Part shown: positions 1 through 55,394 of the stretch, piece by piece
Layout: every line of letters begins with the position of its first letter
Position numbering within the stretch: position 1 is the first letter of the stretch
Assembly (NCBI RefSeq): GCF_022565475.1
Contig: NZ_JAIUMR010000015.1
Location: 1-55,394, forward strand
Direction: 5' to 3'
DNA: 55,394 bases
Origin: Aliidiomarina sp.
GTDB lineage: Bacteria; Pseudomonadota; Gammaproteobacteria; Enterobacterales; Alteromonadaceae
Translations under genes and position numbers: made by a program
The notes under the pieces: generated by a model
What the model was told of the DNA's origin: nothing
The model's input: the letters and a program-made list of their open reading frames with translations, nothing else
The model's database searches: none

Positions 1-2
1 CT

Positions 3-2987
3 GGCTTTACCACAGATGCCAATGGAGTTCCTATCCCCGGTGTTCGTATTGAAACGACGAACTCCGGGTATGGTAATGAAATCGACGGTGTTCAAGAGCA
101 TTGGTGGTTATCTCACACTGAGAATAGCGTGATTTCCGATGCAAGCGGATTTTACTCCATGTGGCTCTTCACACAGTATGACGATGGTTACAGCCCAAGC
201 TATGTGTTAACTATACTGCCCCCAGAAAAAAGTGGTTTTTCTATCACACCGATCAGTAACTACGAGGTTATACTTGGTCAACAGCTCGGCATCATCATGC
301 CTTTCAACGACACCACAGCACCGGTATTTATTGGCGGACCATTTGTCTCAGATATCTCATCAACTTCTGCAGTAGTCAGTTGGGAAATGGACAAACCGGT
401 GATCGGCAGCGTCAGTTGGAATAGCTCCGTTCTCGAGAGTCCAACGCCAAGCCGGACGCACACAATGTTTCTTGAGGGTCTAACCCCAGATACAGAATAC
501 TCAGTGTGGGTAAATACAACCGATCAAGCTGGGAATCAGTCTGAGCCTCGTCTGCTTAACTTCAAGACAAGCGCTGAGTCAAACGAACGTGAACCAGTTA
601 TTATTGCTGGGCCAATCGTGACAGCGATTACTCACAACTCCGCAATTGTGCAATGGGAAACTGACAAAGCAGCAACTTCACGCTTGTCTGGTGATATCTC
701 GGTTGCAATTAATGAGTTCACCACCTTACACCAAATAGAACTTACTGGTTTGAACAGCGATACTCTCTATCAATTATGGGTCTATTCTGAGGACAACGCT
801 ACTCGCCGTTCTGAAGAACGTAGCCTTGAATTTCGCACACGGATGGCACCGGACACGACAGCACCTGTCATCACTGAGGGTCCTTGGTTTACCGATATAA
901 CCGCAACCGGCGCAACCGTGATGTGGCGAACTGATGAACCAGCCACCAGCGGCGTCTCCTACAACGACGGCGAAGCGCATGGTGTCTTAACCGATGATAC
1001 TCTGCGAATGGATCATAGTATCCGGATGTCGAACTTAACGCCTGATAGAACTTATTTTGTCACTGTGTCATCGACGGATGCTGTCGGCAATGGTCCCACA
1101 TTATCGGAAACCATCGAACTCGTAACGTTGCCAGCGTTTGATTCTGACGCTCCCCCTGCCTTCACTCAAGCTCCTGATGTGTGCAATGTGAATCATCAAT
1201 TGATTCAAATTTGCTTCCGCAGTGAACGTCCAGTGAGTGCCGTAATTAAGTACGGTGTTGCTCCGGAGCAGCTTGAACACCAGGTCGTGCGCTCACAGTC
1301 GATTCGTAATCACACCATTCCGATTACTGGGCTGAACGCCGACACCACTTACTATTTCAGTGTCACTGTGCAAGATCACCAAGGGCAGCAAACTGAAAGT
1401 GACCTAATTAGTGCGACAACGTCGGCAAATGCGACAAGCTCACCTTTGCTATTCGTTCGCCAACCTGAAATCAGTTATCAAGGTCATGACCGTGCCGTCG
1501 TCTCTTTCATGACCAACCTACCGACTGACATCATTGTTGAGTATGGGATTAACGATTATGCCGAACGCGTCGTGATGACGGAACGCAAGCGCAACCAATC
1601 CTTGGTGTTAAGTAACCTCGAGCGCGGACAAAGCTATCAATTCCGTTTAGTCGCGAGCGATATCAACGGCAACACCATCGAGTTTGGTTTCGACAGTCGT
1701 GACGAAAGCAATGGCATACTAGCACTATCCAGTTCTGCATTGACCTCCGGCACACGTTTTACAACTCGTCCAGAAGCCGACGAGCAAGCACCACTGTTCA
1801 TTGCAACACCATCCATCAATCTCGATTTGGATCGTGCTGTTATTCATTGGCAAACCAATAAAATTGCCGACTCCCGTGTACGACTGGGGCGCAATGCTAA
1901 TGAACTTCGCCGTGCATTCGGAGACATAAGCCACACAGCCGAGCATACCGTGGTTCTAACCAATATCGAGCCAGACCAAACCTATTACTTTCAAGTTATC
2001 TCGCGTGATCCTGTAGGTAATGAATTGGTTGGCGAAATACAAAGCTTCAGTACTGCTAACATAGTGACACATACAGTCTCACTCGTTAAACAAGGTGGCG
2101 GCGCCGGTTTAGTTCGCGGTTCTGGCTTTGATTGTGGTGAAATCTGCACGCTTGATGTTGCCTCTGGGAGCTCGATCACCTTAAGCGGATTTGCAAACTC
2201 CGACTCCAAATTCACTGGTTGGGGAAATCCAGCCTGTGACGATGAGTCAACGAGCTGTACATTGAGTATTGATACCCATACAACACTTTCACCAGAGTTT
2301 TCGCTGCTCGAAAATGAACCAACAACTTATACCGTGACCTTCTATGACTGGGATAATCGGATATTATCAACCCAATCCGTAATCGCTGGTGAAAGTGCAA
2401 TAGCGCCAGAAAACCCAAATCGTGAGGGGCACACTTTCGTAGGTTGGGATGTTCATTTTGAGACGGTATCTGCCCATTTAGATGTAACCGCACAGTACGA
2501 GATCAATACTTTCACGGTTCGATTTTTGGATTGGGATAGCACCGTCATTACAACTCAATCCGTGAATTGGAACGAATCAGCAACTGCACCAGCGGATCCT
2601 GAACGTGAAGGCTATACGTTCAGTGGTTGGGACGTTAACTTTGATGGCATTACCAGAGATCTAGATGTTAATGCACAATATGAAATCCAAACATTTGTGG
2701 TTTCTGCCATAGTTATCCAAGCCAACGACTCAGGCACAGTTACACCGATAGCTCAACACGTTGTATATGGTGGTAACGCGACCTTTGCAGCCATAACGAC
2801 TACTCGATTAGGGCTTAAGCCTGTGACGACCAACTGTGGTAGCGAGGTGTTCCAAGAGGGTAATTTGTACCGGGTGGAAAACATTACCGCCGACTGTCAG
2901 GTACTCTTTGAGTTTACCCAACAACGACGTCGTAAAAGTATAATTCTGCTCTTGATCAATGTATTAGAAGAGTTAGAGCAACCGTAA
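3..2987 (+). CDS. Large secreted multidomain protein with Fn3-like modules and InlB-type repeats (5' end outside window)
   Basis: The reading frame is open to the left edge of the window, so the true start is missing; GTG at 129 is only an internal codon. The first ~85 residues look like a carboxypeptidase-regulatory-type beta domain (DANGVPIPGV, then DASGFYSMWLF). About six Fn3-like modules follow, beginning near nt 309, 590, 850, 1140, 1440 and 1780; most start with (D)xxAPxF/I and carry a W-x-T-x-x-x-A strand and an L-x-P/A-D-T-x-Y motif. From nt 2070 there is a divergent InlB B-repeat-like domain with paired Cys, then two InlB B-repeat (Flg_new) units at nt 2327 and 2512 (GWDV...AQYE), and a last beta unit. 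The C-terminus is basic (QRRRKS) followed by a short hydrophobic tail. The architecture suggests an exported or surface adhesive protein; its actual role cannot be read from this fragment. Confidence 0.85.
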   Translation, partial: GFTTDANGVPIPGVRIETTNSGYGNEIDGVQEHWWLSHTENSVISDASGFYSMWLFTQYDDGYSPSYVLTILPPEKSGFSITPISNYEVILGQQLGIIMPFNDTTAPVFIGGPFVSDISSTSAVVSWEMDKPVIGSVSWNSSVLESPTPSRTHTMFLEGLTPDTEYSVWVNTTDQAGNQSEPRLLNFKTSAESNEREPVIIAGPIVTAITHNSAIVQWETDKAATSRLSGDISVAINEFTTLHQIELTGLNSDTLYQLWVYSEDNATRRSEERSLEFRTRMAPDTTAPVITEGPWFTDITATGATVMWRTDEPATSGVSYNDGEAHGVLTDDTLRMDHSIRMSNLTPDRTYFVTVSSTDAVGNGPTLSETIELVTLPAFDSDAPPAFTQAPDVCNVNHQLIQICFRSERPVSAVIKYGVAPEQLEHQVVRSQSIRNHTIPITGLNADTTYYFSVTVQDHQGQQTESDLISATTSANATSSPLLFVRQPEISYQGHDRAVVSFMTNLPTDIIVEYGINDYAERVVMTERKRNQSLVLSNLERGQSYQFRLVASDINGNTIEFGFDSRDESNGILALSSSALTSGTRFTTRPEADEQAPLFIATPSINLDLDRAVIHWQTNKIADSRVRLGRNANELRRAFGDISHTAEHTVVLTNIEPDQTYYFQVISRDPVGNELVGEIQSFSTANIVTHTVSLVKQGGGAGLVRGSGFDCGEICTLDVASGSSITLSGFANSDSKFTGWGNPACDDESTSCTLSIDTHTTLSPEFSLLENEPTTYTVTFYDWDNRILSTQSVIAGESAIAPENPNREGHTFVGWDVHFETVSAHLDVTAQYEINTFTVRFLDWDSTVITTQSVNWNESATAPADPEREGYTFSGWDVNFDGITRDLDVNAQYEIQTFVVSAIVIQANDSGTVTPIAQHVVYGGNATFAAITTTRLGLKPVTTNCGSEVFQEGNLYRVENITADCQVLFEFTQQRRRKSIILLLINVLEELEQP

Positions 2988-3000
2988 TTGACCCACCATC

Positions 3001-3022
3001 AAAGAGGCCTTCGGGCCTCTTT
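3001..3022 (+). terminator. Intrinsic terminator after the Fn3/InlB-repeat gene
   Basis: A perfect 9-bp stem (AAAGAGGCC / GGCCTCTTT) closes on a stable TTCG tetraloop 13 bp after the stop codon. The U-tract is short (TTT then a T-rich stretch), so it may be a moderate terminator. Confidence 0.8.
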
Positions 3023-3149
3023 ACCTATTTCAAATTGATAGAAATCCGCAATCAACCGTGAATTTCCTCACTTAATCTCATAACACTAGCCAAAGTCACC
3101 AGATTCAGGTTTGATGGGGGTTTGTATCACACCTCAGGGAGACCTTAAC

Positions 3150-5564
3150 ATGGCACGACTGATCAGTGCAGTTGCACTTTTGTGCTTGCTCGTGAGCAGT
3201 GTCGCTGTTGCCAATCCGGTGCATACCGGCTATCAACAGCCTGCTCAAGAAATTATTGATATCGTTGACGCAGCACCAGCGCCGGGCGCAAGCATTAGCC
3301 CGAATGGCGATGTGTTATTAATTCTCGATTATCCAGCCCTACCAACTTTGGTAGACCTCGCCGCCAATGAATACCGCCTTGCCGGCATGCGGATTAATCC
3401 AGACAACCAAACCATGAGCCAAAGCCGCTATGTTTCCAGCTTCCGCTTATTGAACATTGCCGACGGTAGCAGTCGCGACATTCGTGGTTTACCCACCAAT
3501 ATGCGTGCAACCGGGATGAGCTGGTCACCTGACGGTAAAACCATTGCGTTCCTCAACATGGAAGAAAACGGCACCTATCTATGGCGTATCGATGTTGAAC
3601 GTGGGCGCGCGAGTCAGTGGACTAAATCAGCCGTCAATGCGGTTTGGGGTTCTCAGCTCGAATGGAGCCACGATTCTCAGTCGCTTTACACTCTCCTTGT
3701 CGACAGTAAGCGTGGCGCCGCGCCGCAACGCTCGCGCGTGCCTGCAGCACCGGTCGTGACTGAGTCACGTGGTCGCTCAGCACCAGCACGGACCTACCAA
3801 GATCTTTTGGCCGACAGTCATGACGTCGCTTTGTTTGACTACTACTTTGCTAGCCAAGTTGCGCGCATTGATCAGCGTGGCCGTGTCCATAATCTTGGCA
3901 ACGTTGGCGTCATCAACAACATCAGTTTGTCACCAAACAGCGAATATTTGTTAGTGACCGAACTGCAAAAGCCGTATTCGTATGCAGTTCCACACTTCCG
4001 CTTTGCCCGCAACACCGTTGTTTGGGATAAAGCCGGTAAACCGGTCTATACCGTTGTTGAACAAGATGTTGCCGACAACTTACCGATTGGTTTCGACGTC
4101 GTCGTCCCCGATCGCCGCAGCATTAGCTGGCGCAATGACGCCGACGCAACCCTAGTTTGGGCGGTTGCCGGTGACGGTGGTAATTCACGTGCACCTGCGG
4201 ACGTGCGTGACCGCGTGTACCAATTGCCTGCACCATTCAGCGCTGAACCAAAGTTGCTGGTCGAGCTGGAAACCCGTTATGCGCGTCTATTAGCAGCCGA
4301 TGGCGAGACCGCGCTCGTGTGGGAACGTTGGTGGGCTGAACGCCAAGAGCGTTTATGGCGGATTAGTCCAGACGGCGACGCAGAACCTGTTCTGGTATGG
4401 GAGCGTGCCTATGACGACAGCTACAACGATCCGGGTCAACCCTTAACGACCACCTTAGAAAACGGTCGCCGGGTTCTTTTGGTCGATGACGGCCATTTAT
4501 TACTCACTGGCACAGGTGCTTCTGACGAAGGCGATCGTCCGTTTATCGACCGTCGCAATCTTATCAGTGGTGAAACAGAACGCCTATGGCGCTCTGAGGC
4601 GCCTTATTATGAGCGTCCATGGTCATTAGTTGATTTAGAAAATAAAGTCTTCTTGACCCAACGTGAAGGTGTCGACACGCCGCCTGACTTCTACCTTCGC
4701 AACTTAAGCGATGATAGTCTCACCGCGCTGACGCAAACGCCGCACCCAATGCCGCACACGCTCGAGATTACCCGTGAACTGGTGAACTATGAACGTGCCG
4801 ATGGGTTGGCAATGTCAGCCAACTTGTTCTTGCCCGCCGGTTACGATCAAGAGCGCGACGGACCACTGCCAACGATTGTTTGGGCCTACCCACGTGAATA
4901 TCGCAGCGCTGCAGCTGCGGCACAGGTGAGTGGATCACCCTATCGCTTTATCCGCATTAGCTATTGGAATCCGCAGTTCTTAGCAACACAAGGCTACGCG
5001 GTATTCGATGCGGCCACTATGCCGATTGTCGGTGAAGGCGACGAGTTGCCCAACGATACCTTTATTGAACAGCTCATCATGAACTCAGAAGCAGTGATCA
5101 ACTATGGTGTTGAGCGTGGTGTCAGTGATCGTAACCGGTTTGCCCTTGGTGGCCACTCGTACGGCGCATTCATGACCGCCAACGTACTTGCCCATTCAGA
5201 TTTGTTCCGTGCCGGTATCGCACGCAGTGGCGCCTATAACCGCTCGTTAACACCATTTGGTTTCCAACGCGAAGAACGCACGATTTGGGATGACCCAGCC
5301 CTGTATCAGCGGATGTCTCCTTTCTTTGCTGCGCATCAGTTGAAAACACCTTTGTTGTTAATTCATGGTACCGATGACAACAACTCGGGTACCTTCCCGA
5401 TGCAAAGTGAGCGTTTGTATCAAGCAGTAAAAGGCAATGGTGGTACGGTTCGCTTAGTCATGTTGCCACTTGAATCACACGGCTATCGTGCCCGTGAATC
5501 TGTGCTGCACATGCTGTGGGAAACGGTTGAGTGGCTTGACGAGTTTGTCAAAAACGCTGAATAA
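3150..5564 (+). CDS. Exported S9-family (prolyl-oligopeptidase type) serine peptidase
   Basis: 804 residues. An upstream in-frame TTG at 3111 exists, but the ATG at 3150 has AGGGAG just upstream and opens directly into a signal peptide (MARLISAVALLCLLVSSVAVA), so that start is preferred. The N-terminal half is a beta-propeller-like region with a PD40/TolB motif (SWSPDGKTIAF). The C-terminal half is an alpha/beta hydrolase with the nucleophile in GHSYG (Ser670), acid in HGTDD (Asp742 or 743) and histidine in ESHGY (His777). The order Ser-Asp-His and the propeller place it in S9; it resembles the periplasmic acylaminoacyl/glutamyl-endopeptidase-like branch. It probably cleaves short peptides in the periplasm. 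It stands alone between two terminators, so it is likely monocistronic. Exact specificity cannot be told from sequence. Confidence 0.9.
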   Translation: MARLISAVALLCLLVSSVAVANPVHTGYQQPAQEIIDIVDAAPAPGASISPNGDVLLILDYPALPTLVDLAANEYRLAGMRINPDNQTMSQSRYVSSFRLLNIADGSSRDIRGLPTNMRATGMSWSPDGKTIAFLNMEENGTYLWRIDVERGRASQWTKSAVNAVWGSQLEWSHDSQSLYTLLVDSKRGAAPQRSRVPAAPVVTESRGRSAPARTYQDLLADSHDVALFDYYFASQVARIDQRGRVHNLGNVGVINNISLSPNSEYLLVTELQKPYSYAVPHFRFARNTVVWDKAGKPVYTVVEQDVADNLPIGFDVVVPDRRSISWRNDADATLVWAVAGDGGNSRAPADVRDRVYQLPAPFSAEPKLLVELETRYARLLAADGETALVWERWWAERQERLWRISPDGDAEPVLVWERAYDDSYNDPGQPLTTTLENGRRVLLVDDGHLLLTGTGASDEGDRPFIDRRNLISGETERLWRSEAPYYERPWSLVDLENKVFLTQREGVDTPPDFYLRNLSDDSLTALTQTPHPMPHTLEITRELVNYERADGLAMSANLFLPAGYDQERDGPLPTIVWAYPREYRSAAAAAQVSGSPYRFIRISYWNPQFLATQGYAVFDAATMPIVGEGDELPNDTFIEQLIMNSEAVINYGVERGVSDRNRFALGGHSYGAFMTANVLAHSDLFRAGIARSGAYNRSLTPFGFQREERTIWDDPALYQRMSPFFAAHQLKTPLLLIHGTDDNNSGTFPMQSERLYQAVKGNGGTVRLVMLPLESHGYRARESVLHMLWETVEWLDEFVKNAE

Positions 5565-5590
5565 CGACAGTGCCGTTTCAGTTCTACAAC

Positions 5591-5617
5591 AACCAGCGCT
5601 TCGGCGCTGGTTTTTTT
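5591..5617 (+). terminator. Intrinsic terminator of the S9 peptidase gene
   Basis: Stem AACCAGCGC / GCGCTGGTT with TTCG loop followed by a run of seven T. The last T bases are also the stop codon of the convergent gene on the other strand, whose own T-run would be weak here. Confidence 0.88.
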
Positions 5618-6551
5618 ATTGTCGATCCAAACGTTGGCGCATGAGATACAAATAGACGTCGGGCAGCACACCAATCTCATGTTGTTGCCAAAGCGTTACG
5701 TAGCCGACCGGTCGCCAAGCATAGAAATCCGTGCCTTCGCAGGTGGCCACCGGATGTAAGCCAATTTGCAAGGGGTCGCGAGAGCCTAAACGCCAACGAT
5801 CGTCCGCAAGCTTTTCAGCGATCGGCTGTTGTAACCTGTGCTGCCAAGGTAATGACTGCGTTAGCTCCACAAGCGTCTTCGAATCAACAATCGTCGATTC
5901 AGTGATAACCAAGTTCAGGGCTGAAAAGTTAAATTCACCGGCACAGAATCGTGACGCCAAATCCTCACTCATTGCGTATTCATCAGCGATACCTAACGTA
6001 TGTCCCAATTCATGAGCCAGCACGCGTGGGCGTGCATTACGATCGACAAACACTAAGCCGTTGCGGGTATTGGCAATACCATCGTCGGTGAGCACAACAT
6101 CGACTTGCTGGGCGGCATTCCACGGTGGCTGCTGCCAAACCAAATCATAAGCGCTCGGATCCGCTAATTGACAGGACGACCGCCCTTGGTTTGATTCACA
6201 TTCGTCTTGCCACACCGAGGTAATCAGACGACCACAAAATTGAATCGTGTCGTGCTGCGATTGATAAAGACTTTGGGTTTGTTCAAGCCATTCTTGGCTG
6301 CGTTGTAGATCCGACAAACGACCATAAACATTCAGTAAAACATCACAGCCCGCGTCAACCGGTAATGCAAGAGGCGCTTGTTTAATCGCTGCTATCGTCA
6401 GCTCTGTTGGCGGACTAGCCAGGGACTCTGCCTCTGAGTAGCCCCCCCACCAAGCAGCAAAGGCTGCCGTTCCAAGCGCAGCCCCAAGTAGCGGCCAGCC
6501 GATACTAATCCTCGAGTCGTTGGCGGAGCTTTTGAATTTCGGTGCGGGCAT
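5616..6551 (-). CDS. Membrane-anchored zinc-metalloprotease-like protein of unknown role, overlapping nlpI
   Basis: 311 residues. A hydrophobic segment at residues ~18-37 (IGWPLLGAALGTAAFAAWW) looks like a signal anchor. At residues 180-189 is HELGHTLGIADEY: a zincin HExxH with a third possible ligand His/Asp further on, the arrangement typical of metzincin/M10-like sites. Cysteines around nt 6160-6240 may form disulfides, consistent with a periplasmic domain. The ATG at 6551 lies 47 bp inside the 3' end of nlpI and has no good Shine-Dalgarno, so translation may be coupled to nlpI or start at an unusual codon near the nlpI stop. I do not recognise the family beyond the protease motif. Pairing with NlpI, an adaptor for periplasmic proteases, is suggestive but only positional evidence. 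Confidence 0.75.
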   Translation of the reverse strand: MPAPKFKSSANDSRISIGWPLLGAALGTAAFAAWWGGYSEAESLASPPTELTIAAIKQAPLALPVDAGCDVLLNVYGRLSDLQRSQEWLEQTQSLYQSQHDTIQFCGRLITSVWQDECESNQGRSSCQLADPSAYDLVWQQPPWNAAQQVDVVLTDDGIANTRNGLVFVDRNARPRVLAHELGHTLGIADEYAMSEDLASRFCAGEFNFSALNLVITESTIVDSKTLVELTQSLPWQHRLQQPIAEKLADDRWRLGSRDPLQIGLHPVATCEGTDFYAWRPVGYVTLWQQHEIGVLPDVYLYLMRQRLDRQ

Positions 6552-7422
6552 AGCGATGCTCTAAATAGCTATAAGCATTCGTAGCTAATGAAAGTTTAAA
6601 ATAATTAATCGCGCTGTATGATTGACCGCGGGCAGCCGCGACTTTCCCCATGTAGAAATAGGCCTCACACAAGTTATGGTTAAGCCCTTCTTGATCATAG
6701 CTGCGCTCGAACGCACTGCGAATCAATTCGTCTTCCGTTAATTCGCCAAGAATATAAGCAATAATGTCCTGTCCCCACTCGTTTCCTGTCGCATTTGGCC
6801 ACTGTGAGCGCAATAATTCCTCAGCCCGCCCACTGTCGAGTTGACGGCCGGCAAAGTAATACCAAATTGAGCGAAAGGGGTCTGCTGTATCTTGAAAATA
6901 AAAGTCGGCAAAGTCAGTATGGGCTAAATGATATTGCCCATTGTAATAAGCCGCAAGACCTCGATTTAAATACACATAATCATGATCAGGTGCGAGTTCA
7001 ATGGTGCTGTCAAAGGCTTCAAACGCAGCTTGATACTCACCCATGGCCGTGAGGTAGATTCCCATCACATGATAGGCATCGACGAGATCTGGCTTTAATT
7101 CGAGTGCTTGATTAATATCCACCATCGCCAATGTACGCAAGCCGACACGATCATAAGTGACCGCCCGACGGTGCAAAATCTGCGCCCGCTGATCGTCGGT
7201 CATGTCAATCGTTTGCAACACTTCATTGAGTTGCAACAACTCAATTTCTAAGCTTTGATTAATGGGTAATGGCTCGACCAAATAGAGATTCGGCTCATAA
7301 TATTCAGCATCAACTGTCGCGGGCGCAGAGGATTCCTCAGCACTACTTAACCCATTGCTGCTAGCACATCCTGAGAGCATTACAACCAGCGCTATTGCAC
7401 CCAAATCACGCAGTTTTTTCAC
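6505..7422 (-). CDS. nlpI: Lipoprotein NlpI, TPR adaptor for cell-wall hydrolase turnover
   Basis: 305 residues; E. coli NlpI has 294. It starts with GTG at 7422 preceded by GGAG at good spacing. The signal peptide ends in the lipobox LSGC (Cys19). TPR helices follow with family signatures DDQRAQILHRRAV, GIYLTAMGEYQAAFEAFDS, NRGLAAYYNG and DPFRSIW. In E. coli NlpI is an outer-membrane lipoprotein that scaffolds peptidoglycan synthases and hydrolases and delivers MepS to the protease Prc. In E. coli nlpI lies directly after pnp; here one gene (7497-8363) has been placed between them. The 3' end overlaps the next gene by 47 bp. Confidence 0.93.
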   Translation of the reverse strand: MKKLRDLGAIALVVMLSGCASSNGLSSAEESSAPATVDAEYYEPNLYLVEPLPINQSLEIELLQLNEVLQTIDMTDDQRAQILHRRAVTYDRVGLRTLAMVDINQALELKPDLVDAYHVMGIYLTAMGEYQAAFEAFDSTIELAPDHDYVYLNRGLAAYYNGQYHLAHTDFADFYFQDTADPFRSIWYYFAGRQLDSGRAEELLRSQWPNATGNEWGQDIIAYILGELTEDELIRSAFERSYDQEGLNHNLCEAYFYMGKVAAARGQSYSAINYFKLSLATNAYSYLEHRYARTEIQKLRQRLED

Positions 7423-7496
7423 GTTCTTCTCCAGTTCTCGAACACTTCACTCATTAAATCACATCCGACCGACAGCGACTAGCGAGTACTGATAAA

Positions 7497-8363
7497 TTAA
7501 TCGAAAGCCGTCACCCGAACTTGATCAAAGTAGGCGCAATCAAGTTTATACTCACCCGCTTCATCGCGCGGAGCCCACTCTGGTGAACTACCGCCATGAA
7601 ACGTGCTAAATAGAAATTGCTGAATTTGACTCGCATCACTCATCTGACTACGAAAACGAAGAGCTTGATGGTCAATCAGTTGTTGATCATCCACAAAAAC
7701 CTGCATTGAACCATCGGCCAAGTCAGCGGCCGAGTTTAAAGTCACCCGGATTTTGACCTGATAATACTCCCCCGGTTGGAATTGAAAGTCAGGCGCTGTT
7801 TTAGTGTCGCCGTAGCGCCCAGGCTGATCCTGGTGATAAACATAAGTCTGAAGTGTACCATTCGCACGCCACATTAAGCGCGCACTCCAGCGCTCAGGCT
7901 CGACCGGATTACCGCCAGCAACGGGCTGTCGCGGGCCTAAACCATGCAACTTACCACCGCGCGCGAAATCAAAACCATCACAAAACTGCACGGCAAACTC
8001 GAGCTCGGCTTGTTCACTGGCACCTGCAAGCGCTACGTTTCTAACCACGCGCGCACTCCCGCGTTCATTGCCTTGATAAGAAACTCGAATACCACCACTT
8101 CCATCAACACCTTGCTCAGGTACAAAATCGACATAGCGATGGGCGATTAATCGTGCTGCTGCAGGCTGACCCGGTTGCTCAAACTCTTCTTCCAAAAGCA
8201 GACGCGAGGCTGGCAACCCGGATGGTTGGGCATCAGCGTGAAAAACGTCGACATCGCTGGCTGGGAGCGCAACTAGCTCACTTACATCGTAATCGCTATA
8301 GCGAATTTGCAGGGTGATACCGAGTATGGGAAACACCACTCCGAGCAGAATAAACTTACGCAT
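7497..8363 (-). CDS. Polysaccharide-lyase-like secreted protein (PL14/PL20-type jelly-roll)
   Basis: 288 residues with a short N-terminal hydrophobic segment (FILLGVVFPILGITL) fitting a signal peptide or anchor. The body is predicted all-beta and carries motifs that I associate with alginate/glucuronan lyases of the concanavalin-A-like jelly-roll class: QFCDGFDF followed by GGKLHGLGP, then WSARLMWRANG, TYVYH, and near the end FSTFHGG. If the assignment is right it cleaves uronate-containing polysaccharides outside the cytoplasm. The start ATG has GAGGA upstream. It lies 28 nt past the pnp terminator with little room for its own promoter, so expression may depend on read-through from pnp. Its place between pnp and nlpI looks like an insertion into a conserved pair. 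Family call is by motif memory, not by search. Confidence 0.65.
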   Translation of the reverse strand: MRKFILLGVVFPILGITLQIRYSDYDVSELVALPASDVDVFHADAQPSGLPASRLLLEEEFEQPGQPAAARLIAHRYVDFVPEQGVDGSGGIRVSYQGNERGSARVVRNVALAGASEQAELEFAVQFCDGFDFARGGKLHGLGPRQPVAGGNPVEPERWSARLMWRANGTLQTYVYHQDQPGRYGDTKTAPDFQFQPGEYYQVKIRVTLNSAADLADGSMQVFVDDQQLIDHQALRFRSQMSDASQIQQFLFSTFHGGSSPEWAPRDEAGEYKLDCAYFDQVRVTAFD

Positions 8364-8391
8364 TTACGTCCTCATTTCTTCGTTAGCAAAA

Positions 8392-8427
8392 GAAAAACGC
8401 CATGAACAAGACTGCTCATGGCGTTTT
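8392..8427 (-). terminator. Intrinsic terminator downstream of pnp
   Basis: A 12-bp stem (AAAACGCCATGA / TCATGGCGTTTT) with a 10-nt loop lies 27 bp after the pnp stop. On the minus strand it ends in a run of five T, so it serves pnp. Confidence 0.85.
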
Positions 8428-8453
8428 ATCTTAACAAGTTTTAACGCAAACTG

Positions 8454-10568
8454 TTACTCAGCGTCTTGCTCAGCTGGAGCTTCAGAAGACTCTTGCGCTT
8501 CTTTCATGCTCAAACGAACACGGCCTTGGCGATCGATTTCAAGAACCTTCACCTTCACCACTTCGCCGACTTTCAAGTAGTCATTCACGTCTTCAACGCG
8601 CTTGTCGCTAATTTGTGAAATGTGTACTAAGCCGTCTTTGCCTGGCAATACTGTTACAAACGCACCGAAATCAACGATACGTGCCACTTTACCTTCGTAA
8701 ATGCGGCCGACTTCAACTTCTGCGGTCAAGGCTTCGATACGTTTAACGGCGGCTTGTGCTGAAGCATCGTCAGTCGCTGCAATTTTGATCGTACCGTCGT
8801 CATCAATTTCAATGGTCGTGCCGGTCGACTCAGTCAACTCACGAATAACCGCGCCACCTTTACCAATCACATCACGGATCTTCTCAGGGTTGATCTTCAT
8901 GATGTGGAAGCGTGGTGCGAAGTCAGAGACGTCTTCACGAGCAGAGCTAATGGCTTGGTCCATGACTGACAAAATGTGCAAACGGGCCGCTTTCGCTTGT
9001 GCCAACGCTTTTTCCATAATGTCTTTGGTAATGCCTTCGATTTTGATGTCCATCTGCAATGCAGTCACACCATCAACACTACCCGCTACTTTAAAGTCCA
9101 TGTCACCTAAGTGATCTTCATCACCTAAGATGTCAGATAGAACAACGAAATCGTCGCCTTCCTTAACGAGACCCATTGCGATACCAGCCACTGACGCTTT
9201 AATCGGTACACCAGCGTCCATCAACGCCAAAGACGTACCACACACAGAAGCCATTGAACTCGAACCGTTAGATTCAGTGATTTCCGAAACTACACGAATG
9301 GTGTACGGGAATTCTTCTGGGCTTGGCATAACGGCTAAGACACCGCGCTTCGCTAAACGACCGTGACCGATCTCGCGACGCTTCGGTGAACCAACCATAC
9401 CCGTCTCACCCACACAGTACGGAGGGAAGTTATAATGCAGCATGAAGCGATCGGTGCGTGCGCCCATAATCTCGTCAATGTTCTGCGCATCACGCTCAGT
9501 ACCCAGTGTTGCAGCAACGATAGCTTGGGTTTCACCGCGAGTGAACACAGCAGAACCGTGAACGCGTGGCAATACGCCAGTTGCAACGTCAAGTGCGCGA
9601 ACCATATCCGGTTCACGACCATCGATACGCGGCTCACCAGCGATAACACGACGACGAACCACTTGTGATTCGAACTCGTGGAAAATATCACCGACTTCTT
9701 TTTCGTTGAGCTCGGCTTCGTCCGCTTTCAGGGCTTCGATCACTTCTTTCAGTGCCACGCCTAATGCGTTTTTACGCTCAACTTTATCGGTAATGCGATA
9801 CGCTTCACCGATTTTGCTTTCCGCTAGTTCTTTGATCTTAGCAATCAGTGGTTCGTTTTTCGCAGCCGGTGCCCAATCCCATTTCGGGGTGTTCACTTCA
9901 GCGGCAAATTCATTGATTGCAGAAACAACCGCTTGCATTTGCTCGTGGCCGTAGACCACCGCACCAAGCATCACTTCTTCGCTCAACAAGTTGGCTTCTG
10001 ACTCAACCATCAAGACTGCAGCTTCAGTACCTGCGACAACTAAGTCGAGGCTTGAATTTTCAAGTTCTGATTTGGTTGGGTTTAACGCGTACTCGTTGTT
10101 GATGACACCAACACGTGCTGCACCGATTGGACCATTGAAAGGAATGCCAGAAATAGTCAATGCCGCAGAAGCACCAATTAAGGCAACAATGTCAGGATTC
10201 ACTTCAGGGTTCAACGACATGACTGTCGCAACGACCTGCACTTCATTAAAGAAACCTTCAGGGAAAAGAGGACGAATTGGACGGTCGATGAGACGACAGG
10301 TCAACGTTTCATTCTCTGATGGGCGGCCTTCACGTTTGAAGAAGCCACCTGGAATTTTACCCGCAGCGTAAGTACGCTCTTGGTAGTTTACGGTCAACGG
10401 AAAGAAATCTGCGTCTGGACGCGCTTCTTTTTTGCCAACCACAGTCACTAAAACTGTAGTGTCGTCCATACTTACCATCACTGCTGCTGTCGCTTGACGC
10501 GCAATCGCACCAGTTTCTAAAGTGACAGTGTGCTGACCATATTGGAATTGCTTAATAATCGGATTCAC
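8454..10568 (-). CDS. pnp: Polyribonucleotide nucleotidyltransferase (PNPase)
   Basis: 704 residues, close to E. coli PNPase (711). PNPase degrades RNA 3' to 5' by phosphorolysis and is part of the degradosome. Two RNase-PH-like cores are present (N-terminal from [14 protein letters not shown]; second core with [13 protein letters not shown] and [13 protein letters not shown]), followed by a KH domain (~residue 553, VIGKGGAVI) and a C-terminal S1 domain (~620-690, [19 protein letters not shown]). The start is GTG at 10568 with AAAGGA upstream; the family often uses non-ATG starts. It follows rpsO after a terminator and a candidate promoter, as in E. coli, where rpsO-pnp expression is controlled by RNase III and PNPase itself. 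Confidence 0.98.
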
Positions 10569-10644
10569 GTTTGTTTTTCCTTTACCTACTTAATTTCGCC
10601 CATTCTTGTCCCGGGCCCTGTGCTTTTTTCTACTTTCACGCTGC

Positions 10645-10673
10645 ATTATAGCGGAATAAGCAAACCTAAAGAA
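10645..10673 (-). promoter_or_regulatory. Candidate sigma-70 promoter for pnp
   Basis: On the minus strand a perfect -10 TATAAT (10645-10650) is preceded at 17 bp by a weak -35, TTCTTT (10668-10673). It sits in the rpsO-pnp intergenic region downstream of the rpsO terminator, where a second promoter for pnp is expected. Confidence 0.55.
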
Positions 10674-10715
10674 AGCAAGTGTGCAATCTTTCAGCAAAAA
10701 CCTATTCACAAACCT

Positions 10716-10745
10716 AAAATAACAAAGGGGCCCTGAGGCCCCTTT
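10716..10745 (-). terminator. Intrinsic terminator of rpsO
   Basis: Stem AAAGGGGCC / GGCCCCTTT with a 4-nt loop lies 12 bp after the rpsO stop, followed on the minus strand by TTTGTTATTTT. Confidence 0.85.
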
Positions 10746-10757
10746 GCATGTATTCTG

Positions 10758-11027
10758 TTAGCGACGTAATTCAAGACGCTTAATCAGGTCTACATAACGC
10801 TCTTCATTTTTGCGCTTTAAGTAGTCCAACAACTTACGACGTTGGCTTACCATGCGCAGCAGACCACGACGTGAGTGGTGATCGTGCTTGTGCTCTTTGA
10901 AGTGACCTTGCAAGTGGTTGATTTGCGCAGTTAACAGAGCGACCTGAACTTCAGGTGAACCTGTATCGCCTTCGCCACGCGCGTAGTCGGCTACGATTTG
11001 AGCTTTTTGAGCAGCTGTTAGTGACAT
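10758..11027 (-). CDS. rpsO: 30S ribosomal protein S15
   Basis: 89 residues, the usual length. S15 binds the central domain of 16S rRNA early in 30S assembly. Family signatures are clear: [33 protein letters not shown] and RKLLDYLK. The ATG is preceded by GGAG. It lies between truB and pnp, as in many proteobacteria, with its own promoter in the truB-rpsO gap. Confidence 0.98.
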
Positions 11028-11090
11028 AATGTTACTCCAGTTTTGATGATGCCCGAGCCGATCACTAATTCAGCCCAAGCGGGAGCGCGA

Positions 11091-11119
11091 ATTATACGCA
11101 CCTTACGGCGCAATTACAA
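11091..11119 (-). promoter_or_regulatory. Sigma-70 promoter for rpsO
   Basis: Minus-strand -10 TATAAT (11091-11096) and -35 TTGTAA (11114-11119) with 17-bp spacing. The -35 overlaps the truB stop codon. This matches the known position of a dedicated rpsO promoter in E. coli. Confidence 0.7.
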
Positions 11120-12043
11120 CACCACCACGCGCTTCGGCCAATATAAACCATCGCTTTCGCGACGCTCGCCAACGCCCAAAAATACCGCGTCACTGTCACG
11201 CCGGATGCGTAAAAAAGAATCCGTCGAATCCGCTGCGACCGGTTGGCCATGTAAGAAACCACCGGCGGCCTTATCACTTACCCGCACTTCAGCCAGCTGC
11301 TGTACCGGTGCATCGACCGGCAAGAGCAACGCATCCATCGCGCGATAATCAAATTCAGCAGGGTCTTCACGGTCCGCAACCATCGCCTGTAATTCAGCCA
11401 AGGAATGCATCGCGTCCGCCGGATAGTCGCCAACTCGAGTACGGTGCAAGCTTTTCACATAGGCACCACAGCCAAGTGCTTGGCCGAGATCATCCACCAA
11501 AGAACGAATATACGTACCTTTACTACAATGCACATCAAGGGTGACAAATGGCAACTCGATAGCAACGACATCGATCGAATAAATCGTAATCGGACGCGCT
11601 TTGCGTTCTATCTCAATGCCGCGGCGCGCATAATCATACAGCGGAGTACCTTCATGCTTCAGCGCCGAAAACATCGACGGCACCTGCAAAATGTCGCCCA
11701 CAAAAGGCTCAATTGCCGCGCGCACATCGTCAGCGGTTACATCGACAGCACGTTGTTCAACAATTTCACCGTCAGCGTCGCTGGTATTCGTGCGAATACC
11801 CAATTCAGCCACCACACGATAGCCTTTGTCGGCATCCAACAAAAACTGAGCAAACTTCGTCGACTCACCCAAACACACCGGCAGCATTCCCGTTGCGAGC
11901 GGATCCAACGCGCCCGTGTGTCCAGCTTTTTGCGCATAGAAAGCGCGTTTCACTTGTTGCAGTATTCGATTCGACGACTCACCCGACGGCTTATCCACCA
12001 AGATCACACCATCGATCAGTCGCCCTCGCGTCCGTCTTGCCAC
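11114..12043 (-). CDS. truB: tRNA pseudouridine(55) synthase TruB
   Basis: 309 residues. The enzyme makes pseudouridine 55 in the T-loop of tRNAs. The catalytic motif HTGALDPLATGMLP with the essential Asp is present near residue 45, preceded by LVDKPSGESS. A C-terminal PUA-like region with VSDKAAGGFLHGQPV completes the family pattern. The start codon is GTG at 12043, three bases after the rbfA stop, with AGGA upstream. It belongs to the rbfA-truB unit. Confidence 0.96.
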   Translation of the reverse strand: MARRTRGRLIDGVILVDKPSGESSNRILQQVKRAFYAQKAGHTGALDPLATGMLPVCLGESTKFAQFLLDADKGYRVVAELGIRTNTSDADGEIVEQRAVDVTADDVRAAIEPFVGDILQVPSMFSALKHEGTPLYDYARRGIEIERKARPITIYSIDVVAIELPFVTLDVHCSKGTYIRSLVDDLGQALGCGAYVKSLHRTRVGDYPADAMHSLAELQAMVADREDPAEFDYRAMDALLLPVDAPVQQLAEVRVSDKAAGGFLHGQPVAADSTDSFLRIRRDSDAVFLGVGERRESDGLYWPKRVVVL

Positions 12044-12046
12044 AGC

Positions 12047-12442
12047 TTATTCCTGTTCGTCGTCTGGATTCTCTTGCGCGCGCTTTTCGTCACTTTCACG
12101 CGCTTCACGTACTAAAGTCGCCATCCGGATACCTTCCATCAAGCTTACATCGTGAACAAAACGCAACTCCGGCGTAACCCGAGCTTTAATACGCTTACCC
12201 AACAACGAACGAATATAACCCGCCGCTTCATTGAGTACATCCAGCGCCGCCTTGACCTGCTCCTGATCGTCTTGCAAAAAGGTCACAAAAACCTTGGCAT
12301 AACCCAAGTCCTTCGACACTTCAACATCATTCACCGTCGGCATCACAACCCGCGGGTCCTTGATCTCCCGCTGCAAGATCATCGCAATCTCACGCTGCAT
12401 CTGCTGCGAAAACCGATCCGTACGACTAAATTGCTTCTTCAT
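12047..12442 (-). CDS. rbfA: Ribosome-binding factor A
   Basis: 131 residues. RbfA binds the 30S subunit and helps mature the 5' end of 16S rRNA, especially in the cold. Family features: FSRTDRFSQQMQREIAMILQ, the KH-like core DPRVVMPTVNDVEVSKDL, and an acidic C-terminal tail. The start ATG has a good GAGGAG. In most gammaproteobacteria rbfA follows infB directly; here 446 bp of repeats and a terminator separate them, so rbfA-truB may have lost or weakened its link to the nusA-infB transcript. Confidence 0.96.
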   Translation of the reverse strand: MKKQFSRTDRFSQQMQREIAMILQREIKDPRVVMPTVNDVEVSKDLGYAKVFVTFLQDDQEQVKAALDVLNEAAGYIRSLLGKRIKARVTPELRFVHDVSLMEGIRMATLVREARESDEKRAQENPDDEQE

Positions 12443-12485
12443 AAATACTCCTCAATCCTGTCTGGTGCCTCGCAGTCGGGCTCTG

Positions 12486-12551
12486 GGGCGACTTACTTGC
12501 GCAATAGCCTGCCTGCGCAGTTGTCGCCCTAGTAGCGCGGTTGTCGCCCTA
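12486..12551. repeat. Short direct and inverted repeats upstream of rbfA
   Basis: Two 17-bp direct units at 12515-12531 and 12535-12551 (GCGCRGTTGTCGCCCTA) differ at one base and are 3 bp apart. The segment 12486-12503 is an inverted partner (GGGCGAC...GCGCA against TGCGC...GTCGCCC), so a transcript could fold into a hairpin. This is part of the non-coding stretch between infB and rbfA. No gene is visible here. Confidence 0.65.
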
Positions 12552-12647
12552 TCAGCCTCTAAGCTCCCGCATTGCTAGGCTACCTGATACTCAACACCGT
12601 GCAAATATTAAAAGCCATCAACGCTGAGCGGAGACCGACTCAATAAC

Positions 12648-12845
12648 TAAAAGTGGCATGCGTATAATCAGTCGAACTATAAAGGCTACCGAGCACAGAG
12701 AGAGAAGCAGTTTGGCAAAGTGTCCGAGCCATGGATGGCGAGGCCAAGCCCCCATGGATGGGTTTACGGCGTCTTTGCCAAACTGTTTCTCTTGTCGTGC
12801 GTAAGTAGCCTAATCCTCGATCTAATTATACGCATGCCACTTTTA
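12648..12845. mobile_element. MITE-like 198-bp palindromic element between infB and rbfA
   Basis: The ends are a perfect 21-bp inverted repeat (12648-12668 and 12825-12845, outer sequence TAAAAGTGGC). Inside, arms 12701-12720 and 12773-12792 pair at 19 of 20 positions (core CAGTTTGGCAAAG / CTTTGCCAAACTG), and the stretch between outer and inner arms pairs partially. The centre (12721-12772) holds two small perfect hairpins, GCCATGGATGGC and CCCATGGATGGG. There is no ORF. The outermost TA on each side would fit target duplication by an IS630/Tc1-type transposase, but since TA is self-complementary this is only suggestive. As RNA the whole element would fold into one long hairpin in the operon transcript. 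Confidence 0.75.
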
Positions 12846-12882
12846 AAACGAGAAGCTACGCTCACAGCGTAAGCGTAGCTTC
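12845..12882 (-). terminator. Intrinsic terminator directly after infB
   Basis: A perfect 11-bp stem (GAAGCTACGCT / AGCGTAGCTTC, 12852-12882) with a 9-nt loop lies 6 bp past the infB stop. On the minus strand it is followed by TCGTTTT, which abuts the terminal repeat of the palindromic element. It would cut rbfA-truB off from the nusA-infB transcript. Confidence 0.75.
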
Positions 12883-12888
12883 CGTGCT

Positions 12889-15570
12889 TTACAGTGTGCG
12901 CTCGACTTGGATGGTTTCGAAGACCTCGATTTGGTCGCCGACTCGAACGTCGTTGTAGTTCTTGACGCCGATACCACATTCCATGCCGTTACGAACTTCT
13001 TGCACGTCGTCTTTGAAGCGACGTAACGATTCAAGCTCACCTTCGTAGATCACCACGTTGTCGCGGAGAACACGGATTGGCGCTGAACGTTTAACGATAC
13101 CTTCGGTGACCATACAACCAGCAATCGCGCCGATTTTTGGTGATTTGAAGACATCGCGAACTTCTGCAAGACCGATAATCTGCTGTTTGAACTCAGGCGC
13201 TAACATACCGGTCATCGCCTGCTTGATCTCATCAATCAAGTCATAGATGACACTGTAGTAGCGAAGCTCAATGCTTTCGTTCTCAGCAGTACGACGTGCA
13301 GTTGCGTCAGCACGAACGTTAAAGCCGATGACGATTGCATTCGAAGCGCCTGCCAAGCTCATATCCGTGTCGGTGATACCACCTACGCCGTTACCGATAA
13401 TATTCACTTTTACTTCATCGGTAGAGAGTTTGGTCAACGACTCGATAATCGCTTCGAGTGAGCCTTGAACGTCTGCTTTGACAACTAAGTTCAGTTCTGA
13501 CACGTCGCCTTCTTGCATGTTGCTAAACATGTTTTCTAGCTTAGCTTTCTGCTGACGTGCCAATTTCACTTCACGGTACTTGCCTTGACGATAGTTCGAA
13601 ACTTCGCGTGCTTTGCGCTCGTCTTTAACCACGTTGACTTCATCACCCGCAGCAGGAACACCGGACAAACCGAGAATTTCTACTGGAATTGATGGGCCAG
13701 CGGTTTCAACTTCTTGGCCAAGCTCGTTGCGCATCGCACGAATACGACCGTACTCAAGACCACAGAGAACGATATCACCACGATTCAAGGTACCGCTTTG
13801 AACCAAGATGGTTGCGACCGGTCCACGACCTTTGTCCAAGCGTGATTCAATCACGAGACCTTTCGCCATGCCTTCAAACGATGCTTTCAAATCGAGCATT
13901 TCTGATTGCAGTAGTAAGGCCTCAAGCAATCCATCGATATTCTCACCGCTTTTCGCCGAAACGTGAACGAACTGAACGTCACCGCCCCACTCTTCAGACA
14001 ATACGTCGTGCTGAGCAAGCTCAGATTTAACGCGATCTGGATCCGCTTCAGGCTTATCGATCTTATTGACGGCAACAACCAATGGAACGCCTGCCGCTTT
14101 CGCGTGCTGAATGGCTTCCACGGTTTGTGGCATCACGCCATCATCCGCAGCGACAACCAAGATAACGATATCCGTCGCACTGGCACCACGAGCACGCATT
14201 GACGTAAACGCCGCGTGACCCGGAGTATCCAAGAAGGTAATCATGCCGTGACCGGTGTCAACGTGATAAGCACCAATGTGCTGGGTAATACCACCGGCTT
14301 CACCCGCTGCAACTTTCGCCTTTCGGATGTAATCGAGTAACGACGTTTTACCGTGGTCAACGTGACCCATAACAGTAACAACCGGTGCGCGTGACTTCAG
14401 TTCACCTTCATCACTGCGGTCGAGAAGAACAGACTGCTCAAGCTCATTGTCGTTGACGAGAACAAACTTGTGACCTAACTCTTCAACCACCAGCGATGCG
14501 GTTTCTTGATCGAGCACCTGATTAATCGTGACCATCTCGCCCATTTTCATCATGGCTTTGATGACTTCAGTGGCTTTAATCGCCAACCGGTTCGCTAAAT
14601 CAGCGACGGTAATGGTTTCCGGGATGCGAACTTCACGTTCCACCGGTGCTGCTGGCTTGTTAAAGCCGTGCTGCATGCTGCTCGGTGAACGCTTACTGCC
14701 TTTACGGCGACGCTCACGACGAGGACTATCGTCTTTCTCGTCATCCTTTCCACGACGCTTGGTCTTCTTCGCAGTGCGGCGGCCACGACGTTCTTCTTCG
14801 GTGTCCTGTTGCTCTTCAGCAAATTTAGCGGTCACCGAAGTGGTAAAGTGAACGTCTTCTTCTTCCATCTTCTTCCGACGAGCTTCTTCTTCTTCCCATC
14901 GTGCTTGGTTTTCTTCAGCTAAACGACGAGCTTCTTCGGCTTGACGCTTCGCTTCTTCTTCCGCTTTTTTCGCAGCTTCTGCTTCTTGCACTTGACGAAT
15001 ACGCTCAGCTTCAGCACGCGCAGCTTCGGCTTTCGCCTTTTCTTCTGGTGACTTCTCTGGCTGAGGTTTAGCTTTTTCTTTTGCTTTCGCGGCTTCCGCT
15101 TTCGCAGCGGCTTCTGCTTTTGCCTTCGCTTCCGCTTTCGCAGCAGCCTCTGCCTTCGCTTTGGCCTCAGCTTCAGCTTTCGCTTTTGCTTCAGCAGCAG
15201 CTTTCGCTTCCGCTTCCGCTTGTTCAGCGGCTAAACGCTCTTCTTCTAAACGCTGTTCTTCTTCTGCAGAGCGTTTCACATAAGTGCGTTTTTTCCGCAC
15301 CTCAACTTGTACGGCCTTGGCTTTACCCGGACCGGCGTTGATGCTTAACGTGCTGCGAGTCTTCCGCTTCAGTGTCATCCGACTCGGAGCAGCGTTACCA
15401 TCGCCACCATGAGCCTTGTTCAAATGCGCCAGTAACTGCGCCTTTTCATCTTCAGAAACTGTATCGCTTGCGCCAGATTTTTTAATTCCAGCTTCACTTA
15501 ATTGCGTGAGCAAGCGATCAACGGAGGTTCCGATATCACTGGCAAGTTTTTCGACTTTGACTTCTGCCAT
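12889..15570 (-). CDS. infB: Translation initiation factor IF-2
   Basis: 893 residues, about E. coli length (890). IF-2 is the GTPase that brings fMet-tRNA to the 30S subunit and promotes subunit joining. Domains in order: an N-terminal IF2_N helical domain ([20 protein letters not shown]), a long Ala/Lys/Glu-rich region at ~residues 90-240 (highly repetitive at DNA level, nt ~14880-15260), a second IF2_N, then the G domain with GHVDHGKTS at ~400, [18 protein letters not shown] and SAKSGENI, followed by beta-barrels and the C-terminal fMet-tRNA binding domain. It lies 25 bp after nusA in the rimP-nusA-infB operon. Confidence 0.98.
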
Positions 15571-15595
15571 CTAATTCATCCCTCACTTGTACCGA

Positions 15596-17095
15596 TTATT
15601 CTTCGTTGCTGAACCAGCAAATATTACGAGCTTTCATGATCAGCTCACCAGCCATTTCTGGCGTTAATGACTCGATTTCTTCGAGATCATCAATGCCCTG
15701 CTCGGCTAAGTCTTCTAAGGTTCGTACACCTTTGGCGGCTAGTTCGTACGCCAGGTGACGATCTAAACCTTCAAGCTCTAACAAGGTTGAATCTGGCTCT
15801 GCGCCTTCAAGCGATTCTTCCGTTGCTAACGCTTTGGTTGTTAAATAGTCGCGTGCGCGGTTGCGCAATTCTTCGACGATATCCTCGTCCATGCCTTCAA
15901 CTGACAACAGCTCAGAAACAGGAACATAGGCAATTTCTTCCAGCGATGAAAACCCTTCATCAATCAGAACGGCAGCGAAATCTTCGTCGATTTCGAGGCC
16001 TTCCATGAACAATGAGGTCAAACGCTCAGACTCAGCTTCGTTGCGCGCATTAAAGTCATCAACGGTCATCACGTTTAGTTCCCAGCCCGTTAACTGGCTC
16101 GCCAAACGAACGTTCTGGCCATTACGACCAATCGCTTGTGCTAAGTTTGCTGCATCGACAGCGATATCCATAGTGTGTGTTTCTTCGTCCATGACGATCG
16201 AAACAACTTCCGCCGGTGCCATCGCATTAATCACATATTGTGCCGGATTATCATCCCACAACACGATATCGACACGCTCGCCACCGAGTTCACCAGAAAC
16301 CGCTTGAACACGCGCACCACGCATGCCCACACAAGCACCCACTGGATCAATACGGCGGTCATTGCTTTTCACGGCAATTTTCGCGCGTGAACCCGGATCC
16401 CGTGCAGCACCTTTAACTTCAATCATTTCTTCGCCAATTTCCGGCACTTCAATGCGGAATAGCTCAATCAGGAAGTCTGGGTGAGAACGACTGACAAACA
16501 ATTGGGCACCGCGCGCTTCTGGGCGCACTGCAAATAACAAGCCACGAACGCGGTCACCTGGACGAACGCTTTCACGCGGTAACATATCGTCACGGAAAAT
16601 AACCGCTTCAGCATTATTACCTAGGTCAAGAATGACATTGTCGCGTGTCGCCTTTTTGACAATCCCGCTAATTAAAGTGCCTACTTGGTCTTCATACTGC
16701 TCAACCACTTGTGCCCGCTCAGCTTCGCGAACCTTTTGCACAATGACTTGCTTTGCAGTTTGGGTGGTAATACGGTCAAAGACAATCGAATCGATTTGTT
16801 CTTCAATGTATTCACCGACCTGAATTTCCGGATCATCGATCTGTGCTGCTGATAACGAAATTTCCGCGTACGGATTCTCTAATACCGTGTCAGGATCAGC
16901 CACGACTTGCCAGCGACGGAACGTCTCAAATTCACCTGTCTGGCGATCGATAGCGACACGCACTTCAATATCACCGTCATATTTTTTCCGAGTTGCTGTT
17001 GCAATGGCTGATTCTAACGCTTCGAAAATTTTCTCGCGTGGTACCGCTTTTTCGTTCGATACTGCCTCTGCAACCAGCAAAATTTCTTTATTCAT
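15596..17095 (-). CDS. nusA: Transcription termination/antitermination factor NusA
   Basis: 499 residues, near the E. coli size (495). NusA binds RNA polymerase, modulates pausing and termination and works in rRNA antitermination. Domains: N-terminal RNAP-binding domain ([20 protein letters not shown]), S1 (~135-200), two KH domains (signature [13 protein letters not shown] and [13 protein letters not shown]), and two C-terminal acidic repeats typical of gammaproteobacterial NusA. It sits 24 bp after rimP and 25 bp before infB. Confidence 0.98.
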
Positions 17096-17119
17096 GCTCT
17101 TGCCTCGTCAACGCTAAAT

Positions 17120-17578
17120 TTAGTCAAACTTAGGTACCAGATTCGCTTTCTTAATTGCGTTGACTGGTACAGTTAAGGATTCATCGCCAATCGCGAATGT
17201 CACTTTTTCGCCATCGACTGCGGCTATCTGTGCTTTAAAGTTACGGCGATTCATCACCGCAGCTGTTAACTGCACAGATACTTCTTCACCTAAGAAGCGC
17301 TCGTAATGCGCGGCATTAAACAGGGGCCGCTCGAGTCCGGGTGAAGATACTTCTAGGTTATATTCAGTATTGATCGGATCTTCGACATCTAGAACAGCGC
17401 TGACTTGATAACTCACGTCCGCACAGTCATCGACTGAGATGCCTTCTTCATGATCAATAAAAACGCGCAAGGTCGAATGCTTACCTGCACGCACAAATTC
17501 AATGCCAACCAACTCAAAACCGGCAGCAGCAACTGCGGGTTCAAGCATATTTGTCAGTCGTTCAACCAAAGTTGCCAA
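17120..17578 (-). CDS. rimP: Ribosome maturation factor RimP
   Basis: 152 residues from the TTG at 17578; E. coli RimP has 150. This TTG is preferred because it has GGAGG five bases upstream and the resulting N-terminus ([12 protein letters not shown]) aligns with the family; an in-frame TTG at 17596 has no Shine-Dalgarno. RimP is needed for 30S maturation. Family motifs: [40 protein letters not shown] and [12 protein letters not shown]. It is the first gene of rimP-nusA-infB. A short hairpin with a T7 tract stands just before its ribosome binding site. Confidence 0.95.
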
Positions 17579-17583
17579 CTCAA

Positions 17584-17588
17584 CCTCC
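17584..17588 (-). promoter_or_regulatory. Ribosome binding site that fixes the TTG start of rimP
   Basis: GGAGG on the minus strand, five bases before the TTG at 17578. Confidence 0.7.
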
Positions 17589-17594
17589 AGAAAC

Positions 17595-17614
17595 AAAAAA
17601 AGGGCATAACGCCC
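17595..17614 (-). terminator. Short terminator-like hairpin just upstream of rimP
   Basis: GGGC-N5-GCCC followed on the minus strand by seven T. The stem is only four GC pairs, so it is weak. An ideal -35 (TTGACA, rc at 17625-17630) lies just upstream, but its -10 (TATGCC or TTATGC) would be poor and would sit in this hairpin. Confidence 0.45.
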
Positions 17615-17655
17615 AGTTCTTCGGTGTCAAAACTAATGTCAGTCAGGCTAGATAG

Positions 17656-17683
17656 CAAAAAGCCCCGGACTAAGTCGGGGCTT
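17656..17683 (-). terminator. Intrinsic terminator downstream of tRNA-fMet
   Basis: Stem AAGCCCCG / CGGGGCTT with an 8-nt loop, followed on the minus strand by six T. It separates the initiator tRNA from rimP, as is known for metY in E. coli, where part of transcription reads through. Confidence 0.85.
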
Positions 17684-17752
17684 ATAAACCTGGCGCGCCT
17701 TTCGACCTGAGTCTAACGGCTCACTACAATCTGAATACCATTAAACTCGAAC

Positions 17753-17829
<77 letters not shown>

Positions 17830-17843
17830 TCCGAATGGATATC

Positions 17844-17871
17844 ATTATACTCTGTTCTCACTTGTTTTCAA
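17844..17871 (-). promoter_or_regulatory. Strong sigma-70 promoter for tRNA-fMet
   Basis: Minus-strand -35 TTGAAA (17866-17871), 16-bp spacer and perfect -10 TATAAT (17844-17849), ending 14 bp before the tRNA 5' end. Confidence 0.8.
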
Positions 17872-17943
17872 CCGAAAAGCTCACTTTATATTGCTTCTGG
17901 TGTTTTCGAAAACAATTGAATTAACAAGAAGATAACAATAATT

Positions 17944-18030
17944 TGGTGCCGAAGACGAGACTCGAACTCGTACGCTCAGAAGAGCACCACCCCCTCAAGA
18001 TGGCGTGTCTACCAATTCCACCACTTCGGC
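17944..18030 (-). tRNA. leuU: tRNA-Leu (GAG)
   Basis: 87 nt with encoded CCA and a long variable arm, a class II tRNA. Acceptor GCCGAAG pairs with CTTCGGC, and the anticodon loop TTGAGGG gives anticodon GAG, reading CUC/CUU. It lies 31 bp after secG, the same neighbourhood as E. coli leuU, and is probably co-transcribed with secG. Confidence 0.96.
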
Positions 18031-18060
18031 AAATCTATTCCCAAAAAATTAAGCTAAAAC

Positions 18061-18378
18061 TCAGTTTCCTGGCGGTAAATCATTTTGTGGCAACTGCTGC
18101 GTTGTTGGCACGCTTAAGTCTAGGAAGTCGTCTTCTGCTGGTGAACGTTCACTGGCAACGATACCACCTAAAATCAAGCTCAACAAAAAGAAGCTTACGG
18201 CCACAATTGCAGTCATTCGTGTCAAGAAGTTGCCCGCACCTGCAGAACCGAAAACGGTATTTGAGGCACCTGAACCAAATGACGCGCCCATGTCTGCGCC
18301 TTTACCTTGCTGAATCATAATCAAAGCAATCAAAGCGATTGCGACTAATAAATACAGCACTAATAATGTTTCGTACAT
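18061..18378 (-). CDS. secG: Preprotein translocase subunit SecG
   Basis: 105 residues from ATG 18378, where the Shine-Dalgarno lies in the tail of tpiA. SecG is the small accessory subunit of the SecYEG channel. Two transmembrane helices are visible (YETLLVLYLLVAIALIALIM and MTAIVAVSFFLLSLILGGIV) separated by the family loop GKGADMGASFGSGASNTVFG, and a short hydrophilic tail follows. It starts four bases after the tpiA stop, so the two are translationally close. Longer upstream frames starting inside tpiA are not needed. Confidence 0.96.
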   Translation of the reverse strand: MYETLLVLYLLVAIALIALIMIQQGKGADMGASFGSGASNTVFGSAGAGNFLTRMTAIVAVSFFLLSLILGGIVASERSPAEDDFLDLSVPTTQQLPQNDLPPGN

Positions 18379-18382
18379 AAAA

Positions 18383-19129
18383 TTATTTGTCCTTTGCTGC
18401 CTGGCAAATGGCATCAAATTGCTGCGTATCCAGACTTGCCCCACCAATTAGGCCACCATCAATATCGGCCTGTGAAAACAACTCTGCGGCATTTTCTGCT
18501 TTTACGCTGCCACCATACAAAATTTGTATTTTCTGCGCTGTTTCGGGTGCTTGTTTAGCAACCCAATCACGAATCATCCGATGCACCTCTTGTGCTTGTT
18601 CGGGACTCGCTGTTTTCCCGGTGCCGATCGCCCATACAGGCTCGTATGCGATCACCAAGTTTTCAAAATCAATTTCTTTACAAGCACTACTAAGCTGTTG
18701 CGCGATGACGTGCTCAAGCTCGCCCGCTTCCCGTTGTTCCAGCGTTTCTCCGATACACAATACCGGGGTTAAACCAGCAGCCTGTGCTTGTTGGACCTTG
18801 CCGGCCATCACTGCATCGCTTTCTGCGAATAACGAGCGCCGTTCCGAGTGCCCTATTAAAACATAGTTGCAGCCACAATCAGCAAGCATTTTCGCGCTTA
18901 TCTCGCCGGTGTAGGCTCCATGCTCAAACTCACTGCAGTTTTGTCCGCCGATGGCAATACCGATGGCATTGAGTAACACATCTGCGGTCTTTAAATACAC
19001 TGCCGGAGGACAGACAACAACGCTCACATGCTGCTGAATTTCACTCTGGTGAAAATGCTCTGCCATCTGCTTCAGCAGCTCGGCATCACCATTTAACTTC
19101 CAGTTTGCGATGACTAGTGATGTTCTCAC
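18383..19129 (-). CDS. tpiA: Triosephosphate isomerase
   Basis: 248 residues from a GTG at 19129, chosen because GGAG lies seven bases upstream and the N-terminus then reads MRTSLVIANWKLNG as in the family. The enzyme interconverts DHAP and glyceraldehyde-3-phosphate in glycolysis. Catalytic residues are visible: Lys in NWKLNG, His in GHSERR and Glu in YEPVWAIGTGKTA, plus the phosphate loop ILYGGSV and GGASL. A promoter is found just upstream; secG and tRNA-Leu follow. Confidence 0.97.
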   Translation of the reverse strand: MRTSLVIANWKLNGDAELLKQMAEHFHQSEIQQHVSVVVCPPAVYLKTADVLLNAIGIAIGGQNCSEFEHGAYTGEISAKMLADCGCNYVLIGHSERRSLFAESDAVMAGKVQQAQAAGLTPVLCIGETLEQREAGELEHVIAQQLSSACKEIDFENLVIAYEPVWAIGTGKTASPEQAQEVHRMIRDWVAKQAPETAQKIQILYGGSVKAENAAELFSQADIDGGLIGGASLDTQQFDAICQAAKDK

Positions 19130-19163
19130 AAGACGCTCCTGTCCAGTTCGTTGAGCGGCGCAG

Positions 19164-19192
19164 ATAGTACCCGACATCGACGTCTGATACAA
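19164..19192 (-). promoter_or_regulatory. Sigma-70 promoter for tpiA-secG
   Basis: Minus-strand -35 TTGTAT (19187-19192), 17-bp spacer, -10 TACTAT (19164-19169), about 35 bp before the tpiA start. Confidence 0.65.
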
Positions 19193-19248
19193 GCACCGCA
19201 GGAGAAAAATTTGTTAACTGCTCATGCTTTAAGCAATTATATGAAGTC

Positions 19249-20580
19249 TTAGCTAACCGCCTCAACTTCACTGGCGATTTGTTGAGCAAATGCTCTGACC
19301 TTTTGCTCATTTTTGCCTTCTACCATGACCCGAATCAACGGTTCTGTCCCTGATTTACGCAGCAAGACTCGCCCTTTACCGGCCAATGCTGATTCCACCT
19401 CAGCAATCGCCGAAACGACATTCTCTGCGGTCAGCGGATCGGTTCCAGTGGCATAACGCACGTTGATCAGTACTTGCGGCAGCTTTTGCATACCGGCAAT
19501 CATCTCTCGCGCCGAAACGCCTTCTCGCACCATACCCGACAAAAACTGAATCGCGGCAAGAATACCGTCGCCGGTGCTGTGATATTTTAAGTTAATCACA
19601 TGTCCCGAACCTTCACCGCCGAGGCACCAGCGATTTTCCCGCAATGCTTCCATCACGAAGCGGTCGCCCACTTTGGCACGCACGAACGGGACATTCAAGT
19701 CTGCGAGCGCTAATTCCATGCCCATATTGCTCATCAGGGTGCCGACCACGCCACCTTCTAAATTACCGTCTTTAATCGCTTGACGGACAAGCGCATAAAC
19801 AATCTCATCACCGTCAATGGTCTGACCGTCAGCGTCAACCATCATAATGCGATCACCGTCACCATCCAATGCCAAACCAATATCTGCCTTTTCTTGTTGC
19901 ACACGCGCTTGCAACGCAGCAAGGTCGGTCGCCCCACAACCCGCATTGATGTTCAAACCATCCGGTGTGGTACCCATTTCGACAACTTTAGCGCCGAGCT
20001 CACGGAAAACATTTGGGGCGATATGATAGGTTGCACCATGTGCGCAATCGACCACAATTTTCATCCCGACCAATGACAAGGACGACGGGAACGCGCTTTT
20101 ACAAAACTCAATATAGCGCCCTGCCGCATCTTCAATGCGGTAAGCACGACCAAGTTGCTCGGACTCAACACAATCCATGTCTTGCTCTAGATACCCTTCA
20201 ATGCGTGCCTCGACCTCATCCGACAGTTTGTGACCCGTGTCAGAAAAAAACTTAATACCATTGTCATAATACGGATTATGGGACGCACTGATCACAACAC
20301 CGGCAGCAGCTCTGAATGTGCGTGTCAGGTAAGCAACCGCCGGTGTTGGCATTGGCCCCAAAAACTCAACACTAACGCCCGCAGCAGAAAAACCTGCTTC
20401 GAGCGCAGACTCCAGCATATAGCCCGAAACACGGGTATCTTTACCAATTAAGACTTTGGTGTTGCCTTGCGCTGCCAATGCTTTACCAGCTGCCCAGCCC
20501 AACTTCAAAACAAAATCTGGTGTAATCGGGCAAACACCCACACGTCCACGAATACCGTCCGTTCCAAAATATTTAGCCAT
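19249..20580 (-). CDS. glmM: Phosphoglucosamine mutase
   Basis: 443 residues from ATG 20580 ([15 protein letters not shown]), close to E. coli GlmM (445). It converts glucosamine-6-phosphate to glucosamine-1-phosphate for peptidoglycan and LPS synthesis. The phosphoserine active site is in [14 protein letters not shown], the metal loop is [11 protein letters not shown], and the C-terminal phosphate-binding motif is [12 protein letters not shown]. It begins one base after the folP stop, with GGAGAG inside the end of folP; folP-glmM is the usual order. Confidence 0.97.
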
Positions 20581-20581
20581 C

Positions 20582-21421
20582 CTAGTTAAACTCTCCTGCT
20601 CGTGTTGCCTGCACAACTTTCATCGCGTCAACGGTTGCAGCAACATCGTGTACTCGAATAATTTGACCACCGTGCAGCATTGCTATCGTTGCTGCACTAA
20701 TACTTGCTGCTAAACGCTCATTGGTTTCGCGACCTGTGGCTGCGCCTAACATGGATTTACGTGAGACACCGATTAATAATGGTGCGCCTAAACTGTGGAA
20801 TTGGTTAAGATTCGCCAACAACTGATAATTATGTTCAACTGTCTTGCCAAAACCAAACCCCGGATCTAACCACAGGCGATTTGCCGCAATTCCAGCGTCG
20901 AGACAAGCCTGCATACGCTGCTGCAAAAACATTTTCACGTCGCTGACGACGTTCTCATAGCTTGGCGCTGCTTGCATGGTTCGCGGTTGTCCAGCCATAT
21001 GCATTAAGCAAACGTCTGCCGACGTTGCCGCCGCAGCAGCCAACGCGCCAGGCTCACGTAATGCACGCACGTCATTAATCATGTCGGCGCCGGCCGCGAC
21101 CGCCGCGCTCATGACGGCTGCTTTACTGGTATCGACCGAAACGTTAACATCAAATCGTTGTTTTAGCGCGGCAATGACCGGTACAACGCGATCTAATTCT
21201 TCCGAAACAGTCACGTCCTCAGCACCCGGACGAGTCGATTCACCACCGACATCAATCCATGTAGCACCTTCACCGAGCATTTGCTCTGCTCGAGATAAAG
21301 CCGCATCGAGTGCACGGAATTGCCCACCATCAGAAAAAGAATCTGGCGTTACATTCAAAATGCCCATAACGGCAATTGAGTTATTTGGCGTGCCCAAAGC
21401 AACCCTCACTTCATCCTTCAT
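20582..21421 (-). CDS. folP: Dihydropteroate synthase
   Basis: 279 residues from ATG 21421. It joins p-aminobenzoate to the pterin diphosphate in folate synthesis and is the sulfonamide target. Signatures: [51 protein letters not shown] and [11 protein letters not shown]. The exact start is uncertain: a TTG directly precedes the ATG, and an in-frame GTG at 21409 has AGGA at good spacing. ftsH lies upstream but a strong terminator separates them, so a short promoter region with a TATGAT -10 at about 21433-21438 may serve folP. Confidence 0.95.
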
Positions 21422-21460
21422 CAATGCGCGCTATCATAACAAAAATGATTCTAGCGTGGG

Positions 21461-21498
21461 AAAAAATAAACCCCACGAAGCAAGGCTTTGTGGGGTTT
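21461..21498 (-). terminator. Intrinsic terminator of ftsH
   Basis: Stem AAACCCCACGAAG / CTTTGTGGGGTTT (one wobble) with a 4-nt loop, followed on the minus strand by ATTTTTT. It lies 18 bp after the ftsH stop and before folP. Confidence 0.88.
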
Positions 21499-21516
21499 CG
21501 TTCGATCTGTTAACGA

Positions 21517-23478
21517 CTATTTAGCGGGTGGGCTATCTGGCGCGTCAATATCCAAACGCTCATTACCGTCGTCTTTTTTCTTCTTGGTCTTTGGAGCTTT
21601 TGCCTCAACGGCTTGACCTGAAGACTTGTCGCCATCATTCTTGTCATGCCAATTCGACGGTTCGCGTACATCGCGACGCTCCATCAAATCTTCAATCTGG
21701 CCTGCGTCCAAGGTTTCGTACTTCATCAACGCATCTTTCATGGCGTGCAGAATATCAACATTCTCTTCGAGAATTTTCTTCGCACGGTCGTAGTTGCGAT
21801 CGATAACTTCACGGATTTCCGCGTCAATGGCACGCATGGTGTCATCGGACATTTGCTTGTTCTGGGCAACTGAACGGCCGAGGAATACCTGACCTTCGTC
21901 TTCAGCATACAATAGCGGCCCCATTTTGCTCGACAAGCCCCACTGCGTCACCATTTTGCGCGCGATAGCCGTCGCTCGTTCGATGTCATTTGACGCACCT
22001 GTGGTCACATGCTCATCGCCGTAAATGATTTGTTCCGCAATTCGACCACCATACAAGCTCGACAACATGCTTTCCAAATGTTGCTTACTGTGGCTAACAC
22101 GGTCTTGCTCTGGCAAATACATCGTCACACCGAGGGCGCGACCACGCGGAATAATCGACACTTTGTAGACTGGGTCGTGATCGGGCACCAAGCGGCCAAC
22201 AATCGCATGGCCGGCTTCGTGATAAGCGGTCATAGCCTTTTCTTCTTCGGTCATGACCATCGACTTGCGCTCACTACCCATCAGGATCTTGTCTTTGGCT
22301 TTTTCAAATTCAGCCATCGACACCATGCGACGGTTTTCGCGCGCCGCAAATAGTGCTGCCTCGTTAACCAAGTTGGCTAAATCTGCACCAGAGAAACCTG
22401 GGGTACCACGAGCAATCACTGCTGGCTCAACATCGTCAGCAATCGGTACTTTGCGCATGTGCACTTTCAGAATTTGTTCACGGCCACGGACATCCGGCAA
22501 GCCAACGGTCACTTGACGGTCGAAACGACCAGGACGCAATAACGCAGGGTCTAACACGTCAGGACGGTTCGTCGCAGCAATCACGATAATGCCTTCATTG
22601 CCTTCAAAACCATCCATTTCAACCAACATCTGGTTCAGTGTTTGCTCACGCTCATCGTGACCACCACCTAAACCGGCGCCACGTTGGCGACCCACGGCAT
22701 CGATTTCGTCAATGAAAATAATACATGGCGCAGCTTTTTTCGCTTGTTCAAACATGTCACGAACGCGTGAAGCACCAACACCAACGAACATTTCAACGAA
22801 GTCTGAACCAGAAATCGTAAAGAACGGTACTTTCGCTTCACCAGCAACCGCCTTAGCGAGCAAGGTTTTACCGGTACCCGGAGGGCCAACCATCAGCACA
22901 CCTTTCGGAATGCGGCCACCAAGGCGTTGGAATTTACTTGGGTCACGAAGAAAGTCGACCAATTCGGCAACTTCTTCTTTCGCTTCTTCACAGCCAGCGA
23001 CGTCAGCCAATGTAGTTTTAACTTGATCTTCACCCATTAGGCGCGCTTTGCTTTTGCCAAAGGACATGGCTCCACGACCACCACCGCCTTGCATCTGGCG
23101 CATAAAGAAAATCCAGACCGCAATCAGCAGTAACATGGGGAACCAAGAAATAAAGATCGTCCCCAACAAACTGCGCGACTCTGGCTCTTCGTAACGAATC
23201 GTGACATTGCTCTGATTTAATAATTCATTGAGCAAGTCTGGGTCTTGCGCAGGCATGACCGTACGGAACTGCTCCCCTCCGGAACGAACACCCGTAATCG
23301 AGCGCTTTGATTCATTAATCGTAACTTCACGGATCGATCCACGGTTAACATCTCGAACAAACTCCGAGTATGCGTACGTGCGCTGGTCGCTTGTGCCTGG
23401 ATTCATGCCTTGGAAGACACTCATCAATACTACGGCAATAACGAGCCAGAGAATGAGATTTTTTGCCATGTCGCTCAA
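21517..23478 (-). CDS. ftsH: ATP-dependent zinc metalloprotease FtsH
   Basis: 653 residues (E. coli 644). The membrane-bound hexameric AAA+ protease degrades sigma-32, LpxC and unassembled membrane proteins. Two N-terminal transmembrane helices flank a periplasmic domain (first at ~7-25, second at [14 protein letters not shown]). Walker A GPPGTGKT is near residue 197, Walker B is IIFIDEID, and the zinc site HEAGH is near 417. I keep the TTG at 23478 (MSDMAKN) because AGAGGA sits about eight bases upstream of it and 17 from the ATG three codons later; the ATG is the alternative. It follows rlmE by 96 bp, and the pair is probably driven by the sigma-32 promoter before rlmE. Confidence 0.97.
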
Positions 23479-23574
23479 CGCTATTTCCTCTCAACTGCTG
23501 TGCAGAAACTTGTTTGTCGAAAATTGCTGGCTGTAAAGCCGCTTCAATTCTTTCGACCTATTCAAAACAGGGTA

Positions 23575-24204
23575 CTATATTTTGTAACCGGTCGCCACCA
23601 GATAGACCTCGCGCGACCTTGCCCGAGATGAGTCAGGCTTGCGTACTTTAACGCTCGTAAAGGCTTGGCGAACGTCTTTTAAAAACACGTCTGAACCTTC
23701 GCCTTGAAATACTTTGACGACAAAAGCGCCGCCGGGTTTCAAAACCGACCGACACATTTCTAAGGCCAACTCGACTAAATACATTGATCGCGGCTGGTCT
23801 ACTGCATCTGTACCACTAAAATTTGGTGCCATGTCCGACAACAGCACATCGACATTCGCGCCGCCAATGCGCTCTAACAAAGCATTCAAGACTGCTTCTT
23901 CGCGAAAATCTCCTTGCAAAAAGTCAACACCAGCGATCGGATCCATGTCCAAAATATCACAGGCGATGATTTCGCCCTGACCATCTTGAAGGTCAGCCAC
24001 GTATTGAGACCAACCTCCCGGTGCTGCACCTAAATCTACTACGACTTGACCGGGCCGAAGGATCTTATCGCGCTTTTGAATTTCGTCGAGTTTAAACACG
24101 GCCCGCGAACGTAAACCTTGTTTTTGCGCTTTTTGTACGTAATGATCGTCAAAATGTTCTTTAAGCCATCGGCTGCTGCTGGCTGAACGCTTCTTTTTCG
24201 CCAT
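23575..24204 (-). CDS. rlmE: 23S rRNA 2'-O-ribose U2552 methyltransferase (FtsJ/RrmJ)
   Basis: 209 residues from ATG 24204, identical in length to E. coli RlmE; AGAGGA lies five bases upstream. It methylates U2552 in the ribosomal A-loop on the 50S particle and is a heat-shock protein in E. coli. SAM-binding motif [14 protein letters not shown], the Lys-Asp-Lys-Glu tetrad region ([31 protein letters not shown]) and the basic N-terminus are visible. It heads the rlmE-ftsH unit. Confidence 0.97.
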
Positions 24205-24245
24205 GTTTCCTCTTCTTTTGCTAACTCGGGCTGGCTCCATATATC

Positions 24246-24274
24246 AGATGGCGTTAGAATACAGCAAATTCAAG
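24246..24274 (-). promoter_or_regulatory. Sigma-32 (heat-shock) promoter for rlmE-ftsH
   Basis: Minus-strand CTTGAAT (24268-24274), 14-bp spacer and CGCCATCT (24246-24253), against the consensus CTTGAAA-N13-16-CCCCATNT: one mismatch in each box. It ends 41 bp before the rlmE start. E. coli rrmJ-ftsH is also sigma-32 dependent. Confidence 0.75.
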
Positions 24275-24370
24275 TCTTTCGCTCGCCAACTGCGGCAGAA
24301 ATCGTTCGATTGCGCTGTTCGGCAGAATCGAAACACAATTTTATAATCGAATTAACCACAGGCAAAGCTT

Positions 24371-24667
24371 ATGCAACTCAGTAATAAACAGAAACAATTC
24401 TTGAAAGGCCTCGCGCATCCGCTTAAGCCTGTTGTGCTTTTAGGCGCAAACGGTTTAACCGAAGGCGTGGTTGCTGAAATTGACGGTGCTTTAGAGCATC
24501 ATGAATTGATTAAAGTGAAAGTACCGGAAGAAGATCGTGAGCTTCGCGTCGCCATTTATGAAGCCATCGTCCGTGAAACCGCGGCAACTCAAGTGCAAGT
24601 GATCGGCAAAACTTTAGTGCTTTACCGTCCGGCAAGAGAACCCAAGCTGCGTTTACCAAAGGGTTAA
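24371..24667 (+). CDS. yhbY: CRM-domain RNA-binding protein YhbY
   Basis: 98 residues. YhbY binds pre-50S particles and is a single CRM (CRS1-YhbY) domain. It carries the family pattern: KQKQFLKGLAHPLKPVVLLG, GANGLTEGVVAEIDGALEHHELIKVKV and the GxxG-like IGKTLVLYRP. It is divergent from rlmE, as in other gammaproteobacteria. A perfect -10 (TATAAT at 24342-24347) stands in front but without a clear -35. Confidence 0.95.
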   Translation: MQLSNKQKQFLKGLAHPLKPVVLLGANGLTEGVVAEIDGALEHHELIKVKVPEEDRELRVAIYEAIVRETAATQVQVIGKTLVLYRPAREPKLRLPKG

Positions 24668-24686
24668 TACGAACCGATGTAATCGT

Positions 24687-24714
24687 AAAAACGCTGCAAG
24701 TGCAGCGTTTTTTT
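24687..24714. terminator. Bidirectional terminator between yhbY and the CI-like gene
   Basis: Stem AAAAACGCTGC / GCAGCGTTTTT with a 4-nt loop; T-run of seven on plus and A-run giving T on minus. The minus-strand gene ends at its edge. Confidence 0.85.
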
Positions 24715-25228
24715 AGTGTTGCCGACTTGCCAAACTCGCCGCTAAAGCTTCCATCACTTGGGTACGTAATTCACTCGCCACCGGAAACGCCTGATAGACA
24801 GCCCACATTAAATCAATATGCTCTTCGCTAGCTAAGGCTTGATGGCGAGCAAGCAGCGCATGGAAATAACTCACCACTTTCGCCAAACTTTCTCGATCAT
24901 GGGCAGACTGACCCACACCATAGCGCGCGGTTTCAGCAAATTGCAGCGCGTTTTCGTCAGTATTTCCGTTGTCACGATAAACCGGTATCCCGAGCCCACC
25001 TTGCGGCCGAAAAAACCAATCGAGTGATAAGTTGCGTCCGAGTAATGCCGGAACTAAGGTCGTCAATGGTACGTGCCCACGTTGTCGACAGTTATTGATT
25101 GTCGAGCGGCTAAAGCCAAACCATTTTAAAATCTCGATCGTGTCGTCGAGTCCCGATGCTTGGCGTCCCTTATCGACGAAATCGTCGAGACTAACAACCA
25201 CAGCTTGATCCTTTTCCTTGCTATTCAT
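24713..25228 (-). CDS. Phage CI-repressor-like DNA-binding regulator
   Basis: 171 residues from ATG 25228 (MNSKEKDQ). The N-terminal part reads like a bacteriophage CI-type helix-turn-helix: IEILKWFGFSRSTINNCRQR-GHVP, then LLGRNLSLDWFFRPQGG, the pattern seen in P2/186-type and Xre-like CI repressors. The C-terminal ~90 residues are helical and lack the Ala-Gly/Ser/Lys signature of a self-cleaving LexA/CI peptidase domain, so induction by RecA cleavage is not expected. It is divergent from a Ner/Cro-like gene with a shared palindromic control region, the layout of a phage lysogeny switch, yet no other phage gene is near. An in-frame upstream extension to 25327 would run through the operator and is rejected. 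Confidence 0.75.
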   Translation of the reverse strand: MNSKEKDQAVVVSLDDFVDKGRQASGLDDTIEILKWFGFSRSTINNCRQRGHVPLTTLVPALLGRNLSLDWFFRPQGGLGIPVYRDNGNTDENALQFAETARYGVGQSAHDRESLAKVVSYFHALLARHQALASEEHIDLMWAVYQAFPVASELRTQVMEALAASLASRQH

Positions 25229-25260
25229 TATGGCCTGTGTTTTATTTATTGAATATAAAT

Positions 25261-25294
25261 CAAATGAGTGCATATTGAACTCATTTGAGTTCAA
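25261..25294. promoter_or_regulatory. Palindromic operator region between the CI-like and Ner-like genes
   Basis: A perfect 9-2-9 dyad TTGAACTCATTTGAGTTCAA lies at 25275-25294. An extra half-site CAAATGAGT at 25261-25269 pairs with ACTCATTTG at 25279-25287 across 9 bp, giving overlapping operators. A possible minus-strand -10 (TATATT) at 25253-25258 puts the -35 for the CI-like gene inside the operator, as expected for autoregulation. Confidence 0.7.
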
Positions 25295-25329
25295 ACGGAA
25301 TTCATAACCACAGGTATGTAAAACCAATT

Positions 25330-25602
25330 ATGGATAAAAATCAAATTAAAAAGGCGCTCGCCGAAAAAGGTTACGACTTTTCTATTGTTGCCCATGCAAT
25401 AGAACGCAGTCCGTCGTTGATTTCAAAAGTGGTTGCACGTCAAGCGCGCTCGCGCATTGTGGCAATCGCTGTCGCGAAGGCCATCGGCAAACCGATACAA
25501 GAAGTTTTCCCAGACATTGAGGACTACCACAGCCCAATGCCAACCAATAGCACCGGACGCGAACGCAAAGCCGCTGAACTTGCTAAGCTTCTGAGCGAGT
25601 AA
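25330..25602 (+). CDS. Ner/Cro-like small DNA-binding protein
   Basis: 90 residues from ATG 25330 (MDKNQIKKALAEKGYDFS). It is almost entirely a helix-turn-helix: IKKALAEKG, then FSIVAHAIERSPSLISKVV and a C-terminal VAKAIGKPIQEVFPD, the ending typical of Mu Ner / Nlp-type regulators (DALGxxPEEIWP in Mu Ner). Such proteins act as Cro-like repressors of the divergent promoter. An upstream in-frame ATG-like start at 25285 would place coding sequence in the operator. No phage structural, integrase or excision gene flanks it, so it is either a domesticated switch or a relic. Confidence 0.75.
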   Translation: MDKNQIKKALAEKGYDFSIVAHAIERSPSLISKVVARQARSRIVAIAVAKAIGKPIQEVFPDIEDYHSPMPTNSTGRERKAAELAKLLSE

Positions 25603-25645
25603 GTAATTCCTATTCCCGAGCACAATGGCTGCTAAACAAGACAAC

Positions 25646-25681
25646 AAAAAGCCCTAGTTCACTTTGCAGCAAACTAGGGCT
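25646..25681 (-). terminator. Intrinsic terminator of greA (end of carAB-greA operon)
   Basis: A 10-bp stem (AGCCCTAGTT / AACTAGGGCT) with a 12-nt loop, followed on the minus strand by TTTTT. It also lies downstream of the convergent Ner-like gene. Confidence 0.83.
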
Positions 25682-25724
25682 GAACTTTACTCAGGGAACC
25701 TTTCAGGAAACCCTTCGGGAAATC

Positions 25725-26201
25725 CTAAACATATTCCACGCTAACGATTTCGTATTCCACTTCTCCGCTAGGTGTTGTCACCACCGCAACGTCATCAACT
25801 TCCTTTCCAATCAGTGCCCGGGCCAGTGGTGAATTCACAGAAATTAAGTTCTGCTTAATATCTGACTCGTCATCACCAACAATCCGATAGGTCACTTCTT
25901 CGTCAGTTTTCGTGTTAAAAACGGTGACCGTTGCGCCAAATACGACTTTGCCGTTGTTTTGCAACTTGGTCACGTCAATGATCTGCGCATTAGACAGCTT
26001 CGCTTCAATTTCTTGAATACGGCCTTCGCAAAAGCTCTGTTGTTCGCGTGCGGCATGATACTCAGCGTTTTCTTTTAGGTCACCGTGCTCGCGAGCGTCG
26101 GCAATGGCTTGGATAATCCGCGGCCGATCTTCACTTTTTAAACGCTTCAACTCGTTGCGCAGTGCCTCCGCACCTGCAACTGTCATGGGAATGTTTGTCA
26201 T
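25725..26201 (-). CDS. greA: Transcription elongation factor GreA
   Basis: 158 residues, the standard length. GreA enters the RNA polymerase secondary channel and stimulates cleavage of backtracked RNA. The N-terminal coiled coil carries [20 protein letters not shown] and [20 protein letters not shown] with the acidic tip; the C-terminal FKBP-like domain ends with [14 protein letters not shown]. Its ATG overlaps the carB stop as ATGA, so it is translationally coupled to carB. Confidence 0.97.
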
Positions 26202-29200
26202 TGATTCAAAATCCTCTTGTGCAGTTCTTGCACCGAGCTTACCCGCGCTCGGTCATTCACCGTATGTGCTTTGACAGCAGCAAAACCTGCGTTCAATGTG
26301 GTGGTATAGCTGACGTTATTCAATAGCGCCTCGCGACGAATATAGACTGAGTCTTCAATCGCCTGGCGTCCTTCCACCGTATTAATGATGTAGCTGTACT
26401 CACCGTTTTTCACAGCATCGACAATGTTCGGTCGACCTTCTTGCAACTTATTCACTACGCTACATTGAATTCCTTGCGCCTGCAAGGCTGCAGCGGTACC
26501 ACGCGTTGCTTCAACACTAAAACCAAGCGCCGTGAGGCCACGAGCGAGGTCAATCACGCGCTTTTTATCACCTTCACGCACGGACAGCAAGGCTTTGCCT
26601 TTTAATGGCAGAGCTTGACCCGCCCCCAAGTTGGCCTTGGCATAAGCTTCTTCAAAGCTTTCACCGACGCCCATGACTTCACCCGTTGAGCGCATTTCTG
26701 GGCCACGAATTGGGTCAACGCCTTGAAACTTCGCAAACGGCACTACGACTTCTTTCACCGAATAGTAAGGTGGAATCACTTCGTCCAAACAATTCTGTTC
26801 TTTCAAAGACTTGCCGGCCATTACTCGCGCAGCAACCTTGGCTAATTGGATTCCAGTCGCTTTCGACACAAAAGGCACCGTGCGTGCCGCCCGTGGATTA
26901 ACTTCAATCAGGTATATTTCGTTGTTCTGAATGGCGAACTGGGTATTCATTAAACCACGTACGTTCAATTCGAACGCAAGCTTACGCACTTGTTCACGCA
27001 GCTCCGCTTGGGTGATGTCGCTCAACGAGTACGGTGGCAATGAACAAGCCGAGTCACCTGAATGCACGCCCGCTTGCTCGATATGCTGCATAATTCCGCC
27101 AATGAACACGTCTTCACCGTCACAAATTGCATCAATATCAACTTCAATCGCGTTGTCGAGGAAACGATCCAACAACACCGGTGCCGAGTTCGATACTTTC
27201 ACCGCTTCATTCAAATATCGACGCAAATCCGCTTGGTCATAAACGATTTCCATTGCCCGTCCGCCTAACACATACGATGGACGTACAACTAACGGGAAAC
27301 CAATCCGCTCTGACTCAATCATCGCTTGCTCGACCGTCGTTACCGTTGAGTTTTCCGGCTGTTTCAGACCTAATCGAGTCACTGCAGTCTGGAAGCGCTC
27401 ACGATCTTCAGCGCGGTCGATGGCGTCAGGCGACGTACCAATAATCGGCACACCGTTGGCTTCGAGGTCGCGCGCAAGTTTCAATGGCGTTTGACCGCCG
27501 TACTGGACGATGACACCTTTTGGTTTTTCAATACGGACAATTTCGAGCACGTCTTCCAGTGTAATCGGTTCGAAATACAAGCGGTCAGACGTGTCATAGT
27601 CGGTCGAAACCGTTTCTGGGTTACAGTTGACCATAATCGTCTCGTAACCATCTTCCCGCATGGCCAGTGCAGCGTGAACACAGCAGTAATCAAACTCGAT
27701 ACCTTGACCAATGCGGTTTGGACCACCACCGATGACCATGATCTTCTCACGGTCGCTTGGGCGCGCTTCGCACTCTTCGTCGTAGGTCGAATACATATAC
27801 GCTGTTTCGGAAGCGAATTCAGCAGCACAGGTATCAACGCGCTTATAGACTGGGAAAATACCGAACTCTTCACGACGTTTGCGGACTTCGCTTTCATGCA
27901 CGTCGAGAATTGCGGCTAAACGAGCATCCGCGAAACCTTTACGTTTCAGGTAGCGCAAGCTATCGGCGTCCATACCTGCTAAGCCGAGTTGCTCAACTTC
28001 GCGCTCTAAGGCGATAATTTCTTCGAGCTGAATCAGAAACCAGCGGTCGATTTTGGTCAAGTTAAAGACCTCGTCCAAACTCATCCCCATGCGGAATGCA
28101 TCACCGATATACCAAATACGCTCGGCACCCGGTTCTTTTAGTTCGCGAATAATCTTCGTCCGTGCTTCATCTGGCTCACTGAGATCAACAATTGGGTCTA
28201 ACCCGTTCATACCAAGCTCAAGGCCACGTAAAGCCTTCTGCATGGATTCTTGTTGGTTACGACCAATCGCCATCACCTCACCCACCGACTTCATTTGCGT
28301 GGTTAAGCGATCGTTCGCGCCAGCGAATTTTTCAAAGTTAAAGCGTGGAATCTTAGTCACCACGTAGTCGATCGCTGGCTCAAAGGATGCTGGCGTAACA
28401 CCGCCGGTAATGTCGTTAGCCAGTTCGTCAAGGGTGTAGCCGACGGCAAGTTTCGCCGCAACTTTGGCGATCGGGAAACCGGTCGCTTTTGACGCCAACG
28501 CGGAGGAGCGGCTCACTCGCGGGTTCATTTCAATAATGACCATACGGCCAGTGTCTGGACAAATACCAAATTGAACGTTCGAACCACCGGTTTCAACACC
28601 AATCTCACGCAGAACTGCCATCGAGGCATCACGCATAATCTGGTATTCTTTGTCGCTCAACGTTTGCGCTGGCGCGACCGTAATTGAATCGCCAGTGTGC
28701 ACGCCCATGGGGTCAAAATTTTCAATCGCGCAGACAATAATGCAGTTGTCGTTCTTGTCGCGGACGACTTCCATCTCATACTCTTTCCAGCCGATCAACG
28801 ACTCGTCAATGAGAAGCTCTTTCGTTCGTGACAATGCTAGACCACGTTTACAAATCTCTTCGAATTCGTCGCGGTTATAGGCGATACCGCCGCCGCTGCC
28901 ACCCATAGTGAATGACGGACGAATGATACAAGGGAAACCGATGCGCTCCAGGATATCGAAGGCTTCGTCCATACCGTGGGCGATTTCCGCACGCGGCGTT
29001 TCCAAACCAATCTTTTTCATGGCTTTGTCGAAACGATCGCGATCTTCGGCTTTGTCGATGGCATCAGCCGTCGCACCAATCATTTCAACGTTGTATTTTT
29101 CCAACACGCCTTGAGCGTCGAGCTCAAGTGCACAGTTCAGTGCGGTTTGCCCGCCCATGGTCGGTAAAATCGCGTCTGGACGTTCACGCTCAATGATTTT

Positions 29201-29425
29201 TTCCACCACTTCCCAGTGAATCGGCTCAATATAGGTTGCATCGGCCATTTCTGGGTCAGTCATAATCGTGGCGGGGTTCGAGTTCACCAAAATAACCCGG
29301 TAACCTTCTTCACGCAGCGCTTTACACGCTTGCGCACCAGAGTAGTCGAACTCACACGCTTGGCCGATAACAATTGGACCCGCGCCGATAATTAAAATAC
29401 TTTTTATGTCTGTACGTTTTGGCAT
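26198..29425 (-). CDS. carB: Carbamoyl-phosphate synthase large subunit
   Basis: 1075 residues (E. coli 1073). It makes carbamoyl phosphate from bicarbonate, ATP and the ammonia supplied by CarA, feeding pyrimidine and arginine synthesis. Two homologous ATP-grasp halves are evident: [19 protein letters not shown] at the N-terminus and [18 protein letters not shown] in the second half, each followed by a grasp domain ([26 protein letters not shown]). The C-terminal MGS-like allosteric domain has [14 protein letters not shown]. It lies 15 bp after carA and overlaps greA. Confidence 0.98.
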
Positions 29426-29440
29426 CGTGGCATCCCGTCT

Positions 29441-30601
29441 TTATTGCTTCGCAGCTTCAAGCAGTTCAATGAAATGATCGAACAGTGGCGCAGCATCATG
29501 CGGCCCTGGACTCGCTTCTGGGTGACCTTGAAAACTAAATGCTGGTAGTTCAGTATGGTGAATGCCTTGCAGCGTGCCATCAAACAGAGACTTGTGAGTC
29601 GCTTTTAAGTGCGCTGGCAAGGACGCTTCTTCCACAGCGAAACCATGGTTCTGGCTGGTAATCATTACCCGACCTGTTGCAATGTCTTGCACCGGGTGGT
29701 TGGCGCCATGATGGCCATGTTTCATTTTTACGGTCGTCGCACCTGTGGCCAACGCCAAAAGTTGGTGGCCTAAACAAATACCGAAAACAGGCAATTGCTT
29801 TTCAAGGAATACTTTAATCGCTGCAATGGCGTAATCACAGGGTGCTGGATCACCTGGCCCATTGGAGAGAAAAACACCATCTGGGTTTAAGGCCAACACT
29901 TCGTCTGCGGACGTTTGTGCTGGCACCACAGTAATGCGGCAACCTCGATCGGCAAGCATGCGGAGGATATTTAACTTTGCTCCGAAGTCATAAGCAACGA
30001 CATGAAACTTGGTTTCGCCTTGTTGCTGATGTCCTTGGCCAAGCTTCCACGTACCTTCAGTCCACGGATAAGCAGCATCACAGCTCGCGACTTTCGCTAA
30101 GTCCATACCGGCTAAGCCGGGGAATGCTTTGGCAGCTTCGAGAGCGGCGCTAACCGGTGCTTCTTCACCAGCATTATAGGTCATGATACAGCCATCTTGT
30201 GCGCCCGTTTCACGCAAACGATTCGTCAAGCGACGCGTGTCAATATCGGCAATACCGAGAATATTTTGAGATTTCAAATAATCACTCAGCGACTGAGTGC
30301 TGCGGAAATTACTGGCGATGGGCGACAAGTCGCGGATGACTAACCCTTTGGCCCAAATGCGATCAGACTCAGTGTCTTCAGGGTTGGTGCCGTAATTACC
30401 AATATGTGGGTAAGTGAGGGTAACTATTTGTTCTGCGTATGAGGGGTCGGTTAAAATTTCTTGATAGCCGGTCATCGCCGTATTGAAAACAACTTCACCA
30501 ACAGCCTGCCCTTCCGCACCAATTGCTGTGCCGTAGAAAACAGAGCCGTCAGCAAGAACCAAAATGGCCCTACGCGTGGACTTACTCGCCGAAATACTCA
30601 A
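29441..30601 (-). CDS. carA: Carbamoyl-phosphate synthase small (glutaminase) subunit
   Basis: 386 residues from TTG 30601; E. coli CarA has 382. The start is set by an excellent GGAGGT four bases upstream; a longer frame to 30643 would run through a terminator hairpin. CarA releases ammonia from glutamine for CarB. The class I amidotransferase site is intact: Cys in [13 protein letters not shown], and the His-Glu pair in [13 protein letters not shown]-terminal small-subunit motifs include [11 protein letters not shown] and [13 protein letters not shown]. It follows dapB after 274 bp that contain a candidate attenuator. Confidence 0.96.
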
Positions 30602-30605
30602 GGGT

Positions 30606-30611
30606 ACCTCC
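30606..30611 (-). promoter_or_regulatory. Strong ribosome binding site fixing the TTG start of carA
   Basis: GGAGGT on the minus strand four bases before TTG 30601; it begins seven bases after the T-run of the upstream hairpin. Confidence 0.8.
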
Positions 30612-30617
30612 GAACAT

Positions 30618-30650
30618 AAAAAAACGGGCAAGTTTGCTTTCACTTCCCCG
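30618..30650 (-). terminator. Terminator hairpin in the carA leader (candidate attenuator)
   Basis: On the minus strand CGGGGAAGT pairs with ACTTGCCCG (8 of 9 pairs) around an 8-nt loop and is followed by seven T, then the carA Shine-Dalgarno. A mini-ORF of eight codons (MIRCKAGK, 30640-30666) ends with its TGA at the start of the hairpin loop, but has no clear ribosome binding site. Either this ends dapB transcripts or it attenuates carAB. Confidence 0.65.
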
Positions 30651-30875
30651 CTTTACACCGAATCATGCACAGCCAGACCCACTTCAGTTTCGCTATTTTT
30701 TCACTCTAATTCCGTCCTAAACACAGCTTGTGCTGAGTCGAAAGAAGCGCGTTAAGCGTTCCTTTGCACATTCCTGTGGCACGAATAAAGTGAAAAAGTA
30801 AGCGGCGAACGGATGGCTGCACCTGTGCTTGCCGGCGTTCGGCAAATTGTTCGTATTCTACGAAAAATCGGCTTT

Positions 30876-31700
30876 CTAGTCTAGTCCGAGGACGTCTTTC
30901 ATCGCATAAATCTGCGCTTTTTTTTCTGACTGCAACCATGCAGCAGCACGCAGAGCGCCGTCAGCAAAGGTACTGCGGTTGGCTACGCGGTGAGTTAATT
31001 CGATACGTTCGCCACCCACCACCAAATAGACGGTGTGTTCACCGACAATGTCGCCAGCCCGTATGGTTGCAAAACCAATGCTGCCCTTTTGGTAGGTGTG
31101 ATCATCCGCATTCCGGTTCAGCTCGGCAACGTCGTCAAGCACTTGGCCACGGCCACGGGCTGCCGCCTCACCTAAGAATAAAGCGGTGCCAGAAGGTGCA
31201 TCGACCTTACGCGTATGGTGAGCTTCGAGTACTTCAATATCAGCGTCACAGCCAAACACGGCACTCGCCTGTTCCGTCAATGCAGCTAGTAAATTCACAC
31301 CAACACTGGTATTTGCAGCATACACAATTGGCACTGACGTAGCTGCAAGCGCCAAAGCATCGCGACCTGCCCCACTGAGCCCAGTCACACAAATCACGGC
31401 AGGTTTGGACAACTCAGCATAAACCTCAGCACGTCCTTCGAGGCCATCGGGCAAGGCAAAGTCGATAACCACATCGGCATCAGCAATAGCGTAGAGATCG
31501 TCTGTGAGCGCAACGCCATTGGCTTGACCAGAGGCTAACACGCCACTATCAACGCCGATACTATCAGACCCCACGCGTCCAATTGCTGCAGCAAGTGTGA
31601 AGCCATCATGGTTGCCCACCGCACGAATTACTTCACGTCCCATACGGCCGCTGGCTCCAACGACTGCTAACTTAATTTGTGTGGTTGTTTGTGCAGACAT
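30876..31700 (-). CDS. dapB: 4-hydroxy-tetrahydrodipicolinate reductase
   Basis: 274 residues (E. coli 273). It catalyses the NAD(P)H-dependent step to tetrahydrodipicolinate in lysine and meso-diaminopimelate synthesis. The N-terminal Rossmann motif VVGASGRMGREVIRAV and the active site EAHHTRKVDAPSGTAL are intact. The ATG at 31700 has AGGGAA upstream. It begins 23 bp after the symporter gene and may share its transcript. Confidence 0.97.
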   Translation of the reverse strand: MSAQTTTQIKLAVVGASGRMGREVIRAVGNHDGFTLAAAIGRVGSDSIGVDSGVLASGQANGVALTDDLYAIADADVVIDFALPDGLEGRAEVYAELSKPAVICVTGLSGAGRDALALAATSVPIVYAANTSVGVNLLAALTEQASAVFGCDADIEVLEAHHTRKVDAPSGTALFLGEAAARGRGQVLDDVAELNRNADDHTYQKGSIGFATIRAGDIVGEHTVYLVVGGERIELTHRVANRSTFADGALRAAAWLQSEKKAQIYAMKDVLGLD

Positions 31701-31723
31701 GCGTTCCCTTGTTTTACTTGTGT

Positions 31724-33016
31724 TTAACCCTGCTTCTGACTTGATGCCGATGACGAATGCAGGCTCTCATCGTTGCCACCACGTTGGCGTGCCAACTCTG
31801 CATTCAGTATGTCTTCATCGATCATCTGCTCTGAACGTGCCACGGTCGCCGACACCGCCATATCACCGGTGACATTGGTTGCTGTGCGCATCATATCAAT
31901 AATTCGGTCAATTGCAGCAATAAATGCAATACCTTCAAGTGGTAAACCGACTGCAGACAAGGTGACCGTTAACATCACCATGGCCGAACCAGGAACACCC
32001 GCGGTGCCAATCGATGCCAAGGTTGCTGTGACCATAATAATGGCATATTCGGTGAAACCGAGCGGTATGCCGTACAAATGGGCGATAAAAATAGCAGCAA
32101 TCGCTGGATAAATGCCGCCACAACCATCCATATTTATGGTTGCGCCAAGCGGCAGCGAGAAACTGGCGTATTCTTTTTTAACGCCCAAGCGTTCGGTTGT
32201 GGTTTTCAACGTTGACGGCAAGGTACCAAAACTACTGGACGTCGAATAGGCAATGACTTGCGTTGGAAAAATAGCACGGAAAAATTGCATCGGTTTAATT
32301 TTTGCGCCCCAACGTACCAAGCTACCATAGACAAAAATAATGTGAATTAAGCAGGCAAGATAAATCGCGACAATGAATTTACCCAGCGGTAGAAGCATTT
32401 CTAAGCCATAGGTACCGACCACCCAAGCCATTAAACCAAAAACACCGATGGGGGTCAGTTCCAACACATAGCGAGTGATTTGATACATGACTTCTGCGCC
32501 AGCATTAAAGAAATCACGCACCGGTGCGGCTTTCTCTTTCAAAGCATTCAGTGCAATCGCTAACAACACGGCAAAGAAAATAATTTGCAGCACGCGTCCT
32601 TCCGCTAACGCCGCAAATGGGTTAGTTGGAATCACACTCAACAAGACTTGCGAAACGGGCGGAATGTCACGCTCAACCACCTCACCTGCCGTTAGTTCAA
32701 CCGTTGGCGTGAGATCCATGAAGGTACCCACCGCTAATCCAATGGCACTGGCAATGAACGCGGTAAGTAGAAATAAACCAACGGTTTTCGACGCTAAGCG
32801 ACCGAGGTTGTTGTGACTTTGCATGCTCGTAATGCTGCTCACAATCGCAAACAGAATGAGTGGCGCAACCAACATTTGAATCGAGCGCACAAACAATTGC
32901 CCAAGTGGCTGCATCGCAGCCCCAATCTCAGGGAGACCAAAACCAAGTAAGGCGCCAAGCACAAACGCGCCGAGCACCCGCTGCCAAAATGGAATCGCAA
33001 ACCAAGCTTTAAACAT
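31724..33016 (-). CDS. Sodium/proton:dicarboxylate (acidic amino acid) symporter, DAACS family
   Basis: 430 residues from ATG 33016 (MFKAWFAIPFWQRVLGAF). It is an inner-membrane secondary transporter with eight membrane helices and two re-entrant hairpins. Diagnostic motifs: the serine-rich HP1 tip SSSFGTLPSTL, NMDGCGGIYPA in TM7, the HP2 GTAGVPGSA and TM8 DRIIDMMRTATNVTGD. The TM8 Arg and Asp, at the positions that coordinate acidic substrates in GltPh, point to glutamate/aspartate or C4-dicarboxylates as substrate. The NMDG(C) rather than NMDG(T) is a small deviation. It precedes dapB by 23 bp. Exact substrate is not determinable here. Confidence 0.9.
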   Translation of the reverse strand: MFKAWFAIPFWQRVLGAFVLGALLGFGLPEIGAAMQPLGQLFVRSIQMLVAPLILFAIVSSITSMQSHNNLGRLASKTVGLFLLTAFIASAIGLAVGTFMDLTPTVELTAGEVVERDIPPVSQVLLSVIPTNPFAALAEGRVLQIIFFAVLLAIALNALKEKAAPVRDFFNAGAEVMYQITRYVLELTPIGVFGLMAWVVGTYGLEMLLPLGKFIVAIYLACLIHIIFVYGSLVRWGAKIKPMQFFRAIFPTQVIAYSTSSSFGTLPSTLKTTTERLGVKKEYASFSLPLGATINMDGCGGIYPAIAAIFIAHLYGIPLGFTEYAIIMVTATLASIGTAGVPGSAMVMLTVTLSAVGLPLEGIAFIAAIDRIIDMMRTATNVTGDMAVSATVARSEQMIDEDILNAELARQRGGNDESLHSSSASSQKQG

Positions 33017-33118
33017 ACTTATCCCGTTGAATTGGACTGTTCTCACCGACGGTTCAGCGCCGACAAAGAAGCAGACAAGAGGAAGCAGACTCTCACCACC
33101 GCAACCTCAAGCCTAAAA

Positions 33119-33164
33119 CAAAAAACCGTTCTGATCAGAGACTGTACTGTTCAGAACGGTTTTT
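33119..33164 (-). terminator. Strong terminator after the LoiP-like gene
   Basis: A perfect 14-bp stem (AAAAACCGTTCTGA / TCAGAACGGTTTTT) with a 16-nt loop. On the minus strand TTTTTTGTTTT follows. Confidence 0.88.
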
Positions 33165-33200
33165 CGGAAAGAATAGATTCATCTTACTTAGATCAATTTT

Positions 33201-34043
33201 TTATGCTTCCTCTTCGTGCATTTGATCTAATTTGGCCGGGCGTGGACAGCGGGTTAATCGTCCCTGGCGCGCTCGCTCTTCATAATAGGGCATGACTTGC
33301 GGAATTTGGTTGGTTAAATCACGAATCCGACTATCCGGTGAAGGGTGCGTCGACAGTAATTCTGGCGTACCACCGCCCCCAGCTTGAGCCATAAGCTCCC
33401 AGAGGCGCGGTGCTTGATCTGGTTGAAAACCGGCGCGCGCCATTAAATCCAAGCCGATCTCGTCTGCTTCTGATTCATGACGACGACTGTAGGGTAATGC
33501 CACTGCCAATTGGCTGGTGATACCAAGACCTGCCATAATCATCGCGCGTTGGCCGGCAGAACGATCCGACGTGGCGATGTCCGCCGCTAACAAGCCCGCA
33601 CTGATGAGTAAATTCGTCGATAAACGTTCACTACTATGATCAGCCATGACGTGACCGATTTCATGCCCCATCACGGCCGCTACCTGATGCTCGTTCTCCG
33701 CCAGCTTCAAAATGCCGGTATAAAAGCCGATAAATCCACCTGGCAAAGCAAAAGCGTTAATCGTCGCCGACTCAAACACGACAACTTCCCATTCAATATG
33801 GCTATATTCTTGCGGTAATACCTCAATAATTGCGTCAGCAATACACTGGGCATATTGATTTAACTCAGGATCACTGGAAACCTTTTCTTCTTGCTTAATT
33901 TGTGCAAACGCCTCAGCCCCCATGGAGTTTAGCGCGCTACCAGAAAAGAAATTCAACTGCTTACGTCCAGTGGGAGACGTCGTACAGGCAGCAATCACAA
34001 TGACGGTCACCATAACGGTCAGTAACTTCATGAATGGCTTCAT
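33201..34043 (-). CDS. M48-family metalloprotease lipoprotein (LoiP/YcaL-like)
   Basis: 280 residues from ATG 34043, which has AAGGAG upstream. The signal peptide ends in the lipobox VIAAC (Cys20), so it is a lipoprotein, probably anchored in the outer membrane. The zinc site HEIGH is at His127-His131, with the downstream ExEAD motif in RRHESEADEIG. These features fit the LoiP/YcaL/BepA-like M48C group that acts on misfolded outer-membrane proteins; no TPR tail is present, which argues against BepA. It has its own promoter and terminator and so is monocistronic. Confidence 0.9.
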   Translation of the reverse strand: MKPFMKLLTVMVTVIVIAACTTSPTGRKQLNFFSGSALNSMGAEAFAQIKQEEKVSSDPELNQYAQCIADAIIEVLPQEYSHIEWEVVVFESATINAFALPGGFIGFYTGILKLAENEHQVAAVMGHEIGHVMADHSSERLSTNLLISAGLLAADIATSDRSAGQRAMIMAGLGITSQLAVALPYSRRHESEADEIGLDLMARAGFQPDQAPRLWELMAQAGGGGTPELLSTHPSPDSRIRDLTNQIPQVMPYYEERARQGRLTRCPRPAKLDQMHEEEA

Positions 34044-34087
34044 CAGGCTCTCCTTATTGAGTGATATCAAATCACTAGTCAGCTCAA

Positions 34088-34116
34088 AGTATAGAGTTGA
34101 CCCCGTTAGAATACAA
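34088..34116 (-). promoter_or_regulatory. Sigma-70 promoter for the LoiP-like gene
   Basis: Minus-strand -35 TTGTAT (34111-34116), 17-bp spacer, -10 TATACT (34088-34093). A perfect inverted repeat GTGAT-N5-ATCAC (34061-34075) lies in the leader between promoter and start. Confidence 0.72.
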
Positions 34117-34192
34117 AACCTTATCGCTCATATTAAACAAACTCTTACAAACAGCGCCTTACCAATTCTTGTAGAACACAATGCGCAAAAAC

Positions 34193-34227
34193 CAAAAAAA
34201 TGCCAACCCATCGCTGGATTGGCATTT
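34193..34227 (-). terminator. Intrinsic terminator of dnaJ
   Basis: A 13-bp stem with one mismatch (AAATGCCAAcCCA / TGGaTTGGCATTT) and a TCGC loop, followed on the minus strand by more than seven T in the stem tail. It lies 27 bp after dnaJ. Confidence 0.85.
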
Positions 34228-34254
34228 CTATTTCATCAAGCCTTGACCGAGTAC

Positions 34255-35400
34255 TTAGTTGCCAGTGAGGTCGTCGAAGAACTTCTTCACACCGTCGAAG
34301 AAGCCTCGTTCTTTCGGCCGGTAGCGCGCAGCTTCGTCGCCCACTCCCATCGAATCTTCTAACTCTTTCAGCATAGCCTTCTGTTTCGCCGATAAGTTCA
34401 CTGGCGTTTCAATCACAGCTTTACACACCAAGTCGCCGACGGCGCCGGAGCGCACTGACTTCACGCCTTTGCCACGTAAACGGAACATTTTACCAGTCTG
34501 TGTTTCTGCTGGAATTTTTAACTTCACGCGGCCATCTAAGGTTGGCACTTCGACTTCGCCACCGAGCGCTGCGTGGGTAAAGCTAATCGGCACTTCACAA
34601 TAGAGATTATTGCCATCACGTTTGAAGATTTTGTGTTCGCGCACATGCACTTGCACGTACAAATCACCGCTCGGAGCGCCGTGCTCACCTGCTTCACCTT
34701 CACCACTCAAGCGAACGCGATCACCGGTGTCTACGCCACCCGGAATCTTCACATTCAGGGTCTTTGTTTTTTCCACACGACCATGACCATGGCAGCTACG
34801 GCATGGGTTCTTCACAATCGTGCCGCGACCATGACACTGTGGACAGGTCTGTTGCACCGCAAAGAAGCCCTGACGCACTTGAATCTGGCCAGCGCCATGA
34901 CAGTAATCACAGGTTGCTGGTGTGCCACCGTCAGCGGAACCAGTTCCGTCACAGTCATCACAGTGGCTCATGCGCGGAATACGAATTTCCACTTCTTTGC
35001 CGCGTACCGCTTCTTCAAGCGTTAATTCAATGTCATAGCGTAAATCTGCGCCACGTTGCGCGCGACGACCGCCACCACGGCGACCACCGCCGAAAATATC
35101 GCCAAACACGTCACCGAAAATGTCCGAGAAGTCAGCACCACCGCCACCAAAGCCACCAGGGCCTCCGCGCGATTGATCAAACGCGTCATGACCATACTGA
35201 TCGTACATCCGACGCTTTTCCGGATCGTTCAGAATTTCGTACGCTTCTTTGACGTCCTTAAACTTAGCTTCAAGTTCTTTATCGCCCTTTGTACGGTCTG
35301 GGTGATATTTCATAGCCAGCTTTTTGTACGCTTTTTTGATTTCGCGTTCGCCGGCATCTTTTGCCACGCCAAGGACTTGGTAATAATCAGGTTTAGCCAT
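34255..35400 (-). CDS. dnaJ: Chaperone protein DnaJ
   Basis: 381 residues from ATG 35400 ([12 protein letters not shown]). DnaJ is the Hsp40 co-chaperone that delivers substrates to DnaK and stimulates its ATPase. The J domain contains KYHPDR (HPD). A Gly/Phe-rich linker follows ([11 protein letters not shown]), then the zinc domain with four CxxCxGxG repeats ([32 protein letters not shown]) and the C-terminal substrate domains. It lies 108 bp after dnaK with a strong hairpin between them. Confidence 0.98.
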
Positions 35401-35451
35401 AAATTCTCGCCACAATTTACTTGGGTTTTAAGCGCCTGTTACAGACACACA

Positions 35452-35480
35452 CACGGGCGTCTCCGAAGGAAACGCCCGTG
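35452..35480 (-). other. Stable dnaK-dnaJ intergenic hairpin without a U-tract
   Basis: On the minus strand a 13-bp stem (one G-T wobble) with a TTC loop, flanks CACGGGCG / CGCCCGTG, is followed by GTGTGTGTCTG rather than T. It lacks a terminator tail, so it more likely stabilises the dnaK message or dampens dnaJ expression. Confidence 0.75.
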
Positions 35481-35508
35481 CTACTTAGTCATGAATCACG
35501 CGAGCGTC

Positions 35509-37431
35509 TTACTTTTTCTCGTCGTCTTTCACTTCTTCAAACTCAGCGTCGACCACATCGTCGGCTGCATCGCTCGCCGCGCTGCTATCCGCACCGCTTG
35601 CTTGCTGTTGCTGAGCTTTCTGCTGGGCAATTTCCATCAACTTCGCAGACTTCTCCATCAGCGCTTGTGACTTCGCCTCAATCGCTTCTTTGTCACTTGC
35701 TTTAATCGCGTCTTCTAGCTCGCTGATGGCGCCTTCAATTGCAGATTTGTCATCTGCAGGTAGATCGTCGCCAGCTTCTTCAACTTGCTTCTTGGTAGCG
35801 TGGACCAAAGCATCTGCTTGGTTCCGCGCTTGCACCATTTCTTCAAATTTCTTGTCTTCTTCAGCGTGCGCTTCCGCGTCACGAACCATTTTCTCGACTT
35901 CGTCATCGCTCAGACCAGAAGACGCTTTAATAGTGATCTTCTGCTCTTTGCCGGTGTCTTTGTCTTTCGCCGACACATGCAAGATACCGTCTGCGTCAAT
36001 ATCGAAGGTGACTTCGATTTGCGGCACACCGCGCGCCGCTGGACGAATACCTTCAAGGTTAAACTGACCTAATGACTTGTTGTCACTTGAACGCTTACGC
36101 TCACCCTGCAACACATGAATCGTTACTGCAGACTGGTTGTCATCCGCTGTTGAGAAGGTTTGCGATTTCTTCGTTGGAATCGTCGTATTCTTCTCAATCA
36201 AGGTGGTCATGACACCACCCATGGTTTCAATACCAAGTGATAACGGACACACGTCAAGCAAGAGTACGTCTTTCACGTCACCTTGAAGTACACCAGCTTG
36301 CACTGCTGCACCCACGGCAACTGCTTCGTCTGGGTTCACGTCTTTACGTGCTTCTTTACCAAAGAAGTCGGCAACAACTTGCTGGACTTTCGGCATCCGC
36401 GTCTGACCACCAACCAAAATAATATCGTTGATGTCACCCACTTTCAGACCTGCATCGGCAAGTGCTTGCTTCACTGGTTCCAGGGTTTTCTGCACCATGT
36501 CTTCAACTAACGACTCAAGCTTCGAGCGCGTTAATTTGATTGCCATGTGCTTCGGACCAGTTGCATCGGCAGTAATATAAGGCAAGTTCACTTCAGTTTG
36601 TTGCGCTGAAGACAACTCGATCTTGGCCTTCTCACCAGCTTCTTTCAGACGCTGCATCGCTAACGGATCTTTCCGTAAGTCGATACCTTGGTCCTTCTGG
36701 AACTGTTCAACTAGGTAGTTGATGACACGGTTATCAAAGTCTTCACCACCTAAGTGTGTATCACCATTGGTCGCGAGTACTTCAAAGGTATGTTCGCCAT
36801 CAACTTCGTCAATTTCGATGATAGAGATATCAAACGTACCGCCACCTAAGTCATACACAGCAACCGTGCGGTCACCTGACTTTTTGTCCATACCGTAGGC
36901 TAATGCAGCAGCAGTTGGCTCGTTAATAATCCGCTTCACTTCAAGACCGGCAATGCGGCCTGCGTCTTTGGTGGCTTGACGTTGAGCGTCGTTAAAGTAA
37001 GCCGGAACGGTGATGACCGCTTCGGTAACTTTCTCGCCAAGGTAGTCTTCCGCTGTTTTCTTCATTTTCTTCAGAACTTCAGCAGAAATTTGTGGTGGCG
37101 CTTTTTTCTCGCCTTTCACTTCGACCCACGCGTCGCCATTATCGGCTTTGGCGATACCAAACGGCATAATGCCGATGTCGCGCTGTACTTCTTCGTCTTC
37201 GAAGCGACGACCGATTAAACGCTTAATCGCAAATAAAGTATTTTTCGGGTTGGTGACTGCTTGGCGTTTTGCCGGCGCACCGACTAACACTTCACCGTCA
37301 TCGGCAAAAGCGACCACTGACGGAGTTGTACGATCGCCTTCCGCGTTTTCAATAACGCGAGCTTTGTCACCATCCATAATGGCCACACACGAGTTGGTGG
37401 TGCCTAAATCGATACCAATGATTTTACCCAT
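35509..37431 (-). CDS. dnaK: Chaperone protein DnaK (Hsp70)
   Basis: 640 residues from ATG 37431 ([14 protein letters not shown]), GGAGA upstream; E. coli DnaK has 638. The ATPase domain shows [25 protein letters not shown] and [10 protein letters not shown]; the linker and substrate domain ([18 protein letters not shown]) follow, and the helical lid ends in an acidic tail [11 protein letters not shown]. It is in the grpE-dnaK-dnaJ cluster with its own heat-shock promoter in the grpE-dnaK gap. Confidence 0.98.
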
Positions 37432-37472
37432 AACTATCTCCACACTTTCAAATTGATTCCGGGATGTCTTCT

Positions 37473-37501
37473 ATTTGGGGACGACCCGTAAAGATTTCAA
37501 T
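37473..37501 (-). promoter_or_regulatory. Sigma-32 promoter for dnaK
   Basis: Minus-strand ATTGAAA (37495-37501), 14-bp spacer and CCCCAAAT (37473-37480), close to CTTGAAA-N13-16-CCCCATNT. It ends 41 bp before the dnaK ATG. Confidence 0.72.
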
Positions 37502-37528
37502 ACATTTACTAAGGTTTTTTACGACCAG

Positions 37529-38143
37529 TTACTCTGGCGCTTTCGAAACCATCACCATGGCTGGGCGCAACAAGCGGCCATTCAGGGTGTAACCTTTTTG
37601 CATCACATACAGCACAGTGTTGGCTGGTAGCTCTGCGTGTTCTTGCATGCCCATTGCTTCGTGCATTTGCGGGTTAAATGGTTGACCTTGCGGGTCGACC
37701 ACTTCCATGCCAAATTTTTCAATGGTGTGCACAAAGCCTTTGTGCGTCATGTCGATACCTTCAGCAACCTGTGCTTGGGCCTCGTCTTCACGGTCAATGC
37801 TCTGCAATGCCCGCTCTAAATTATCAATCACGGTTAATAACTCACCGGCAAATTTTTCTAGGGCAAAGTTACGCGCCTTTTCGACTTCGAGTGATGCCCG
37901 GCGACGAACGTTTTCGGCTTCGGCGGCAACGCGCAACGCCTTATCCCGCTCGTTTTGTAACTCTTGACGCAAGTTCTGCACCTGTTGCTCAAGCTCCGCT
38001 TCGCGCTCGCTTAAAACTTCGGCCTGCTCATTTGCTTCCTCAGTCGATACGGTCTCCGCCGCGTCGCTAACTTGTTCAGCACCTTCTTCCACCTGAGTGG
38101 CGTCATTGTGCTTCTGATCTTCTGGTTGGCCCTGCGTACTCAT
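37529..38143 (-). CDS. grpE: Nucleotide exchange factor GrpE
   Basis: 204 residues from ATG 38143, which has GGAG seven bases upstream; a GTG five codons earlier lacks one. GrpE releases ADP from DnaK. A disordered acidic/Gln N-terminus is followed by the long coiled coil ([17 protein letters not shown]) and the family core ERALQSI...[22 protein letters not shown], ending in the beta domain [15 protein letters not shown]. It heads the grpE-dnaK-dnaJ cluster. Confidence 0.97.
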
Positions 38144-38216
38144 GCCATTCTCCGTCACTGAAACTTAAACCCATGCGGCGCCTTATTAACCGCACCAAAA
38201 CTCTAGCTTGCATCGG

Positions 38217-38244
38217 ATATGGGGTCAGGGAATTTTATTTCAAG
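38217..38244 (-). promoter_or_regulatory. Consensus sigma-32 (heat-shock) promoter for grpE
   Basis: Minus-strand CTTGAAA (38238-38244), 13-bp spacer and CCCCATAT (38217-38224): a full match to the sigma-32 consensus. It lies 74 bp upstream of the grpE ATG. Confidence 0.9.
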
Positions 38245-38357
38245 CATTTATTTTTCATTTCTGCGGGAAATTTAACGTCAATTCTGCCGGCCTTGGATAT
38301 TGATCTGCGCAAACAAAGTCCGTAGCTTATGGAAGATTGATTGAATGAGGAGTTCGA

Positions 38358-39263
38358 ATGGCCGTGAACCGCACTGACAGCGACATTCACCCACCGTTTC
38401 AGGTAGTGGGGTTATTGAGCAAAAATGAATCAACAACAGCGCAAGAAACCTTGCTACAAGTTGCTGCTCTGTTAATTGCTGAAGGTTATACCGTACTCGC
38501 CGATGAAGATGGCCCGGTGCATATTCTGCCAAAAGAAATTGAACGTTGCTCGATTGCTGATATCGGTCAGCGCGCTGAATTAGCCATTGTTATTGGCGGC
38601 GACGGCAAAATGCTCGGTGCCGCACGAGCGCTGAGTTTGTACGATATTGCGGTCATTGGTGTGAACCGCGGTAACTTAGGTTTTCTTACCGACTTATCGC
38701 CTGATGAAGCGGCAGCACAACTGCGCGAGGTTCTCAAAGGAAAATACCACACCGAACATCGTTTTTTGCTCGATGCCCGAGTGGAGTTAAACGGTGTCGT
38801 GAGCCAGCGCAATAACGCCATGAATGAGGTCGTATTACACTCCGACCAGGTCGCTCACATGGTTGAATTCGAAGTGCAAGTCGACGGCCAATTTGTTTTT
38901 AGCCAGCGTTCTGACGGTTTGATTGTCGCAACCCCGACCGGTTCAACCGCCTATTCCCTCTCCGCCGGTGGCCCGATTTTAACGCCAGGGTTAAACGCCA
39001 TGACCCTAGTACCGATGTTCCCGCATACGCTGAGCAGTCGGCCGATTGTCGTCAGCGGCGACAGCGTGGTTAAAATTCTAGTCGCACCCGACGACCAGCC
39101 TTTGCACATCAGCTGCGACGGGCACATGAAGTTACCTGTTAGCGCTGGTGCGGAAATTATTATTCAACGTCAGCAGAAACCATTAAGGCTAATCCATCCG
39201 CTGAACTACAACTATTACCACGTGCTGCGTAATAAATTGAACTGGGGCAGTCGCCTATTCTGA
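38358..39263 (+). CDS. nadK: NAD kinase
   Basis: 301 residues. It phosphorylates NAD to NADP. The start ATG has GAGGAG upstream. Family motifs: [11 protein letters not shown] (catalytic Asp), [25 protein letters not shown] and [16 protein letters not shown], and a C-terminal RHP-like [12 protein letters not shown]. It is divergent from grpE and directly precedes recN, the conserved E. coli order. Confidence 0.97.
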
Positions 39264-39282
39264 ATATTTTTTCAACAGCCTC

Positions 39283-39310
39283 TTGCACTACTGGATAACT
39301 ACTGTATATT
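39283..39310 (+). promoter_or_regulatory. Sigma-70 promoter for recN
   Basis: -35 TTGCAC (39283-39288), 16-bp spacer, -10 TATATT (39305-39310), directly followed by a LexA box. Confidence 0.7.
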
Positions 39311-39312
39311 TA

Positions 39313-39328
39313 CTGTATATAACAACAG
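39313..39328. promoter_or_regulatory. LexA (SOS) box in front of recN
   Basis: CTGTATATAACAACAG fits the gammaproteobacterial LexA consensus CTGT-N8-ACAG exactly. It covers the transcription start predicted from the adjacent promoter. A partial second box (CTGT at 39302) overlaps the -10, echoing the multiple boxes at E. coli recN. Confidence 0.88.
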
Positions 39329-39358
39329 TATCCGTAAATGCTATCGCGAGGCCCAGCC

Positions 39359-41029
39359 ATGCTCACTCATTTGCATATTCGACAATTTGCTATCGTTGAT
39401 GAACTCACCATTGACTTTCAATCCGGTATGACCGCAATTACCGGCGAAACCGGCGCCGGCAAATCCATTGCTTTGGATGCGTTAAGTCTATGTTTAGGCG
39501 CACGAGCAGAATCAGGTATGGTTCGGAATGGCAGTGACAAAGCCGAAATCACCGCGTGTTTTCAAATTCAAGGCCTGCCCCACGTGCAAGCTTGGCTCGA
39601 CGAACATGAGCTGGGCATCGACGTAGATGAAGAGTGCATTGTTCGCCGCGTGATCACTAGTGAAGGTCGCTCTAAAGGATTTATTAACGGCGCCCCAGTA
39701 CCGATGAATCTGCTCAAGGATCTCGGCAGTCATTTGGTCAGTATTCACGGTCAACATGACCATCACCTGCTCATGAAGCCAGAGTATCAATTACAGTTGC
39801 TTGATCAGTATGCAGGCCATGCATCGCTGTTAAATTCAACCAGCACCGCCTACCGCGAATGGCGTCGACTAGTGCGCGAGAAACAGCGTCTACAAAGTCA
39901 GCAGGATGCGCAAGAAGCGCGCCAGCAACTCCTTGATTATCAGGTTAAAGAATTACAAGAAGCAGCACTTAGCGCTGACGCCTACGCAGAGCTTGAAAGC
40001 GATCACAAACGCCTCGCTAATGCTTCGGAGTTACTTGCTGACAGTCAGTTTGCCCTTAACTCCTTGTACGACGGTGAACACAATAATGTTTACAACCTCA
40101 TTCAAGGGGTCATCGAGCGCCTACAAAATAGTGTGGCACTCGATGCACAGCTACAACCGGTCGTGGCCTTGTTAAGCGAAGCGAGTGTTCAGGTAGAAGA
40201 AGCAGCACGCGAACTCCGCCATTATCAAGATCACGTTGAACTTGATCCGGAGTCACTTGCCGATTGCGAAAAGCGCATGAGTGCTGCCTTACAACTTGCA
40301 CGGAAGCATCAGGTAGCGCCAGAACAGCTCGGCGATTTGCTCGCCAATATCAGTGCTGAGCTTGCTGAATTGAATGCGGCTGAAACACGTCTGGCGGATT
40401 TGGACCCTGAAATTAAAACGGCGCAAGTGCAGTTCATTGATCATGCCAAACAATTAACCCTAAGCCGCCAAAAAGCAGCTGACGATCTCGCCGTCAAAGT
40501 GACGGATAGCATGCACAAGCTGAATATCCCTGACGGCGAGTTTAAAGTAAAAATCACGAGCCATGCTGACGATTTCGCCTCGGCTCAAGGTATTGACCAA
40601 GTGATCTTTACCGTCAGCGCTAATGCTGGCCAGCCACTGCAACCGATTGCGAAAGTCGCCTCCGGTGGTGAGCTGTCACGAATTAGCCTCGCCATTCAGG
40701 TTCTGACTGCAGGCCAAGGCGCGCTGCCGACACTCATTTTTGACGAAGTTGATGTTGGTGTAAGCGGCCCGACGGCAACAACCGTTGGCAAGTTGTTGCA
40801 AGCGTTAGGGGCAAATAATCAAGTCATCTGCGTTACCCATTTGCCACAAGTTGCCGCGCGTGCCCATCAGCACTTATTTGTCAGTAAAGAAGCACATAAC
40901 GGCCAAACCCTAACGTCAATGCAATCCTTACAACAGGATGATCGTGTGCATGCGCTCGCACGCCTCCTTGCTGGCGACGTTGTCACCGATCATTCACTCG
41001 CCAATGCGCGCGAGTTATTAGCCAGTTAA
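39359..41029 (+). CDS. recN: DNA repair protein RecN
   Basis: 556 residues from ATG 39359, with GAGG upstream; the ATG at 39338 lies almost in the LexA box and has no Shine-Dalgarno. RecN is an SMC-like ATPase of double-strand-break repair. Walker A ITGETGAGKSIAL is near residue 30, the central region forms a long coiled coil, and the C-terminal lobe has the signature VASGGELSRISLAIQ and Walker B TLIFDEVDVGVSG. SOS control is indicated by the LexA box. Confidence 0.97.
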   Translation: MLTHLHIRQFAIVDELTIDFQSGMTAITGETGAGKSIALDALSLCLGARAESGMVRNGSDKAEITACFQIQGLPHVQAWLDEHELGIDVDEECIVRRVITSEGRSKGFINGAPVPMNLLKDLGSHLVSIHGQHDHHLLMKPEYQLQLLDQYAGHASLLNSTSTAYREWRRLVREKQRLQSQQDAQEARQQLLDYQVKELQEAALSADAYAELESDHKRLANASELLADSQFALNSLYDGEHNNVYNLIQGVIERLQNSVALDAQLQPVVALLSEASVQVEEAARELRHYQDHVELDPESLADCEKRMSAALQLARKHQVAPEQLGDLLANISAELAELNAAETRLADLDPEIKTAQVQFIDHAKQLTLSRQKAADDLAVKVTDSMHKLNIPDGEFKVKITSHADDFASAQGIDQVIFTVSANAGQPLQPIAKVASGGELSRISLAIQVLTAGQGALPTLIFDEVDVGVSGPTATTVGKLLQALGANNQVICVTHLPQVAARAHQHLFVSKEAHNGQTLTSMQSLQQDDRVHALARLLAGDVVTDHSLANARELLAS

Positions 41030-41039
41030 ACCGATAAAT

Positions 41040-41067
41040 TTCCCGTCAGCCCTTTGGTTGACGGGAA
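41040..41067 (+). terminator. Weak hairpin after recN
   Basis: A perfect 9-bp stem (TTCCCGTCA / TGACGGGAA) with a 10-nt loop lies 10 bp after the recN stop but has only a short T-poor tail. Confidence 0.55.
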
Positions 41068-41187
41068 CTTCTGCGCAAAACAACAGACCAATACACGCAC
41101 GAAAAAAATTAACCGTGGTTTGCCTCTGGTACAACGGGCGGTTTTTGCGATAAGATTTGTTCCTACATTAGAGAAATCGGAAGAATT

Positions 41188-41535
41188 ATGAGATTACCAC
41201 TTGCTATTGCAGCAACGCTGCTGCTGACTCACTGCGCAGTGATCGACCCTTTGGTCTACAAAATTGACATTCCTCAGGGCAACTATATCGAGCAACGTGA
41301 TGTTGATAACTTGCGAGTCGGTATGACCCAAGAGCAAGTGCGCTTCGTATTAGGAGCACCCGTTGCTGACAATGCTTTTGCCAGCGATGAATGGCATTAC
41401 ATCTTCCGTCTCAAGCCAGGTCGCGGCGACGTTCAGTTGCGGCAAATGACGCTCAGCTTTGAAGACGGTCGCTTAACCTCAGTTACCGGTGACTACGAGC
41501 CTCACGCCGACTTTTACACACCGCTCGAACAATAG
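41188..41535 (+). CDS. bamE: Outer membrane protein assembly factor BamE (SmpA/OmlA)
   Basis: 115 residues, the usual size. BamE is a lipoprotein subunit of the BAM complex that inserts beta-barrel proteins. Signature sequences: YKIDIPQGNYIEQRDVDNLRVGMT, QVRFVLGAPVADNAF and WHYIFRLKPG. The signal peptide is short (MRLPLAIAATLLLTHC) and its lipobox has His at position -1 before Cys16, where Gly, Ala or Ser is normal. The neighbour recN is the usual partner in gammaproteobacteria. Confidence 0.94.
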   Translation: MRLPLAIAATLLLTHCAVIDPLVYKIDIPQGNYIEQRDVDNLRVGMTQEQVRFVLGAPVADNAFASDEWHYIFRLKPGRGDVQLRQMTLSFEDGRLTSVTGDYEPHADFYTPLEQ

Positions 41536-41601
41536 TTTTTGCTGTGCTGAAGCGGTATTGCAGCACCTCCGAGATCCGAAGCACTGGAAAGGAAATACCG
41601 C

Positions 41602-44352
41602 ATGCACATGACGCACAACGCGTTTATACCAGAGTCCAGCCCTCATGATCCGCACGCTTATCGGTGGATATGGCTGGACAATGGATTGCCGGTATTACTT
41701 GCCCACAATTCGGACTTGACTCAATCAGCAGCATCTTTTGCGGTCAATGCCGGACACTTTCAAGATCCTGAAGACGCAACTGGCGTTGCACACTTTCTTG
41801 AGCATATGCTGTTCTTGGGCTGTCGCTCGTTTCCCGCCCCCGAATCCTTTGCCGAGGCCGTACAGGCCGCTAACGGCCACTATAATGCATGGACGGCCAC
41901 CGAACATACCAACTATTACTTAACGGTCCGTCCAGACGCATTTAGTGCGATTCTCGAGCATTTTCGCTGCCTGTTTACCGAACCTCTATTCGCCGAAGAA
42001 TGGGTTGACAAGGAACGGCTGTCGATTGAGGCGGAGTACCAACTCAAGCGTCAGGACGAACTACGTCGATTATATGAAGTTCACAAGCTAACCGCGAATC
42101 CGCATCATCCTTTTGCTAAATTTTCGGTCGGCAATGCACAGACTTTGGCTGATCATCCGAATTTACCGATGCATCAGCGCCTGCGCGAGTACTGGCAAAC
42201 CTATTACACAGCCGCAAACGCTGCGTTGGTACTTATCGGCCCGCAGTCGATGGACGAGCTCGAGGCACTCGCCGAGCAATTCAACGCCTTGCCCAGCAGT
42301 CGGTTACCGGAAGCCTTGCCGGAAACACCAATCTATTTGCCGGAACAACTGGGTAGCATGATCTACGTGCGGCCGCTGAAAGAATCGAGCCGCTTGATCG
42401 TGACCTTCTCGTTTCCAGAAATTAACAGTGATTATTTGCACAAAACCACCTCATTTATTGCCCACCTTCTCGGTGATGAAGGCCCAGGGAGCTTATGTAG
42501 TGAATTACGTGCCAAACATTGGATTAGTGAGCTCTCTGCTGGCGGCGGTATGAGTGGCTACAACTTCAAAGACTTTAATCTGAATATATTGCTCACAGAC
42601 GACGGGCTCGAGCACATCGACGAGATTTTGCAGGCTTGCTATTACGCCATTCGGGAAATCGCTGCCCACGGTTTACGCGATGACCTTTATGCTGAACGCC
42701 AGCAAATGCAAGAATTGAATTACCGTTTCCCCGAATCACAACGGCCTATCGATCTCGCCGCTCAGCTGTCAATTAATATGCTGCATTATCAGCCCCAACA
42801 TGTGATCAGTGGTGATTATCGCATGGATGGTTTGCGCCATCAGTTCGCACAGCGCTTACTGGCAGAAATGACCCCTGAACGAAGTCGAATCACGCTCATT
42901 CACCGGGATGTCGAGACCGACCAAGTTGGACATTATTATGGTGCAGAATATCGTATTGAAGCGCTAAGCGAAGTGCAAAAGCAGCGCTTCAAGCAAACGC
43001 CCAAAGGCTTTGCAGCGCTGCAGTCACCCAGCGCGAACCCGTATATTCCCAAACGAATTGAAGCGTTACCGCTTGCCGAGAACATGCCGGCGAGCGCCAC
43101 CGACGAGCGCAATGGTTACTGGCCGCAAGTGGTGCAAGCCCCCGCTGGCATCACGCTTTGGCATTTACAGGATGCAACCTTTCGAGAGCCCCAAGCACAC
43201 ATTTATTTGTCACTGCGACTGCCCATGACCACGGCCAACGCGCGCAATAATTCGATTAGCCGAATTTGGTGCGAGCTCGCTCTCGAAGATCTCAATGAAC
43301 AGTTTTATGCAGCCGAAGTGGCGGGCATGCACTTTAACTTATTTCCGCAGCAGTCCGGTGTCACATTGCACATCGCTGGTTTTTCCGATCGACAACCTGA
43401 GCTATTCAAAGCGCTCATGCGCAGCCTTGCTGAGCATCGTAGTAGTGAGCAACAATTCCAAACCGTACGCAAACAGCTGCAACGTGAATGGCAGGCGATG
43501 AATCAAAACAAACCGATTAATCATCTGTTTGCGCTGCTCCATCACCAGCTCCAATACGGCGCTTACACCGCGCAAGAATTGGCCGCGAGCATTGATGATT
43601 TGGACTTTGAACTCTACTGTAATCTGCTGCCAGGAATGCTCCGTGACGCACAAGTCATCCTCTTGACCCACGGTGACATCGACACCGCCACCGCGCAAGA
43701 CTTGGCCAGCTGGGTAAAACAATCATTGCCCATTGTCAGCCAGCCGCAGTTACAGGTTCAACGCACCGTGAAACGACTGTCCAGCGGCATGAGTGAAACG
43801 CGTTTTCACAGTGAGCATTCTGATCACGCCTGCGCACTGTTTGTGCAAGGCCACACGACCGAATTGCATGAGAAAGCAGGGTTCTTGGTGATCAACCAGC
43901 TACTCGGCCCACGCTTCTTTAATCAGCTACGCACCCAGCAGCAGCTCGGCTATTTAGTCGGCAGTAGTTATTTACCCATGCACGGCCTGCCCGGTTTGTT
44001 GTGCTACATTCAATCGCCGCATACGTCACCACAAGCATTACAACAGGCCATGGAAGCTTTCTTGGCGGACTTCGCCAGTGAACTCAAAACCCTCGACCCG
44101 AATGAGTTTGCCAATGCCCAACAGAGTGTCATTCGACAAATGCAAGAAGCAGCCCCCAGCTTGCGAGTGCGCGCCCAACGCTATTGGGGTGCGATTATCA
44201 ATAACTTTGCTAATTTTGGCTTGGCCAGCCAGATTTGTGGAGAAGTCGAGGAACTCTCACTCAGCGAGCTGCAAGCGTTTTTTGCCAGTCGCTTTAACAC
44301 CGATCGGTGTGCAATGAGCTTGCAGTCCTGCAGCGACAACGAAACAAAATGA
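41602..44352 (+). CDS. M16-family insulinase/pitrilysin-like zinc peptidase
   Basis: 916 residues, the size of single-chain insulysin-type enzymes. The inverted zinc motif HFLEH is at residues 64-68 and the third ligand Glu145 lies in SIEAEY, exactly 77 residues after His68 as in pitrilysin. Four M16 half-domains are expected; the C-terminal region contains the family RTQQQLGYLVGSSY motif that binds substrate. No Sec signal peptide is seen (MHMTHNAFIPES), unlike E. coli PtrA, so a cytoplasmic location or unusual export is likely. It degrades small peptides. It follows bamE by 66 bp and could share its transcript. Confidence 0.92.
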   Translation: MHMTHNAFIPESSPHDPHAYRWIWLDNGLPVLLAHNSDLTQSAASFAVNAGHFQDPEDATGVAHFLEHMLFLGCRSFPAPESFAEAVQAANGHYNAWTATEHTNYYLTVRPDAFSAILEHFRCLFTEPLFAEEWVDKERLSIEAEYQLKRQDELRRLYEVHKLTANPHHPFAKFSVGNAQTLADHPNLPMHQRLREYWQTYYTAANAALVLIGPQSMDELEALAEQFNALPSSRLPEALPETPIYLPEQLGSMIYVRPLKESSRLIVTFSFPEINSDYLHKTTSFIAHLLGDEGPGSLCSELRAKHWISELSAGGGMSGYNFKDFNLNILLTDDGLEHIDEILQACYYAIREIAAHGLRDDLYAERQQMQELNYRFPESQRPIDLAAQLSINMLHYQPQHVISGDYRMDGLRHQFAQRLLAEMTPERSRITLIHRDVETDQVGHYYGAEYRIEALSEVQKQRFKQTPKGFAALQSPSANPYIPKRIEALPLAENMPASATDERNGYWPQVVQAPAGITLWHLQDATFREPQAHIYLSLRLPMTTANARNNSISRIWCELALEDLNEQFYAAEVAGMHFNLFPQQSGVTLHIAGFSDRQPELFKALMRSLAEHRSSEQQFQTVRKQLQREWQAMNQNKPINHLFALLHHQLQYGAYTAQELAASIDDLDFELYCNLLPGMLRDAQVILLTHGDIDTATAQDLASWVKQSLPIVSQPQLQVQRTVKRLSSGMSETRFHSEHSDHACALFVQGHTTELHEKAGFLVINQLLGPRFFNQLRTQQQLGYLVGSSYLPMHGLPGLLCYIQSPHTSPQALQQAMEAFLADFASELKTLDPNEFANAQQSVIRQMQEAAPSLRVRAQRYWGAIINNFANFGLASQICGEVEELSLSELQAFFASRFNTDRCAMSLQSCSDNETK

Positions 44353-44391
44353 CACCATTCATTTTAATTAATCATTTTTAATCAGTTAAAT

Positions 44392-44418
44392 GTTATCTAA
44401 TTAAATATGATAGATAAC
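44392..44418. repeat. Inverted repeat in an AT-rich convergent intergenic region
   Basis: GTTATCTA at 44392-44399 is perfectly inverted as TAGATAAC at 44411-44418 across 11 bp. It lies between the end of the insulinase gene and the shared terminator, in an ~85-bp stretch much richer in AT than its surroundings. Confidence 0.6.
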
Positions 44419-44444
44419 GAGTATACTCACCCAGCAACGCCAAT

Positions 44445-44471
44445 AAAAAACCCGCGCAGTGCGCGGGTTTT
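44445..44471. terminator. Bidirectional terminator between insulinase and fadJ
   Basis: Stem AAACCCGCGC / GCGCGGGTTT with a 3-nt loop; T-runs on both strands. Confidence 0.9.
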
Positions 44472-44489
44472 AGCCTAAAGATAAATCAA

Positions 44490-46622
44490 TTATTTTGTGT
44501 AGAAGGACTCACCTGCTGCGGCCATATCAAGCAACAGTTGGCACGGTTGAAAACGCTCGCCTTCCGTTTCAGCATAATGCTGCAAGCGCTCGACGACATG
44601 CTTCACGCCTAAACTGTCCATATAACGGAACGGGCCACCACGGAATGGCGGGAAGCCAATACCGAAGATGGCGCCGATATCACCGTCACGTGGTGAGCGG
44701 ATAATCTCTTCTTGCAGACACCAAGCAGCCTCGTTCAACATCGGCAGCACACAACGCTCAATCATGATCTCTTTATCAAGCTTGGCCGCTGGCGTGATAC
44801 CAAATAAGCGATACACCGAGCTGTCGACTTCTTTGCCTTTCTTCTTGCTGCCATAGACATAGAAACCTTTGTTGCTCTTGCGACCCTTGCGGCCATCGTC
44901 CAGCAACTTACTGAAGGCATCTGGCGCCTTGAAGCGGTCACCCAATTCATCCGACAGAATCGGTGCGACTTTACCCGCAACATCAATCCCAACTTCATCC
45001 AATAAAGTAATTGGCCCTACTGGGAAACCAAACTTAACCAAAGTTTGGTCGAGCACTTCAATGGGCTCACCGGCCAACAGCAGCCGTGCCGCTTCGTTCA
45101 TATAGGGCGCAAGAATACGGTTGACATAAAAGCCCGCGCCGTCACGCACCACGATCGGTGTTTTCCCTTGGCGCTTGGCAAACTCCACCGTGGTGGCAAT
45201 GGTCTGCTGCGACGTCCCTGCATGGGTAATAATTTCCGCGAGCGGCATTTTCTCGACCGGAGAAAAGTAATGCAAACCAATCACTTGCTCTGGACGCTCA
45301 GCTTTAGCTGCAATTTTCGTAATCGGCAGCGACGACGTGTTGGTCGCAAAAATCGTATGCTTGGCGGCATTCGCCTCGATATCTGCAACCATTTGCTGTT
45401 TCAGGCCAAGATCTTCAAACACAGCTTCAACGACGATATCGGTGTCTTTAAAACCTGAGTAGTCGACTGTGCCCGTCAACATCAACAACTCTTGTTGCAG
45501 TTGTGACTGACGCATGATTTTGCGCGTCACTTTCGGCAGCAATAGCTTGTGATGATAGGCTAAAGCATTCTTGATACCTTCTTGATTAATATCCTTCAAG
45601 CGCACCGGCACTTTCGCTTTGTTAATACTCACATGAGCAATACCGCCGCCCATCAAACCACCACCAAGAACACCGGCTTTCTTCACCTTGTCCGGTTGCA
45701 CGCCTTCAGCACCGGTTTCTTTCTTGATTTCGGTAGTCGCAAAAAAGATATTGCGTAACTGGTACGACACTTCGGTCATTGCGAGTTCACCGAATTGCTT
45801 CGCTTCATATTCTAAACCAGCCTGCATGCCCTTACTCATGCCATGCATGACCGTGTCGATGATCTTGTCAATCGCTGGATAGTTGCCGAGTGCTTTTTTC
45901 TGCGCTTGTTCACGCGCTTTTTTATACAGCACAGAGCTCATCGGGCCCTCTAATACTTTACCCATAAGGTTCAGTTGCGGCTTTTTCTTCTTCGGTTTAC
46001 CTTTCAGCGCCAGCTTAATGGCAGCTTCAAGTAGGATGCTTTGCGGCACAATTTCGTCCACCAAGCCCATTTTCAGGGCTTGTTTCGGTCGTAATTGTTT
46101 ACCGGTTAGCATTAAGGTCAGTGCATTCTGCACCCCGACCAAACGTGGTAAGCGCTGTGTCCCGCCCGAGCCGGGCAATAGACCAAGCTGGACTTCCGGC
46201 ACACCCAGCACCGTTTTCGGCGAATCACTGACGACACGTGCATGACAGGCGAGCGCAAGCTCTAAGCCACCGCCTAACGCTGGACCGTGAATCGCGGCAA
46301 TCACTGGAATCTTCATTGCCTCTAAGCGATCAAACAACGCTTGTCCTTGCCGCGCCAAGCTCTCTGCATCTGCTGCAGTTTCGCATTCGTTAATCATGCG
46401 AATATCCGCACCAGCGACAAACGAACTCGGCTTGCCACTGATAAAGACCAAACCTTTCAAACCGCTCTCGCGCTCGATCCGTGCCATTAAATCCGCAACT
46501 TCATCGGCGAACGTTGCTTTCAGCGTATTCATACTTTCGCCGGGTACATCGATGGTGATTACACCAATACCGTTGTCACGAATATCCAGTTGGAAGGCGC
46601 TTTTTGTCTCTGCATTAGCCAT
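44490..46622 (-). CDS. fadJ: Fatty acid oxidation complex alpha subunit (FadJ)
   Basis: 710 residues from ATG 46622 ([12 protein letters not shown]); E. coli FadJ has 714. It is the two-domain enoyl-CoA hydratase / 3-hydroxyacyl-CoA dehydrogenase of beta-oxidation. The crotonase half shows [18 protein letters not shown] and [21 protein letters not shown]; the NAD-binding half has [16 protein letters not shown] and [17 protein letters not shown] with the catalytic His. Length and pairing with fadI favour FadJ over FadB. Its ATG overlaps the fadI stop (TAATG). Confidence 0.96.
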
Positions 46623-47950
46623 TATTCTGTCTCCAAGATTACTGCTGCACCTAAGCCGCCTGCCGCACACGCAGTCGTTAATGCCGTTCCACCACCGCGT
46701 CGATGCAGTTCATTCAAGGCTTGCGTCATCATCCGCGCACCGGTTGCGGCAAACGGGTGACCATAGGCAAGTGAACTACCCATGACATTAAACTTCGCTT
46801 CGTCAATCTCACCAATCGCAGTGCTGCGACCGAGTTTCTCGGCAGCGAATTTTTGACTCGCGAACGCTTTTACGTTGGCCAAGGTTTGTGCCGCAAAAGC
46901 CTCATGCATATCAATCAAGGTTAAATCATTCAGCGTCATGCCAGCGCGATCTAATGCAATCGGGGTCGCATACGACGGCCCCATCAACATATCTTCCCAG
47001 ACGTCGATAGCACTAAATGCATAGCTACGAATGTATCCCAGTGGCGTATAGCCAAGCTCTTTGGCACGACTTTCAGTCATCATCAGCACCGCCGATGCGC
47101 CATCGGTGAGCGGCGTTGAGTTCGCTGCAGTGACCGTACCGTGTTTTTTATCAAAAACCGGGCGCAATTTTGCGTAGCCGGCTAAATCCGAGTTCGCACG
47201 AATATTATTATCGCGGCTCATGTAGTCCTTATACGGCGGCACATGTGCAGTCATCACCTCATCGGCCAATTTCCCAGCCTCCCAGGCTTCATGAGCGAGT
47301 TGATGCGAGCGGTGGGCAAGTTTGTCTTGATCTTCACGGCTAATGCCATGACTCTTGGCCATTTGCTCAGCGGTCTGCCCCATGCTCAAACCGGTTGAAT
47401 ACTCAGCCACAGCCGGTGGTACCGGCATTAAATCTTTAAGGCCTAAGCTCTTCAAAATACTGAGGCGTTGACCAAGGCTTCGTGCCTTGTTTAAATCCAC
47501 CAAAGCGCGCGCCAATTTTTTCGAAACGCCAATCGGCAGAACGGACGACGAATCAGCTCCACCGGCAATCGCCACGCTAATGGTGCCCGCCGCCATGGCT
47601 TCAGCAACACTGACCGCGGACTGGAAACTTGTCGCGCAGGCGCGGCTAACGCTAAACGCGTCGCAGGTGACCGGTAAGCTTGTCGCCAAAACGATTTCTC
47701 GCGCAATATTTGGCGCTTCAGGCATTTGCACGACCTGACCAAAGACTAATTGTTCTACCAATGCTGGGTCTAAATTGGTACGCTGAATCAGTTCCTGTAC
47801 CACCATCGATCCCATATCGACTGCTGGTACACCGTGAAAGTAAGTGGCTTGCTTGGCAAACGGCGTCCGTAAACCAGCGACAATCGCAATGCGGTCGCCC
47901 TTAGCCGTGCGCAAGCGCTGTCCTGAGACAGACGGTTCTGAAGCTGACAT
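46622..47950 (-). CDS. fadI: 3-ketoacyl-CoA thiolase (FadI)
   Basis: 442 residues (E. coli FadI 436). It performs the thiolytic last step of beta-oxidation with FadJ. Active-site Cys in SRACATSFQ, His in [11 protein letters not shown] and the second Cys in CAAGGLGAA are present, along with MHEAFAAQ. The longer form with [21 protein letters not shown] identifies the FadI rather than FadA group. It heads the fadI-fadJ operon behind a FadR-type operator. Confidence 0.96.
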
Positions 47951-47970
47951 AAATTACCCCTGTTGTATTA

Positions 47971-47983
47971 GTGGTCAGACCAC
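47971..47983. promoter_or_regulatory. FadR-type operator in front of fadI
   Basis: GTGGTCAGACCAC contains the FadR core TGGTCNGACCA as a perfect dyad. It lies 21 bp upstream of the fadI start in the fadI-moxR divergent region, well placed for repression of fadIJ in the absence of long-chain acyl-CoA. Confidence 0.75.
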
Positions 47984-48074
47984 AATTTATCTTTCGATTC
48001 TATACACAATTGTAGAAAATTAAAACCATAGCCGTAAGATGTGCAATTTGAACGACAAAAATGAAGAGGACGCT

Positions 48075-49034
48075 ATGAGCGCAGTCAACGCTTTTCACCA
48101 GTTACACGCCTATCTCGACAGTCAGGTGCTCGGCCAACCGAGTCTGACTGAGCATCTTTTGATTGCAATTTTAGCGGATGGCCATCTCTTGGTGGAAGGC
48201 CCCCCTGGCTTAGCAAAAACCCGTGCAGTGCAAGCGTTAGCTAGCGGCATCGAGGGTGACTTTCAACGCATTCAGTTCACACCCGATTTATTACCCGCCG
48301 ATCTAACTGGCACCGATATTTATCGTCCGGAAACTGGCGAATTTCTGTTTCAACAAGGGCCTCTCTTTCATAATTTGATTCTCGCTGACGAAATAAACCG
48401 GGCGCCAGCGAAAGTGCAGTCGGCATTGCTGGAAGCGATGTCAGAACGACAAATCAGCGTGGGTCGTAACACCTACAAATTACCCGCGCTGTACACCGTG
48501 ATGGCGACCCAGAATCCGCTCGAACAAGAAGGCACCTATCCACTTCCTGAAGCACAGCTTGACCGTTTTCTCATGCACCTAAGCTTAGACTATCCTGACG
48601 CGTCCACCGAACATAAAATTTTGCAGTTGACCCGTAGTGAAACGATTCAGGGCCATGTAACCATGGCCGAGCCTTTATCGCAGAGTACAATTTTCGAAGC
48701 CCGCAAGGCACTCATTGACTTGCACATGGCGAACGAGGTTGAAGCGTATCTCGTCGCTTTGATTATGGCGTCACGGCAGCCGGCAGCGTATTGCGAAACC
48801 TTAGCCAGTTGGTTAGCAATTGGTGCGAGCCCGCGAGCGACCATCGCCCTTGACCGTTGTGCTCGTGCCAAAGCTTGGTTGGCTGGTCGCGACTTTGTTA
48901 CGCCAGACGACATTGCCAGCTTGTTACACAATATCTTGCGCCACCGAATTATTTTAAGTTACGGTGCCGAAGCAGACGGTATTAGTGCGGATCAAGTCAT
49001 TGATCGAATTCTCGAACTCGTCCCTGCACCCTAA
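48075..49034 (+). CDS. MoxR-family AAA+ ATPase
   Basis: 319 residues from ATG 48075 (MSAVNAFHQL), GAGGA upstream. MoxR ATPases act as chaperones with VWA-domain partners. Walker A EGPPGLAKT is near residue 42, Walker B is LILADEINRAP, and sensor 1 is MATQNPLEQEGTYPLPEAQLDRF-like (split TQNPLEQEGTYPLPEAQLDR). It heads a six-gene cluster of DUF58, DUF4381 and Bat proteins, its expected partners, and is divergent from fadI. Confidence 0.93.
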   Translation: MSAVNAFHQLHAYLDSQVLGQPSLTEHLLIAILADGHLLVEGPPGLAKTRAVQALASGIEGDFQRIQFTPDLLPADLTGTDIYRPETGEFLFQQGPLFHNLILADEINRAPAKVQSALLEAMSERQISVGRNTYKLPALYTVMATQNPLEQEGTYPLPEAQLDRFLMHLSLDYPDASTEHKILQLTRSETIQGHVTMAEPLSQSTIFEARKALIDLHMANEVEAYLVALIMASRQPAAYCETLASWLAIGASPRATIALDRCARAKAWLAGRDFVTPDDIASLLHNILRHRIILSYGAEADGISADQVIDRILELVPAP

Positions 49035-49069
49035 TTGAAGTCGCCTATAATAAGAGTTGTATCGTCATT

Positions 49070-50044
49070 ATGAAGTCGTCGGCTTTTACATCTGCTAGCG
49101 CAGCGCAGTGGTTACAGGATGCGCATAGTAACGGCAGCGAATTGAATCTGACCGAGTTGTTGGCCTATCGCCAGCAGCCATTGCGTATGCCCGTTCCTCG
49201 TCGTGCCGGTATCACGGTTCAAAGTGGCCAGCGCCTGAGTAAAACGCGTGGGCGTGGGATGGAGTTTGACGAAGTGCGCCATTATCAGGCGGGCGATGAC
49301 ATTCGCGCCATTGACTGGCGCGTCACCGCGCGTACGGGTAAAACCCACACCAAGCTGTATCGTGAGGAAAAAGAGCGGCCGGTCTACCTCTGTGTCGATA
49401 TCGGTGCAAGCATGAACTTCGGTTCCACCTTGTTGTTAAAGTCAGTTCAAGCTGCCCATATCGCCGCTGGTTTGACGTGGCACACGGTCCAACGAGGCGA
49501 CCGCATTGGCGGACTCATTTACAACGATAGTCAGCATCATGAAATTAAACCACAAGGCCGTCAGCATGGTGCGTTGTTGCTCCTCAAACAACTGGTTGCG
49601 CTGCAAACCCAAGCCGTAACAGCCGCGCCGCCAACGCAAAATTTAGCCAGCCAACTGCAACGTTTACAGCAAATCTGCCGTCCGGGTACCGACATTGTCT
49701 TGATCAGTGACTTTTACCAATGTGGCGACGACGAATTGCATTTAATGCGCGGACTTCGCCGCCACCACAACGTCACCGCGGTGCAAGTGTTTGACCCCCT
49801 TGAGCGACAACTACCGGCCAACTTTCGTCAAGACATCGACGTCATGAGCCCATCGAGCTTAGGTGAAAATACTCGCGGTCAACTGCCAGCAAGCCAAAAC
49901 ATTACGCACAAAAACTGGCAGCAACACGCAAGTAAGCGCCAGCAGAAATTAACAGACCAGCTCCGACGCCATGGCATTGCCCACATTGCCATTTCAGCAG
50001 CTCTACCGGTACAGCAACAATGGTTTATCGGGAGGCCGCAATAA
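49070..50044 (+). CDS. DUF58 protein
   Basis: 324 residues, soluble. The DUF58 signature is clear: RGRGMEFDEVRHYQAGDDIR followed by IDWRVTARTGKTHTKLYREE, then a VWA-like fold beginning VYLCVDIGASM, where the MIDAS reads DIGAS rather than DxSxS, so metal binding is doubtful. DUF58 proteins nearly always sit between MoxR and Bat proteins and are thought to be MoxR clients. It ends in a TAATG overlap with the next gene. Confidence 0.9.
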   Translation: MKSSAFTSASAAQWLQDAHSNGSELNLTELLAYRQQPLRMPVPRRAGITVQSGQRLSKTRGRGMEFDEVRHYQAGDDIRAIDWRVTARTGKTHTKLYREEKERPVYLCVDIGASMNFGSTLLLKSVQAAHIAAGLTWHTVQRGDRIGGLIYNDSQHHEIKPQGRQHGALLLLKQLVALQTQAVTAAPPTQNLASQLQRLQQICRPGTDIVLISDFYQCGDDELHLMRGLRRHHNVTAVQVFDPLERQLPANFRQDIDVMSPSSLGENTRGQLPASQNITHKNWQQHASKRQQKLTDQLRRHGIAHIAISAALPVQQQWFIGRPQ

Positions 50045-50544
50045 TGGCCGTGAAATGGATTGCCCTCGTCGCCTCGCCGCTTGATCAACTGCATGATATT
50101 CAAGTCACCGAGCCGGTGACGTTTTTGCCGATGAACTGGGGCTGGTGGGTAGTCCTGATCGTCCTCGTTGTTATCCTGATGCAAGTCTTAAAAATACGGC
50201 GAAAACGACGTCAACGCCAACAGCTGATCAAGCTCGCGGAGGCCGAGATCACTGCAGCATCAAGTCTACTTGAAGTGCATACTGCGATCCGGCGCGCCTG
50301 CTTTATTGTTTGGCCGCGCGAACGCATTGCTCAGTTACACGGGCAAGCATGGTTAGATTTTTGGACAGCGACATGGCCAACCGCAATGCAAGAAGACGTC
50401 GCCAAGGACATGGCTGAAATTCAGGCGCAACTCTACATCGCCGCACCAGCGCCCGAATTGACCCAACGCTATCGGGCACTCGCCATGCAATGGTTGCAGA
50501 ACAGCTGGGCCACTCGCATTCATGGCCGGGGGATGCGCTCATGA
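50044..50544 (+). CDS. DUF4381 single-pass membrane protein
   Basis: 166 residues from ATG 50044. A short periplasmic N-terminus (SPLDQLHDIQ, typical of DUF4381) precedes one transmembrane helix (WGWWVVLIVLVVILMQVL), a basic stop-transfer stretch KIRRKRRQRQQ and a helical cytoplasmic domain. It overlaps the DUF58 stop by one base and the next gene by ATGA, so translation is coupled throughout. Confidence 0.86.
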   Translation: MAVKWIALVASPLDQLHDIQVTEPVTFLPMNWGWWVVLIVLVVILMQVLKIRRKRRQRQQLIKLAEAEITAASSLLEVHTAIRRACFIVWPRERIAQLHGQAWLDFWTATWPTAMQEDVAKDMAEIQAQLYIAAPAPELTQRYRALAMQWLQNSWATRIHGRGMRS

Positions 50545-51557
50545 TCACATTTGCTGCGCCTTGGTTTCTATTGCTACTGCCGTTGCCTTTACTCGTTCGC
50601 TGGCTACTACCGAAACGATTGCGACAAACACCCGCACTGTGGTTGCCACAGCAGCAATATGTCTTACCCGAAAAAGTCAGTCGGCGCGCGCGACGTGGGC
50701 GTTGGATTCTGCCTTTGTGTATTTGGACCACTCTAGTGGCCACCGTCGCCCAGCCACGTTGGCTTGACGAACCCATCCCGATTAATCCTGAAGCGCGCGA
50801 AATCATGATTGCGCTGGATTTATCCGGCAGTATGGAAATGGACGACATGGTTCTGAACGGCCGCCGAGCCTCACGGTTAGAGGCCGCGCACAAAATTCTT
50901 GCCGACTTTATTCGCCGCCGCAGTGGCGATCGCATCGGTCTTATTGTCTATGCAGATCATGCCTATGTTTATGTACCGATCACCAGCGACTTGACCACTG
51001 TTGCAACCATGGCCGAAGAAGCCACCATAGGTCTAGCCGGCCAGCGCACCGCGCTCGGTGATGCAATTGGACTTGCAATCAAATACTTTGAAGAGCGCCC
51101 GAGCGACAATCAAGTGGTTTTGATGCTGACCGATGGCATGATCAACACCGGCGTCATTAATGCTGAACAAGCGATACAATTAGCCGCTAATCATGATGTA
51201 AAGATTCACACCATCGGTATTGGATCTGACGAAATGACCGTGCAAGGCCTGTTTGGCGAACGCCGTATCAATCCGAGCGCTGATCTCGACGAACGCTTTT
51301 TAACGACCATTGCGGAAGTCTCCGGAGGGCGCTACTTTCGTGGCCGCAGTACGGAAGAAATGGAAGAGATTTACCAAATTATTGATGAGCTCGAGCCGAT
51401 TGCGGCTGCCGAACAGTATTTCCGTCCGTTCATTAGTTTAGCCGCTTATCCGCTTGCACTGGCATTTATTCTCAGCCTCTTGCTGTTATTGTCCGGTCTG
51501 CACCTGCCGCGACGTCAAGCCACTGAGACATCAGAAAGTCAGGAGGCTAGCCAATGA
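50541..51557 (+). CDS. batA: BatA-like VWA-domain membrane protein
   Basis: 338 residues from ATG 50541. One or two transmembrane helices at the N-terminus (WFLLLLPLPLLVRWLL; WILPLCIWTTLVATVA) and one at the C-terminus (YPLALAFILSLLLLLSGL) frame a von Willebrand A domain. The metal-binding MIDAS is intact: DLSGSM (Asp93, Ser95, Ser97), a Thr in GQRTALGDAI and LMLTDG. BatA-type proteins are inner-membrane partners of MoxR; in Bacteroides and Leptospira the Bat genes affect stress tolerance. The start lies in an ATGA overlap. Confidence 0.92.
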   Translation: MITFAAPWFLLLLPLPLLVRWLLPKRLRQTPALWLPQQQYVLPEKVSRRARRGRWILPLCIWTTLVATVAQPRWLDEPIPINPEAREIMIALDLSGSMEMDDMVLNGRRASRLEAAHKILADFIRRRSGDRIGLIVYADHAYVYVPITSDLTTVATMAEEATIGLAGQRTALGDAIGLAIKYFEERPSDNQVVLMLTDGMINTGVINAEQAIQLAANHDVKIHTIGIGSDEMTVQGLFGERRINPSADLDERFLTTIAEVSGGRYFRGRSTEEMEEIYQIIDELEPIAAAEQYFRPFISLAAYPLALAFILSLLLLLSGLHLPRRQATETSESQEASQ

Positions 51558-53362
51558 TCGAGTTTATCTGGCTGCGTCCGCAAGCTTTGTGGTTATTGCT
51601 GATTTGGCTCGTCGGGATAGTTCCGATTATCATCTGGCGTTCGCGTCAGCAGCAAGGTCCAGAGCAGGTGATTGCACCCCACTTGCGTGCACGTATGATT
51701 ATTGGCAAAAGTGCACGCCAAACACGCTGGACAAGCATTGGCACAGCAATATTTTTTCTCATTGCAATCCTCGCGTTAGCCGGCCCCGCATGGCAAAAAG
51801 TCGAGTTGCCCGTGTTTAATCAAGATCGCGGCGCGGTGCTCCTGTTGGATACCAGTGTGCAAACCCGTGCCCAAGACATCGCCCCAGATCGGTTTAGCCA
51901 ACTGCGCTTTAAAGCGATTGATTTGGTCGAACAATTCCGTGAAGGCCAACTTGGTTTTGTGGCCTATGCCGGTGATGCGTTCGTCGTCAATCCGCTGACC
52001 CGTGACGGCGCAACGATTCTCCAAAATCTGCGCGTGATCACCCCGGAAATCATGCCCATTCGCGGCCATGATCCCGTTTTGGCAATGCGCGCCGCTATTG
52101 ATTTGTTGATCGATGGCGGCTATCGCGAAGGTGATATTTATTGGCTGACCAGTGGTATTGACCAACGCGATATGCAAGAGCTACGAACCTTGCTACAACC
52201 GCACAGTTTCCGTGTTTCGGTTCTCGCCGTTGGCACCAGTGAAGGCGCGCCGGTGCGCGATGCGCAAGGCGATTTCGTTCGCGACGGCCAAGGGCGCGTA
52301 CTACTTCCGCGCTTAGTACCGGATTACTTGCAGCGTATCACTCGAGAAACCGGCGGTCTTTATGTCGCCGCGCAAACGGATGATAGTGACATTACCCTAC
52401 TCTACGAACAAAGTTTGCGTGTTGGTGATTTTAGCGAAAGTGAAATCACCGGTGAACTCTGGCTCGATGGCGCCCCTTGGCTCGCTCTGCTGCTCTTGCC
52501 ATGGTTATTACCACTCGCCCGTCGCGGTCAGCTCTGGTTGATACCATTAACCACAGTTGCGCTCGTCAGCTTTTTGCCAAGCGCCCCGGTCTCGGCCGCA
52601 ACCGATGGTGTTAGCGAAAACGCCGCTCGACCGCAGCAAGTCGCATGGTGGCAACGCCCTTTCTTGACTCGAGACCAACAAGCACAGCAACTATTTAACC
52701 AAGGTGCCTACGATGCTGCAGCGAGCAAATTCACGCAGCCCGAGCACCAGGGTGACGCTTGGTATCGAGCGGGCGACTACGCCAATGCCGTGGCAGCCTA
52801 CAGCCAAGCGGAAAGTCCCGAAGCCGCTTACAATCGCGGCAACGCCCTTGCCCACCTTGGCGAGTTAGACGCTGCCATTGCCGCTTACGACGAAGCCTTA
52901 GCACAGCGTCCCAATTGGACTGAAGCTGCGGAAAATAGGGCGCTATTAGAACAATTGCGCGACCAACAGCAGCAAGACAGCGAAGGCGATGGCGAACAAG
53001 AGCAAGACAGCAGCGAAAGTGACACGACCGACGAAGGTCAGCAAGATCCACAGCAACAAGACCAGGATCAACAACAAGAAAGCGAGCAAGACAGTTCACC
53101 CGAGCAGCAAGATGAAGGCGGGCAGGAAGATGACGCCGAGACTGCCCAACAAGAACAAGAGCCCGAACCTACGCCAGCCGAAGGTGAGGAAGCAGAAGCT
53201 CGCCCAGAAGCGCTTGATGTCGATGATCTCAGTGCTGAAGAGCGTGAGGAGTTAGAACAAATCTTACGTCGCTTGCAAGACGATCCGACCTTGCTTTTAC
53301 AAAACCGCTTGCGTCGAGAAGCTGAGCGTCGACGCCAACAATTACCACCACGGGGATTTTAG
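51554..53362 (+). CDS. BatB/BatC fusion: VWA domain with degenerate MIDAS plus TPR and acidic-glutamine tail
   Basis: 602 residues, ATGA overlap with batA. N-terminal helices (LWLLLIWLVGIVPIIIW; IGTAIFFLIAILALAGPAW) precede a VWA domain whose MIDAS reads DTSVQ (Asp99, Ser101, Gln103) with TSG in place of TDG near residue 199, so it has probably lost metal binding. After a transmembrane pair (~310-340) comes a TPR region (QLFNQGAYDAAASKF, AAYNRGNALAHLGELDAAIAAY), then ~100 residues extremely rich in Gln, Glu and Asp, ending in a basic ERRRQQLPPRGF. This corresponds to separate batB and batC genes elsewhere. Confidence 0.9.
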   Translation: MIEFIWLRPQALWLLLIWLVGIVPIIIWRSRQQQGPEQVIAPHLRARMIIGKSARQTRWTSIGTAIFFLIAILALAGPAWQKVELPVFNQDRGAVLLLDTSVQTRAQDIAPDRFSQLRFKAIDLVEQFREGQLGFVAYAGDAFVVNPLTRDGATILQNLRVITPEIMPIRGHDPVLAMRAAIDLLIDGGYREGDIYWLTSGIDQRDMQELRTLLQPHSFRVSVLAVGTSEGAPVRDAQGDFVRDGQGRVLLPRLVPDYLQRITRETGGLYVAAQTDDSDITLLYEQSLRVGDFSESEITGELWLDGAPWLALLLLPWLLPLARRGQLWLIPLTTVALVSFLPSAPVSAATDGVSENAARPQQVAWWQRPFLTRDQQAQQLFNQGAYDAAASKFTQPEHQGDAWYRAGDYANAVAAYSQAESPEAAYNRGNALAHLGELDAAIAAYDEALAQRPNWTEAAENRALLEQLRDQQQQDSEGDGEQEQDSSESDTTDEGQQDPQQQDQDQQQESEQDSSPEQQDEGGQEDDAETAQQEQEPEPTPAEGEEAEARPEALDVDDLSAEEREELEQILRRLQDDPTLLLQNRLRREAERRRQQLPPRGF

Positions 53363-53363
53363 A

Positions 53364-55073
53364 ATGCGCACGGTGAAGTTCATATTCATCTCTTGGTTGA
53401 TTTTCCTTTGCTCGATGTCGTCGACTGCGTTCATCAATAACGCCCTTGCTGAATCGCTCAGTGTTAGCGCGAACGTGGACAAAAACCCCGTCATTGCTGG
53501 CGAATCACTCACGTTAGTTATTCGTGCCAACGAGCGGCTGCCGCGCAATGCCTTGACGATACCCAGCGACCTTGGCCGCCTAGTCCTGCGTAATACCGGC
53601 TATCAGCAGTCATCTAGTACCATCAATGGTCAGACGCAAAACACCACCGAGTGGCGGTTAACGCTACTTGCTCGCGAGCCAGGAAGTACGGAGATTCCCG
53701 CATTTGACGTCGCTGGTATGCGCACTCAGCCAATCCGTCTGGAGGTGCTGACGCCGGTCGACACCGGCGAAGCACCGGACTATTTCATGACCTTCGAGCT
53801 CGATACCCAGAGCCCTTATGTCCAACAGCAAGTTCGCGCGCAGGTGAAATTGCATTTTGCGATGAACCCAGAAGGCGGCAGCGTCAACTTCCCTGCCGTC
53901 GAGCACTTACAGATCGAACAGATTGGCCAAGACCAGCAAACCCAAGAATTAATCGATGGTAAACGCTACCTTGTGATTACCCGTAATTACGCGATTACAC
54001 CGCGACGTAGTGGTGAATTGACCATCCCCGCCATCTATTTTGATGGCCAAATCCGGCGCATGCCAACCACAGGTTTCAGCGCGCTTGGGCGAATCGAGCC
54101 GGTAAGTATGGGGACCACCGCACAAACGCTGAATGTTCGCCCCCGTCCGGCGGAGTTCACTGGCACCTGGCTGCCCACCCCGAGATTAAGCTTAGAAGAA
54201 GCGTGGGAGCCTGATACGCAGCGTTTTACGGTTGGTGAACCCATTACCCGTCGGATCACCGTAACTGCTGCTGGCGTGCGTCCTGAGCAGCTTCCTGAAC
54301 TTGAAATTGACTATCCGCAAGGCCTCCGCGTCTACCCGGATCGCGGCCAAAGCGAACAGATTACTGCCCGTGGCACAAATCTAGCCCGTACGGTCTTTGC
54401 CACAGCCATTGTCCCTGCTAGTGCCGGCACCTATGAATTACCGGAAGTTCGTATCCCATGGTGGAACACAGACACTGATCAAGCCGAAGTCGCTGTTTTA
54501 CCAGCGCGAACCATCGAAGTGATCAATCCTCCCGGGGGATTACAAATTCCGGGGAGCATCCAGGCAGAGCCCGCAGCTTTACCAACCGCTGATCCTGCTG
54601 TCAGTACATTGCCGACCACAATGGAAACCGTCATTGTCTATCGTTACGGCGTATGGCCATGGGTGAGCCTTGTCTTCGCACTTTTATGGGTTTCGACACT
54701 TGTATTTTTCTTTCTAAAACGGCAGCAACAACCATCAACGCCAAACAAAATTCCGCCTGCCGCGCGGAAACCACTGCAAGCACTTAAAACCGCCTGCATG
54801 AAAAACGATCCGCGTGCTGCGCGCTTAGCCTTATTAAGTTGGCATAAGGCACGTACCGGTCAGGTTGCGCGTGGCGTCCATGATGTTGCGCAGCAACTTC
54901 ACTCCGACGCACTGCAAGCCTCGGTAGAAGACCTTGAACGCGCACTCTATCGCGCCGACCAGAGCCCATGGCAAGGCGGCAAATCACTCTGGCAGATCAT
55001 CCAGTCGATGCACAAAAACCAAGCCCACAACGGTCAGGATGATGTAACACTACCACCACTGTATCACACCTAA
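53364..55073 (+). CDS. batD: BatD-like exported membrane protein
   Basis: 569 residues starting one base after the previous stop codon. A signal peptide (FIFISWLIFLCSMSSTAF) is followed by a large all-beta periplasmic region with BatD (oxygen-tolerance) features: VDKNPVIAGESLTLVIRAN, YVQQQVRAQVKLHF, YAITPRRSGELTIPAI. One transmembrane helix near residue 430 (WPWVSLVFALLWVSTLVFFF) and a cytoplasmic helical tail close the protein. It ends the operon before a clear terminator. Confidence 0.9.
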   Translation: MRTVKFIFISWLIFLCSMSSTAFINNALAESLSVSANVDKNPVIAGESLTLVIRANERLPRNALTIPSDLGRLVLRNTGYQQSSSTINGQTQNTTEWRLTLLAREPGSTEIPAFDVAGMRTQPIRLEVLTPVDTGEAPDYFMTFELDTQSPYVQQQVRAQVKLHFAMNPEGGSVNFPAVEHLQIEQIGQDQQTQELIDGKRYLVITRNYAITPRRSGELTIPAIYFDGQIRRMPTTGFSALGRIEPVSMGTTAQTLNVRPRPAEFTGTWLPTPRLSLEEAWEPDTQRFTVGEPITRRITVTAAGVRPEQLPELEIDYPQGLRVYPDRGQSEQITARGTNLARTVFATAIVPASAGTYELPEVRIPWWNTDTDQAEVAVLPARTIEVINPPGGLQIPGSIQAEPAALPTADPAVSTLPTTMETVIVYRYGVWPWVSLVFALLWVSTLVFFFLKRQQQPSTPNKIPPAARKPLQALKTACMKNDPRAARLALLSWHKARTGQVARGVHDVAQQLHSDALQASVEDLERALYRADQSPWQGGKSLWQIIQSMHKNQAHNGQDDVTLPPLYHT

Positions 55074-55112
55074 TTACGACCTCTTTGAATGCCGAAGGTA
55101 GCTAGTAGAAAT

Positions 55113-55146
55113 AAAAAAACCGCTCTTTCAAGGAGCGGTTTTTTAT
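55113..55146. terminator. Bidirectional terminator after batD
   Basis: Stem AACCGCTC / GAGCGGTT with a 7-nt loop and T-runs of six or more on both strands. Confidence 0.88.
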
Positions 55147-55171
55147 TCGGTTGCGATGAAACACTTAGTGA

Positions 55172-55393
55172 TTAACCACCAAATGTTACGGTGACCGTTG
55201 ACGTTGTCGTTCCAGTTATCGTTGGAACTGTAACTGTGGTCGTTGGTGGAGGCGTAGTAACTGTAACAGTACCGCCATCATCATCGTCGTCATCATCGAC
55301 GTCATCATCCTCCTCAACATCGACATAATCATCCAGCAAACAAGCACAGAACCACCCAATCAAGTCAGCAACAGCAACTAGAGCACCCGCTCG
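55172..55393 (-). CDS. C-terminal end of an Asp-rich, Thr-rich protein (runs off the right edge)
   Basis: The frame is open from the window edge to the stop at 55172, so only the last 73 residues are seen. They comprise a small hydrophobic stretch (VAVADLIGWFCACLL), a run of acidic residues (VDVEEDDDVDDDDDDDGG) encoded by GAT/GAC triplets, and a Thr/Val-rich tail (TVTVTTPPP...TVTVTFGG). The composition suggests a secreted or surface protein or a short lipoprotein-like peptide, but the family is not recognised. A TTG at 55363 could be a start, though nothing supports it over an upstream one. Confidence 0.45.
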   Translation of the reverse strand, partial: RAGALVAVADLIGWFCACLLDDYVDVEEDDDVDDDDDDDGGTVTVTTPPPTTTVTVPTITGTTTSTVTVTFGG

Positions 55394-55394
55394 A

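Follow-up and report, generated by a model that had tools for sequence, protein, structure and literature searches.

In the accessible part of a review, the YPAL repeat of Yersinia is described as a mobile element of 168 bp, with target duplications of 3–26 bp and with targets that span or adjoin dyads, and it is suggested that it might affect the stability of upstream transcripts (PMC2229807). The Rfam motif TwoAYGGAY has been reported from the human gut, gammaproteobacteria and Clostridiales, according to the portion of the source available to us (PMC2864571). The available portion of another paper notes strong matches of this motif to the CsrA-binding motif and proposes CsrA binding (PMC4333381). 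Here we report a copy of a dispersed, non-coding, hairpin-forming repeat which carries the YPAL/RU-2 apex and is located between two genes of a translation operon in Aliidiomarina sp. This identification is firm; elements of this kind are known, although poorly understood, and the location of the present one is unusual. The window, that is the whole stretch of DNA analyzed, covers 55,394 nucleotides (contig NZ_JAIUMR010000015.1) of a 2.73 Mb genome in 23 contigs, which is 95.6% complete.

The palindrome between infB and rbfA

A repeat search and a reading of the sequence located a non-coding palindrome of 198 bp (Table 1), with ends TAAAAGTGGC and GCCACTTTTA. The outer arms (24 nt) are 96% complementary and their outermost 21 bp are perfect by reading, while the inner arms (20 nt) are 95% complementary. 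The list of open reading frames contains none of 80 aa or more within the element. Thus, the perfect ends, the near-perfect inner arms and, for frames of 80 aa or more, the lack of an ORF announced in the preliminary description were all recovered at the places given there. The RNA of positions 12640–12855 has a predicted folding energy of −107.9 kcal/mol (z −12), compared with a mean of −53.6 kcal/mol (sd 4.5) for 200 shuffled sequences, none of which reaches the native energy. The mid-arm stretch (12672–12700 / 12793–12821) pairs only partly in the predicted fold. Also, the single-sequence minimum-energy fold pairs the center of the element otherwise than the family consensus does. The two mini-hairpins with GG dinucleotide loops proposed for this center are impossible as drawn; based on the consensus, they are replaced by hairpins with hexaloops, GCC-AUGGAU-GGC and CCC-AUGGAU-GGG.

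TABLE 1. Position of the element, its parts and the neighboring features in the window.
Feature	Position	Strand	Remarks
Whole palindromic element	12648..12845	+	The AYGGAY strand is the + strand and runs antisense to infB and rbfA; repeat search, fold
Outer arm, 5′ side (TAAAAGTGGCATGCGTATAATCAG)	12648..12671	+	24 nt
Outer arm, 3′ side	12822..12845	+	Complement of 12648–12671
Inner arm, 5′ side	12701..12720	+	Pairs with 12773–12792
Inner arm, 3′ side	12773..12792	+	Pairs with 12701–12720
Match to model R1	12708..12788	+	81 positions, 95.3 bits
Hairpin 1	12721..12746	+	Hexaloop AUGGAU at 12731–12736 (A-N-G-G-A-N); family consensus
Hairpin 2	12748..12770	+	Hexaloop AUGGAU at 12754–12759; bulge UUUAC at 12763–12767; closing GCC/GGC; family consensus
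infB (translation initiation factor IF-2)	12889..15570	−	Upstream gene
rbfA (ribosome-binding factor A)	12047..12442	−	Downstream gene
Hairpin after infB	12852..12882	−	Followed by a T-run (12848–12845, − strand) where the element begins

The two flanking genes were named from the synteny of relatives and from the label in the preliminary description. Rfam matches above threshold to a ribosomal S15 leader (10971–11081, −), a rimP leader (17595–17718, −) and a tRNA (17756–17829, −) fit with a nusA-infB-rbfA operon. In all 17 genomes of the genus rbfA adjoins infB, which confirms that the element lies between normally adjacent genes. The comparison of infB-rbfA gaps suggested earlier did reveal empty sites, in 15 of the 17 genomes. 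These gaps measure 53–94 nt from the infB stop codon (the rbfA start was set by hand in four of them) and contain no core, but a short hairpin, in some cases with a second small stem. The gap is filled only in this genome, where it reaches about 450 nt with the element, and in G001, its closest relative as judged from rbfA (92% identity), where a gap of about 545 nt contains the orthologous element and a second, inversely oriented copy. The hairpin after infB is retained together with its T-run, and the element begins straight after them. We infer that insertion in the common ancestor of this genome and G001 is the simplest reading. At one other locus, seven genomes of the genus (G000, G001, G003, G004, G006, G009, G010) have copies between matching flanks, which indicates that a large part of the distribution is ancient and vertically inherited; loss from the infB-rbfA gap in the other genomes is therefore a possible alternative to gain.

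A hairpin is predicted in the infB-rbfA gap of all 17 genomes (L061–L077), with very different sequences, and several of these hairpins are followed by T-runs and resemble intrinsic terminators. The stretch separating the element from rbfA contains, at 12515–12554, two 20-nt direct repeats that adjoin each other and are 85% alike; they lie on the side of the gap where G001 has its second copy. A consensus scan detected no promoter near the infB-rbfA copy.

A dispersed family with one apex

An alignment (A1) of 30 apex sequences, selected from the loci then available, gave a consensus three-way junction of 28 pairs, 22 of which show two-sided changes. Its covariation score was 0.612, vs. 0.176 (sd 0.014) after shuffling and at most 0.148 for slid structures, the latter comparison favoring the consensus since this alignment was also the source of the structure. 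In our element, positions 12708–12720 correspond to columns 1–13 of model R1, with two-sided changes in all 13 pairs. The apex is a three-way junction of two ANGGAN-loop hairpins and a UUYACGGCG block, carried on arms of free sequence in which the pairing is kept. All 23 invariant columns of A1 are identical in RU-2/YPAL of Yersinia, with one RU-2 base left without a column (comparison based on Table 1b of PMC2759123). Considering its 198 bp and its ends, which are unlike those of RU-2, the element belongs to the same superfamily and is not YPAL proper.

The element also gives full-length matches to two Rfam families, both under the gathering score: Ysr224 (RF02770) on the − strand (25.8 bits, E 0.0014; gathering score 70) and TwoAYGGAY (RF01731, clan CL00106) on the + strand (24.9 bits; gathering score 43). 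The genome contains nine places matching TwoAYGGAY, all below this score, the best at 35.1 bits. Searched with the Ysr224 consensus (E 0.01), 28 plasmid records and 5 of 5426 E. coli genomes gave matches. The copies on an E. coli chromosome, a Citrobacter plasmid and a Pantoea plasmid were first found in this way, and R1 recognizes them with E values of 3e-12 to 2e-8 (7,995 bases). By reading, the E. coli and Pantoea copies sit between two slightly different copies of one terminator-like hairpin, the distal copy with a T-run, a placement which fits the description of YPAL in the accessible part of the review (PMC2229807).

The core occurs at 11 distinct places of this genome (E 1e-7 or better) and in 24 of 58 genomes searched, own element and own genome counted. 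With R1 (E 0.01), 17 matches were detected in this genome and 230 in the genus, ranging from 0 to 44 per genome, with 15 of 17 genomes positive. In a survey of 369 gammaproteobacterial genomes, made with stricter filters than the genus survey and with 12 candidates scored per genome, 71 genomes and 63 of 272 genera were positive, own genome counted. At least 115 stretches of the genome contig collection contain the exact core pattern, and the matches listed include Stenotrophomonas, Marinobacter, Pseudomonas profundi, Saccharospirillum and Sedimenticola. Similar CCATGGATGG palindromes, which the preliminary description had mentioned for marine gammaproteobacteria, do occur in other gammaproteobacteria, including the marine Marinobacter. 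A sequence found once in the genome and conserved in all relatives had been considered the mark of a fixed regulatory structure; this sequence is neither. For the tests described below, we used two sets of copies: the Aliidiomarina set (the window and 94 loci, with 162 of the 230 R1 matches of the genus) and the named set, rich in Stenotrophomonas, which comprises 80 of the at least 115 exact-core stretches (L078–L157).

Several arrangements were observed among these copies. Tandem arrays with a spacing of about 174 bp are present in L040 (G015:C1:199700-203500; six cores, with a CCAACGCGGTGCGTTGG palindrome between the units) and in L265 (G015:C1:339100-343300; five R1 matches). Pairs of − and + elements a few hundred bp apart are often found (L112 and L129 in Stenotrophomonas, L039, L046, L221), and the sequences outside the pair form inverted repeats of their own in L112 and L129. 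A second subfamily, with a core starting with GTCGTCGCCATGGATGGCGACGCCATAGCG and a second hairpin loop ACGGAU, occurs in L036 and L037 (G000:C11, C4); C4:225-346, which probably belongs to this subfamily, gives the highest RF01731 score of the genome (35.1 bits). A viral, phage or plasmid origin was rejected, as viral contigs gave no exact match to 17 nt of the terminal repeat and the whole element had no match in phages and plasmids at E 1e-5.

Loops, arms and placement

The loops were scanned with an anchor placed outside them, only the first A of loop 2 being demanded. In the Aliidiomarina set, loop 2 (n = 122) reads A, then T66/G39/C11/A6, G116, G120, A120 and T81/C30/A9/G2. Loop 1, located from the flanking complementarity alone, was found in 86 of the 122 cases (36 not found) and reads A86, T42/G42/C1/A1, G85, G85, A86 and T84/C1/A1. 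The loops of the named set are similar (loop 2, n = 107; loop 1, n = 86), although loop 2 was part of the pattern by which this set was selected. Both loops therefore read A-N-G-G-A-N with N free, and the apex also contains the conserved UUYACGGCG block. ANGGA in hairpin loops is the CsrA-binding pattern, and we hypothesize, based on the loop sequences, that the apex may bind CsrA. Two csrA genes are present in this genome. Among the 369 Gammaproteobacteria, CsrA is present in 66 of 71 element-bearing genomes vs. 247 of 298 element-free genomes (Fisher p 0.04), and in 58 of 59 vs. 222 of 255 when only genomes with a completeness of 90% or more and a contamination of 5% or less are considered (p 0.009); the two genome lists were matched by hand, and genome size and phylogeny may confound the association. 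The five element-bearing genomes of the 71 in which no CsrA match was found are G252, 98% complete, and G065, G126, G157 and G398, 67–88% complete. Our literature search retrieved no paper containing both YPAL and CsrA.

The outer arm sequences vary among copies yet stay self-complementary. A complementarity score of at least 10 was reached by 99 of 104 Aliidiomarina copies vs. 3 of 103 chimeras, and by 81 of 81 copies vs. 13 of 80 chimeras in the named set, after removal of copies that lay close to the end of a locus, contained N or shared an identical context. In Aliidiomarina the arms have a median length of 50 bp (range 8–118). On the AYGGAY strand, isolated G·U (G·T) pairs outnumber A·C pairs in both sets (178 vs. 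45 in Aliidiomarina, 77 vs. 40 in the named set) under a scoring that treats the two alike; G·G exceeds C·C in Aliidiomarina (134 vs. 31), with no excess in the named set (33 vs. 38). The excess of G·U over A·C suggests that the pairing of the AYGGAY strand, as RNA or as single-stranded DNA, is what is preserved. This asymmetry is not proof of RNA, as folded single-stranded DNA tolerates G·T too, and the bias is weaker in the named set.

Fourteen orthologous pairs were compared along the arms, giving 543 unchanged base pairs, 44 double changes, 27 one-sided changes to G·U, 52 one-sided changes to a mismatch, 18 other cases and 315 gaps. Among them, the comparison of G009 with G010 (five pairs) gave 5 double changes, with 7 one-sided changes yielding G·U and 2 yielding a mismatch, a pattern for which ordinary compensatory evolution suffices. 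Concerted copying of the arms by template switch or fold-back was thus discarded, these changes needing no special mechanism.

Placement was scored per intergenic region by the copy nearest a gene edge, sense and antisense referring to the AYGGAY strand; genes were called with a custom script, and ORF-internal copies (6 and 8) and copies with a one-sided neighbor were left out. Antisense copies at gene 3′ ends predominate in Aliidiomarina (n = 71; 49 antisense and 7 sense at 3′ ends, 15 nearest a 5′ end) and in the named set (n = 52; 32, 6, and 14, respectively). The antisense copies nearest a gene 3′ end lie at a median of 85 nt from the stop codon in Aliidiomarina (n = 61) and 98 nt in the named set (n = 37). 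Divergent gaps account for 3 of 71 element regions vs. 30 of 115 other gaps of at least 60 bp in Aliidiomarina, and for 6 of 52 vs. 49 of 198 in the named set. As orthologues and arrays occur among these copies and regions, the placement p-values overstate independence. The strand that seems to be kept folded is mostly opposite to the adjacent gene. As partial explanations of this paradox, the AYGGAY RNA may stem from transcription that is antisense or reads through, or else folding may take place in single-stranded DNA.

Mobility, rival explanations and known systems

A difference between G000 (C11:56958) and G001 (beside C2:46834), at loci L032 and L223, shows an insertion with ends CTTCGAAGC and CTTCGTAGC. 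At our element any target duplication would be at most TTTT, beside the infB hairpin, and the general direct-repeat test was weak. Direct repeats of at least 12 nt flank 10 of 93 Aliidiomarina copies vs. 3 of 458 controls, several being arrays or other repeats, and 2 of 80 copies vs. 0 of 394 controls in the named set. Target duplications are not general among the copies. No mobilizing enzyme was identified. Mobilization of the RAYT/REP kind was rejected, as copy number is without relation to Y1 transposases (PF01797) across the 17 genus genomes: G006 has 21 copies and no Y1, while G013 and G014 have no copies and one and three Y1, respectively. The core was absent from the eight Y1 loci read of 25 Y1 matches.

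The preliminary description had proposed an IS630/Tc1-type MITE with 21-bp terminal repeats and a TA target. The perfect ends do start and finish with TA, but this TA belongs to the inverted repeat, of which it forms the last base pair, and in the G001 orthologue the base after CCACTTTT is T and not A, leaving TA on one side only, so that it does not resemble a target duplication. The search with terminal repeats and core that had been recommended gave a divided answer: the core is dispersed, while the 20-nt core of the outer arm (AAAAGTGGCATGCGTATAAT) is present only in the two outer arms, the terminal repeat having no other occurrence in the 95.6% complete genome at up to three mismatches. 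The repeated part is thus the center, which elsewhere is found with other arms. The unique ends and the TA missing in the sister species contradict a MITE, which we regard as extremely improbable. A conserved cis-regulatory attenuator of the nusA-infB-rbfA operon would agree with the operon position and with the gap hairpin predicted throughout the genus; it is nevertheless very improbable, given that the element occupies only 2 of the 17 gaps and has relatives at many unrelated loci. A recently acquired regulatory effect on the operon is possible.

Two other readings deserve more weight. The element may act as folded single-stranded DNA, the AYGGAY strand folding during replication and an HUH-type or other transposase reading the apex and loops, with CsrA uninvolved. 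The dispersal of the copies is consistent with this, and so is the fact that the strand kept folded is mostly absent from the adjacent mRNA; single-stranded DNA could also display the strand-specific mismatches of the Aliidiomarina set (G·T 281, G·A 224, G·G 134 vs. A·C 117, C·T 67, C·C 31). However, Y1 transposases do not track the copies, the Y1 loci read lack the core, and ANGGA, with N free, in the two loops is what an RNA-binding protein would recognize, which makes this reading rather doubtful. We consider it unlikely that the long hairpin is simply a gene 3′-end device, terminating or stabilizing the mRNA of the preceding gene with loops that matter little. The medians of 85 and 98 nt from the stop codon and the under-representation of divergent gaps speak in its favor, as does the possible influence of YPAL on upstream transcript stability mentioned in the accessible part of the review (PMC2229807). 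On the other side, neither invariant GGA loops nor a UUYACGGCG block would be needed in a plain hairpin, and the opposite strand is the one that shows the wobble bias.

The explanation that we prefer, and consider probable as a whole, is that of a YPAL-like repeat with an ancestral insertion. The element would be non-autonomous and mobile, would insert with an orientation preference, mainly at the 3′ ends of genes, and would have been inserted in the common ancestor of this genome and G001 directly behind the infB hairpin and T-run. Its AYGGAY strand would form a functionally important structure, in which the two loops, 23 nt apart, may offer a double docking site for one CsrA dimer, so that a transcribed copy could serve as a sponge or a tether for CsrA. 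The infB-rbfA transcript contains the complementary strand, which would fold into a long intercistronic hairpin; this hairpin would probably act as a site for RNase III or as an exonuclease barrier and uncouple rbfA from infB mRNA. As a counterpoint to CsrA docking, the AYGGAY strand is mostly antisense, and the mRNA of the gene that the element follows has AUCCAU loops and not GGA.

The interest of this finding lies in the family link established through one apex and its ANGGA loops. One conserved junction joins repeats that were catalogued separately, namely a mobile repeat and an sRNA of Yersinia and an orphan Rfam motif. CsrA provides a testable reason for the conservation of this junction, and the free yet complementary arms constitute a natural data set on the evolution of long hairpins. 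Also, it appears that such an element is able to sit within a core translation operon. Tentatively, and with the odds somewhat against it, we suggest that YPAL/RU-2, Ysr224, TwoAYGGAY and the palindromes of Aliidiomarina, Stenotrophomonas and Marinobacter could be one mobile superfamily scattering CsrA double-docking hairpins across the genomes of Gammaproteobacteria, so that mobile DNA would load or rewire Csr/Rsm regulation, with arms hypervariable since only their pairing would be kept.

Compared with REP, BIME and GTAG- or CGTC-tagged repeats with RAYT, the family shares the dispersed extragenic palindromes, many of them downstream of genes, but REP units measure 20–40 bp, whereas a junction apex with an 81-position model and long free arms is found here (REP features from the part of PMC3733652 consulted, a paper on CGTC-tagged REPs whose main text, as far as available, contains no word-initial ATGGA, GGCGTC, CsrA, Idiomarina or Marinobacter). 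Copy number is also not tied to Y1 transposases here, unlike the RAYT-REP system. Ysr224 corresponds to the antisense strand of the same core in an alignment of the sister copy, although the score of the element is far under the gathering threshold (25.8 vs. 70 bits). TwoAYGGAY has the same two AYGGAY-loop hairpins closing a multiloop on a long outer stem, based on the 30-copy consensus and the sister-copy alignment, but the stem of hairpin 2 is longer in the Rfam model. CsrA-binding RNAs of the CsrB/RsmZ type likewise present GGA in hairpin loops; those are single-locus sRNA genes, in contrast to the dispersed two-site repeat described here. The closest likeness is with YPAL/RU-2. Both are non-coding intergenic palindromes with the same apex, dispersed in intergenic copies with filled and empty sites (here, 17 copies in the genome, with 2 filled and 15 empty gaps), and they differ in that YPAL is about 168 bp long with Yersinia termini, while the Aliidiomarina element measures 198 bp and has other arms and ends.
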